This document shows, one piece after another, positions 1-38,299 of a DNA stretch of 38,299 nucleotides; the first letter of the stretch is position 1; the number at the start of each line of letters is the position of its first letter. Under the pieces are notes generated by a model. That model was not told the origin of the DNA. It did no database searches and saw only the letters and a program-made list of their open reading frames with translations. The position numbers and the translations under genes are program-made. The stretch comes from Gracilibacteraceae bacterium (GTDB taxonomy: Bacteria > Bacillota > Desulfitobacteriia > Desulfitobacteriales > Syntrophobotulaceae). The stretch spans positions 1 to 38,299 of the forward strand of contig JAISWK010000144.1 of assembly GCA_031270805.1 (NCBI GenBank). Direction: 5' to 3'.

Positions 1-40
1 CCGGGGGTTGCTGCCAATGCTTTTTCCACACAGTCTGACG
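1..40. repeat. Left copy of a ~40-bp end repeat (inverted at right end)
   Basis: These bases are the reverse complement of 38160-38198, differing only by one T in a T-run (five here, four As there). The copies sit at the two ends of the window in opposite orientation. Because the interior is core chromosomal genes, the likeliest reading is a dispersed repeat at which the assembly ended, not the termini of a 38-kb transposon. No transposase gene is next to it. Confidence 0.85.
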
Positions 41-115
41 GCCCCATTTTGTTGGGCGGGCGCCAAATGGGCGCCCCTACGACTCCCTTTCTCACACAGT
101 CTGCCGTCCCCATTT
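27..115. repeat. Two direct 23-bp repeats around a GC hairpin
   Basis: Positions 27-49 and 93-115 match at 21 of 23 bases (both begin CACACAGTCTG and end CCCCATTT). Between them is a perfect hairpin, GGGCGCC at 58-64 and GGCGCCC at 70-76 with a five-base loop, followed by CCTACGAC. The hairpin plus its CGTAGGGGCGC flank (read on the - strand) recurs near 18033 and 38200. It looks like a small modular non-coding repeat with no reading frame of its own. Confidence 0.7.
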
Positions 116-395
116 AGTCCTGGAACCAACAAATGCTTTTTATTTTTATCATCGGGGTCTTTTTTGTACCCATAGGGCGGGTTAGGGCAAAAGTGTTCGC
201 CGGATTTACCCTTTGACGTGGATAGTATTTTGAAATCAGACCCGGACAAAGTTCGGGAAAAAGATATTGAAATATAAGGTAATTTCTAACCACATCCAAT
301 TGATTTTTGCTTTTGCGTCCGATATAATAAATAAAGCTATGCGATATATGCCATAATACAAAAACTGTCGTCCTGTTTGCAGGGGGTGAAAGTGA
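116..395. other. AT-rich gene-free stretch upstream of the small membrane protein
   Basis: No coding frame with a ribosome binding site was found here. From about 230 the composition turns AT-rich compared with the GC-rich genes to the right. The only functional signal seen is a promoter at 300-328. The sudden base-composition change beside a repeat is compatible with an insertion or rearrangement boundary. Confidence 0.5.
300..328 (+). promoter_or_regulatory. Sigma-A type promoter for the 396 gene
   Basis: TTGATT at 300-305 and a perfect TATAAT at 323-328 are separated by 17 bases. Transcription would start near 335, about 60 bases before the ATG at 396. A GGGGGTG ribosome binding site lies just upstream of that ATG. 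Confidence 0.65.
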
Positions 396-794
396 ATGAC
401 ACGCAAGGATATAATAAAAGACTTTTTCAAAAAAACCGTGTTGCCGGTAGCACTCGCCGCGCTACTCTTTACCATGTGCAAGCCAAGTTTCACAAAGGAC
501 GGCGTAACTGATTACATGATGGTTTGGCTTATTAGCGGTATTCCGTTCGGCATTTGGCGTTTGCGCCTGTGGCTTATCCCGCGTAATTTTGATATTGGCG
601 GTACTGCGGGCATATGGGCGCTTAACTTCATCATTGGTGGTCTGATTGGCGGGGTTATCATTGTATGGCGGCTGCTTGTCGCCGCCTGGTATCTCATTCT
701 GACCGTGTACCGGCTTGCAACCTACAACAACGAAAGCAACCGCGTTGCGCGGGAAGTCGATACAATGGTAGCCGATACAAATAAAAATAAATAG
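396..794 (+). CDS. Small integral membrane protein, DUF6050-like
   Basis: This 132-residue protein has a short basic start, hydrophobic segments at about 14-30 and 42-60, and a long hydrophobic stretch at about 80-110 containing repeated Gly-Gly-Leu-Ile-Gly. The tail from about 112 is polar. The phrase TKDGVTDY followed by a GIPFG helix resembles, from memory, small Bacillota membrane proteins grouped as DUF6050, which are often found on accessory elements; this was not checked by a search. The ATG has a GGGGGTG ribosome binding site and its own promoter at 300-328. The function is unknown. It lies next to the left repeat and is probably accessory rather than part of the purA unit. Confidence 0.7.
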   Translation: MTRKDIIKDFFKKTVLPVALAALLFTMCKPSFTKDGVTDYMMVWLISGIPFGIWRLRLWLIPRNFDIGGTAGIWALNFIIGGLIGGVIIVWRLLVAAWYLILTVYRLATYNNESNRVAREVDTMVADTNKNK

Positions 795-882
795 CGCACA
801 AAAAAGCAGACTTTGGATTGAGGCCGCAAAACTTCCGAAAAGCCTTTTCCGCCATGTCCTCCGCGCGCCGAGATAATTTATG
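795..882. other. Short spacer before the purA promoter
   Basis: This is the first part of the 301-base gap between the small membrane protein and purA. It shows no reading frame with a ribosome binding site and no clear terminator. The rest of the gap is a promoter (883-911) and a structured leader (917-1095). Confidence 0.4.
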
Positions 883-911
883 TTGAAAAAGGGCGGATTT
901 TCTGTTATAGT
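883..911 (+). promoter_or_regulatory. purA promoter
   Basis: TTGAAA at 883-888 and TATAGT at 906-911 are spaced by 17 bases, close to the sigma-A consensus. The start point would be near 917-919. That leaves a leader of about 178 bases before the purA ATG at 1096. Confidence 0.7.
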
Positions 912-916
912 GACTT

Positions 917-1095
917 GGGAACTAGCGGAACCTGGCGCCTTGCCAGAGCACAAAATTGCTGCGTCAACTGCACAAGTTATTTGAGGGCAGTCCCTTACGG
1001 ACGCGAAACCGCAAAGAAGCGGCCAGTCTCAGTTGTGGGCGTTGGTCCGCTTTAGTGTGTGTGGCGCAGATCATGACAAAATGGGGGTAAAAATC
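917..1095 (+). promoter_or_regulatory. Structured 5' leader of purA, class not recognised
   Basis: Hairpins lie back to back. CTGGC 932-936 pairs with GCCAG 942-946, and AGCA 947-950 pairs with TGCT 957-960. GCGTC 961-965 pairs with GACGC 1000-1004 and encloses AACT/AGTT (966-969, 975-978) and AGGG/CCCT (984-987, 992-995). CCGC 1009-1012 pairs with GCGG 1019-1022. The inner part reads as a three-way junction. It does not match the purine, PRPP, ZTP, c-di-GMP or SRP RNA signatures that I know. A cis-acting regulator of purA is inferred from position and folding only. Confidence 0.45.
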
Positions 1096-2403
1096 ATGCC
1101 GGCGGTAGTGTTAATCGGAGCGCAATGGGGAGATGAAGGCAAGGGAAAAATAACGGATTTTTTGGCGGAAAAATCTCAGGTCGTCGTTCGTTATCAGGGG
1201 GGCAGCAATGCCGGGCATACCATAGTCCTGGGGCCGGAGGTCTATAAACTGCACCTGGTGCCCTCGGGTATTTTTTACCCGGAAAAACTGTGCCTGATCG
1301 CGGGCGGCGTCGTCCTGGATCCGGCGGTACTGCTCGCGGAACTCGCCTCTCTGCGGCTAAGAGGCGTCAGCGCCGCGAACTTGCGCGTCAGCACGAACGC
1401 GCACGTGATTATGCCGTACCACCGCCTGCTGGACGAATTGGAGGAAAACGCGCGCGGCGCGGCCAGGATCGGCACGACGGGCCGCGGCATCGGGCCGGCT
1501 TACCGTGATAAAATCAACCGCTCGGGGATCCGGGTGCAGGATTTGCTCGAACCGGATCTGTTGAGCGCGAAGCTCGACGAGAACCTGGCGGAGAAAAACG
1601 CCCTGCTGACGAAAATTTACGGACATGATCCATTGCCGGCGGAGGCCATCCGCCGGGAATACTTGGAGTACGGCGCGCGGCTGGCGCCCTCTGTCACGGA
1701 CACGGCGCTGCTGGTTAATGAAAGGCTGGCGCGCGGGGAGCGCGTTTTGTTCGAGGGAGCGCAGGGGATCATGCTCGATCTCGATCACGGCACCTACCCC
1801 TTTGTCACTTCCTCCAATCCCGTAGCCGGCGGCGCCTGCACGGGGGCCGGCGTCGGGCCGCTCTGCATCGACTCGGTGGTCGGCGTGCTGAAAGCCTATA
1901 CGACGCGGGTCGGCTCCGGGCCGTTTCCGACGGAGCTGGCGGGGGAAAAAGGGGATCTGCTCCGGCAGCGCGGCGGTGAATACGGCACCACCACCGGCCG
2001 GGCCAGGCGCTGCGGCTGGCTGGACGCGGTCGTGGCGCGCTACGCGGTCAGAATCAGCGGTTTATCGCACCTGGCTCTCATGAAACTGGATGTGCTGACC
2101 GGGTTTGGCCCTTTAAAAATATGCACGGGCTACCGTCTGCCGGACGGCACCATACTGACGGAATTTCCCCAAAGCGCGCGGGTCTTGAGCCAAATTACCC
2201 CTGTGTATGAAGAACTGGCCGGCTGGGACGAGGACGTGAGCGGGATCCGGGATTTTGACCGCCTACCGGCCACGGCCCGGGCCTATGTCCGCAGGGTGGA
2301 GGAATTAGCGGGGGCGCCGGTGACGCTGCTCGCCGTGGGTCCGGAGCGGGAACAGACCATAGCGCGGGGCCATGTGTTTGCCCCGGAGCCCGGGGGCCAA
2401 TAA
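1096..2403 (+). CDS. purA: Adenylosuccinate synthetase
   Basis: The enzyme joins IMP and aspartate using GTP to form adenylosuccinate, the first committed step to AMP, in the cytosol. The 435-residue protein opens with the family loop GAQWGDEGKGK (residues 8-18). Asp13 and His41 (in NAGHT) sit at the positions of the catalytic pair in the E. coli enzyme. IGTTGRGIGPAY and EYGTTTGRARRCGW, which bind IMP and GTP, follow. The frame is open upstream to 1033, but the ATG at 1096 is chosen because GGGGG lies eight bases before it and the protein then starts like its relatives. Length is normal. It is preceded by a promoter and a long folded leader. Confidence 0.97.
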   Translation: MPAVVLIGAQWGDEGKGKITDFLAEKSQVVVRYQGGSNAGHTIVLGPEVYKLHLVPSGIFYPEKLCLIAGGVVLDPAVLLAELASLRLRGVSAANLRVSTNAHVIMPYHRLLDELEENARGAARIGTTGRGIGPAYRDKINRSGIRVQDLLEPDLLSAKLDENLAEKNALLTKIYGHDPLPAEAIRREYLEYGARLAPSVTDTALLVNERLARGERVLFEGAQGIMLDLDHGTYPFVTSSNPVAGGACTGAGVGPLCIDSVVGVLKAYTTRVGSGPFPTELAGEKGDLLRQRGGEYGTTTGRARRCGWLDAVVARYAVRISGLSHLALMKLDVLTGFGPLKICTGYRLPDGTILTEFPQSARVLSQITPVYEELAGWDEDVSGIRDFDRLPATARAYVRRVEELAGAPVTLLAVGPEREQTIARGHVFAPEPGGQ

Positions 2404-2455
2404 ACTGCGCGTTTTTATTTGGCCCAGCTGAGAATTAAGGAAGCGAGGTGTTTCC

Positions 2456-3214
2456 TTGGAAGACGAAAAGAAATTTGCCGTACTGATTGACGCGGATAAT
2501 ATTTCCGAGCGCTATATTAAATTTATTTTAGACGAAATATCAAACGAGGGTCTGGCCACCTACAAGCGTATTTACGGCGACTGGACCACGCCGAATCTGA
2601 ACCCCTGGAAAACGGCGCTGCTCAACAATTCCATCCTGCCGTTCCAGCAATTCGCCTACACGAGCGGCAAAAACGCCACGGATTCGGCCATGATCATCGA
2701 CGCGATGGATATTTTTTATTCCGGCCAGGTCAACGGGTTCTGCATAGTGTCCTCGGACAGCGATTTTACCCGGCTGGCCGCGCGGCTGCGCGAGGGCGGC
2801 ATGATTGTCATCGGCATGGGGGAGAAAAAAACCCCGAACTCGTTCATTTCCGCCTGCAACCGTTTTAAGTATTTGGATATTCTGGCCGCAGAATCAGCGA
2901 AAACGGATCCGGAGGAAAAAACGACCGAAGGCGGGGCGCTGCGACCGAAGGTGGAGGCGGGCGCGGCCAAGGCGGATAAATCAGCGGCGGACAAACGCAC
3001 GATTAAAGCGGCCATCCTCGCTATCGTCGGGGAAAGCTCCGACGACAACGGCTGGCTCAATATCAGCGAGTTGGGCAATCGGCTGGTCAAGCGTTACCCG
3101 GACTTTGACGTCCGCAACTTCAATTTTTCCAAATTGTCGATGTTTGTGCAGTCATTGGATTACTTGGTGACCAAAAAAGTGCAAAACGGCGTCTATATCA
3201 AAATCAAGCCGTGA
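2456..3214 (+). CDS. NYN (PIN-like) domain protein with C-terminal OST-HTH
   Basis: The protein has 252 residues. The N-terminal part (7-140) is a LabA/DUF88-type NYN domain. LIDADN at 10-15, the D76 region (NATDSAMIIDAMD) and SSDSDF at 99-104 supply the clustered acidic residues of PIN-like metal-dependent RNases. Residues about 145-178 form an Ala/Lys/Glu linker. Residues 180-252 resemble an OST-HTH/LOTUS winged helix, an RNA-binding module. The TTG start follows GAGGTG with six bases of spacing. RNA cleavage or RNA binding is a family-based expectation; the substrate is unknown. It lies 52 bases after purA and may be read through from its promoter. Confidence 0.85.
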   Translation: MEDEKKFAVLIDADNISERYIKFILDEISNEGLATYKRIYGDWTTPNLNPWKTALLNNSILPFQQFAYTSGKNATDSAMIIDAMDIFYSGQVNGFCIVSSDSDFTRLAARLREGGMIVIGMGEKKTPNSFISACNRFKYLDILAAESAKTDPEEKTTEGGALRPKVEAGAAKADKSAADKRTIKAAILAIVGESSDDNGWLNISELGNRLVKRYPDFDVRNFNFSKLSMFVQSLDYLVTKKVQNGVYIKIKP

Positions 3215-3241
3215 GCAGGGGAAGGATGCTCCCATGGAAAA

Positions 3242-3261
3242 AATTATTCCGTATGATAATT
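3242..3261. promoter_or_regulatory. AT-rich inverted repeat before the CWB2/arg genes
   Basis: AATTAT at 3242-3247 and ATAATT at 3256-3261 are perfect inverted arms around an eight-base centre that includes TATGAT, a possible -10 element. It is the only AT-rich gap before the CWB2 and arginine genes. An ArgR-type operator is conceivable, but the arms do not clearly match the ARG-box consensus and no -35 is obvious. Confidence 0.3.
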
Positions 3262-3280
3262 GAAGAAAGGAGTTGACAGT

Positions 3281-4282
3281 ATGAAAAAAGGAAAAGCGGG
3301 TATTCCAGCCGCCGCCCTCACGCTTTTTTGCCTGCTGGCCCTGGCCCTGCCGGCCTCGGCTTACGACACCGTAGTCTACAGACCGCTGCGCCTTGAGGGC
3401 GCCGACCGCATCGCCACGGCGATTGAAGTGGCCCGTTACGGCTGGGAAAAAGAAGGCGCTTTTCGGGTGGTAATCGTCCCGGCCAATCAGGAAAACCTGA
3501 TTGATTCCGTGGCGGTGGCGCCCCTGGCGACGCAGTTTGACGCTCCGATCCTGCTGACGGATAAAAACAAACTCGATCCCCGCGTCAGGATGGAACTACA
3601 GAATTGGGGCACGCACACGGTTTACGCCGTCGGTGGTTTATCGGACGGCCTGATTGCCGAACTGCGCGGCATGGCGGGGGTTTATGTCGAAGTCATCAGG
3701 GGGCGTGACCGCTGGGAAACGTCCCGGTTGCTCAACGCGAGGATGTCCGCGCCGGAAGGCGCCTTTGTCGTCGGCTATAATTCCGTGGCCGACGCGCTGA
3801 TGATATCCTCCTTTGCCGGGAAAAATTCCTACCGCGTGGTTTTGGCGGACAGAAACGGCGCTGTCGATATGTCTCAGCTTATCGGTTCCCGCATCTACCT
3901 GCTGGGCGACGAGCGAACCGTGGCCGGCGTCGACGCCGCCAAAATACCGGGCGGCGTGGTTGTGCGCATCGCCGAGTTCGAAAAGACTATTTACGACCGC
4001 AACTGGGAAGTCCTGCGCACGTTTAATTTTGATTATGATTATGTTTTTGTGGCCAACGGAGACTCGCTCGTGGACGCCCTCTCCGTCTCCTCGCTGGCGG
4101 GGCGGACGGGGGCCCCCATCGCTTTTGCCAATAAATACCATGTGCCGGCGATGGAGTTTGGCCAGTTCGAGGGCAATCTGCGGATGCATCTGAGCAAGTG
4201 CATCATCCTCGGAGGGCCGAGTGTTCTCGACGACCAGGTCATGCAGGATTTGACCTTTGTCCGCGAAATTCCCAAAGAATGA
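3281..4282 (+). CDS. Secreted protein with cell-wall-binding repeats (CWB2)
   Basis: The 333-residue protein starts with a signal peptide: MKKGKAG, a hydrophobic core, then ALPASA before the mature YDT. The rest holds three cell-wall-binding-repeat-2 units. Each has an R-x-x-G-x-D-R or similar opening, an xDALxxxxLA-like strand and an aPIllt strand ending in a Gly-Gly turn (for example YAVGGLSDG and CIILGGPSV). In clostridia these repeats anchor surface proteins to wall polymers. No catalytic domain is attached, so this may be a short wall-bound protein. An in-frame TTG exists at 3260, but the ATG at 3281 has GAAAGGAG at the right distance. It ends 34 bases before argC. Confidence 0.88.
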   Translation: MKKGKAGIPAAALTLFCLLALALPASAYDTVVYRPLRLEGADRIATAIEVARYGWEKEGAFRVVIVPANQENLIDSVAVAPLATQFDAPILLTDKNKLDPRVRMELQNWGTHTVYAVGGLSDGLIAELRGMAGVYVEVIRGRDRWETSRLLNARMSAPEGAFVVGYNSVADALMISSFAGKNSYRVVLADRNGAVDMSQLIGSRIYLLGDERTVAGVDAAKIPGGVVVRIAEFEKTIYDRNWEVLRTFNFDYDYVFVANGDSLVDALSVSSLAGRTGAPIAFANKYHVPAMEFGQFEGNLRMHLSKCIILGGPSVLDDQVMQDLTFVREIPKE

Positions 4283-4316
4283 GAGGACGAGCGCCAATCG
4301 GACGGGATGTGGAAAT

Positions 4317-5339
4317 ATGAGAGTCGGGGTAATGGGAGCGACCGGATATACGGGACATGAACTTTTGCGGCTGCTGCGCGGGCACCCGGAGGCGGAAACG
4401 GTTTTTCTGGGTTCTGCCGCTCACGTCGGCGCCGACATCCGGGAGATTTATCCCGGCTTGCCCGGGCAATGGCCAACATTGCGGGCGGAAGAAACGCCGG
4501 CGGTGGATATTCTGTTCTGCGCCCTGCCCTCCGGGACGACCGCCGCCCGCGCCGGCCGTTTTTTGGCCGCCGGCATTAAGGTCATAGACCTCAGCGCGGA
4601 CTTCCGTCTGCGCGATGCGGCGGAGTATGAAGCCTGGTACGGTCTGCGCCATCCGGCGCCGGATCTGCTCGAGGAAGCCGTTTACGGTCTGCCGGAGTTT
4701 TACCGGGCTGATATCAGCGCCGCCCGGCTCGTCGCCAATCCGGGCTGCTACCCGACGGCGGCGCTCTTAGCCTTGCGCCCCTTGCTCCAAGCCGGCTTGC
4801 TCGAGGCGTCCTCGCTCATCATCGACGCCGCTTCCGGCGTTTCCGGAGCGGGCCGGACAGTGGCGGCGGACTATCTTTTCTCGGAAATAAACGAAAATTA
4901 CAAACCCTACGGCGTGGGCGTCCATCGGCACACGCCGGAGATAGAGCAGGAATTGAGCCTGGCGGCGGGCCAAGCCCTGCGGGTCAGTTTCACTCCGCAT
5001 TTGCTGCCGATAACGCGGGGCATCCTGGCGACGATTTACGCCCGGCCGGCGCCGGGCGTCAGCGAAGCGGATCTGCGCCGCTCTTGGGAAGAAGCTTACG
5101 CGGATGAAAGTTTTGTTCTGCCGCTGCCGCCGGGGGTGTGGCCGCAGACCAAATTCGCCGCCGCGAGCAATTATGTTTTTTTGCAGCTTAGGCTGGATGA
5201 ACGCACGGGGCGCGTCGTTATCGCCGCCGCCATCGATAACCTGGTGCGCGGCGCGGCGGGGCAGGCGGTGCAAAATATGAACCTCATGCTGGGCCGGCCG
5301 GAGCGGCTGGGCCTGGAGCAGGCCGGGCTGTGGCCCTAA
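4317..5339 (+). CDS. argC: N-acetyl-gamma-glutamyl-phosphate reductase
   Basis: ArgC reduces N-acetylglutamyl phosphate to the semialdehyde with NADPH, the third step of arginine synthesis. The 340-residue protein has the nucleotide-binding start VGVMGATGYTGHELLRLL (residues 3-20). The active-site cysteine is Cys144 in NPGCYPTAALL, and HRHTPEIEQEL and SFTPHLLPITRGI follow as expected. The ATG at 4317 gives the usual family N-terminus, although the frame is open from 4257. It begins the tight argC-argJ-argB-argD run, 21 bases before argJ. Confidence 0.97.
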   Translation: MRVGVMGATGYTGHELLRLLRGHPEAETVFLGSAAHVGADIREIYPGLPGQWPTLRAEETPAVDILFCALPSGTTAARAGRFLAAGIKVIDLSADFRLRDAAEYEAWYGLRHPAPDLLEEAVYGLPEFYRADISAARLVANPGCYPTAALLALRPLLQAGLLEASSLIIDAASGVSGAGRTVAADYLFSEINENYKPYGVGVHRHTPEIEQELSLAAGQALRVSFTPHLLPITRGILATIYARPAPGVSEADLRRSWEEAYADESFVLPLPPGVWPQTKFAAASNYVFLQLRLDERTGRVVIAAAIDNLVRGAAGQAVQNMNLMLGRPERLGLEQAGLWP

Positions 5340-5360
5340 GGAACAATATCGGGAGGCATT

Positions 5361-6599
5361 ATGCGGGAAATTGAAGGCGGCGTCGCCGCACCGGCCGGTT
5401 TTTGGGCCGCGGGAGCGCAGGCCGGGCTCAAAGCCGCCGGCGGCTACGACGTCGCGTTATTGTATTCCGATTGTCCGGCGGCGGGCGCGGCGGTTTACAC
5501 GCGCAACGCGGTGCGGGCCCACCCGCTGGCCCTGACTGCGGCCCACCTCGCGGACGGCGCGGCCCGGGCCGTGGTCGTCAATAGCGGCAACGCCAACGCC
5601 TGTATGGGAGAGCGGGGCGAGCGGGACGCCCGGGCAATGGCTCAGGCGGCGGCCCGGGCGCTGGAACTGCCGGAAACGGATGTTCTCGCGGCTTCGACCG
5701 GCGTGATCGGGCAGCCGTTGCCGCTGGAGAGAGTGTGCGCCGGCATCGCGGCGGCGGCGGCGGCGATCGGGACTCTGCGCGCCGGAGCGGGGGAGGCGGG
5801 CCTCGCGGCCCGGAAGGCGGAGGCGGCGCGCACGGCGGCGCTGGCGATCATGACCACGGACCTGGCGGTCAAGGAGCAGGCTTGGGAAATGGCCGGCCCG
5901 GCCGGGCCGGTGCGGCTGGGTATTATGGCCAAGGGTTCGGGGATGATTCACCCGAATATGGGCACCATGCTTGGCTTCATCACGACCGACGCCGATCTGC
6001 CGCCGCCGCTGATGCAGGATATGCTGCGGGCGGCTGTGGACGACAGCTTTAACATGGCGACGGTGGACGGAGACACCAGCACGAACGACATGGTTATTAT
6101 GCTGGCCAACGGCCGCTCCGGCGTCCGCCCGGCCGCCGGGGCAGAAGATAGATTCCGCCGCCTGCTGAACGCGGCTTGCGTCGCGATGGCCCGGGCGATC
6201 GCCCGGGACGGCGAAGGCGCGACTAAACTGCTGGAGACGCGGGTGCGCGGCGCGGCCTCCCGGGTGGACGCCCGCCGCATTGCCCGCGCCGTCTGCGGTT
6301 CCAGCCTGGTGAAGACCGCCATGTACGGGGAAGACGCCAATTGGGGCCGGATTATCGCCGCCGCCGGTTATGCCGGCGCCGATTTCAACCCGGATGGATT
6401 TGCCCTCAGCCTGAACGGGCTGGCCGTGGCGGCGGCGGGGCGGGGCCTGCCCTTCGCCGAGGCGGAGGCGAAAGCGCGCCTCAGCTCGGCGGAAATCGTT
6501 ATAGATATTTCTCTCGCGGACGGCGAGGCAGAAGCCGTGGCCTGGGGCTGCGACCTGACGCCCGGGTATGTGGATATCAACGCCGCCTACAGGTCGTAA
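5361..6599 (+). CDS. argJ: Bifunctional ornithine acetyltransferase / N-acetylglutamate synthase
   Basis: ArgJ moves the acetyl group from N-acetylornithine to glutamate, giving the acetyl-recycling arginine pathway. The precursor has 412 residues and is normally self-cleaved into two chains before a threonine. The cleavage region is KGSGMIHPNMGTML, with Thr202 as the predicted new N-terminus. The residue before it is Gly201, where many homologues carry Ala. ATKLLETRV and the terminal PGYVDINAAYRS are typical. The ATG follows GGGAGG with five bases of spacing. Gene order argC-argJ-argB-argD, with no argA in view, fits the cyclic pathway. The gene is very GC-rich, which creates long meaningless frames on the other strand. 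Confidence 0.96.
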   Translation: MREIEGGVAAPAGFWAAGAQAGLKAAGGYDVALLYSDCPAAGAAVYTRNAVRAHPLALTAAHLADGAARAVVVNSGNANACMGERGERDARAMAQAAARALELPETDVLAASTGVIGQPLPLERVCAGIAAAAAAIGTLRAGAGEAGLAARKAEAARTAALAIMTTDLAVKEQAWEMAGPAGPVRLGIMAKGSGMIHPNMGTMLGFITTDADLPPPLMQDMLRAAVDDSFNMATVDGDTSTNDMVIMLANGRSGVRPAAGAEDRFRRLLNAACVAMARAIARDGEGATKLLETRVRGAASRVDARRIARAVCGSSLVKTAMYGEDANWGRIIAAAGYAGADFNPDGFALSLNGLAVAAAGRGLPFAEAEAKARLSSAEIVIDISLADGEAEAVAWGCDLTPGYVDINAAYRS

Positions 6600-6611
6600 G
6601 AAAGGGGTAAT

Positions 6612-7475
6612 ATGCCGACGGTCAGCGACAGGGAGCGGGCGAACATTCTGGCGGAAGCGCTGCCCTATATCCAAAAATTCGCCGGCGCCGTGATTGTGAT
6701 CAAGTACGGCGGCCACGCCATGATCGAGCCGGCGCTGAAAGAAAAAGTCATTCTCGACATCTTGCTCCTCCAATCAGTCGGCTTAAAGCCGGTGGTTGTA
6801 CACGGCGGCGGCCCGGAAATCAGCGCCATGCTGAAACGGGTCGGCAAAGAGAGCGCGTTTGCTCACGGACTGCGCGTAACGGACGCCGAAACCATGGAAA
6901 TAACCTCCATGGTGCTGGTCGGCAAACTGAACACGGAGATCGTATCGCTTTTGAACGGACGCGGCGGCCGGGCCGTCGGTCTTTCCGGGCACGACGCCCG
7001 TCTGCTCGTAGCGGAAAAAATACAAATGACAGACGTCGATCTCGGTTTTGTCGGCGAAATCAAACAGGTCAACCCGGCGATCATTCACTCTTTGCTCGCG
7101 GAGGGCTATATCCCGGTCATATCGCCTTTGGCCGGCGGCGAAGGGCATGAGGCGTACAATGTCAACGCCGACACGGCGGCCGGCTGCATCGCCGGGGCCC
7201 TGAACGCGGACAAGCTGCTCCTTTTGACCGACGTGCGCGGGATCATGCGTGACGTCAGCGATGCGGACACGCTGCTGCCGTTTATCAGCCGCGGCGACAT
7301 CCCGGCTCTGATCGCGGACGGCACGCTGCAGGGCGGCATGATTCCCAAGGCGGAATGTGCCCTGAACGCCCTGAACCTGGGGGTGGGCGGCGTACAAATT
7401 ATCGACGGGCGGGAACCGCACGCCATATTGCTGGAACTTTTTACCGCCGGCGGCGTCGGCACGATGATCGGCTGA
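6612..7475 (+). CDS. argB: Acetylglutamate kinase
   Basis: ArgB phosphorylates N-acetylglutamate with ATP, the second step of arginine synthesis and often the arginine-inhibited one. The 287-residue amino acid kinase has VIKYGGHAM (Lys31, Gly33, Gly34), [28 protein letters not shown] and [10 protein letters not shown]. The N-terminal stretch before the KYGGH strand is about 28 residues, long enough for the helix that interlocks dimers in arginine-sensitive forms, so feedback inhibition is plausible. The start follows AAAGGGG. It lies 12 bases after argJ and 16 before argD. Confidence 0.97.
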
Positions 7476-7491
7476 GGGGAGAAGGGAAAAA

Positions 7492-8682
7492 TTGGATATC
7501 GCAACACTGATGGAGACGGGCGAACAATGCCTGATGCGCACGAACGCCCGTCTGCCCCTGGCGCTTTGCCGGGGGGAAGGTTCCTGGGTCTGGGATACGG
7601 ACGGCAAGCGTTACTTGGATTTTGTCACGGGGCTGGCCGTCACATCGCTCGGACACGCGCACCCGGAGCTCGTCCGGGTGATCCGGGAACAGGCCGGCCT
7701 GATGCTTCATTCATCCAATTTATATTGGAATGAGCCGCAGGTGCGGCTGGCCCGGGCCCTGACGGAACACTCCTTCGCCGAGAGGGCGTTTTTTTGCAAC
7801 AGCGGGGCGGAAGCGAACGAGGGCGCGATCAAACTGGCGCGCAAACACGCCAAACAGCATTACGGCAGCCATAAAACGAAAATAATCAGCCTGCGCGGGT
7901 CGTTTCACGGGCGGACGCTGGCCGCGCTGACCGCCACCGGCCAGGAAAAATACCGTCGGGGCTTCGAGCCTTTGCCCGCCGATTTCGCCTATGCGGAACG
8001 TGACGACGTCGCCGCCCTGGAAGAAATATTGGACGAAAACACGGCGGCCTTTTTTCTGGAACCGGTGCTGGGCGAGGGCGGCGTGTTCCCGTTGAGCAAG
8101 GAATTTATGCTTGCCGCGAGAAATATTTGCACGAAAAAAGGAATTTTGCTGGTCTTTGACGAAATACAGACCGGTATGGGCAGAAGCGGGTACTTGTTTG
8201 CGCATGAGACATATGGCGTAACCCCCGATGTCATGACGCTGGCCAAGGCTCTGGCTAACGGCATCCCCGTCGGCGCCCTGCTGGCGGGCGGGTCGGCGGC
8301 GGAAACCTTTGCCCCCGGAGATCATGCTTCGACCTTCGGCGGCAATCTTCTGGCTGCGGCCGTCGCGAACCGGGTGGTGGAGATCATGACGGAGGAAGGT
8401 TTTTTGCCTGCGGTGCGGGCCAAAAGCGCCTGGTTCGCCGCCGAACTGGGCAAACTGGCCCGGGCGGCCGGGATCGACGGAGAAGTGCGGGGACTTGGTT
8501 TTATGCTCGGCCTGCCGGTCGGGGAACGCGGGGCGCGGGTTACGGAATCCTGCCGCCGGCGAGGGCTGCTCCTGAATTGCATCGGCGGCGAAACGCTGCG
8601 TTTTTTACCGCCGCTGACCGTGTCGGAAACGGAGCTGGCGGCGGCGCTGGACATTCTGGCCCAAGCGTTGGCCGAAGCCTGA
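7492..8682 (+). CDS. argD: Acetylornithine aminotransferase
   Basis: ArgD transfers an amino group from glutamate to N-acetylglutamate semialdehyde to form N-acetylornithine, using PLP. The 396-residue class III aminotransferase shows FCNSGAEANEGAIKLAR (101-117), SFHGRT, LVFDEIQTGMGRSG (Asp223) and the PLP lysine Lys252 in TLAKALANGIP. The start is TTG at 7492, five bases after GAAGGG; an ATG at 7510 would remove part of the normal N-terminus. It follows argB closely. Some ArgD enzymes also serve lysine synthesis, which cannot be judged here. Confidence 0.95.
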   Translation: MDIATLMETGEQCLMRTNARLPLALCRGEGSWVWDTDGKRYLDFVTGLAVTSLGHAHPELVRVIREQAGLMLHSSNLYWNEPQVRLARALTEHSFAERAFFCNSGAEANEGAIKLARKHAKQHYGSHKTKIISLRGSFHGRTLAALTATGQEKYRRGFEPLPADFAYAERDDVAALEEILDENTAAFFLEPVLGEGGVFPLSKEFMLAARNICTKKGILLVFDEIQTGMGRSGYLFAHETYGVTPDVMTLAKALANGIPVGALLAGGSAAETFAPGDHASTFGGNLLAAAVANRVVEIMTEEGFLPAVRAKSAWFAAELGKLARAAGIDGEVRGLGFMLGLPVGERGARVTESCRRRGLLLNCIGGETLRFLPPLTVSETELAAALDILAQALAEA

Positions 8683-8715
8683 ATATATTATTTTGCGGAG
8701 GATTAAGGAAAGTCG

Positions 8716-9906
8716 ATGAAACTCTCTCGAAGGATCATGGCGATCCAACCGTCAGCCACGCTGGCGGTGGACGCTAAGGCCAAGGAATTAAGCGCGCTGG
8801 GCAAAGACGTTATCTCTTTCGGCGCCGGCGAGCCGGATTTTATTTCACCGCCGGCGGCATTCGCCTACGCGCGCCGGGCCATGGAGGAAGGACGGACGCA
8901 TTATCCGCCCACGCCGGGCATCCCGGAATTGCGCCAAGCCATAAGCGATTATTATCGGGAGCGTTTCGGCCTGACGATCGCGCCGGCCCAGATCGTCGTG
9001 GGCTGCGGCGCGAAGCCGATGATATATGAAGCGCTGGCGGCCATTGTCGATCCGGGGGACGAGGTAATTCTCCTCGCACCGACCTGGGTCAGCTATATCG
9101 AGCAAGTGCGGCTCGCGGACGGCAAAATCGTTATCGTCGATACGGAAAAAACGAATTTTATCCCCGCGATCCGGGAAGTGGAACAAGCGATTACACCGCG
9201 GACAGCGGCGATATTGCTCAACTCGCCCTCCAATCCGACCGGGGTAATGTACGACGCGGATACCTTAAAAAAAATTGGCGCGCTGGCGGTTAAACATGAT
9301 TTATGGCTTATATGGGATGAAATATATGAACAACTGGTCTATGGCGACAATCGGCATTTTCACCCCCTGCAGCTCATGCCGGAATTGGCGGAGCGCGTCA
9401 TTACGATCAACGGCGTGAGCAAATCCCATGCCATGACTGGCTGGCGCATCGGCTACGCCTTCGGCCCGCAGGAGGTAATGAATAAGATCAACGCTTTGCA
9501 GAGTCATTTTACGTCCGGAGCGACGTCGATCGCCCAGTGGGCGGCGCTGGGCGCCATGCGCGAGGGCGGGGGCGAGAGCCAAAAAATGCGGGAAGCGTTC
9601 CAGGCCCGTCGCGCCCTCATCTGCGGGCTGCTGGCCGCTATGCCGCATATCAGTTTCCCGGAACCGCAGGGAGCTTTCTATGTTTTCGTAAATATCAAAA
9701 ATTGCCTCGGCAAGTCATATAAAGGACAATTATTAAAAGATGATATTGAATTTTGCGCGTCCCTGCTGGAGGCGGAATTAGTGGCCGTCGTGCCGGGCGG
9801 CGCATTTTTTGCTCCCGGATATATCCGGGTTTCCTACGCTGTCGCGGATGGGGTAATCCGAGAGGGAATGGCAAGGTTGGGAAGATTTTTGGCGGAAATC
9901 ACATAA
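8716..9906 (+). CDS. Class I aminotransferase, aspartate aminotransferase type
   Basis: The protein is a 396-residue PLP enzyme. Motifs are SFGAGEPDF (34-42), NSPSNPTG (169-176), DEIYEQLVY (201-209), the PLP lysine Lys236 in GVSKSHAMTGWRIGY, and Arg244 for the substrate carboxylate. This pattern is the bacterial AspC/AatA subgroup Ib, most often converting aspartate and 2-oxoglutarate to oxaloacetate and glutamate. Prephenate aminotransferases share the fold, so exact specificity is open. The ATG follows GGAGGATTAAGGA. It lies 33 bases after argD and probably shares its transcript. Confidence 0.93.
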   Translation: MKLSRRIMAIQPSATLAVDAKAKELSALGKDVISFGAGEPDFISPPAAFAYARRAMEEGRTHYPPTPGIPELRQAISDYYRERFGLTIAPAQIVVGCGAKPMIYEALAAIVDPGDEVILLAPTWVSYIEQVRLADGKIVIVDTEKTNFIPAIREVEQAITPRTAAILLNSPSNPTGVMYDADTLKKIGALAVKHDLWLIWDEIYEQLVYGDNRHFHPLQLMPELAERVITINGVSKSHAMTGWRIGYAFGPQEVMNKINALQSHFTSGATSIAQWAALGAMREGGGESQKMREAFQARRALICGLLAAMPHISFPEPQGAFYVFVNIKNCLGKSYKGQLLKDDIEFCASLLEAELVAVVPGGAFFAPGYIRVSYAVADGVIREGMARLGRFLAEIT

Positions 9907-9913
9907 ATAGGAT

Positions 9914-9972
9914 AAAAAAATATCTTTTTTACAAAAAAACTATAGACAAACGAAAGTGGTTAGTGTTAAAAT
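9914..9972 (+). promoter_or_regulatory. Promoter of the main type IV pilus operon with A/T tracts
   Basis: TAGACA at 9943-9948 and TAAAAT at 9967-9972 are 18 bases apart. Upstream are tracts A7 (9914-9920), T6 (9925-9930) and A7 (9933-9939), about one helical turn apart, resembling an UP element or bent DNA. A CCGTCCC/GGGGACGG hairpin follows in the leader near 9985-10004. The first gene begins at 10023. Confidence 0.55.
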
Positions 9973-10022
9973 CAGAGCATGGCCCGTCCCGGACAGGGGA
10001 CGGCAGGGAAGGAGGAGCGCGT

Positions 10023-10610
10023 ATGGCCCTTGGTCAACCCAAGAGGCGCGGGAAAACTGATTCGTTGACAGATTTTTTTCGCCGGCACAGGATGTGGCGC
10101 ATTCTGTTGCCGTTGGCGGTGGTTTCCGTTTTGACGGTTGTTCTTTTAGTTAATATGGCGCCGCGGCCGGAATCGCCGCCGGAAAAAGAAGCGATTCCCG
10201 TCCTGGCCGCCTCCGGCAATGAAAACCTCGTGGAAATCCTGCCTCAGACGGAACGGGAGGACGACGCCCCCGCCTTTGACGGGGAGGATGGAGAGGGAAC
10301 GGCCGGAGAAGGGACTGAGGGCGAACTGATTGACGAGTCGGGTAACAGGCTTTATCCCACGAAAGATCCGTTTGCCGACGCCGAATTAACAAATATTACC
10401 TTCGTCGGCGCCCTCTTGAGCGGCGATGGTTCCGGCGTGGCTATGCTGAGGGGAGGCGACACCTCCTACATAGTGAGGACGGGCGACTTCGTCGGCAAAT
10501 CCGCCTGGCAGATCGCTTCGCTGACGGCGGATAGCGTAACGCTGAAAAACGGGGCGGTAACCAGAGTCTTGTATATGGATAAACCGGATTTAACAGATAT
10601 AATAAAATAG
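10023..10610 (+). CDS. PilP/GspC-like type IV pilus assembly protein
   Basis: The 195-residue protein has a basic N-terminus, one membrane segment at about 25-43 and an acidic, Glu/Gly-rich linker at about 50-110. The C-terminal domain begins LYPTKDPFADAELTN and contains SYIVRTGDFVGKSAWQ. The DPF phrase followed by a small beta domain with a Gly-Asp turn is what PilP and GspC homology regions look like. It is anchored by a membrane helix rather than a lipobox. The ATG at 10023 is chosen for its AAGGAGG site. As first gene of the operon it would link the inner PilMNO complex to the LysM/secretin-N protein encoded next. Sequence support for the PilP name is moderate. Confidence 0.65.
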   Translation: MALGQPKRRGKTDSLTDFFRRHRMWRILLPLAVVSVLTVVLLVNMAPRPESPPEKEAIPVLAASGNENLVEILPQTEREDDAPAFDGEDGEGTAGEGTEGELIDESGNRLYPTKDPFADAELTNITFVGALLSGDGSGVAMLRGGDTSYIVRTGDFVGKSAWQIASLTADSVTLKNGAVTRVLYMDKPDLTDIIK

Positions 10611-10636
10611 AAAAATAAGGAAGGGGAGGGTATAAG

Positions 10637-11851
10637 TTGTTTGTCGCGAAATGGCGCAAGGGTATGGCCGGAGGACTGATAGTTTTTATATTTTTGAGCC
10701 TGGCCTTGGCCCCGCTTCCGGCCGGAGCTTCCGAGACCGCGGCCGACTCGGATCTGGGGGAGGCGGAATATGTGGTCAGGGCGGGCGATACGCTGGAGGG
10801 CATCGCCCGGCAGTACGGCGTTGGGGTGGACGAGCTGGCCGAACTGAACGGCATCACGAACAAAAGCCTCATCAATACGGGGCAGGTGCTGAAGCTCCCG
10901 GGCATAGAGCCGCCGAGCACCGCCGGGGAGGGAGTGCCGAGCGCCCCCTCTGTCTCCATGGATTCCTCTCTCATCTCCATTGACGTGCGCGATGTGGATA
11001 TCAGGGATGTGCTTTCGGCTTTGGCGATCAGCGCGGGAATAAATATCGTGTATAAAGGCGGTTCCGTGAGGGTCACCCTGCGCCTGGAGAATGTCACGCC
11101 GACAGCGGTGTTGGATTATATCACCCGGATCGCCAATGTGGTGTACCAGCGCAGCGGTTCGACGATCATCGTCGCCACCCGCGGCGACTTTACCAATTAT
11201 TTTTACGAGCAGGAAGCGATCGCCTCTTTCAGACTGCATTACCTGAACGGGGAGCAGGTGACGGAAAAACTCCAGGACGGGTTTTTACCCAACTCAATCA
11301 GCATCCTGTACCATGAAGGCGGGAGTCGTTATCTGTGGGTCAAGGGTCTGCCGGAGGAACTGGCGCGGGTGAGACAGGTGCTGGATTTGTTGGACACTTC
11401 GGAGAATATTCAGAGCGGCAGCGACGCTGTACCGGAGCATTTGAAGTTTATCCACCTTTCTTACCTGACCGGCGTGGAATTCAGCACCATATTGTCCAGC
11501 CTCGGTTTTGGCTCGGGCATAGCCATGCAGTCTGATTCGATGAACCTGCTCTACGTGGGCAACGACGATGATTTTGCCGTTATCGCCAAAATCCAGGAAA
11601 TCGTGGATGTGAAGCAGTCGTCCACGACGGTCAAGCGCGTGATAGATTTTGCCGACAACGAGGAAGGCTATACGCGTCTGCAGATCCGCCGCGATTTGAT
11701 CTGTGAAATGACGGGCATATCGCCGTCGCGTTTCTATATATCGAGCAATATCGCCAAGTCTGAGAGCGGCTACCGCTATATTATGTATTTGCGCGGCACG
11801 CCGGAGGAAGCGGCGGAGGTCGGGCGAGTCGTGTCTCAAATCGGCGGCTGA
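10637..11851 (+). CDS. LysM plus secretin N-domain protein without a secretin barrel
   Basis: The protein has 404 residues and a TTG start after GGGGAGGG. A signal peptide spans about 1-31 (ALAPLPAGAS). Residues 44-88 are a LysM domain (YVVRAGDTLEGIARQYGV ... LKLPG), which binds peptidoglycan. Residues 111-180 are an STN-type domain (ISIDVRDVDIRDVLSALA). Residues about 195-255 and 268-328 look like secretin N modules ending LWVKGLPEEL and LLYVGNDDDF. The protein stops near residue 404 without the beta-barrel of PilQ/GspD. It occupies the pilQ slot of the operon. A peptidoglycan-anchored ring or guide for the pilus in a cell without an outer-membrane secretin is an inference. Confidence 0.8.
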   Translation: MFVAKWRKGMAGGLIVFIFLSLALAPLPAGASETAADSDLGEAEYVVRAGDTLEGIARQYGVGVDELAELNGITNKSLINTGQVLKLPGIEPPSTAGEGVPSAPSVSMDSSLISIDVRDVDIRDVLSALAISAGINIVYKGGSVRVTLRLENVTPTAVLDYITRIANVVYQRSGSTIIVATRGDFTNYFYEQEAIASFRLHYLNGEQVTEKLQDGFLPNSISILYHEGGSRYLWVKGLPEELARVRQVLDLLDTSENIQSGSDAVPEHLKFIHLSYLTGVEFSTILSSLGFGSGIAMQSDSMNLLYVGNDDDFAVIAKIQEIVDVKQSSTTVKRVIDFADNEEGYTRLQIRRDLICEMTGISPSRFYISSNIAKSESGYRYIMYLRGTPEEAAEVGRVVSQIGG

Positions 11852-11862
11852 CAGGTGGCGTG

Positions 11863-12936
11863 ATGGAGTGGAATGTCAACGAACTGCTGAGGCGCACCGT
11901 ACAGAAAAAGGGATCCGATCTGCACATCGCCGTGGCCAAGAAACCATGCATCCGCATCAACGGCGCTCTGACGGAGGAAGAAGATTGGCCGCCGCTGAAA
12001 CCGCAGGATGTGGAGAATCTCTTGCTGCCGCTGCTGAAAGAGGAGCAGCAGGCACGGCTGCGCGAAAGCTGGGAACTGGACTTTTCCTACGCCATTCAAG
12101 ACTGCGGCCGCTTCCGCGGCAATATTATCTGGCAGCGCGGCACTCTGGCGGCGGTTTTTCGGGCCGTGCCCTTTCGCATCCCGAAATTTGACGATCTCGG
12201 TCTGCCGGAAGACGCGCGCCGCCTCTGTTCGCTGCCGCGGGGTCTCGTGCTTGTGACCGGGCCGACCGGCAGCGGCAAATCCACGACGCTGGCGGCCATG
12301 ATCAATTTGATTAACGAGACTTACGCCCATAATATCGTTACGGTGGAAGACCCGATTGAGTTTTTGCACAGCCATAAACGCTCCATCGTCCGGCAGCGGG
12401 AGATTGGCACGGACACCCACAGTTTTGCCAACGCCTTGCGCCAGGTGCTAAGACATGATCCCGACGTGATTATGATCGGGGAAATGCGGGATATTGAGAG
12501 CATCGGCATCGCCGTGACCGCGGCGGAAACCGGCCATCTCGTTTTTTCCACTTTGCATACCCAGACGGCGCCGCTGACGATTTCCCGCATCATCGACTCG
12601 TTCCCCGAGGGCCAGCGCCAGCAGATAAGGCAGCAACTCTCCAATTCGCTCCGGGCGGTGATCTCGCAAAAACTCATGCCGACGGCGGACGGGCAGGGCC
12701 GGGTCGCGGCCATTGAGTATATGATCGATACGCCGGCCGTGCGGAGCATTATCCGGGAAGGCAAGGAACATCAACTGTACAGCAGTATTCAGACCGGACA
12801 AAATATTGGGATGCAGACCCTCGATCAGGCCTTGCTCCGCCTTATGCAGCAGGGCCGGGTGGCGCGGCGGGACGCGCTGGAAAACGCCGTCGATCGGAGC
12901 GAACTGGAGCGGCTGATACAGCAGGCGGTGTTTTAA
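11863..12936 (+). CDS. pilT: Type IV pilus retraction ATPase, first copy
   Basis: PilT is a hexameric cytoplasmic ATPase that depolymerises the pilus. The 357-residue protein has Walker A GPTGSGKST (133-141), the Asp box TVEDPIEF, Walker B DVIMIGEMRD (201-210), the His box GHLVFSTLHT and the C-terminal AVRSIIREGKEHQLYS, close to the PilT signature AIRNLIRE. GTG at 11860 and ATG at 11863 are adjacent; ATG is preferred because AGGTGG then has a normal distance. It lies 11 bases after the LysM protein and 11 before pilC. A second PilT homologue is at 28286-29356. Confidence 0.93.
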   Translation: MEWNVNELLRRTVQKKGSDLHIAVAKKPCIRINGALTEEEDWPPLKPQDVENLLLPLLKEEQQARLRESWELDFSYAIQDCGRFRGNIIWQRGTLAAVFRAVPFRIPKFDDLGLPEDARRLCSLPRGLVLVTGPTGSGKSTTLAAMINLINETYAHNIVTVEDPIEFLHSHKRSIVRQREIGTDTHSFANALRQVLRHDPDVIMIGEMRDIESIGIAVTAAETGHLVFSTLHTQTAPLTISRIIDSFPEGQRQQIRQQLSNSLRAVISQKLMPTADGQGRVAAIEYMIDTPAVRSIIREGKEHQLYSSIQTGQNIGMQTLDQALLRLMQQGRVARRDALENAVDRSELERLIQQAVF

Positions 12937-12947
12937 CGGAGGTTATT

Positions 12948-14171
12948 ATGGCGTTATTTAGGTATGAAGCGTTTAATATACAGGGGCAGGTCGTTACGGG
13001 CGAGATAAGCGCCGATACGCAAACGGCGGCTTTGAGCCGCCTGCAGGAAGGCGGTCTCACCGCTTATGATCTGCAGGAAACAAAAGAAAAAACCAAGAAA
13101 AAAAGTTCGGCCCTGTTCAGCGCCCGGAAAGTCACTTTCGGCGATCTTTCCGTGTTCAGCCGCCAGCTGGGCGTGATGATTAACGCCGGCATCCCGGTGA
13201 CGCGGGCGATCTCCACCTTGAGCAAGCAGACCTCAAACCCGACGATGGCCGGCGCGCTGGAGGCGATAGCCCGCGACGTGGAGGGCGGTTCCGGTCTCGG
13301 GGACGCCTTCGAGCGCCACCCCAAGGTTTTTAACGAATTGTACGTGTCGATGCTGCGGGCGGGCGAACTCGGCGGCATATTAGAAACGACGCTCTTGCGC
13401 CTGGCGGAGCAGCTGCGCCGGGACAAACAGCTGACCGATAGCGTCAAAAGCGCGATGAATTATCCGAAGATCATCATGATTTTTGCCTCGGTGGTTTTTC
13501 TGGCCATGCTGGTTTTTCTCGTGCCTATTTTTCAGGGCATGATGGTCGAAGGAGCGGAGGTACCGGCCATTTCCGCCTTTATTTTCGCCTGGTCGGCCAG
13601 TATCCGCAAATTCTGGTATTTCTGGATTCTCGGCGCCACCGTACTCGTGGTTATCCTGCTGACCTTTATCAGCAGCAAAACCGGACACCGGATTTACGAA
13701 AATCACAAATTGCACTTGCCGGTTTTCGGGGAGATCAACCTCAAGTCGGTTATCGCCCGGTTCTGCCGCACGCTGGCGACTTTGCTTGAGGGCGGCATCC
13801 CGATTGTCCAGGCGCTGCAGAGCGCCGGCCCCACCGCCGGCAGCGACGTGCTGGCCGCAGTGGTGGCGACGGCGGCCCATCAGATTGAAGAAGGGCGCAG
13901 CATATCGGCCCCGCTGGAACAGAGCGGCGTGTTCCCGCCGATGGTCACCCACATGATAGCCGTCGGCGAGGAATCCGGTACGCTGCCGGAGCTGCTCGAC
14001 CGGATCGCTGATTTTTACGAGGAGGATGTGGCGCTGCTTTCGCGCCAGCTGGCGCAGCTGCTGGAGCCATTCATGCTGATCGGTATCGGTCTGCTGGTCG
14101 GCAGCATGCTCATCGCCATGTATATTCCCATGTTCTCATCGCTGGTCGGCAGCGCCGCCACCGGCGGTTGA
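12948..14171 (+). CDS. pilC: Type IV pilus inner-membrane platform protein
   Basis: PilC is the polytopic platform that the PilB and PilT motors act on. The 407-residue protein begins FRYEAFNIQGQVVTGEI and has the two repeated T2SSF domains: one with SVFSRQLGVMINAGIPVTRAI, the second with ARFCRTLATLLEGGIPIVQAL. Membrane segments lie near residues 175-195, 223-243 and 375-397. The region KEKTKKKSS (about 46-54) is a basic linker. The ATG follows CGGAGGTT. Position between pilT and pilM is typical. Confidence 0.95.
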   Translation: MALFRYEAFNIQGQVVTGEISADTQTAALSRLQEGGLTAYDLQETKEKTKKKSSALFSARKVTFGDLSVFSRQLGVMINAGIPVTRAISTLSKQTSNPTMAGALEAIARDVEGGSGLGDAFERHPKVFNELYVSMLRAGELGGILETTLLRLAEQLRRDKQLTDSVKSAMNYPKIIMIFASVVFLAMLVFLVPIFQGMMVEGAEVPAISAFIFAWSASIRKFWYFWILGATVLVVILLTFISSKTGHRIYENHKLHLPVFGEINLKSVIARFCRTLATLLEGGIPIVQALQSAGPTAGSDVLAAVVATAAHQIEEGRSISAPLEQSGVFPPMVTHMIAVGEESGTLPELLDRIADFYEEDVALLSRQLAQLLEPFMLIGIGLLVGSMLIAMYIPMFSSLVGSAATGG

Positions 14172-14205
14172 GAAAACGGAGTGATTATTTGGAAAGAGGT
14201 GTGGT

Positions 14206-15138
14206 ATGGCCAAAAAAATGATCGGCCTCGAATTCGACGTACATGAACTGCGGGCGGTGGAAATGAACGGCGACCGGGTGGAGGCTTACGGCAAGGCGCC
14301 GATGGCGCCGGGCGTGGTCGAAGAAGGGTTTATCGCCCGGCCGGAGGAAGCCGGTCGGGCCTTGAAAGCCCTGCTGAAGCAGAATTCGTTCAAATGCACC
14401 GACGTCTGTATCGGCGTCAACAATCAGAACGTCATTGTGCGTATGGCCTCGTTCCGGAAGATGACGCCGGAAAAGCAGCGCAACCTCATAATGCTCCAGG
14501 CGCAGGAATTCATCCCCCTGCCGCTGGCGGAGCTGCAGCTGGACTATGTTCCCTGTCAGACGCGCATGAACGGGCAGGAGGAATTTCTGAACGTCCTCCT
14601 GGTAGGCGCGCGCAAAAAAATGCTGCAGGAGATCATGCATGTCGCATCAAGCGCCAAACTGCTCATCCACGACATCGACGCCGGTCTGCTGGCGGCGGGC
14701 CGGGCCGCTCTGGCCGCCAGCCGGGCGGAAGTATTCGGGGTACTGCAATTTGAAAGCGGCACCTTGAATATTCTGATATACAACGGCGAAACGATCGCTT
14801 TTGCCCGCTCCGTACAGATGGCCCCGGGTATCCGGCAGGAGATCATCCGCGGCGGCGCGCTGACGGAAATGTGCCTGACTTCGCTGAAAGAGGTGCTGGC
14901 GGCGGAAATGACCTCCTCCGTCAATTACTATCGGATGCAGAACGATAAACCGCTGGAGGAGGTCTATTTGTACGGTATGGCCAGCGAGGACGAACTGCAG
15001 CGCATAGCGACGCATGTGGGCGGACAGATAGGCGTCAATGTCAGCGTACCCCGGCTGTACCAGCATGTGGCCAGTATGCTGCCCGTACAGATATACGCCG
15101 GCTGTATCAGCCTGGCCAAAAAAGGAATGGGGGTGTAA
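14206..15138 (+). CDS. pilM: Type IV pilus assembly protein PilM (actin-like)
   Basis: PilM is a cytoplasmic actin/FtsA-fold protein that binds the N-terminal tail of PilN. The 310-residue protein starts MIGLEFDVHELRAVEM and shows the family segments LIMLQAQEFIPLPL, LNVLLVGARKKML and HDIDAGLLAAGRAALA. The late segment YLYGMASEDELQRI corresponds to the usual Gly-rich strand. Length is slightly below the ~350 residues of Gram-negative PilM. AGAGGTG precedes the ATG. It is followed after one base by pilN. Confidence 0.9.
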   Translation: MAKKMIGLEFDVHELRAVEMNGDRVEAYGKAPMAPGVVEEGFIARPEEAGRALKALLKQNSFKCTDVCIGVNNQNVIVRMASFRKMTPEKQRNLIMLQAQEFIPLPLAELQLDYVPCQTRMNGQEEFLNVLLVGARKKMLQEIMHVASSAKLLIHDIDAGLLAAGRAALAASRAEVFGVLQFESGTLNILIYNGETIAFARSVQMAPGIRQEIIRGGALTEMCLTSLKEVLAAEMTSSVNYYRMQNDKPLEEVYLYGMASEDELQRIATHVGGQIGVNVSVPRLYQHVASMLPVQIYAGCISLAKKGMGV

Positions 15139-15139
15139 T

Positions 15140-15697
15140 ATGTACGGCGTCAGCTTATTACCGCCTGAATATAAATCGCAGCTGCAGCAGGAAAAGCGCA
15201 CGCGGCTGATTGTACTCGTCGCTATCCTCGTGGCGGCCCTGATGCTGCTGGTTTTTCTCACCACGATGGTCTTCAAGTGGAGATATTCTATGGAGATAAG
15301 CGCGCTGCAAGTGGAGCAGGATCAGCTGCAGACCAGGATCAACGCGCTGAAAGACGAGGAGACTATCGTTAACGACTTGACGAACACCAAGCTGAATATT
15401 AACAACTTGGTGGCGTCCGCCAGCAAATTGAGCACCAATATCATCAGGATCGGGGACGCTCTGCCGGACGAGGTGACCGTCACGGAAATAGCGCTCGTAT
15501 ATGATTTGCAGACCATTGCCGGCACATTGAAATTGCAGGCCCCGGACGAACTGACGCTGCGGCAGTGCGTCGACCGGCTGCGCCTGCTGGACGGGGTGAC
15601 GAGCGTCGGCTGGAGTCAGCTGGTGACCACAGGCGAAGGTCTGACCCCCGTGAGTTGCACCGTGACGATGCAATTGCCGCGCGTCACGTTGAATTAA
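15140..15697 (+). CDS. pilN: Type IV pilus assembly protein PilN
   Basis: PilN is a bitopic inner-membrane protein of the alignment complex. The 185-residue protein begins MYGVSLLPPEYKSQLQQEK, in which the S-L-L-P-P-E phrase is the usual PilM-binding tail (INLLP in other species). One membrane segment lies at about 22-45. A coiled-coil stretch (about 55-85) and a small ferredoxin-like domain containing TVTEIALVYDLQTIAGTLKL follow. The start at 15140 is one base after the pilM stop, with GGGGGTG upstream; the frame is open earlier but inside pilM. Confidence 0.88.
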   Translation: MYGVSLLPPEYKSQLQQEKRTRLIVLVAILVAALMLLVFLTTMVFKWRYSMEISALQVEQDQLQTRINALKDEETIVNDLTNTKLNINNLVASASKLSTNIIRIGDALPDEVTVTEIALVYDLQTIAGTLKLQAPDELTLRQCVDRLRLLDGVTSVGWSQLVTTGEGLTPVSCTVTMQLPRVTLN

Positions 15698-15710
15698 GGA
15701 AGGAGAGAGC

Positions 15711-16292
15711 ATGAGCGTCAAATTGCCGAAAACCACGATAATTGCCCTGGCGCTGCTTTTCCTCGCGATCGTGGCCATGATTGCCCTGTCGGTGCTGAAC
15801 TATCTTTCGTTTTCCGGTCTGAGCGCCGATCTCGCCACCCTGGAAACGGCTGTCCGCGCTGATAACGCCCGCGTACAGGAACTGCAGGCGGCGATCACTA
15901 CAAAAGAACAGCTGCAGCAGGAACTGGTGGGGCTGAAACGGCGCGTGCCGGATGATCCGTCCACGATGGATTTTACCTACCTGCTGAAAGAACTGGGCTG
16001 GCGCAATCAGGGGGAAATCCGCGACGTCCAGTTCAGCGAGGCGGTACTGGACGGTTCTCTGCTGCGGCATACCTTCACGATGAAGTACGACGGCAAATAT
16101 TACCCGTTGGCCAACCTGCTGGAGGATATTGAGCGCCTGGAACGTTTTGTCCGCATCGGCAAGGTTACGCTGAAAAACGGCTCCGACACGGCGGCCATCG
16201 AAGTGGAAATAACGGCGGATGTATTCAGCCAGCCGCTGCCTGAACCGGTGGCGGAAGAAGCAGCGGCGGAAGCAGCGCCGGCGACGCAATAA
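15711..16292 (+). CDS. pilO: Type IV pilus assembly protein PilO
   Basis: PilO pairs with PilN in the inner membrane and contacts PilP. The 193-residue protein has one membrane segment at about 9-33, a coiled coil with LQAAITTKEQLQQELVGLKRRVP, and a ferredoxin-like domain with FTMKYDGKYYPLANLLEDIERLERFVRI, the most recognisable PilO segment. The C-terminus is an Ala/Glu/Pro-rich tail. AAGGAGAG precedes the ATG. It sits between pilN and pilB. Confidence 0.88.
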   Translation: MSVKLPKTTIIALALLFLAIVAMIALSVLNYLSFSGLSADLATLETAVRADNARVQELQAAITTKEQLQQELVGLKRRVPDDPSTMDFTYLLKELGWRNQGEIRDVQFSEAVLDGSLLRHTFTMKYDGKYYPLANLLEDIERLERFVRIGKVTLKNGSDTAAIEVEITADVFSQPLPEPVAEEAAAEAAPATQ

Positions 16293-16326
16293 ACCGAGGC
16301 GGCGGCGCTTCCCAAGGAGTGGTTAA

Positions 16327-18003
16327 ATGGCGGTAAGAGTGAATCTGGGGCAGAGACTTCTCGATTTGGGCATCGTGACTGAAGACCAGATTCAGGAGGC
16401 CCTCAGAGTACAGGCGGAAACAAAGGAAAAACTCGGCACGATTCTGACGCGGCTCGGTTTTTGTTCGGAAGAAGACGTGGGCCGGGCTATGGCGACCAAC
16501 CTGGGTCTCGGCTTTATTTCCCTGAACAACCGGGGCGTGAATATGGACGTGGCCAACATGGTCACGCCGGTTTTCGCCCAGAAAAATATGCTTCTGCCCG
16601 TCGCGATTGAGGACGGCTGTCTTATGGTCGCGATGCAGAATCCCAATGATATCATGGCCGTAGACAATCTCCGCCTCATGACCGGTTATACCGTAAAGCC
16701 CATCGTGGTTTCCGACGAGGAACTGCGAGCCGCGATCGAGCAGTTTGTCAATATGAGTACGAACGTGGTGGAGAAGGAGGAAGAACCGGAAGCCGCGTCG
16801 GCGATGGAGACGGAGGCTATAGCCGGTGGCGACGACGAATCGCCGGCCGTGCGTTTTGTCAACCAGATCATTGCCAACGCCGTGCGCTCGGGCACGAGCG
16901 ATATTCATTTTGAGCCGCAGGAAAAAGTGCTGCGGGTGCGTTTCCGGATTGACGGCGTTCTGCACGAGGTGGCCCAGCAGCCGGTGCGGATTCATCCTTC
17001 CGTCTCCTCGCGCGTCAAGGTCATGGGCGGCATGGACATCGCCGAGAGGAGAATCCCCCAGGACGGGCGGGCCACGGTGCGCATGTCGGAAAAAACTTTT
17101 GATATCCGCATAGCCAGTCTGCCATCCGTCTACGGTGAAAAGCTGACGCTGCGTATGTTGGAGCGCTCGAACAAGGTTATGACCATGCCGCAGCTCGGCT
17201 TTCCGCCCGACCAGTACGAACGCTTCTCGAAAGCGATCCGGCTGCCCTACGGGTTTATTCTCGTCACCGGCCCGACCGGCAGCGGCAAGTCCACGACGCT
17301 GTACGCTTCGCTGGCGGAAGTCAATTCGGAAGACCGCAATATTATTACGCTGGAGGATCCGGTCGAGCGCCGCATGGCCGGCATCAACCAGATTCAGATG
17401 AATGCCCGGGCCGGCATGACCTTTTCCTCCGGTCTGCGCTCCATTTTGCGCAGTGACCCCGATATTCTGATGATCGGGGAGATCCGCGACGAAGAAACGG
17501 CGAAAATAGCCGTAGAATCGGCCCTGACCGGCCACTTGGTTTTTTCGACCCTGCATACGAACGACGCGCCCAGTTCGGTGACCCGCCTGGGTGACATGGG
17601 CGTGGAACCGTTCCTGACCTCGTCCTCCCTCCTGGCCGTGGTGGCCCAGCGTTTGCTGCGCGTCCTCTGTCCGCGCTGCAAGACCGCCTATACCCTGACG
17701 CGCGAGCAGCTGCTGGAAAGCCTGCCGGATTTTCCCCTGGAACCGGGGCAGCAGGAAGTGAAGCTCTACCGGCCCAAAGGCTGCCTCTCCTGCAATAACA
17801 CCGGCTACGCCGGCCGGCGCGGCGCCTATGAATTCCTCGTCATATCCGATCAGATCCGGCGCATGATCCTGGAGCGGGCTTCCACACATGAAATCCGCGA
17901 CATGGGCATCCGGCAGGGGATGCGCACGCTGCGCATGGAAGGACTGCTCAAGGTGCAAAACGGAGAAACCTCCGTAGAAGAACTGCTGCGGACGATTGTT
18001 TGA
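16327..18003 (+). CDS. pilB: Type IV pilus extension ATPase
   Basis: PilB/GspE-type ATPases drive pilin polymerisation. The 558-residue protein has an N-terminal MshEN-like domain (GQRLLDLGIVTEDQIQEAL and GFCSEEDVGRAMATNLGL), which in some homologues binds c-di-GMP. Walker A GPTGSGKST is at 315-323, the Asp box at 341-347, Walker B ILMIGEIRDEE at 380-390 and the His box at 402-410. The zinc site is Cys448, Cys451, Cys486 and Cys489 (CPRC and CLSCNNTGYAGR). The ATG follows AAGGAG. It is the last gene of the operon. Whether this N-domain binds c-di-GMP cannot be decided by eye. Confidence 0.95.
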   Translation: MAVRVNLGQRLLDLGIVTEDQIQEALRVQAETKEKLGTILTRLGFCSEEDVGRAMATNLGLGFISLNNRGVNMDVANMVTPVFAQKNMLLPVAIEDGCLMVAMQNPNDIMAVDNLRLMTGYTVKPIVVSDEELRAAIEQFVNMSTNVVEKEEEPEAASAMETEAIAGGDDESPAVRFVNQIIANAVRSGTSDIHFEPQEKVLRVRFRIDGVLHEVAQQPVRIHPSVSSRVKVMGGMDIAERRIPQDGRATVRMSEKTFDIRIASLPSVYGEKLTLRMLERSNKVMTMPQLGFPPDQYERFSKAIRLPYGFILVTGPTGSGKSTTLYASLAEVNSEDRNIITLEDPVERRMAGINQIQMNARAGMTFSSGLRSILRSDPDILMIGEIRDEETAKIAVESALTGHLVFSTLHTNDAPSSVTRLGDMGVEPFLTSSSLLAVVAQRLLRVLCPRCKTAYTLTREQLLESLPDFPLEPGQQEVKLYRPKGCLSCNNTGYAGRRGAYEFLVISDQIRRMILERASTHEIRDMGIRQGMRTLRMEGLLKVQNGETSVEELLRTIV

Positions 18004-18032
18004 ACCTCCGCCCGAAGGCATATATACCAGGA

Positions 18033-18052
18033 TATCGTAGGGGCGCGCGCCC
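18033..18052. repeat. Internal copy of the CGTAGGGGCGCGC repeat
   Basis: The 16 bases 18033-18048 are identical to 38200-38215 near the right end. Bases 18041-18052 form a perfect 12-base palindrome (GGGCGCGCGCCC). The left end carries a relative on the opposite strand (58-82). It lies in the gap after pilB and might also act as a weak transcription barrier. Confidence 0.6.
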
Positions 18053-18095
18053 AATACACCCGGGACAAAAAATTCGTAATTTCCCTGAAAAGTTG

Positions 18096-18124
18096 ATGAC
18101 AAAAAGCGCCACTTGGGCTATAAT
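18096..18124 (+). promoter_or_regulatory. Promoter of the small anchored protein gene
   Basis: ATGACA at 18096-18101 (five of six matches to TTGACA) and a perfect TATAAT at 18119-18124 are 17 bases apart. Transcription would begin near 18131, about 53 bases before the ATG at 18184. A terminator at 18478-18521 ends the unit, so the gene appears to be transcribed alone. Confidence 0.7.
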
Positions 18125-18183
18125 TAAAGATGTACCTTTGCGCGAGCGAATGGGCGGGAAAACAAGAGAACGGAGGAAGAATA

Positions 18184-18429
18184 ATGGCAAGTTTGGCTGG
18201 ATTCGCCGAAGGCGCGGCGGCAGTGGGGGGAATCGCCTTGGAAGTGGGCGGCTTTGCCGTGGACGTCGCGAAAGAAAAGATCAAAGAATTTTCGGATGAC
18301 CCGTCGGGAAAGAGCGGTGAACTTGTAGCCAAAGGCAAGGAAATTGTCCAGAAGTATCCTAATGTCGTGGCCGGCGCCGGCGCAGTCGTCGGTATTCTTA
18401 TCCTGAGGAAGTTATTTTTCGGAAAATAA
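18184..18429 (+). CDS. Small tail-anchored protein, unknown function (ElaB/YqjD-like layout)
   Basis: The protein has 81 residues. Residues 1-30 are Ala/Gly-rich and amphipathic, 31-57 are charged and helical (AKEKIKEFSDD, KGKEIVQKYP), and 60-77 form one hydrophobic segment ending RKLFFGK. A charged helix followed by Tyr-Pro and a Gly/Ala-rich membrane anchor resembles the layout of ElaB/YqjD (DUF883) proteins, which anchor to the inner membrane and bind ribosomes in E. coli. The resemblance is of layout, not proven homology. The ATG follows CGGAGGAAG. It has its own promoter and terminator between pilB and ilvC, and in-frame upstream codons from 18130 lack a ribosome binding site. Confidence 0.75.
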   Translation: MASLAGFAEGAAAVGGIALEVGGFAVDVAKEKIKEFSDDPSGKSGELVAKGKEIVQKYPNVVAGAGAVVGILILRKLFFGK

Positions 18430-18477
18430 GCCGTTTCAAGCCCCGCCGGGAAAAGCCGGCGATTCCTTACGTGACGG

Positions 18478-18521
18478 AAGCTGAATGAATGACTGACTGA
18501 CGGCGTACATTCAGCTTTTTT
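18478..18521 (+). terminator. Rho-independent terminator after the 81-residue gene
   Basis: AAGCTGAATG at 18478-18487 pairs perfectly with CATTCAGCTT at 18508-18517, and a T-run of six closes the structure at 18516-18521. It separates the small gene from ilvC. Confidence 0.85.
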
Positions 18522-18533
18522 CCTGTTTGTTGC

Positions 18534-18560
18534 ATTGCGGCGCCTCGGACGGAGCGCAAT
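18534..18560 (+). promoter_or_regulatory. Inverted repeat in the ilvC leader
   Basis: ATTGCG at 18534-18539 and CGCAAT at 18555-18560 are perfect inverted arms 34 bases upstream of the ilvC ATG. They could be an operator or an RNA hairpin. No convincing -10 was found here, and no T-box-like features (specifier loop, TGGNACC antiterminator) were seen. Confidence 0.25.
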
Positions 18561-18593
18561 CTATTTCATTTCGAAAGGAAAAAAACAATAAAA

Positions 18594-19586
18594 ATGGTGA
18601 GAATGTATTATGACAGCGACGCCGACTTGGGCGTCCTGCAGGGGAAGACGATAGCGGTCATGGGCTGGGGCAGTCAGGGCCACGCCCAGTCGCAGAATTT
18701 GCGCGATTCGGGCTTGGACGTAATTGTGGGGCTGCGCCCGGACAGCGCCAGGCGCCCCCAGGCGGAGGCGGCCGGACTGCGGGTGCTGACAGTGGCGGAA
18801 GCGGCGCGGGCCGCCGATATCATCCAGATTTTGCTGCCGGACGAGCAGCAGGCCAAGGTATACCGGGAGGAAATCGCCCCGGAACTCAAACCGGGCCGGG
18901 CTCTTATCTGCTCGCACGGCTTTAACATACATTTCGGCCAGATCGTTCCGCCGCCCGACGTCGACGTCCTCATGATCGCGCCGAAAAGTCCCGGTCATCT
19001 GGTGCGCCGCACTTTTGTCGAGGGCGCGGGTGTGCCCGGGCTGATCGCTGTGCATCAGGACGCGAGCGGCAACGCGTATAAGATCGGCCTGGCTTATGCC
19101 CGAGGTATCGGCTGCACGCGGGCCGGACTCCTGGAAACGACGTTCCGGGAAGAAACGGAGACGGATTTGTTCGGGGAACAGGTGGTGCTGTGCGGCGGCA
19201 TAACGGAGTTGGTGCGCGCGGGATTCGACACGCTGGTTGAGGCGGGCTACGCGCCGGAAAGCGCCTATTTTGAGTGTTTTCACGAGCTGAAACTGATCGT
19301 CGATCTCATGTACGAAGGCGGTATCGGCAAAATGCATTACTCCATTTCCGACACGGCCCAATACGGCGACATGATGATCGGGAAGCGCATTATCACGGAA
19401 GACACGCGCCGGGAAATGAAAAAAGTACTGGCTGAGATTCAAAGCGGCGAGTTCGCCAAGCAATGGCTGTTGGAAAACCAGACGGGCCGGCCCGTGTTCA
19501 ACGCCTTGACCAAAAGGGATGAGGGGCATCCGGTGGAAAAAGTCGGCCGGGAATTGCGCGGCATGATGGGCTGGCTGAACAAGTAA
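18594..19586 (+). CDS. ilvC: Ketol-acid reductoisomerase
   Basis: IlvC rearranges and reduces acetolactate or acetohydroxybutyrate with NAD(P)H, the second step of branched-chain amino acid synthesis. The 330-residue class I protein starts MYYDSDADL, has the dinucleotide loop [13 protein letters not shown] (24-36) and the metal-binding segments [16 protein letters not shown] and [15 protein letters not shown]. The coenzyme-choice loop reads [12 protein letters not shown]; its arginines and serine favour NADPH, but this is only an inference. GAAAGGA lies 14 bases before the ATG, a rather long gap. The usual neighbours ilvB, ilvN and leuA are absent. Confidence 0.95.
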
Positions 19587-19614
19587 GGCGCGGCGCCGGG
19601 CGGGGAGGGTATTA

Positions 19615-20592
19615 TTGGAAGAGTTCAGGATTAATCTCCAGAACGAGCAGGAAGCCATGGCGCTGTTCGGCGCCGAAGACGCGCTCTTGCGCCTGATGGA
19701 AGAAAAAACCCATTGCCGTTTCGTGGCCCGGGGCACGGAAATTATCGTCACGGGGGAGAGCGACCGTGTCCGGCGGGCAGCCGCCGTAATTGACGAATTG
19801 CAGCAGTTGATTCGCGCCGGCAACACGCTGACGCCCGGCGACGTGCTATATGTTATTTCCGACCCGGAAGCCGCCAGCGCGGACGGCCGGGAAAGCATGA
19901 CCGCCAGTCTGACCAAGGTAGTCGCCACCACGCAGCGCGGACGCCCGATCAAAGCGAAAACCATCGGCCAGGATCGCTATATTAAAGCGATGGAGCGCCA
20001 ATCCGTCATTTTCGGCATCGGGCCGGCCGGGACGGGAAAGACATACCTGGCCGTGGTCATGGCAGTCAAAGCCTTGAGAAACAAGGATGTGAACCGCATC
20101 GTCCTGACTCGGCCCGCTGTGGAGGCGGGGGAAAAACTCGGCTTCCTGCCCGGCGATTTGCAGGAAAAGGTCAACCCTTATTTGCGCCCGCTTTACGACG
20201 CGCTCTTTGACCAGCTCGGCCCCGAGACGACGGCGCGTTTTTTGGAAAAGGGAATGATTGAGATCGCCCCCCTGGCCTATATGCGCGGCCGCACGCTCGA
20301 TGATTCCTTTGTCATCCTGGATGAAGCGCAGAACACATCGCCGGAACAGATGAAGATGTTTCTTACCCGCCTCGGCTACGGCTCCAAAGCCGTGGTGACC
20401 GGGGACGTTACCCAGACCGATCTGCCGCGGGGGCAGTACTCCGGGTTGGTGGAAGTGCAGCGGATACTGACCGGGATTGAGGACATTTCATTCCATTTTT
20501 TTACAGCCAGGGATGTTGTGCGCAACCCGCTGGTGCAAAGTATAATCCACGCTTATGAATCTGAAGAAAGCCGGCGCGACGCCGGTGTCTGA
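19615..20592 (+). CDS. phoH: PhoH-family ATPase
   Basis: The 325-residue protein has a small N-terminal KH-like region (1-75) and an ATPase core with Walker A GPAGTGKT (136-143), TRPAVEAGEKLGFLPGDLQEKV and Walker B SFVILDEAQNT. PhoH2-type relatives have RNA helicase or RNase activity; this single-domain form is of uncertain biochemical role but in Bacillota is nearly always linked to ybeY and era, as here, suggesting a part in rRNA maturation. The start is TTG at 19615 after GGGGAGGG. It is followed six bases later by pgpH. Confidence 0.93.
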   Translation: MEEFRINLQNEQEAMALFGAEDALLRLMEEKTHCRFVARGTEIIVTGESDRVRRAAAVIDELQQLIRAGNTLTPGDVLYVISDPEAASADGRESMTASLTKVVATTQRGRPIKAKTIGQDRYIKAMERQSVIFGIGPAGTGKTYLAVVMAVKALRNKDVNRIVLTRPAVEAGEKLGFLPGDLQEKVNPYLRPLYDALFDQLGPETTARFLEKGMIEIAPLAYMRGRTLDDSFVILDEAQNTSPEQMKMFLTRLGYGSKAVVTGDVTQTDLPRGQYSGLVEVQRILTGIEDISFHFFTARDVVRNPLVQSIIHAYESEESRRDAGV

Positions 20593-20598
20593 GTTGTT

Positions 20599-22953
20599 AT
20601 GAAAGAGCAAACCGGACAATATAAGCGTCATTTTTGGCAAACGCCGAACCTGGCCCGGAAAACGCTGCTGATCATCGCTTTTGCGGCGGCGATCACGCTG
20701 CTCTTGTCTTCCGGGCTTATCGTGTCCGGGCAAAATATTTCCATCGGCGAACCCAGCCCGGAGCTGATTCGCGCCCCCTATGACCATGAAGTGACCGACA
20801 TGGTCACATACGAGCGGGAGGTCGAAGCGGTGCGCGCGGCTGTTCTCCCGGTCTATCGCGTGAACGAGGCCTTCGTTAATATGTTTGCCCAGCGTTTTCG
20901 CACTATGTTCGACGTCTTGATCACCCTGGCGGAAACACGGCCGGCCCTCGTGCGGGACAATCCGCCGCCGGTCGACGCCGGACAGGAGGAAGCGGTCGTG
21001 CTTCCCCCGGCCGAAGCCGCGGCGGAAGACGCGGGGCCGAAGGCCGAAGCTGCGGTGGAAGACACGGAACCGACGGCCGAAGCCGGGACGCCGGAGCCGC
21101 CCTCGGCGGCGGAGCGGCAGAGCGAAGTGGAAGCCCTGCGCGAGAGTAATTATTACGGGGTGCTGGCGGATGAGAGTTTCGCCGCCATTATGGCGATGAC
21201 GCCGGCGGAACTGAGAGCCGGACGGGACGAGGCCCTCTCGGCCATGCGCCAGGTGATGGAATCCGAGGAAGAAGGCGCGAGGACGGAGGAAGATCTGCCC
21301 CAACTGCAGGAGCGCGTGATGACGCGCGTTATGGGCGCCGACCTGCCGGCGCCGCTCATAGAGTTGACCGGCAGTTATGTCGGCCAGGAATTACTCTCGC
21401 CGACGCTGGTGATCGACCTCCAGGCCACGGAGTGGGCGCGGGAGCAGGCCGTCGCCTCTGTGACCCCGGAAGTGTACTACTATCGCGCCAATGAAAAAAT
21501 AGTCGGCCCGGGCGAAATCGTGAACGACCGTATTTTTGCCGCTTTAAGCGCCTACGGTCTGATCAGGACCGAGTCCATTCTCTGGCCGGTACTCGGTATT
21601 GCCCTGCTCGTACTTTTGGCCGTCGCCCTCACCATCACTCTGGCCCGGCAGATTTGCCCGCCCATAAAAGAACATTGGCAGAAGATGCTCATTATCGGCG
21701 TCCTGGAACTGGTGTTCCTGGTCGTCGCCTTCGGGCTTTTCAATATCAGCCTGGGCGGCGACGCCTGGGATAGTCTGCTTATTTTCCTGGTCCCGGCCGC
21801 CTGGACCACGATGACGGTGTCCATTCTGCTCGGCAGCCGCATGGCGGTGGTGGTCTGCGTGATTCAGGCCCTGTTTGTCGCCGTGCTGGCCGAACCGCAG
21901 GATTTCATGAACGCCGGCGGGGCCGACGACTTGGTCGTGCTCTTTTCCGGTCTTGTGGGCGCGCAGAGCGCGGCTCGCCTCAACCGGCGTTCGGACTTTG
22001 CCCGGGCCGCGCTTTTTGTCGGCCTGACGAATACGCTTTTTCTCTGCGCGCTGGAACTGCTGAGCGGCGGCGATTGGCTGCACCTGACCGCCGGACTGGC
22101 GGTCGTCGCCCTGGGGGCCGCGCTGACGATAGTGTTGACCATCGGCGCCCTGCCCGGATTTGAATTTTTCTTTAACATAACCTCTTCGGTGCGCCTGATC
22201 GAACTGGGCAACCCGAACAACCCGCTGCTTAAATCCCTGCTGATGGAGGCGCCCGGCACCTACCACCACAGCGTCATGGTCGGCAACCTGGCCGAGACGG
22301 CGGCGGAGGTCATCGGGGCCGATTCCGTTCTCGTGCGCATCGGCGCGCTGTACCATGATATAGGCAAGCTGAAGCGGCCCTATTTTTTCATTGAAAACCA
22401 GTTTTCCCGCGAAAATCCGCATGACCGGATCGCCCCGTCCCTCAGCGCGCTGATTCTGACTTCCCACACGAAAGACGGGGTGGAAATGGCCAAACAATAT
22501 AAACTGCCGGAGTCCATCTGCGCCATTATCCAACAGCATCACGGCGACAGTCTGGCGAAATACTTTTATCACAAGGCGCGAGAGGAAACGCCGGATATTT
22601 CTGAAGATATCTTTCGCTACTCCGGCCCCAATCCCCAGACCAGGGAGGCGGCGATCGTCATGCTGGCCGACAGTGTGGAAGCGGCCGTGCGGGCGGTCGG
22701 CGGCAGCAATCCGGGCAAAATAGAGGGTTTGGTGCGGAAGATTATCAAGGAAAAACTGGAAGAAGGGCATCTGGAGCAATGCGATCTCACTTTCCGTGAT
22801 TTGGATAAAATAGCCGTTTCCTTTGTCAAAGTGCTGCTGGGCATTTATCACACGCGGATCGTCTATCCGAACGCGCCCCCGGCGCGCAAAGCACTGAAAA
22901 AACCGCAGGAACCGCCGGAACCGCAGGCGGCAGGGGAGAGCGATGGAAATTGA
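20599..22953 (+). CDS. pgpH: 7TM-HD domain c-di-AMP phosphodiesterase, PgpH/YqfF type
   Basis: The family hydrolyses c-di-AMP to pApA. The 784-residue protein has an N-terminal membrane segment (about 21-43), an extracytoplasmic 7TMR-HDED domain up to about 310, seven membrane segments (about 330-535) and a cytoplasmic HD domain with YHHSVMVGN, ALYHDIGKLKRP and MLADSVEAAVR. An Ala/Glu/Pro-rich low-complexity insert occupies about 122-175 of the outer domain. The C-terminus is a Pro/Lys/Glu tail. The ribosome binding site is weak and the gene lies six bases after phoH, so translational coupling is likely. Its last bases overlap ybeY. Confidence 0.93.
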   Translation: MKEQTGQYKRHFWQTPNLARKTLLIIAFAAAITLLLSSGLIVSGQNISIGEPSPELIRAPYDHEVTDMVTYEREVEAVRAAVLPVYRVNEAFVNMFAQRFRTMFDVLITLAETRPALVRDNPPPVDAGQEEAVVLPPAEAAAEDAGPKAEAAVEDTEPTAEAGTPEPPSAAERQSEVEALRESNYYGVLADESFAAIMAMTPAELRAGRDEALSAMRQVMESEEEGARTEEDLPQLQERVMTRVMGADLPAPLIELTGSYVGQELLSPTLVIDLQATEWAREQAVASVTPEVYYYRANEKIVGPGEIVNDRIFAALSAYGLIRTESILWPVLGIALLVLLAVALTITLARQICPPIKEHWQKMLIIGVLELVFLVVAFGLFNISLGGDAWDSLLIFLVPAAWTTMTVSILLGSRMAVVVCVIQALFVAVLAEPQDFMNAGGADDLVVLFSGLVGAQSAARLNRRSDFARAALFVGLTNTLFLCALELLSGGDWLHLTAGLAVVALGAALTIVLTIGALPGFEFFFNITSSVRLIELGNPNNPLLKSLLMEAPGTYHHSVMVGNLAETAAEVIGADSVLVRIGALYHDIGKLKRPYFFIENQFSRENPHDRIAPSLSALILTSHTKDGVEMAKQYKLPESICAIIQQHHGDSLAKYFYHKAREETPDISEDIFRYSGPNPQTREAAIVMLADSVEAAVRAVGGSNPGKIEGLVRKIIKEKLEEGHLEQCDLTFRDLDKIAVSFVKVLLGIYHTRIVYPNAPPARKALKKPQEPPEPQAAGESDGN

Positions 22954-23425
22954 CGTGATCTGGGAGGCGGAGGAAACCCCGGAGCGCGAGGCCCTGACGG
23001 CCGCGCTCCAGGCCGGCGTCGCCGAAGCCCTTCGCCGGGGCGGGGGACCGCCGGACGCCGAAGTCTGCGTTTTGGTGACGGACGACGCGCGCCTGCGCGA
23101 GTTGAACCGGGTCTACCGCGGCGTGGACAGGGTGACGGATGTTCTCTCCTTCTCTCTGCGGGAGACCGGGGCCGGGGAGCCGGCGATAGCGGACGCGGAC
23201 GAGGACGATCCGGCTCTCGGCGACGTCGTCATTTCGGCCCGGCGGGCGGCGGCGCAGGCGGCGGAATACGGGCACAGCCTGCGGCGGGAAATGGTTTTTC
23301 TCGCCGTCCACGGGACTTTGCATCTCTTGGGCTATGACCACGGCGCGGCGGAGGACGCGGCGGCCATGCGCGCTTTGGAGAAGATGGTCATGGAAAAAGC
23401 CGGCTTCGCGGAGGAAAAACCATGA
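22943..23425 (+). CDS. ybeY: Endoribonuclease YbeY (rRNA maturation)
   Basis: YbeY is a zinc-dependent RNase needed for 16S rRNA 3' processing and ribosome quality control. The 160-residue protein ends with the family zinc motif AVHGTLHLLGYDH, in which His123, His127 and His133 are the ligands, and contains the upstream segment VTDVLSFSL. An acidic loop (ADADEDDPALGD) precedes the VVISARRA strand. The ATG overlaps the end of pgpH by 11 bases and has AGGGGAG upstream. It overlaps era by four bases. Confidence 0.96.
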   Translation: MEIDVIWEAEETPEREALTAALQAGVAEALRRGGGPPDAEVCVLVTDDARLRELNRVYRGVDRVTDVLSFSLRETGAGEPAIADADEDDPALGDVVISARRAAAQAAEYGHSLRREMVFLAVHGTLHLLGYDHGAAEDAAAMRALEKMVMEKAGFAEEKP

Positions 23426-24324
23426 CGTCTTCATTCCACAGCGGCTTTGTCGCGGTGGTCGGGCGGCCCAACGCCGGCAAATCAACCTTGTTGAACACCC
23501 TGCTCGGGCAAAAAGTCGTGATTGTCTCCGATAAACCACAGACGACGCGCAACCGGATCCGCTGTATCCTGACGGAAGGGCGAGGGCAAATCATTTTTTT
23601 TGATACGCCGGGCGTACACAAGCCGGCGCACCAGCTGGGGGAATACATGCTGACCGCGGCGCTGGGGACGCTCAGCCAGGCCGACGCCGCCCTGCTGGTC
23701 GTCGATCTGGCCGCGCCGTTCGGCTCCGGGGACGAGTACCTGCTGGGTTTGGTTCGCGCGAGCTCGCTCCCCTGCGTGCTGGTACTGAACAAGACCGATC
23801 TGGCGGCGAGCGGGGATATTGCCGCCCGGAGTGATTTTTACGCCGCCCGGGCGGATTTTCGCGCCATCGTGCCGCTTTCGGCCCTCAGGCGGGAGGAGAC
23901 GGCGGCCCTGCCGGACTTGCTTTTTCCCCTCCTGCCGCCCGGGCCGCTTTTTTACGGGGAAGACGAGGTGACGGACAAGCCGGAGCGGTTCCTGGCGGCG
24001 GAAATGATCCGGGAAAAGCTGATGCTCCTGATGCGGGAGGAAATACCTCATTCCGTGGCGGTGGTTGTTGATCAGATGGAAGAAATGGAAACGCATTCGC
24101 GAATCCGGGCGATAATATTCGTGGAGCGCGCTTCGCAAAAGGCTATCATCATAGGCCAGAAGGGGGAGCGGCTGCGGGAGGCGGGGATCCTGGCCCGGCG
24201 GGATATAGAGGAAATGCTGGGACGGCGGGTTTATCTGGATCTGTGGGTGAAAGTCCAAAAAGGCTGGCGCAACAACCCGACCGCCTTGCGCGCGGCGGGT
24301 TACCGGAGGGAAGAACTGATTTAG
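23422..24324 (+). CDS. era: GTPase Era
   Basis: Era binds the 3' end of 16S rRNA and the membrane and assists 30S assembly. The 300-residue protein has G1 GRPNAGKS (14-21), the PQTTRNRI switch I segment, G3 DTPGVH and G4 NKTD. Its C-terminal KH domain contains RASQKAIIIGQKGERLREAG and ends near VYLDLWVKVQKGWRNN. Start ATG 23422 overlaps the ybeY stop as ATGA. It is followed directly by recO. Confidence 0.97.
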   Translation: MTSSFHSGFVAVVGRPNAGKSTLLNTLLGQKVVIVSDKPQTTRNRIRCILTEGRGQIIFFDTPGVHKPAHQLGEYMLTAALGTLSQADAALLVVDLAAPFGSGDEYLLGLVRASSLPCVLVLNKTDLAASGDIAARSDFYAARADFRAIVPLSALRREETAALPDLLFPLLPPGPLFYGEDEVTDKPERFLAAEMIREKLMLLMREEIPHSVAVVVDQMEEMETHSRIRAIIFVERASQKAIIIGQKGERLREAGILARRDIEEMLGRRVYLDLWVKVQKGWRNNPTALRAAGYRREELI

Positions 24325-24984
24325 ATGGCTGTTTTCCAGGCGGACGCTCTGGTGCTGCGCAGCCGGGAATATGGGGAAGCGGACAGAATCCTGACCCTGT
24401 TTTCCCGGGAATACGGCAAAATAGAGGCCGTAGCCAAGGGGGTGCGGCGTCCGGCCAGCAAGCAGCGCGGCGGGACGCAGCTTTTTACTTATGCCGATTT
24501 TCTCTTGCATCGCGGGCGCACGCTGGCCACCGTGCAGCAGGCCCAGCCGCGGGAGAGCTTCCCTCATCTGTGGGGCGACTGGGAAAAAAGCCGCGCCGCG
24601 GCAATAATGGCCGAATTACTGGACGCCGTGACTGTGCGGGAAGAACCGGCGGCGGAGCTGTTCCGCCTGACTTTGGCTGGTTTTTTTCTCATCGCCGCGG
24701 TGGAGCCGGATTTGCTGATCACGGCTTACGCCCTGAAAACCCTGGAGGCCCAGGGCCATTGGTCCGCGGCCGCCAGCGATTCGCCGGACGCGCCCCTCGG
24801 CCCCGGCAGCCGCGCCATGTTGCGCCGGCTGCTCCTGACCCCGCCGGAACAGCTGGATCGGCTGCGCTGGTCGCGGGAGATGCGGGATGAGATCGTGCCC
24901 TTTGTGCGCCGCTGGGCCGAAACGCGGTTGGAGCGCAGACTGGCGGCCTGGAATCTTACAATTGAAATACCTTGCCGGCCGTGA
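24325..24984 (+). CDS. recO: DNA repair protein RecO, lacking the zinc finger
   Basis: RecO loads RecA together with RecR and anneals SSB-coated DNA. The N-terminal OB-fold (1-80) shows ADALVLRSREYGEADRILTLFSREYGKIEAVAKG across residues 6-40. The helical C-terminal domain follows. At 219 residues it is shorter than the usual ~240-250. The four-cysteine zinc finger common in bacterial RecO is missing: the only cysteine is at the extreme C-terminus, and the region after LKTLEAQGHW passes directly to a Ser/Ala/Pro stretch. The ATG begins right after the era stop, with GGAGGG 13 bases upstream. Confidence 0.88.
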   Translation: MAVFQADALVLRSREYGEADRILTLFSREYGKIEAVAKGVRRPASKQRGGTQLFTYADFLLHRGRTLATVQQAQPRESFPHLWGDWEKSRAAAIMAELLDAVTVREEPAAELFRLTLAGFFLIAAVEPDLLITAYALKTLEAQGHWSAAASDSPDAPLGPGSRAMLRRLLLTPPEQLDRLRWSREMRDEIVPFVRRWAETRLERRLAAWNLTIEIPCRP

Positions 24985-24990
24985 TATAAT
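24962..24990 (+). promoter_or_regulatory. Strong promoter for pyrF inside the end of recO
   Basis: TTGAAA at 24962-24967 and TATAAT at 24985-24990 are exactly 17 bases apart. TG at 24982-24983 adds an extended -10. The transcript would start near 24997, about 67 bases before the pyrF ATG. Confidence 0.75.
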
Positions 24991-25063
24991 TTTTGCAAAC
25001 AGCCTTGACTTGCCCGGGTGCGCAGATCAAGGGTGGATTATTGTGACGCGGCGGGAGGAAAAA

Positions 25064-25759
25064 ATGGCCGAAGAAAAAAGATGCCTGGCGGAAAAAGTGA
25101 TTGTCGCTCTTGATTTTGACCAGCCGGAAGCCGCGCTCCAAACAGCCGAGCGTCTGCGGGGCTCCGGTTGTCAGTTGAAAGTGGGGCTGGAACTGTACGC
25201 CCGGGCCGGTCTTTCCATTGTCGCCCGCCTGGCGGAACAGGGTTTTCCCGTTTTCCTTGATCTGAAGCTGCACGATATTCCGACCACCGTGGAAAAAACA
25301 TTGCGCTGTTTGCTCGCTTCGGAAGCGACGCTGTTCGACGTTCACTGCCTGGGCGGCCTGGAGATGATGACCCGCGCGGCGGATCTGTGCCATGCGGCCG
25401 GGAAAAAACTGCTCGGCGTCACGGTACTCACCAGCATGAACGGGCAAACTCTGCGCGACATCGGCTGCGGCGACGGCGTGGCGGAACAGGTGCTGCGCCT
25501 GGCCTCTCTGGCCCGGCGGGCGGGTTTGGACGGAGTGGTCGCTTCCCCTTGGGAGGCCGCCGCTTTGCGGGCGGAATGTGGTGAAAATTTTCTCATCGTG
25601 ACGCCCGGGATTCGCCCGGCCGGCGACGCGGTCCACGACCAGGCCCGGACGGCGACACCGGCGGCAGCGCTGCGCGCCGGCAGTTCCCTCCTGGTAGTAG
25701 GCCGCCCCGTTACCCGGGCCCCGGATCCGCGCGCGGCGTTGGAACATCTGTGGGATTAA
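25064..25759 (+). CDS. pyrF: Orotidine 5'-phosphate decarboxylase
   Basis: PyrF decarboxylates OMP to UMP, the last step of de novo pyrimidine synthesis. The 231-residue TIM-barrel protein has VIVALDFD near its start and the catalytic motif DLKLHDIPTT (66-75) with Lys68 and Asp71. TVLTSM, VASPWEA, VTPGIRPAG and LVVGRPVTRA follow as in group I enzymes. The frame is open from 24887, but the ATG at 25064 follows GGGAGG and gives the normal length. It has its own promoter and no other pyr gene is nearby. Confidence 0.96.
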   Translation: MAEEKRCLAEKVIVALDFDQPEAALQTAERLRGSGCQLKVGLELYARAGLSIVARLAEQGFPVFLDLKLHDIPTTVEKTLRCLLASEATLFDVHCLGGLEMMTRAADLCHAAGKKLLGVTVLTSMNGQTLRDIGCGDGVAEQVLRLASLARRAGLDGVVASPWEAAALRAECGENFLIVTPGIRPAGDAVHDQARTATPAAALRAGSSLLVVGRPVTRAPDPRAALEHLWD

Positions 25760-25787
25760 TTTAAGTAATCGGGGTATAAAGGCAATT

Positions 25788-26660
25788 ATGACAAAAATAG
25801 ACAGTTTATTCACAGCCGGGCGACCGCTTTTCTCGCTGGAAGTATTCCCGCCCAAAAAAGACGGCCCGGCGGATAAAATTTATACCGCCTTGCGGGAGCT
25901 GCAAGAACTCCGGCCGGACTTTATCAGCGTGACCTACGGGGCGGGCGGCAATCCGGCCGATACGTCGACCCTGGACATAGCTTCTTATATTCAAGCTGAG
26001 CTGGGCGTGCCCGCGGTCACGCACTTGACCTGCGTCAATAGCACGCGGGCCGATGTGAGTCAATACCTGGCCCAAATGCGGGAGCGCGGGATTTGCAATG
26101 TGCTGGCGCTGCGCGGCGACTTGAACCCGGAGCGGCAGCGGCAATGGGATTTCCAATACGCGGTCGATCTGATCCGTTTTGTGCGCGGGCAGGGGGATTT
26201 CCACCTGAGCGCGGCCTGTTACCCCGAAGGGCACACGGAAGCGGTCTCGCCGGCGGAAGATTTACTCCGGCTGCGGGAAAAAACCGAAGCGGGCGCCGGC
26301 CACCTGATTACGCAGCTGTTTTTCGACAATGAGATCTTTTATGATTTTGTCCGCCGGGCGCGGGCGATCGGGATCACGGCGCGGATTGAGGCCGGGGTGA
26401 TGCCGGTGACGAACGCCCGCCAGCTTCAGCGCTTTGTCTCTTTGTGCGGGGCGAGTTTGCCGCCGGCTCTGACCAAAACCATCAGCCGGCTGGAATACGA
26501 TCCGCCGGCTCTGCGCCGGGCCGGTATCGACTACGCCGCGGCCCAGATCACCGATTTGTTGGCCCGCGGCGTTGAAGGCATTCATCTCTACACCATGAAC
26601 GACGCGGCGGTGGCGCGGGAAATCGCCGCCCGCCTGCCCGGACTGACGCCGGCCCGGTGA
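25788..26660 (+). CDS. metF: Methylenetetrahydrofolate reductase
   Basis: MetF reduces 5,10-methylene-THF to 5-methyl-THF using FAD, supplying methionine synthase. The 290-residue TIM barrel begins FSLEVFPPKKDG, with Glu18 at the catalytic position. FISVTYGAGGN, VTHLTCVNSTRADV, NVLALRGDLNPE, HLITQLFFDNEIF and GIHLYTMN are all family segments. The ribosome binding site (GGGG) is modest. It overlaps the next gene by four bases, tying it to the methionine synthase activation protein. Confidence 0.95.
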   Translation: MTKIDSLFTAGRPLFSLEVFPPKKDGPADKIYTALRELQELRPDFISVTYGAGGNPADTSTLDIASYIQAELGVPAVTHLTCVNSTRADVSQYLAQMRERGICNVLALRGDLNPERQRQWDFQYAVDLIRFVRGQGDFHLSAACYPEGHTEAVSPAEDLLRLREKTEAGAGHLITQLFFDNEIFYDFVRRARAIGITARIEAGVMPVTNARQLQRFVSLCGASLPPALTKTISRLEYDPPALRRAGIDYAAAQITDLLARGVEGIHLYTMNDAAVAREIAARLPGLTPAR

Positions 26661-27355
26661 GCAGCGGCGGAAAAACCTGGCGGATTGACCTGGCGGAAGC
26701 CGCGCGCTATCTCGGTTACCCGGAAGCGCCCGACCCGGATATGGGGGAGAGGCTGCAAAGCGCCGCCGAGCGCGTGTCGCAGGCCGCCCGCCCGCGCTAT
26801 GTTTACGCCGCCTGGCCCCTGCGGCCCGGCGCCGCGGGCTGTGAGCTGGAGGACGCGCTTTTTTTGCCGGGGGCGAGTATTGCCCGCCATCTGAGCGGCT
26901 GCGCCGAGGGTATTTTGCTGGCGGCGACGCTGGGAGCCGGCGTGGACTCCCTGATCCGGCGGGCGGCCCCGGTCGACCTCCTGGACAGCGTTATGGCCGA
27001 CGCCTGCGCCGCCGCTCTGACGGAACAGGTTATGGACGCGGCGGAGGAAGAAATCCACCGGGAGCGGGCCGGCGGGGCGCCCGTTTATTTTACCTCCCGC
27101 TTCAGTCCCGGTTACGGCGACCTGCCGCTCCGGCTCCAGCCGGATATTCTCCGCCTGCTGGACGCCCCCCGCCGCATCGGTCTCAGCGTGACGGAATCGC
27201 TTATTCTGACGCCGCGCAAATCGGTGACGGCCGTGATCGGTCGGGCGGCGGCCGCTGTCCCCGCTCCGGGCCGCCTGGCCGGGGCGGCCTGCGCGGCAGC
27301 CGGCCGCTGTCCCCGTTGCGCCCGCCGGGGACGCTGCCCGTATAACGGCCGCTAA
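26657..27355 (+). CDS. Vitamin B12-dependent methionine synthase activation-domain protein
   Basis: The 232-residue protein matches the stand-alone form of the MetH activation domain, which binds S-adenosylmethionine to restore oxidised cobalamin. Key segments are ATLGAGVDSLIR, FSPGYGDLPLRLQPDI (the Arg-x-Ser-Pro-Gly-Tyr-type loop, here SRFSPGYGD) and SLILTPRKSVTAVIG. A short cysteine-rich tail, CPRCARRGRCPYNGR, ends it. The GTG start overlaps the metF stop as GTGA. The catalytic MetH subunit is not in the window. Pairing with metF fits cobalamin-dependent methionine synthesis. Confidence 0.87.
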   Translation: MSSGGKTWRIDLAEAARYLGYPEAPDPDMGERLQSAAERVSQAARPRYVYAAWPLRPGAAGCELEDALFLPGASIARHLSGCAEGILLAATLGAGVDSLIRRAAPVDLLDSVMADACAAALTEQVMDAAEEEIHRERAGGAPVYFTSRFSPGYGDLPLRLQPDILRLLDAPRRIGLSVTESLILTPRKSVTAVIGRAAAAVPAPGRLAGAACAAAGRCPRCARRGRCPYNGR

Positions 27356-27550
27356 CCCCTGTCAAGTCCTAAAACCTGCGCGACGGATTCTGGTCAGCAA
27401 AAACAGGCCGAACCCCGTCGCTTATCCTGAAAATACGCTGAAAAAACGGGCCAAATGCCCGGTCGCCTGAGACTTTTTTCCGAAAACCGCGCGACCAGGG
27501 CCGGAAAAAGGGCCGAATTACGGCGTTTGCGCCGCCCAAATCCTTCGCTG
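27356..27550. other. Gene-free hairpin-rich stretch upstream of the pilin promoter
   Basis: No coding frame was found. Several stems are present: GCGACGG 27380-27386 with CCGTCGC 27415-27421; CGGGC 27447-27451 with GCCCG 27457-27461, 12 bases before a six-T run; and CGGCG 27521-27525 with CGCCG 27530-27534 around a four-base loop. The second is a possible but non-canonical terminator for the metF unit. The rest of the gap is the pilin promoter region and leader. Confidence 0.4.
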
Positions 27551-27620
27551 AAAAAAACCTGAAAAAAATTTAAAAAAAATCGAAAAAGGGGGTTGACATG
27601 AGACAAGGATGTGCTATAAT
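27551..27620 (+). promoter_or_regulatory. Strong pilin promoter with four phased A-tracts
   Basis: TTGACA (27593-27598) and TATAAT (27615-27620) are both perfect, 16 bases apart, with TG at 27612-27613 as an extended -10. Immediately upstream lie A-tracts at 27551-27557, 27562-27568, 27572-27579 and 27583-27587, whose centres are 10-11 bases apart. That is the pattern of bent DNA or an UP element that raises RNA polymerase binding. It suits an abundant product such as a major pilin. Confidence 0.8.
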
Positions 27621-27626
27621 GGGTTC

Positions 27627-27755
27627 CAGTAAAACTTTACCGGGAAATGTGGTTTTATTCAGAAAACGGTTGCAGAGCGCGCGACCGGCCTGGACACCGG
27701 AAGGGCGCTTGTAATAAAAACAAAACGGTCTATATTAAAAGGAGGTAAAAAGAGT
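27627..27755 (+). promoter_or_regulatory. Structured 5' leader of the pilin mRNA
   Basis: The roughly 130-base leader contains a nested stem: AGCGC 27676-27680 with GCGCT 27705-27709 around CCGG 27685-27688 with CCGG 27697-27700. GTTTTATT at 27652-27659 can pair imperfectly with AATAAAAAC near 27713, closing the whole. A strong AAGGAGGT lies just before the ATG. It does not match the c-di-GMP-I consensus, and I could not fit it to c-di-GMP-II. A stability or regulatory role is inferred only. Confidence 0.4.
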
Positions 27756-28184
27756 ATGTTAAGGAAATTACACAAAGAAGAGAAAGGTTTCACCCTCGTC
27801 GAACTCATGATCGTCGTCGTCATCCTCGGCATCCTGGTAGCCATCGCCGTCCCGATCTTCAATAAGGTGACGGGCGACGCGGAGTACCGCGCCATGCAGG
27901 CCAACGCCCGGACTATTGAAGGCGTCCTTGTCCAGATTCAGGCGGCTACGGGCGTCCCCCTTACTCAGGTGACTATTGATGACACCGGTATTCTGACACT
28001 GGCAGGCACATTGAATTCCATCGCCGCCTCCATGAATGGTGATGCCTTGGACAATTCCTCAGGGGATGCTTACTATTTCAAAGCCTGGCCTCAGTATAAA
28101 GGCGCCGGGTTTAAAGTGGTTAATGGTATTGTTCAGGCGTCAGTTAGCGGAACCTATACGGATGTGACAAGTATAAGCCCTTGA
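27756..28184 (+). CDS. pilA: Type IV major pilin (prepilin)
   Basis: The 142-residue prepilin has an 11-residue basic leader ending in Lys-Gly, cleavage before Phe (FTLVELMIVVVILGILVAIA), and Glu at mature position 5. The hydrophobic alpha1 helix continues to about residue 35. The C-terminal region is a small beta domain rich in Thr, Ser, Gly and Ala with no cysteines, so no disulfide D-loop. AAGGAGGT sits nine bases before the ATG. Strong promoter and single-gene placement suggest it is the major subunit. It would be processed by PilD (29362-30165). Confidence 0.93.
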   Translation: MLRKLHKEEKGFTLVELMIVVVILGILVAIAVPIFNKVTGDAEYRAMQANARTIEGVLVQIQAATGVPLTQVTIDDTGILTLAGTLNSIAASMNGDALDNSSGDAYYFKAWPQYKGAGFKVVNGIVQASVSGTYTDVTSISP

Positions 28185-28225
28185 TTGTTGCCGGTTGGTA
28201 AAGTCAAATTCAGACAAGTAATTTG

Positions 28226-28265
28226 GAACGCGGGGTCCAGCCCGCGTTCTGTTTCCTTGTTTTTA
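28226..28265 (+). terminator. Terminator after the pilin gene
   Basis: GAACGCGGG at 28226-28234 pairs with CCCGCGTTC at 28241-28249 around a six-base loop. A T-rich tail (TGTTTCCTTGTTTTT) follows. It lies about 40 bases after the pilin stop and just before the second pilT, so partial readthrough is possible. Confidence 0.65.
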
Positions 28266-28285
28266 GAACAGGTGTAAGGAAATAA

Positions 28286-29356
28286 ATGGAAAGTATCCAG
28301 GCTACATTACTGGAAGCGCTGGCGCTGAACGCTTCCGATTTGCATCTTGTGCCGGGCATGCCGCCCGTTTTGCGTGTCAGCGGTCTGCTCCAACCGATGA
28401 AAGGCGCGCCGCCCCTGACGGCGGCGGACACGGCGGTGGTGGCCCGCGAGCTGCTGAACCGCCATCAGTGGGAACAATTGGAACTCAAAGGGGAAATGGA
28501 CGCCTCCGTCTCTTCGGTGGGGCATTTTCGCTGTCGCCTCAATGTGTTTCGCCAGCGCAACTCCTACAGCCTCTCCTTCCGGCTGCTGGATCAGAATATC
28601 AAATCCTTTGACTCCCTCGGTCTGCCCGAGATCATCAAAGAAATGTGCGTCATGGCCCGCGGGCTTATTCTGATCACCGGTCCGACGGGGACGGGCAAGA
28701 CCACGACCATCGCCTCCATGCTCCATTACATGAACCAGGTGCGCAACAGCCATATCGTGACATTGGAAGATCCCATTGAGTATACATACCAGCATGGGAA
28801 CTGCCTGATCAACCAGCGGGAGATCACGCAGGACACGGAGACTTACGCCTCGGGTCTGCGGGCCGCCCTGCGCCAGGACCCGGATGTAATCATGGTCGGG
28901 GAAATGCGCGACCTGGACAGCATCTCCATCGCCCTGACGGCGGCGGAGACGGGCCATCTCGTCCTTTCCACCCTCCACACCATCGGCGCGGCCAAGAGCA
29001 TCGACCGCATTATCGACGTGTTTCCCTACCAGCAGCAGCAGCAGGTGCGGATCCAACTGTCCATGGTGCTGCAGGGCATTGTTTCCCAGCAGCTGATTCC
29101 GGGCCGGGAGCCGGGCGCCCGCCACCTGGCCTCGGAGGTGCTGGTCGCCAATAACGCCGTGCGCAACCTGATCCGCAATAACAAAATTCACCAGGTTATT
29201 CAGGTGATTGAGACGAGCCGGGACTTGAAGATGCACACGATGGACTCCAGCATCGCCGCCCTGTACCAGGCGGGCAAGATCAGTTACGAGGACGCCCTGA
29301 TCTATTGCGTCGATCCGGACAGTCTGCAAAAACTGTTCGCCGGCAAGGCCTATTGA
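28286..29356 (+). CDS. Type IV pilus retraction ATPase, second copy (PilT/PilU-like)
   Basis: The 356-residue protein has Walker A GPTGTGKTT (132-140), the Asp box TLEDPIEY, Walker B DVIMVGEMRD, the His box GHLVLSTLHT and AVRNLIRNNKIHQVIQVIE near the C-terminus. It differs from the PilT at 11863 throughout, so it is not a recent duplicate. It lies between the pilin and the prepilin peptidase. It could be the main retraction motor or an accessory PilU-like one; sequence alone does not settle this. The ATG at 28286 is preceded by GTGTAAGGAAATAA, a modest site. Confidence 0.9.
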   Translation: MESIQATLLEALALNASDLHLVPGMPPVLRVSGLLQPMKGAPPLTAADTAVVARELLNRHQWEQLELKGEMDASVSSVGHFRCRLNVFRQRNSYSLSFRLLDQNIKSFDSLGLPEIIKEMCVMARGLILITGPTGTGKTTTIASMLHYMNQVRNSHIVTLEDPIEYTYQHGNCLINQREITQDTETYASGLRAALRQDPDVIMVGEMRDLDSISIALTAAETGHLVLSTLHTIGAAKSIDRIIDVFPYQQQQQVRIQLSMVLQGIVSQQLIPGREPGARHLASEVLVANNAVRNLIRNNKIHQVIQVIETSRDLKMHTMDSSIAALYQAGKISYEDALIYCVDPDSLQKLFAGKAY

Positions 29357-29361
29357 GCGGC

Positions 29362-30165
29362 ATGTCTGTTTTGCCTGTTTTTATCGGCGCGGTCGTTTTC
29401 TGTTTCGGTCTCTGCGTCGGCAGCTTCCTCAATGTGGTCGTCTACCGTCTGCCGCTCGGTCTGCCCGTCCATAGGGGCTTCTCCCTGTGTCCGGCCTGCG
29501 GGCGCCGTCTGCGCGGGCCGGACCTTGTCCCGGTTTTCAGCTGGCTCTTTCTGCGCGGGCGCTGCCGTTACTGCGGCGCGGGGATTTCGCCCCGCTACCC
29601 GGCGGTGGAGTTGCTGACGGCTTTTTTATGGCTGGCGGTCTGGCTGGCCCGGGCCGGCGCCCTGCTGCCCCCGGCGGGTTCCTTCCCGCCGGGAGAGGTC
29701 TTGCGCGCCGCGGCCATGCTCGTCCTCGTTTCCGCTTTGGTGGCGGTGATTTTTATCGACGCCCGCCATATGATCATCCCCAACTCGCTCGTGCTGGTGA
29801 TTTTGGCCGCCGGTCTCCTGCTCTGTTTTACGCCGGCCCCGCCGACCCTGGCGGAACGGCTGATCGGTTTGGTCTGCGTCAGCGGGCCGCTCTTCCTGCT
29901 GGCGGTGCTTTCCGGCGGACGGGCCATGGGGATGGGCGATATCAAGCTCATGGCCGCCGCCGGGCTCTGTCTCGGCTGGCCCGGTACGGTCGCCGCCTTT
30001 TTTATCGGGGCCTTCCTGGGCAGCGTCGTTTCCGTGGCGGCGGCGGCGGGAAAAAGCCGGAAATTGGGCGGCCGCATCCCCTTCGGCCCCTACCTGGCCG
30101 GCGGCATCATTATTTGCCTGTTTTACGGCCGGATCCTGATTGATCTGTATTTGAGTTTGTTTTGA
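29362..30165 (+). CDS. pilD: Prepilin peptidase / N-methyltransferase
   Basis: PilD cleaves the prepilin leader and methylates the new N-terminal residue in the membrane. The 267-residue protein has GSFLNVVVYRLP in the first helix and the methylase-domain zinc cysteines Cys43, Cys46, Cys68 and Cys71 (CPACGR and CRYCGA). The aspartic protease residues are Asp133 (FIDARHMIIPN) and Asp193 (GMGDIKLMA). About eight membrane segments are visible. A TTG at 29353 overlapping the previous stop is an alternative start. Both catalytic domains are intact. Confidence 0.94.
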   Translation: MSVLPVFIGAVVFCFGLCVGSFLNVVVYRLPLGLPVHRGFSLCPACGRRLRGPDLVPVFSWLFLRGRCRYCGAGISPRYPAVELLTAFLWLAVWLARAGALLPPAGSFPPGEVLRAAAMLVLVSALVAVIFIDARHMIIPNSLVLVILAAGLLLCFTPAPPTLAERLIGLVCVSGPLFLLAVLSGGRAMGMGDIKLMAAAGLCLGWPGTVAAFFIGAFLGSVVSVAAAAGKSRKLGGRIPFGPYLAGGIIICLFYGRILIDLYLSLF

Positions 30166-30186
30166 AGGAAAGGAAGACGCTGGAAG

Positions 30187-32943
30187 ATGGAAGAAGCAGC
30201 GCCGGGGAATAAAACGGCTTGGGGGACATGGGGAGAATACGGCGGCGCTTTCTGTCTACCGGCGCTGATTCTTTTCCTCGTCTACATCGTTTTCGGAATT
30301 TACCCCTTCGGGGGAAGAACGCTGTTGCTAACCGACATGTTTTCTTATTATGTCAATTATTACCACCATTTCCGGGAGGCGGTGTTAGGCGACCAAAATT
30401 TATTCTATTCCTTCGCCCAAACCCTCGGCGGGGAGTCCATGGGGCTGCTGTTCGGCAACCTGGCCAGCCCGTTGAACGTCGTCTTCCTCCTTTTTCCCGC
30501 CGCCATGATCACGGAGGCGATCTTCACGCTGACCTTGCTGAAGGTCGGCTTCTGCGGGCTGACCATGGCCGTCTACCTGAAAAAATCCCCCGGCACCGGG
30601 CGGGAAACAACGCTAATCTTCGCTTCCCTCTACGCCCTGATGGGTTATGTCGTCGCTTACGGTTTCAACCTCATGTGGTTGGACGTCTTGATCCTGCTGC
30701 CTCTTGTCGTCCTGGGCACGGAGCGCCTTATCCGCGGCCGGGGCTGGCAACTCTTTGTCCTCGCCCTCGCGCTCACCATTGTCGTTAATTACTACCTCGC
30801 TTACATGGTGGCGATCTTCACCTTTCTCTATTATTTGTACTACGCTCTTTCTTTCGGCCCTGACCGCAATCTCACGGCCTTCGTCGTCCGGTTTGCCCGT
30901 TTCCTGGCCTGGGCGGCTCTGGCCGCTCTCTGCGCCGCCGGCGCCATTCTGCCGGCCCTGTATTCGCTCAGTCTGGGCAAGCTGAATTTTGGGGCGACGG
31001 CTGTGGAGTCGACCCAATTATTCTTTGACACGCGGTTTTCCGCCTTGGATTTTATTCCCCAGTTACTGCCTACTGTGTATACTACCGTCCGGTCGGCCGG
31101 CTTGCCTGTAGTCTACTGCGGTCTGCTCCCGCTCCTCTTGCTGCCGCTCTATTTTTTGCATGATCGCTTTCCCCTCCGGGAAAGGATCGCTGCGGCCGGG
31201 GTATTGCTGGCCCTCTTTTTTTCCATGCAGATTGATTTTCTTAATACTATCTGGCATGGGCTGAGCCAGCCGGCCTGGTTTTCCTACCGCTATTCCTTTG
31301 GTTTTTCTTTTTTTGCCCTCGGCCTCAGCGCGCGAACCTTGGGAGCATGGCCGCTTATGCCGCGCCGCCGCCTGCTGGCCGTCCTCGTTTTTTGGCTGGC
31401 CGTGTTCGTCCTCCTGGACAAATTCGATTATGCCTATATTAACAACACGGATACATTCACCTGGTGCGTAATATTCTTTCTGGCTTACGTGTTTATTTTA
31501 ACGGCGCCGGCCCGCCCCGCTCCGCGCCGTTTCCTTCCGGCCCTGCTTTGCGCCGCCGTCGCCCTGGAACTGTTTGTCAACGGCTTGAGTATCACCAGGG
31601 CCCTGGATGAAGAGTTTACTTATGTCGACAGGTCTCAGTATTACTCCGTATTGGCTGAATTACAGGCGGTCACAACAGAAATAAAGGAGCGGGACCGTGA
31701 CCTGTACCGGACGGAAATTAAATATTTTCAAGGGAATTTGTTTCAATTGCCCTTGGGCACCTACAGCTTATCCGGCCATATCTACAGCGCTGCGGCCAAT
31801 ACCTTGCTGCGCAGCCTGGGGTTCTCCGGTTACCGTTATGCGGCCCGGTATAACGGGCAGACGCCGCTGTCCGACGCTTTGCTCGGCTTGAAATATATTG
31901 TGCGGAGAAACGACGAAAGCAGTGAGGTTGATGTTTTAGCTCTGGCGGGAACATCTGCGAAAAATGAATATCAGTATGAACAATTATTCAGCCAGGGTGA
32001 ATATACGGTGTACGAAAACCCCTACGCCCTGCCGCTGGCTTTTCCTGCCGCCGAACCGATTCTCACCCTGCCGCTGCGCCGGGACGCCCCTTTTATTTTT
32101 CAGAATGAGGTACTCGGCGCGCTGCTGGGGAAGAGCGCGGAGTATTTTACCCCGGCGGTCGCGGCTGAACCGGTATACACGGCTGTGACCCAGGGTTTTG
32201 ACGATGCGAAGGGGCACAAGCATTTTCTCGTCACGGGGGAGGAACCCCCAAGTATCAGTTATACCCTGACGGGGCGGGGCGACGATCGTATGTATATGTA
32301 TATTCCCTCCGACTATGTCAATTTACTCTCTGTCTATGTGGAGGGAGAGTTCTACGCTTATTACATGGAGTCTCTTGTCGTGCCGATAAATTCTTACCAG
32401 CATGTGCGCATCCTTGACATGGGAGCGCATCCGGCCGGGGAAGAATTTACGGTGGAGCTGCGCCTGACCGCCGCGGATTTTGGCTTACAGGAATTGGCCC
32501 AGGCCGGCCTCTATATGAAAGACCCGCAGTTTTACAGCTTCGACCTGGCCAAGTTCGCAGCCGATATTACCCTGCTGGGGCAGGATGTTACAGTCCGCAA
32601 GGAGAGGGACACGCGGCTGATCATCAATACGACGGCGAGGGAAGACCAGGTTCTTTTTACCACCATCCCCTATGAACCGGGCTGGCTGGCCTATGTGGAC
32701 GATGTGCGGACGGAAACGGTCAAGGTGGTGGACTCCCTCCTGGCCGTGCCGCTCACGCCGGGGGAGCATGAAGTGCGGTTGGAATTCCGCCCCTGGCAGC
32801 TTCCGGTCGGGCTGGCCCTCTCCGCCGGCGGGGTCGCCCTCTTTATCGGCCTGAGCCTGGCCGGCGTGCGCCGGGCGCGGCGGGCTAAACAAGCGGCCCC
32901 CGCCGGCAGCGGGGAACCGGCGGCCGAGGCGGAGGGCGCCTGA
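30187..32943 (+). CDS. YfhO-family polytopic membrane protein (GT-C type glycosyltransferase-like)
   Basis: The 918-residue protein starts with a polytopic region of about twelve segments (residues ~20-440). It carries the early loop YYVNYYHHFREAVLGDQNLFY, typical of YfhO proteins. A large outer domain (about 450-870) and a final membrane segment near 880-900 follow, then an Ala/Gly/Glu tail. In Bacillota, YfhO proteins glycosylate lipoteichoic acid or related polymers using a lipid-linked sugar. It lies 21 bases after pilD and is followed one base later by a methyltransferase and then wecE. Pilin or wall-polymer glycosylation is inferred. Confidence 0.85.
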   Translation: MEEAAPGNKTAWGTWGEYGGAFCLPALILFLVYIVFGIYPFGGRTLLLTDMFSYYVNYYHHFREAVLGDQNLFYSFAQTLGGESMGLLFGNLASPLNVVFLLFPAAMITEAIFTLTLLKVGFCGLTMAVYLKKSPGTGRETTLIFASLYALMGYVVAYGFNLMWLDVLILLPLVVLGTERLIRGRGWQLFVLALALTIVVNYYLAYMVAIFTFLYYLYYALSFGPDRNLTAFVVRFARFLAWAALAALCAAGAILPALYSLSLGKLNFGATAVESTQLFFDTRFSALDFIPQLLPTVYTTVRSAGLPVVYCGLLPLLLLPLYFLHDRFPLRERIAAAGVLLALFFSMQIDFLNTIWHGLSQPAWFSYRYSFGFSFFALGLSARTLGAWPLMPRRRLLAVLVFWLAVFVLLDKFDYAYINNTDTFTWCVIFFLAYVFILTAPARPAPRRFLPALLCAAVALELFVNGLSITRALDEEFTYVDRSQYYSVLAELQAVTTEIKERDRDLYRTEIKYFQGNLFQLPLGTYSLSGHIYSAAANTLLRSLGFSGYRYAARYNGQTPLSDALLGLKYIVRRNDESSEVDVLALAGTSAKNEYQYEQLFSQGEYTVYENPYALPLAFPAAEPILTLPLRRDAPFIFQNEVLGALLGKSAEYFTPAVAAEPVYTAVTQGFDDAKGHKHFLVTGEEPPSISYTLTGRGDDRMYMYIPSDYVNLLSVYVEGEFYAYYMESLVVPINSYQHVRILDMGAHPAGEEFTVELRLTAADFGLQELAQAGLYMKDPQFYSFDLAKFAADITLLGQDVTVRKERDTRLIINTTAREDQVLFTTIPYEPGWLAYVDDVRTETVKVVDSLLAVPLTPGEHEVRLEFRPWQLPVGLALSAGGVALFIGLSLAGVRRARRAKQAAPAGSGEPAAEAEGA

Positions 32944-32944
32944 A

Positions 32945-33793
32945 TTGGAGGCCTGGCTGGAGCATATGGTTTACGCGGATAAATTTCGCGGCCGGGACGG
33001 TCTGTATATTGACGCCGCCGCGGGAGAAGCGGAAACCGTCTTCGCCAGGGACGCCCATGCTGATCTTTTCCGAGTGGAGGACGGGAGTTTTTGGTTCCGG
33101 CACAGAAACAGGGTGATCAGGGCCTGTATCGACAGATGTCCGCCGGAAAACGGCGCGATCATCGAAGTGGGCGGCGGCAACGGCTGCGTAACCGCTTATT
33201 TAGAAAAATATGGATATAAAATGGCGATGTTTGAGCCGGGCCTGACCGGAGCGGTCAACGCGAAAAAACGCGGGGTCGGCCATGTGTTCCGCGCCTACTT
33301 TAACCGGGAAACCGTCCGCGAGAACTCCGTCCCCGCCATCGGTTTGTTTGACGTGTTGGAGCATATTGAAGACGACCGGGCTTTTCTGCTGGAAATCCGC
33401 TCTTTATTGCGGGACGGCGGTCTCATTTATCTGACCGTGCCGGCCTTTCAGGCCCTGTGGTCACAGGCGGACGAAGCCGGCCACTTCCGCCGCTACAGGC
33501 GAAAACCGCTGTTGGCCCTGTTGCAATCCTGCGGCTGCGCCGTTAGATACGCTTCTTATTTTTTCTGGTTTCTGCCCCTGCCGGTTTTCCTTTTGCGCTC
33601 GCTGCCATACCGGTTAGGCAAACGGGGCGCCGCCTCTCCGCGCCAAAACAGGCTGAATAAAAAAGAGTTCATTATGCCCGGTTGGACGGACAAAATGATC
33701 GACCTGCTGCTGGCGCCGGAACTGCAGCGGATCGAAAACGGCAAAACCATGCCGGGCGGCGGCAGTATATTTATAACCGCGCAGAAAAAATAA
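32945..33793 (+). CDS. Class I SAM-dependent methyltransferase
   Basis: The 282-residue protein has motif I IIEVGGGNGCV (72-82), an acidic end to strand 2 (MAMFEPG), LFDVLEHIEDDRAFLLEI and GGLIYLTVPAFQALWSQADEAGHFRRY split over residues about 158-185. The DVLEHIEDD and FRRYRR segments are typical of Methyltransf_11/12 enzymes in polysaccharide clusters. The start is TTG at 32945, two bases after the YfhO stop, with GGAGGG upstream. The substrate is unknown; a sugar or lipid-linked intermediate is plausible from the neighbours. Confidence 0.83.
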   Translation: MEAWLEHMVYADKFRGRDGLYIDAAAGEAETVFARDAHADLFRVEDGSFWFRHRNRVIRACIDRCPPENGAIIEVGGGNGCVTAYLEKYGYKMAMFEPGLTGAVNAKKRGVGHVFRAYFNRETVRENSVPAIGLFDVLEHIEDDRAFLLEIRSLLRDGGLIYLTVPAFQALWSQADEAGHFRRYRRKPLLALLQSCGCAVRYASYFFWFLPLPVFLLRSLPYRLGKRGAASPRQNRLNKKEFIMPGWTDKMIDLLLAPELQRIENGKTMPGGGSIFITAQKK

Positions 33794-33850
33794 ATTTAAC
33801 GGGGGATGCGGGCGCGGATCGCGTTCCTGGAAGGCCGGAGGGGGGAAAAC

Positions 33851-34990
33851 ATGATTCCGTTTAACTTACCGCCGTATACCGGGGCTGAGCAGGGCTATAT
33901 CGCTCAAGCCGTGCAAAACCATGTCATCAGCGGCGATGGGGAGTTTACCCGGAGGTGCAGCGCCTGGCTGGAGGCGAAAACCGGCTGCGCGAAGGCGCTT
34001 TTGACCACATCCTGCACCCACGCCCTGGAGATGGCGGCTTTCCTCGCCGATATCCGCCCGGGGGACGAGGTCGTCATGCCTTCCTACACCTTCGTTTCCA
34101 CGGCCAACGCCTTTGTCCTGCGCGGCGCCCGTATCGTTTTCGTCGATATCCGCCCGGATACGATGAATATAGACGAAAAAAAGATCGAGCCGGCTCTGAC
34201 CCCGCGCACCAAGGCGATCGTGCCCGTGCATTACGCGGGCGTGGCCTGCGCCATGGACGCCATCAACGCCGTCGCCGGAGGTAGATACGTCATTGAAGAC
34301 GCCGCCCAGGCGGTGATGTCCGCTTATAAGGGGCGGGCGGCCGGCGCGCTCGCTGATTTCGGCTGTTACAGTTTTCACGAGACGAAAAACCTGTCCATGG
34401 GCGAAGGCGGCGCTATATTACTCAAGGATAAAGGGCATGTAGAGCGGGCGGAGATCATCCGGGAGAAGGGGACGAACCGCAGCAAGTTCTTTCGCGGAGA
34501 GATCGACAAATACTCCTGGGTGGACGTGGGTTCCTCCTATTTGCCCAGCGAGCTGAACGCGGCTTACCTGTACGCGCAGACGGAGCGGGCCGAGGAACTC
34601 ACGCAGAACCGGCTGGACAGCTGGCGCTATTATTACGCCGAGTTGTCCGCTCTGGCCCGGCGCGGCCTGGTTGAGCTGCCGTTTGTGCCGCCGGAATGTG
34701 AGCATAACGCGCATATGTTTTATATAAAAGTGAAAGACTTAGAGGAAAGAACGAAATTATTGACTTTCCTGAAAGAAAAAGGCGTCCACGCCGTGTTCCA
34801 CTACATTCCGCTCCATTCTTCTCGGGCGGGACGCCAATTCGGCCGTTTCGCCGGAGAGGATCTTTATACGACGCAGGAAAGCGAGCGACTGCTCCGGCTG
34901 CCGCTGTATTACGGCTTAACCCCCGCAGATCGCAGCGTTGTGGTCGAAGCGGTCTACGACTTTTTCGGGAGCCGGCGTTTTCTGTCTTGA
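33851..34990 (+). CDS. wecE: dTDP-4-amino-4,6-dideoxygalactose transaminase
   Basis: The 379-residue DegT/DnrJ/EryC1 aminotransferase closely follows E. coli WecE as remembered. It starts MIPFNLPPYTG, continues GDGEFTRRC, VMPSYTFVSTANAFVLRGA, RPDTMNID, VPVHYAGVAC and the PLP lysine Lys179 in SFHETKN, and ends ESERLLRLPLYYGL. The product is TDP-Fuc4NH2 from TDP-4-keto-6-deoxyglucose. Upstream rmlA/rmlB and downstream wecD/wecF are not in the window. GGAGG precedes the ATG at 33851; an earlier ATG at 33806 would add an atypical leader. Its stop codon overlaps the -35 of the next promoter. Confidence 0.92.
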   Translation: MIPFNLPPYTGAEQGYIAQAVQNHVISGDGEFTRRCSAWLEAKTGCAKALLTTSCTHALEMAAFLADIRPGDEVVMPSYTFVSTANAFVLRGARIVFVDIRPDTMNIDEKKIEPALTPRTKAIVPVHYAGVACAMDAINAVAGGRYVIEDAAQAVMSAYKGRAAGALADFGCYSFHETKNLSMGEGGAILLKDKGHVERAEIIREKGTNRSKFFRGEIDKYSWVDVGSSYLPSELNAAYLYAQTERAEELTQNRLDSWRYYYAELSALARRGLVELPFVPPECEHNAHMFYIKVKDLEERTKLLTFLKEKGVHAVFHYIPLHSSRAGRQFGRFAGEDLYTTQESERLLRLPLYYGLTPADRSVVVEAVYDFFGSRRFLS

Positions 34991-35016
34991 CAAACGAACG
35001 CTTGTGAGTTTATAAT
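34987..35016 (+). promoter_or_regulatory. tetR-type promoter with overlapping operator palindrome
   Basis: TTGACA (34987-34992) and TATAAT (35011-35016) are perfect and 18 bases apart. The palindrome ACAAACG-AA-CGCTTGT (34990-35005), with one mismatched arm pair, covers the -35 and half of the spacer. This is the usual place for self-repression by a TetR protein such as the one encoded just downstream. Confidence 0.75.
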
Positions 35017-35044
35017 AGGCGCGAGGGGAGGGAGGGAGGTTTTC

Positions 35045-35647
35045 ATGGAGAAAACCAAGTCAGACACGAAGCGCCGAATCATTGACCGCGCGGTGCAAAT
35101 GCTCTCCGCCGCCAATTACGAGCGGGTCACCATGCGCGATATCGCCGCCGCCGTAGGCCTGAAACCGGCGTCGCTTTACAGCCATTTTTCCGGCAAAGAG
35201 GAAATACTGACCTGTATCTACGCCATGTTTGAAGAACACGCCGCCGAAATCCGGCCCGAGGCCGCCGCTCTTTCCGCGCTGGCCGAAACCGCCCCCCCGC
35301 GGGAGGCCGTGCATCGCACTTTTTTTTATTTCCGCCCCACCGATTACGAAAACATGCTGCGCATCCTGAACATAGCCCATATGATGAGCGGCGTCGATCC
35401 CCGCAGCCTGGAATTTTTCCAACGCCATGTCTTCGCCGTCCCGCGCTTTTATGCCGGGAACGTGCTGGAAAAACTGCTGCGGCTGGAACGGATTGAACCA
35501 CTGGACGTCGAGGCTTTCCTCGTCCTGCAGACATATTTTTGCTATGGGGCCGTCCTGCGCAGTTTTACCCCCGGCGCGCCTGTGCGGGAGGAATGGGAAC
35601 GCGGTCTCGGCGCTTTGCTCAGCCTGATCCGGGCCACGGGGCGCTGA
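35045..35647 (+). CDS. TetR/AcrR family transcriptional regulator
   Basis: The 200-residue protein has the N-terminal TetR helix-turn-helix at about 10-57 (RRIIDRAVQML, TMRDIAAAVGLKPASLYSHF, KEEIL). Residues 60-200 form an alpha-helical ligand-binding region with no recognised specificity. The ATG follows GGGAGGGAGG. It probably represses its own promoter through the palindrome at 34990-35005. The only likely co-regulated gene in the window is the unknown protein at 35709; no efflux pump is adjacent. Confidence 0.92.
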   Translation: MEKTKSDTKRRIIDRAVQMLSAANYERVTMRDIAAAVGLKPASLYSHFSGKEEILTCIYAMFEEHAAEIRPEAAALSALAETAPPREAVHRTFFYFRPTDYENMLRILNIAHMMSGVDPRSLEFFQRHVFAVPRFYAGNVLEKLLRLERIEPLDVEAFLVLQTYFCYGAVLRSFTPGAPVREEWERGLGALLSLIRATGR

Positions 35648-35708
35648 ATCCGGGCGCGGGCATGCTCTCCGCGGCGGCCGCTCCATTGCAGACAAGGAGG
35701 AAGACATT

Positions 35709-36314
35709 ATGGCCCGTACATTGAGTTTTCAAGTCGGCGACGCCGTCTATTCCGCCACGCCGGTCAAAATAGAGCGGAAGAAGCTCTACGGCTGGACAGA
35801 GACGCTCGCTCTGAACGACGACGGAGAAGAGTGTTCCCTCGCTTCCATTGACGAAACGGGCGCCGTCATCATCCCCCGGGGCGGCATCGCTCTGGGCCGC
35901 CTCAGCCCGGAGCGGCGCTGGGTCGAACGGGCGGAACTGAAGGCGGTCACGCCCGATGGCGCGGACGCGGTCTGGCGGCAGTCCAGTTACAGCGGGACGA
36001 TCCCGCTGACCTGCGCGGTGACGGCCGACGAACTCCTCGAACATCATATTACCGGCTTTTATCAGATTGCCGGCGCGGATCCTGCTTTAGCGGCAAGTCT
36101 GGCCGGTCAGATCTATAAGTTCGAGTATTTGTACAGCGACGGTTACAGCGGCAAGCAGGCCTTTCTGCTGGAAAGCGGCGGGTTTCTCTACATGCTGGTC
36201 GGCGAGGCGGATGATTTTCCCTTTATCGGTCTGGAAGAAAGCGTTCTGATTGAAGCGGAGGATGAAGCCGAGGATGAAGAAGCCGGCGATGATATTGATT
36301 TTTCCATGTTTTAG
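35709..36314 (+). CDS. Hypothetical protein with acidic C-terminus
   Basis: The 201-residue cytoplasmic protein is not recognised. Its first half is beta-rich and begins SFQVGDAVYSATPVKIERKKLYG, then has a repeated pattern of Asp/Glu-Thr-Gly turns. Residues 120-185 include YKFEYLYSDGYSGKQAFLL. The last ~25 residues are almost all Glu, Asp and Ala before DIDFSMF. There is no signal peptide or membrane segment. AAGGAGGAAG gives a strong ribosome binding site, so it is very probably translated. It follows the TetR gene by 61 bases and may share its promoter. Confidence 0.75.
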   Translation: MARTLSFQVGDAVYSATPVKIERKKLYGWTETLALNDDGEECSLASIDETGAVIIPRGGIALGRLSPERRWVERAELKAVTPDGADAVWRQSSYSGTIPLTCAVTADELLEHHITGFYQIAGADPALAASLAGQIYKFEYLYSDGYSGKQAFLLESGGFLYMLVGEADDFPFIGLEESVLIEAEDEAEDEEAGDDIDFSMF

Positions 36315-36344
36315 CCTTACTTGATGTGCCGGCGCGCCGCCGCC

Positions 36345-37391
36345 CTATCGCCTGACGTACTTGGTACTTCGGGCCGAGCCGATTTTTTCAATCGAACCCG
36401 CTTTCAGCATTGCCGCGATAACCGCTTCTACGGTGGTCGGGCTCACATCAGGCAAAATATAGCAGACCTCACGCTTGCTGATCGGGAGCAGACTGTTCAG
36501 CACGGTCGCCTCGATGCGTTCGCGTTTACTGACTTTTTTGCTGTTTACCAAGGCGAAGCGCTTATTAAGCTCCTTGTGGCAGCGGAGGAGCGTGGCGACA
36601 AAGTTCTCAATAAAAGGAAAGTAGCTGTTCTCTCCCGTGTGCCAACCGCTGGAGCTGTCTTTGAGCGCTTGGTAATAACCAGTTTTGTTGCGGTTGATTT
36701 GCTCCTCGAAGGAGATATACCGCCCCGCGTCAAAGCCGTTTTTATACAGCAGCAGGAGCGAAAAGATCCGTGAAATTCTGCCGTTGCCGTCCGCAAAGGG
36801 ATGGACGCAAAGAAAATCGAGAATAAAGCAGGGGATGAGAAGCAGGCGATTGATTGCGGAATTGTCGCGGGCGTCCATATAGGCGAGGATAAGCTGTTCC
36901 ATCGCTTCGGCGGTTTCGGCGGCGGGCGTGGGCTCGAAACGAACACGCCGCGCGCCGCTCGCGTCGACCTCCATGATCACGTTGTCGCTCTCCTTGTAAC
37001 GCCCGCCGTTATCGTTCGGCGAGTAGGACAGCATTATCTGGTGCAGGCGCAGAATGTCGCGCTCCCTCAGATCAAGCGCGGCATATTCGGAGTGAATAAG
37101 CGCGAGCGCGTCGCGGTATCCGGCAATTTCCGCTTCGTTGTGGTTCAGCGGCGCGGAGTTTTGGTTGACGATTTCGTTAATGCGCTCTTCACTCGTGACT
37201 ATGCCCTCGATCTCATTCGAACCCTTGACGCTCTGCACCTTGGCGATGCTCTCCAGGCGCGTGAAAACGTCGGGGTAATTTGTTTTGAGCGCGTTTTCGC
37301 GCTCGCGCAGTTCGCTGATGGCGCCGACCACGCTCACCAGTCCCGCCGGAAGCATCCCTTGTTCGAGAAACGAGTAATCGAAGTATCTCAT
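36345..37391 (-). CDS. Class II Fic-domain protein with C-terminal winged helix
   Basis: Fic enzymes usually transfer AMP to Ser, Thr or Tyr of target proteins. The 348-residue protein has the complete Fic motif HPFADGNGR (197-205). Its N-terminal inhibitory helix carries SNEIEG (58-63), fitting the (S/T)xxxE(G/N) motif, so it is a self-inhibited class II Fic. A Fic_N-like segment GRYKESDNVIM lies at 130-140. Residues about 285-348 look like a winged helix (SKREVCYILPDVSPTTVEAV). The ATG at 37391 is chosen for AGGGAG eight bases upstream; the frame runs nine codons further. It is the only intact - strand gene and has a dedicated promoter and operator pair. Confidence 0.92.
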   Translation of the reverse strand: MRYFDYSFLEQGMLPAGLVSVVGAISELRERENALKTNYPDVFTRLESIAKVQSVKGSNEIEGIVTSEERINEIVNQNSAPLNHNEAEIAGYRDALALIHSEYAALDLRERDILRLHQIMLSYSPNDNGGRYKESDNVIMEVDASGARRVRFEPTPAAETAEAMEQLILAYMDARDNSAINRLLLIPCFILDFLCVHPFADGNGRISRIFSLLLLYKNGFDAGRYISFEEQINRNKTGYYQALKDSSSGWHTGENSYFPFIENFVATLLRCHKELNKRFALVNSKKVSKRERIEATVLNSLLPISKREVCYILPDVSPTTVEAVIAAMLKAGSIEKIGSARSTKYVRR

Positions 37392-37408
37392 ATGCACATC
37401 TCCCTTGA

Positions 37409-37497
37409 GTATCTGCATATAATATAAGCGATTATGTGCAGATTGTCAAGAGGGAAAATTAAGTATCTGCATATAGATCCGGGGTTGATATGCAGAT
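37409..37497 (-). promoter_or_regulatory. Fic promoter with two tandem palindromic operators
   Basis: On the - strand, TTGACA (37449-37444) and TATATT (37426-37421) are 17 bases apart. Palindrome 1 has arms ATCTGCATATA near 37411-37421 and TATGTGCAGAT at 37433-37443. Palindrome 2 has ATCTGCATAT at 37465-37474 and ATATGCAGAT at 37488-37497. Both arms of the second copy lie 54 bases from those of the first. The first palindrome covers the -10, start site and spacer, the classic place for a repressor. Confidence 0.8.
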
Positions 37498-37527
37498 GAA
37501 GGAAAGGAATGCTTTCGCAAAAGTCTA

Positions 37528-37556
37528 TTGCATTTTGGCACATAGGCGTGTACAAT
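37528..37556 (+). promoter_or_regulatory. Promoter of the AbrB-type gene
   Basis: TTGCAT at 37528-37533 and TACAAT at 37551-37556 are 17 bases apart. The start would be near 37563, about 44 bases before the TTG start codon at 37607. It diverges from the Fic promoter. Confidence 0.6.
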
Positions 37557-37606
37557 ATTAAGTAGGAAAAGTGGGAATTATCCCGCCAGAAAGAGGAGGA
37601 ATCATT

Positions 37607-37879
37607 TTGAACATTCCATTGATTGACAACGCAAAAATAATGACAAAAGGGCAAGTCACTATTCCCAAAGAAGTCCGCTCCCTCTTGAAAGTATCTGAGG
37701 GTGACAGACTGACATTTATCTGTGAAGGCGATTATGCGATTGTGATGAATGCGAATATCTACGCCATCAAGACACTACAAAAGGCTATGACCGGCGAAGC
37801 GGAAAGAGCCGGACTGACATCGGAAGAGGATATTGTCGCGCTCTGCCGTGAGGTTCGGGCAGAGGTAGAGGGATTGTGA
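37607..37879 (+). CDS. AbrB/MazE/SpoVT-type antitoxin, toxin partner absent
   Basis: The 90-residue protein has the swapped-hairpin DNA-binding signature MTKGQVTIPKEVRSLLKVSEGD (residues 12-33). The C-terminal half (52-90) includes MTGEAERAGLTSEEDIVALCREVR. That tail is, as I recall, typical of antitoxins followed by a PIN-domain toxin. Here the next 60 bases hold no toxin start and the following sequence is remnants on the other strand. The start is TTG, six to seven bases after GAGGAGGA. It may regulate its own promoter and possibly the nearby Fic operator. Confidence 0.87.
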   Translation: MNIPLIDNAKIMTKGQVTIPKEVRSLLKVSEGDRLTFICEGDYAIVMNANIYAIKTLQKAMTGEAERAGLTSEEDIVALCREVRAEVEGL

Positions 37880-37888
37880 GGCTCCTTT

Positions 37889-37951
37889 CTAAAGTTGCGG
37901 GATGACCGTTACTTTGCCCTTCTTTGTCGGGTGTTTGTAGTGGTCACCCAT
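37889..37951 (-). pseudogene. HicA toxin remnant (C-terminal 20 codons)
   Basis: Read from 37951 down, the frame gives MGDHYKHPTKKGKVTVIPQL and a stop. This matches the conserved HicA core, in which a Gly-Ser-His-His turn is followed by a basic HPTKKGKVTV strand. The N-terminal part with the catalytic-histidine surroundings and the C-terminal helix are missing. It overlaps the end of the DUF1016 remnant by eight bases in another frame. A non-functional fragment is the only reasonable reading. Confidence 0.65.
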
Positions 37952-38160
37952 TTTCAAGTGCGCGGCGCAATTCGTCCTTGCTCGGTAGCGCCGTTCGATA
38001 ACGGGCGGCAAAAATCTGTTCGTCACCTTCCTCCGGCAACATCATTTCGACAAGGGCGTATGACATTATCGCGGCACAAAAGGATTCCAATAGTCTTCCC
38101 CTCATCCAGCAGCTTTTTTTTGCGGTCATAATAGTTGACGTACAGCTGCATTTGAGACAC
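37944..38160 (-). pseudogene. DUF1016 (PDDEXK nuclease) C-terminal remnant, frameshifted
   Basis: Two frames on the - strand together give the C-terminal end of a DUF1016/YhcG-type nuclease. One frame supplies QLYVNYYDRKKKLLDEG then KTIGILLCRDN (about 38151-38065). The other supplies ALVEMMLPEEG, EQIFAARYRTALPS and KDELRRALENG (about 38058-37947). The switch at about 38055-38068 implies a frameshift. Only ~70 of the usual ~340 residues remain. The recognisable protein begins within a few bases of the edge of the right-end repeat at 38160, so the gene was cut there. Confidence 0.75.
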
Positions 38161-38198
38161 GTCAGACTGTGTGGAAAAGCATTGGCAGCAACCCCCGG
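38160..38198. repeat. Right copy of the ~40-bp end repeat
   Basis: This is the reverse complement of bases 1-40 except for one base missing in an A-run. Its left edge coincides with the break in the DUF1016 remnant. It is followed directly by the CGTAGGGGCGC hairpin module. Confidence 0.85.
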
Positions 38199-38199
38199 G

Positions 38200-38266
38200 T
38201 ATCGTAGGGGCGCGCAATTAGCGCCCCTGTCCCCCAATATTTTAAGCGGGCGCGCAAATCGCGCCC
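38200..38266. repeat. Two GC hairpin modules at the right end
   Basis: AGGGGCGC 38206-38213 pairs with GCGCCCCT 38221-38228. GGGCGCG 38248-38254 pairs with CGCGCCC 38260-38266 around a CAAAT loop. The second resembles the left-end hairpin at 58-76. The 16 bases 38200-38215 also occur at 18033-18048. The remainder to 38299 is A-rich with no gene visible. Confidence 0.7.
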
Positions 38267-38299
38267 CAAAAAAACCCAATTTAAAACAAAAATAACACA

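Follow-up and report, generated by a model that had tools for sequence, protein, structure and literature searches.

A predicted tail-anchored small protein of one clostridial genus and its possible kinship with YqjD-type proteins

A short gene between a pilus ATPase and a biosynthetic enzyme raises two questions: whether it is a unit in its own right, and whether its product belongs with the ElaB/YqjD ribosome-anchoring proteins. The gene, here called X, lies on contig C189 of a draft genome of 2.69 Mb and 84% completeness, within the window (the whole stretch of DNA analysed, 38,299 nucleotides). A sequence-only reading of the window had described X as an independently transcribed anchored protein with an ElaB/YqjD-like layout, unexpected in this group of bacteria. 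We examined the gene and its control signals, the families its product might join, and the distribution of possible relatives and partners across related genomes.

Gene, control signals and neighbours

X (18184..18429, plus strand, ATG to TAA) encodes 81 residues and stands between a pilB-type ATPase gene with T2SSE and MshEN domains (16327..18003, plus strand) and ilvC, the gene for ketol-acid reductoisomerase (18594..19586, plus strand). Full-length orthologues with 73–74% identity occur in all four other genomes of the genus, and the ten orthologue pairs give dN/dS values of 0.125–0.217, indicative of purifying selection, with differences favouring third codon positions (154, 64 and 277 at positions 1, 2 and 3). 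These data confirm that X is a genuine gene, as the sequence-only reading had held. An alternative in-frame ATG at 18130 would give a product of 99 residues, and we place the start at 18184 because protein conservation and the ribosome-binding site mark that codon. X was detected in five of 25 genomes of the family at E ≤ 0.01, all of one genus, and from the sequences searched it appears to be known so far from this single genus of uncultured Clostridia. A scan of genome contigs confirmed one relative among the matches listed; weak single-sequence matches in 18 more genomes (E 0.016–0.97), mostly in long reading frames, were discarded, and in the two loci inspected (L007 and L009) the matched short frame lay antisense to a longer frame.

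The control signals of X are conserved throughout the genus. A promoter at 18096..18124 (plus strand) combines a −35 box ATGACA, a 17-bp spacer and a −10 box TATAAT and fits the consensus at 11 of 12 positions; a scan found one site of such quality against 0.7 expected by chance. The match alone is weak evidence and without significance, and it is conservation that makes the site convincing: (A/G)TGACAAAA...TATAAT with a 17-bp spacer stands upstream of X in all five genus genomes, the −35 box reading ATGACA in the window genome and GTGACA in the four relatives, and the −10 box ends 38–59 bases before the start codon. The Shine-Dalgarno sequence ACGGAGGAAG (18170..18179, plus strand) keeps the core GGAGGAA in five of five genomes. 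Downstream, an intrinsic terminator at 18478..18521 (plus strand) consists of the stem AAGCTGAATG/CATTCAGCTT, about 10–12 pairs long, and a T run; it folds at −22.2 kcal/mol (z −4.96, equalled by 0 of 200 shuffles) and was detected by folding, being unlisted by a terminator scanner that accepted loops of 3–8 only. The hairpin recurs in all four orthologues, two of them with a G-U exchange, at z scores of −4.25 (G001), −3.42 (G002), −1.92 (G003) and −1.46 (G004), with 0, 1, 11 and 17 of 200 shuffles as good, so that the G003 and G004 folds are each weak alone. The promoter, ribosome-binding site and terminator named in the sequence-only reading are thus all upheld. Between the X stop codon and the terminator, a GC-rich extra hairpin (CGCCGG/CCGGCG) at 18444–18461 corresponds to an alignment gap in the four relatives.

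Comparison of the flanks separates X from its neighbours. In all five genus genomes ilvC follows X (the G003 contig terminates within ilvC), and the upstream neighbour differs between genomes: G003 has in this place what is presumably a gene for a transglutaminase-fold protein, and G001 a divergent gene that we take to be ftsK-like, both by reading alone. By tblastn, the relatives' fetched X flanks contain no pilB match, the G002 flank of just 138 bases being too short to tell. Because the upstream gene changes while promoter and terminator travel with X, the control elements belong to X, pilB is incidental and independent transcription is supported. An accessory role in a neighbouring system, either the type IV pilus through pilB or branched-chain amino-acid synthesis through ilvC, would fit the constant position of ilvC and the presence of pilB before X in the window, but it sits badly with the changing upstream genes, with the conserved terminator that stands between X and ilvC and with second copies of X that do not adjoin ilvC; the genus is shallow, so the ilvC linkage may be inertia. 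Varying neighbours and the terminator effectively rule this role out. An RNA element at the locus was also rejected, with just two sub-threshold Rfam matches.

The window further contains type IV pilus-type genes (T2SSF, PilM, PilO and PilB) at 12948–18003, a second T2SSE ATPase gene further downstream at 28286–29356 and, as the second gene past ilvC, a gene for a 7TM-HD protein (7TMR-HDED, 7TM and HD domains) at 20599–22953.

The protein, its second copy and the DUF883 family

In the X protein, residues 4–38 (18193..18297, plus strand) form a Gly/Ala-rich, weakly amphipathic predicted helix in a low-confidence model and include the invariant residues E9 G10 A11, V14 G15 G16, A18 and E20. Residues 61–79 (18364..18420, plus strand), which follow an invariant P59, form a hydrophobic C-terminal tail with the peak Kyte-Doolittle value of the protein (2.03, compared with up to 1.58 for residues 11–29). 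The amphipathicity of residues 4–37 was equalled by 118 of 5,000 shuffles, and across the nine family members, which are not independent of one another, by 38–189 of 5,000. Structure models are poor, with pLDDT values of 53.5 and 64.0.

The same genome encodes a second copy of X, 35% identical, on contig C157 (L002:1492-1773); judged by the reading of its start, the next gene may encode arginyl-tRNA synthetase. Second copies also occur in G001, G003 and G004, and the draft genome G002 yielded none; a promoter-like TGGACA-17-TATGAT lies upstream of the second copy in all four genomes that have one. Across X and the second copies, the invariant positions extend to G23, A25, P40, E46, K50 and G70 in addition to the eight N-terminal residues and P59 named above.

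Searches with X against Pfam and NCBIfam gave no match, and single relatives gave sub-threshold matches only. The likeness to E. coli YqjD, ElaB and YgaM, which belong to DUF883 (PF05957 and PF19029), was examined with both domain models and with a profile of the three E. coli proteins. PF05957, the DUF883 N-terminal domain, is absent from X and its eight relatives, and in the genome of X the sole match to the Pfam DUF883 model is unrelated and sub-threshold (E 0.81). PF19029, the DUF883_C glycine-zipper tail, gave no hmmscan match in nine of nine members up to E 10, a negative limited by HMMER filters that discard most matches above about E 0.1. With a cut-off of E ≤ 0.05, the E. coli profile recovered X from none of the five genomes of the genus. 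By these searches, the proposal that X is a ribosome-anchoring member of DUF883 fails on membership.

The C-terminal tail gives a different picture in profile–profile comparison. We built a profile of X and its second copies (nine members, hereafter A1), and hhalign aligned it with the E. coli YqjD/ElaB/YgaM profile at a score of 29.8 over the C-terminal 43 columns, above the maximum of 24.1 in 200 shuffles. As a single sequence against the E. coli profile, X was outscored by one of 276 true decoys and by the three template proteins themselves; the second copy from its own genome was noise-like, with 96 of 279 decoys as good. X also resembles the E. coli proteins in having one tail anchor, placed at the C-terminus behind a proline, and several copies per genome, and E. 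coli elaB and ygaM, like X, are distant from yqjE.

The C-terminal profile match, together with the association of the E. coli YqjD N-terminus with ribosomes described in the available part of PMC10502375, would fit a true ElaB/YqjD-type hibernation protein with its C-terminal tail in the membrane and its N-terminus on stationary-phase ribosomes. By analogy such a role is conceivable, and we consider it unlikely: the DUF883 N-terminal domain is not matched, leaving the putative ribosome-binding part unrecognisable in X, and the N-terminal part of X is Gly/Ala-rich and hydrophobic, not charged. In Pseudomonas PAO1, moreover, the portion of PMC11302039 available to us describes no growth change on deletion or overexpression of an operon with the same layout as the E. 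coli one and ties that operon to envelope stress.

Other origins gained no support from the databases. A phage or plasmid origin of X was rejected, with no matching phage protein family in PHROG (best among relatives E 0.011) and no match among phage or plasmid records at E ≤ 0.1. A profile search of solved structures was uninformative, its best match being chain SAKe6BR (E 0.0058) and the next a designed helical repeat. In the open-licence literature we found no account of an X-like protein in this group.

Relatives at the YqjD position

Profile searches across the class suggest a closer set of relatives. In a search of 82 class genomes with a cut-off of E ≤ 1e-3, A1 matched just two proteins outside the genus (E 6.9e-5 and 1.4e-4). 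Each is encoded by the leading gene of a three-gene cluster whose layout resembles the E. coli order yqjD, yqjE, yqjK. These first-gene proteins have 92–102 residues and a C-terminal tail. The second gene of each cluster encodes about 91 residues with a weak match to PF07332, the family of E. coli YqjE, at E 2e-6 and 9e-6, just below the curated cut-off; the third has no Pfam match, so its kinship with YqjK is unsupported. A search with one first-gene protein identified six genomes with such a YqjD-position protein (G023, G027, G031, G032, G034 and G052), which amounts to six of 82 class genomes and three of 27 genera. Among the five clusters read through, those of G023, G027, G032, G034 and G052, four have the third gene and G023 has the first two genes only. 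In a wider search, three of 398 evenly drawn genomes of the phylum had a YqjD-position protein and no new relatives appeared. The statement that an ElaB/YqjD-like layout is unexpected in this group is therefore half true, as YqjD-position proteins stand beside YqjE-like genes in a small part of the class.

Alignment statistics extend the similarity beyond the tail. Profile A1 and the profile of the six YqjD-position proteins aligned by hhalign at a score of 32.5 over 70 columns, compared with a mean of 13.0 (sd 3.1) and a maximum of 29.9 in 300 column shuffles of A1, 12.8 for the reversed profile and a maximum of 23.2 in 300 shuffles of the YqjD-position side. Against the YqjD-position profile, all nine X-family members scored above all 279 membrane-tail decoys (lowest member 21.4, best decoy 20.0), the decoys being 81-residue pieces of six-frame reading frames that are not proven proteins. 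The decoy set was reduced from 286 to 279 by removal of near-duplicates; it excludes the X family and YqjD-position proteins and includes the three E. coli DUF883 proteins, hence the 276 true decoys used above. X and the YqjD-position proteins are also alike in size, in all-helical low-confidence models and in a conserved proline (KYP and THP compared with EHP, QHP and KNP) that precedes the hydrophobic C-terminal tail. They differ in that X is about 10–20 residues shorter and has a distinct EGAxxVGG N-terminal motif.

The link holds in one search direction. A1 reached only two of the six YqjD-position proteins, and the reverse search, with the YqjD-position profile as query, came up empty in all five genomes of the genus at E ≤ 10. 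The remote homology search called for by the sequence-only reading thus produced a profile link to YqjD-position proteins and neither a Pfam or NCBIfam family nor a reverse match, and the ElaB/YqjD likeness stands for the C-terminal tail and through the YqjD-position proteins of related genomes while DUF883 membership falls. The YqjD-position proteins are themselves distant from the E. coli family: the E. coli profile finds none of them at E ≤ 0.05, its hhalign score against them is 21.5, with one of 200 shuffles higher (23.0), and Pfam DUF883_C matches three of six at E 0.07 or worse.

Short Gly/Ala-rich hydrophobic tails easily look alike, and X may possibly be a genus-specific tail-anchored protein of independent origin whose YqjD-type tail reflects convergence of short glycine-rich membrane helices, with an unrelated function. 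The absence of a family match, the empty reverse search, the restriction of X to one genus of its family and the failure of the E. coli profile to find X all agree with such an origin. It is harder to reconcile with an alignment that covers 70 columns, beyond the tail, and exceeds 600 shuffles and every tail decoy, and with the finding that the sole two outside-genus matches in 82 genomes share a gene position. We regard independent origin as a tentative alternative and favour, at a probability of roughly one half, the reading that X is a diverged, relocated YqjD-type C-tail-anchored protein with a YqjE-like membrane partner and a role in slow growth or stress.

YqjE-like genes and a candidate membrane module

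The distribution of YqjE-like genes bears on the proposed YqjD-type kinship. At E ≤ 1e-6, 11 of the 82 class genomes carry a YqjE-like gene, and these are exactly the five with X and the six with a YqjD-position protein, with no exception at the thresholds used. Counted by genus, the co-occurrence covers four of 27 genera, and X itself contributes one genus; its operon part is partly expected, as those genes are adjacent. We estimate at about 1 in 24 the chance that the sole genus with X would also be the sole genus with a YqjE-like gene that lacks the usual upstream partner. All eight aligned YqjE-like proteins match PF07332 at E ≤ 1, the best at 2e-7. In the genome of X, PF07332 matches other than that on contig C52 are all below the cut-off.

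In contrast to the YqjD-position proteins, X lies apart from the YqjE-like gene and has its own promoter and terminator. In the genome of X, the YqjE-like gene, a weak match to PF07332 (L047:1501-1949, on contig C52, with equivalent contigs in the rest of the genus), overlaps a small gene, and X adjoins ilvC on another contig. No YqjD-position gene was found upstream of the YqjE-like gene on reading G000, G003 and G004, or near it by tblastn in the flanks fetched from each of the five genus genomes (207 bases in G002).

Under the favoured YqjD-type reading, X would be a short C-tail-anchored inner-membrane protein that corresponds to the product of the leading gene in a YqjD-YqjE-YqjK-like module. 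Its tail would insert into the membrane, and its Gly/Ala-rich helix with invariant acidic residues may lie on the cytoplasmic side of the membrane or pack against it. Together, X and the YqjE-like protein would make up a small assembly in the membrane that serves during slow growth or envelope stress, the conditions under which the counterparts in E. coli and Pseudomonas are expressed. We favour a membrane role with a YqjE-like partner because X keeps the tail and not a recognisable N-terminal domain. A more specific history is tentative: in this one clostridial genus the YqjD part might have been rebuilt, leaving its operon, losing the recognisable ribosome-binding domain, acquiring a promoter of its own as well as a Gly/Ala helix that lies along the membrane, and duplicating, so that two solo genes would serve the YqjE-like partner. 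If true, a rebuilt YqjD component would mean that the membrane role is separable from ribosome binding. Clostridial proteins that lack a recognisable DUF883 N-terminal domain yet stay tied to a YqjE-like gene would point to the membrane tail together with YqjE, not to ribosome binding, as the conserved core.

The nearest described parallel is the Pseudomonas PA3040-PA3042 operon, which, in the available part of PMC11302039, likewise combines a YqjD-like gene, a YqjE-like gene and a third small gene; there they form a three-gene operon, whereas in the X genus the YqjE-like gene and X occupy separate loci. According to the same part of that source, the PA3040-3042 promoter is induced by envelope stress and in stationary phase, and a clinical Pseudomonas isolate, unlike PAO1, needs the operon for normal growth. 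In E. coli, overexpression of YqjD or YqjE arrests growth, as stated in the available part of PMC10746276.

The third small gene of the X genus might occupy the YqjK position; hhalign aligned 24 columns at a score of 23.5, obtained without a control. Clusters of the yqjD-yqjE-(third gene) type, weakly or not recognised by Pfam, also occur at L038, L039, L043, L044 and L046 in a few clostridial genera, with the first two genes only at L046.

What the first reader, a model, noticed from the sequence alone, without database searches (positions are those of the whole stretch)
37409..37497. Duplicated palindromic operator, offset by 54 bases, over the Fic promoter
Two palindromes with ATCTGCATAT arms are present, both pairs of arms offset by the same 54 bases. 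One overlaps the -10 and start site of a well-formed Fic promoter. This implies tight control of a toxic AMP-transferase by an unidentified repressor, perhaps the Fic winged-helix domain itself or the neighbouring AbrB-type protein.
Basis: partly seen in the sequence, partly recalled or inferred. Interest (0 to 1): 0.62.

Follow-up and report, generated by a model that had tools for sequence, protein, structure and literature searches.

The report
Self-repressing Fic enzyme's paired operators
Two copies of a DNA palindrome sit over and behind the promoter of a gene for an AMP-transferring (Fic) enzyme, and comparison of about 100 related genes indicates that the enzyme's own DNA-binding tail reads them to switch its gene off, a toxin-like enzyme acting as its own repressor across bacteria and archaea.

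Summary
In detail: ATCTGCAYAT-N13-ATRTGCAGAT occurs twice, exactly 54 bp apart. The proximal copy brackets the -10 of the fic promoter. These are the only two such sites in the genome. The same operator lies upstream of fic orthologs in more than a dozen phyla, including archaea: 64 of 80 upstream regions carry it, against 0.05 expected from shuffles. In all 44 loci with two palindromes 35-65 bp apart, the spacing is 42-45 or 52-56 bp, one helical turn apart, and at least six switches between the two are needed on the tree. More diverged Fic proteins keep the position and the N13 spacing but carry different arms. Among all 11-residue stretches of Fic, divergence of the winged-helix recognition helix (about residues 315-327) tracks arm divergence best; spacer and flanking DNA show no such signal. 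No neighbouring gene is conserved, and the AbrB gene occurs at no other fic locus. Best reading: stand-alone class II Fic, autorepressed by its own C-terminal wHTH, with two dimers binding on one DNA face. Precedent: CccR (Fic-HTH autorepressor, other arms, N26). New here are the phased double operator, the breadth of conservation and the operator/helix co-divergence. Binding, repression and toxicity remain untested.

The parts
37411..37443 (.). Proximal operator O1: ATCTGCATAT-N13-ATGTGCAGAT; overlaps the promoter spacer, -10 and start site of fic
   Evidence: same position and spacing in fic orthologs
37465..37497 (.). Distal operator O2: ATCTGCATAT-N13-ATATGCAGAT, exactly 54 bp behind O1
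   Evidence: second operator at 42-45 or 52-56 bp in 44 loci
37444..37449 (-). -35 element TTGACA of the fic promoter
   Evidence: TTGA at the same place in the family consensus
37421..37426 (-). -10 element TATATT of the fic promoter, inside the O1 spacer
   Evidence: TAaAaT in the family consensus
37400..37406 (-). Shine-Dalgarno AAGGGAG of fic
   Evidence: read from sequence
36345..37391 (-). fic gene, 348 aa class II Fic AMP-transferase with C-terminal winged helix
   Evidence: PF02661 E 1.3e-13; HPFADGNGRISR at residues 197-208 and SNEIEG inhibitory motif at 58-63; AlphaFold2 model pLDDT 89
36351..36527 (-). codons 289-347: winged helix-turn-helix domain (H289-298, H306-312, H318-331, two-stranded wing)
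   Evidence: model secondary structure
36399..36440 (-). codons 318-331: recognition helix, the Fic segment whose divergence best tracks operator-arm divergence
37607..37879 (+). Divergent AbrB/MazE-like gene (neighbour, not part of the system)
   Evidence: PF04014 and TIGR01439 hits; absent from other fic loci

Best explanation
The two palindromes are operators for the Fic protein itself. A Fic dimer places the winged helices of its two C-terminal domains on the two arms of O1, 23 bp apart. This covers the -10 and start site of the fic promoter and keeps RNA polymerase off. A second dimer binds O2 on the same face of the DNA, five helical turns behind (four in other lineages), and probably binds cooperatively to sharpen repression. 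When Fic is scarce, or is drawn off the DNA by a signal not yet known, the promoter opens. Shown here by sequence comparison: the operator, its conservation, its near-exclusive link to fic, the phasing, and the co-divergence of arms and recognition helix. Inferred: binding, repression, cooperativity and the role as a toxin or defence enzyme.
For: Conservation: 64 of 80 fic upstream regions carry CTGCATAT-N12-14-ATATGCAG with at most 2 mismatches, against 0.05 in shuffles; only 2 further hits in 584 kb of flanking DNA. They come from a dozen bacterial phyla and two archaeal phyla. Motif first: of the places found in 399 genomes of the phylum, every N13/N14 place but one lies just upstream of a fic ortholog; the two N12 places do not; 0 reversed-pattern controls. 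Own genome: both best sites are at fic. Geometry: consensus TTGAtTtTCTGCATATAAaaTG.TAaAaTATATGCAGAAAg.gg. Phasing: 44 of 44 double operators at 42-45 or 52-56 bp. Co-divergence: diverged Fic proteins carry other palindromes at the same place and spacing; a partial Mantel test over 98 loci puts residues 317-327 first of 338 windows, rank 1-2 after cleaning, with no signal in the spacer (rank 158) or in the 12 nt upstream of the arm (rank 312). Sister clades on the catalytic-domain tree: helix DVSVTTIEAVL with CTGCATAT arms (L101, L103) against xKT(V/I)EL with CTACCTAA-type arms (L093, L095-L098, L105). No neighbour gene in more than 5 of 81 loci. Precedent: CccR binds its own promoter through its HTH and represses it (PMC9755527).
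Against: No binding or expression data. L033 (73% identical Fic) and L087 (54%) have no recognisable operator, and some loci have only one. Within Fic proteins at least 44% identical to the window's, the peak shifts to residues 297-310 (helix 1 to helix 2 of the same domain) and window 317-327 drops to rank 21 (316-326 is rank 6). The Mantel ranking is descriptive, not a phylogenetic p-value, and arm register was chosen by an automatic rule. In CccR the arms are 26 bp apart, not 13, so the dimer geometry cannot simply be carried over. One N13 motif place (G295) is not near a fic gene.
Confidence: 0.87

Rival explanations
1. The neighbouring AbrB/MazE-type protein is the repressor that binds the palindromes, as an antitoxin-like regulator of fic.
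For: It is encoded next door, divergently, and belongs to a DNA-binding family.
Against: No other fic locus carries it, yet the same operators are there. Its own promoter-like region carries no arms (read). Arms track the Fic recognition helix.
Confidence: 0.03
2. An unlinked host regulator, with fic as one member of a wider regulon, reads the palindromes.
For: Cannot be excluded by sequence alone; one motif place (G295) is away from fic.
Against: The only strong sites in the genome are at fic. The operator stays with fic in many unrelated phyla, whose host regulators would differ. Arms follow the Fic helix.
Confidence: 0.06
3. The palindromes act as RNA hairpins or as ends or attachment sites of a mobile element rather than as operators.
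For: Long inverted repeats with partly complementary flanks (a 22-nt arm in L002).
Against: O2 and the upstream arm of O1 lie upstream of the predicted start site and are not transcribed from this promoter. Both copies lie on one side of the gene. Spacing is helically phased and the -35/-10 register is fixed.
Confidence: 0.02
4. Fic binds the operators to activate transcription, or to regulate its own enzymatic state, rather than to repress.
For: DNA binding stimulates the activity of Coxiella CbFic2 (PMC10628234).
Against: O1 covers the -10 and start site, a repressor position; CccR represses from comparable sites. The promoter is near consensus and would need no activator.
Confidence: 0.06

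Closest known systems
CccR of Yersinia pseudotuberculosis (Fic-HTH autorepressor, PDB 7XUX; PMC9755527)
   Same: Fic AMP-transferase with N-terminal inhibitory motif and C-terminal HTH; palindromic operator over its own promoter; represses itself as a dimer.
   Different: Only weak sequence similarity (E 1.9e-6, HTH not aligned). Arms AGATAATCAT spaced N26, a single operator, and a secreted effector; here CTGCATAT-type arms spaced N13 and two phased operators.
8UQU, Fic family protein of Bordetella bronchiseptica
   Same: Closest solved relative; near full-length sequence match including the wHTH (E 7.6e-72; best Foldseek hit).
   Different: Only the N-terminal domain is solved; no function or operator found in the papers searched.
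Sofic / SoFic anti-phage defence protein (PADLOC SoFic; Shewanella SO_4266, E. coli EcSofic)
   Same: Same domain order; PADLOC SoFic profile matches residues 35-346 (E 1.6e-33); dimeric, with a C-terminal domain that affects toxicity (PMC12249575).
   Different: NCBIfam SoFic equivalog cut-off not met (40 of 550 bits); EcSofic has a downstream antitoxin AS1, whereas no conserved neighbour is seen here.
CbFic2 of Coxiella burnetii (PDB 8CIL; PMC10628234)
   Same: Class II Fic with C-terminal wHTH that binds DNA and dimerises on it.
   Different: Studied with random DNA; no operator reported in the passages read.

Membership tests
Fic (PF02661) AMP-transferases | Fic fold and HxFx(D/E)GNGRxxR motif | tested here: met
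   PF02661 E 1.3e-13; HPFADGNGRISR; Foldseek hits to Fic structures
Class II Fic | (S/T)xxxE(G/N) inhibitory motif N-terminal to the Fic core | tested here: met
   S58-N-E-I-E62-G63; S58 and E62 invariant in 41 sequences
Fic-HTH autorepressors (CccR type) | C-terminal wHTH in the Fic protein | tested here: met
   model: H289-298, H306-312, H318-331, wing
Fic-HTH autorepressors (CccR type) | Palindromic operator over the protein's own promoter | tested here: met
Fic-HTH autorepressors (CccR type) | Two 10-bp arms spaced by 26 bp | tested here: not met
   spacing is 13 (or 14) bp
Fic-HTH autorepressors (CccR type) | Protein binds the operator and represses transcription | not testable with these tools
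   only indirect: co-divergence of arms and recognition helix
Sofic anti-phage defence | Match to the PADLOC SoFic profile | tested here: met
   E 1.6e-33 over 312 residues
Sofic anti-phage defence | NCBIfam SoFic equivalog cut-off | tested here: not met
   40.2 of 550 bits
Sofic anti-phage defence | Protects against phage by abortive infection | not testable with these tools
   needs an infection assay
Type II toxin-antitoxin module | Conserved partner gene | tested here: not met
   no neighbour shared by more than 5 of 81 loci

The most novel reading that the evidence does not exclude
A large, horizontally spread family of stand-alone Fic enzymes, in bacteria and archaea, are one-protein switches: enzyme and repressor in one chain, with two helically phased operators bound by a Fic tetramer. 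Catalytic state (ATP/AMP occupancy, AMPylation or a phage trigger) and operator occupancy would be coupled through the C-terminal domain, so that the event that activates the enzyme also lifts its repression.
Probability: 0.25. Interest if true: 0.75.

Novelty: new variant of a known kind. Interest (0 to 1): 0.52.

Why it matters
One autorepressing Fic enzyme was known in detail (CccR). This comparison points to autorepression as the common mode of control in a whole wHTH-Fic subfamily spread over many phyla, gives the operator sequence and its promoter register, and suggests a specificity code: CTGCATAT arms with helix x(T/S)T(V/I)E, CTACCTAA with xKT(V/I)EL, CTCCATCA with KVT(V/I)ER. It makes the question of how such enzymes are kept off without an antitoxin directly testable, and the double operator gives a prediction about higher-order assembly.

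Tried and rejected
AbrB-type repressor: absent from other loci. Conserved partner or antitoxin gene: none. Wider regulon: no other strong sites in the genome. RNA hairpin or mobile-element end: position and phasing argue against. Motif places not at fic: G060, G295, G361 and G097; no fic hit near them. No paper was found for 8UQU, and no paper describing these operators. The first arm register was ambiguous and was redone with a position penalty and shift-tolerant distances.

Full report
Observation. Two palindromes of the form ATCTGCAYAT-N13-ATRTGCAGAT lie at 37411-37443 and 37465-37497, offset by exactly 54 bp. Six arm matches (up to one mismatch) lie in the window against 1.1 expected, and the whole palindrome occurs only twice in the 2.69-Mb genome, both times here. 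With three mismatches allowed, the other places in the genome are at the background rate. The near-consensus promoter TTGACA-N17-TATATT on the minus strand (37449-37421) drives fic. The -10 sits in the spacer of the proximal palindrome and the predicted start site in its right arm. The fic start is best read as ATG 37391, behind AAGGGAG.

The gene. The 348-aa product carries the Fic motif HPFADGNGRISR and a class II inhibitory motif SNEIEG. An AlphaFold2 model made from 41 aligned relatives (mean pLDDT 89) ends in a winged helix with helices 289-298, 306-312 and 318-331 and a two-stranded wing. The best structural relatives are 8UQU (Bordetella), SoFic, CbFic2 and CccR.

Conservation. Orthologs from genome contigs and relatives carry the same palindrome in front of fic. 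By a fixed rule 64 of 80 upstream regions have it, against 0.05 in shuffles, with two hits in 584 kb of other DNA from the same loci. The loci span a dozen bacterial phyla and two archaeal ones. Searching with the motif alone in 399 genomes of the phylum gave seven genomes and no reversed-pattern control; all N13 and N14 places except one (G295) lie directly before a fic ortholog. The aligned promoters of 35 loci give TTGAtTtTCTGCATATAAaaTG.TAaAaTATATGCAGAAAg.gg: the left arm follows the -35 and the right arm follows the -10.

The 54-bp offset. In 44 loci with two palindromes 35-65 bp apart the offset is 42-45 (18 loci) or 52-56 (26 loci), never between. The classes differ by one helical turn, and at least six changes between them are needed on the catalytic-domain tree. 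The window's 54 is the commonest value. I infer that two Fic dimers bind the same face of the DNA and touch each other; this step is inference.

Who reads it. Three results point to Fic itself. First, nothing else is shared: no neighbouring gene family occurs in more than 5 of 81 loci, and the AbrB-type gene of the window occurs at no other fic locus. Second, more diverged Fic proteins have palindromes at the same place, mostly with the same N13 spacing, but with different arms, such as CTACCTAA, CTCCATCA, CAGTGCAT, TCGCATAA and GCCCTTAA. Third, across 98 loci the part of Fic whose divergence best explains arm divergence, after the rest of the protein is allowed for, is residues 317-327, the recognition helix, first of 338 windows; the second peak is residues 297-309 of the same domain. 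After removal of doubtful loci the peak stays at 315-327, whereas the operator spacer and the DNA beside the arm give no signal there. Within proteins at least 44% identical to the window's the peak is at 297-310, still in the wHTH, and the recognition helix is weaker, as expected where it hardly varies. A clean contrast is the pair of sister clades L101/L103 (helix DVSVTTIEAVL, arms CTGCATAT) and L093/L095-L098/L105 (helix with xKT(V/I)EL, arms CTACCTAA or close to it) on a tree made without the wHTH.

Comparison with what is known. CccR of Yersinia pseudotuberculosis is a Fic-HTH protein shown by footprint, ITC and reporter to repress its own promoter through AGATAATCAT-N26-ATGATAATCT (PMC9755527). 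The present protein works like it by inference but has other arms, N13 spacing and a second phased operator. The PADLOC SoFic profile matches over most of the protein while NCBIfam's SoFic equivalog cut-off is not met, so a defence role is possible but not shown. The literature searches found no description of these operators, within an open-access library only.

Limits. Nothing here measures binding or repression. L033 and L087 lack a recognisable operator, many loci have one operator only, and the Mantel ranking is descriptive because loci share ancestry. The best-supported reading is autorepression by the Fic wHTH (0.87); cooperativity of the two operators is less certain (about 0.65).

Noticed in passing
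L005 (G001:C175), 1498-1930: In a genome of the same genus the fic gene has lost its N-terminal part, with a junction inside the proximal operator, but three of the four arms remain: a decayed fic with surviving operators (or an assembly junction).
   Followed up: partly
window 37607-37879: AbrB/MazE-like gene with its own promoter-like TTGCAT-N17-TACAAT and no toxin partner visible before the window ends.
   Followed up: partly
window 37390-37399: A fifth, weaker half-site (ATGTGCATAT on the minus strand) overlaps the fic start codon region.
   Followed up: no
G361:C81:13706-13735 and G097:C108:17797-17826 (L122, L123): Same arms with N12 in two genomes of one genus, not at fic; in L122 beside a gene that looks like polynucleotide phosphorylase, with longer complementary arms, probably a different hairpin.
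   Followed up: partly
L130-L143 (viral contigs) and phage record PV036453.1: Related Fic genes (about 34-44% identity) occur on viral contigs and in a phage record; several of the viral-contig genes have palindromes of their own upstream.
   Followed up: partly
plasmid records NZ_CP046661.1, NZ_CP043940.1 and others: Relatives at about 39-41% identity are carried on lactobacilli plasmids; their upstream regions were not examined.
   Followed up: no
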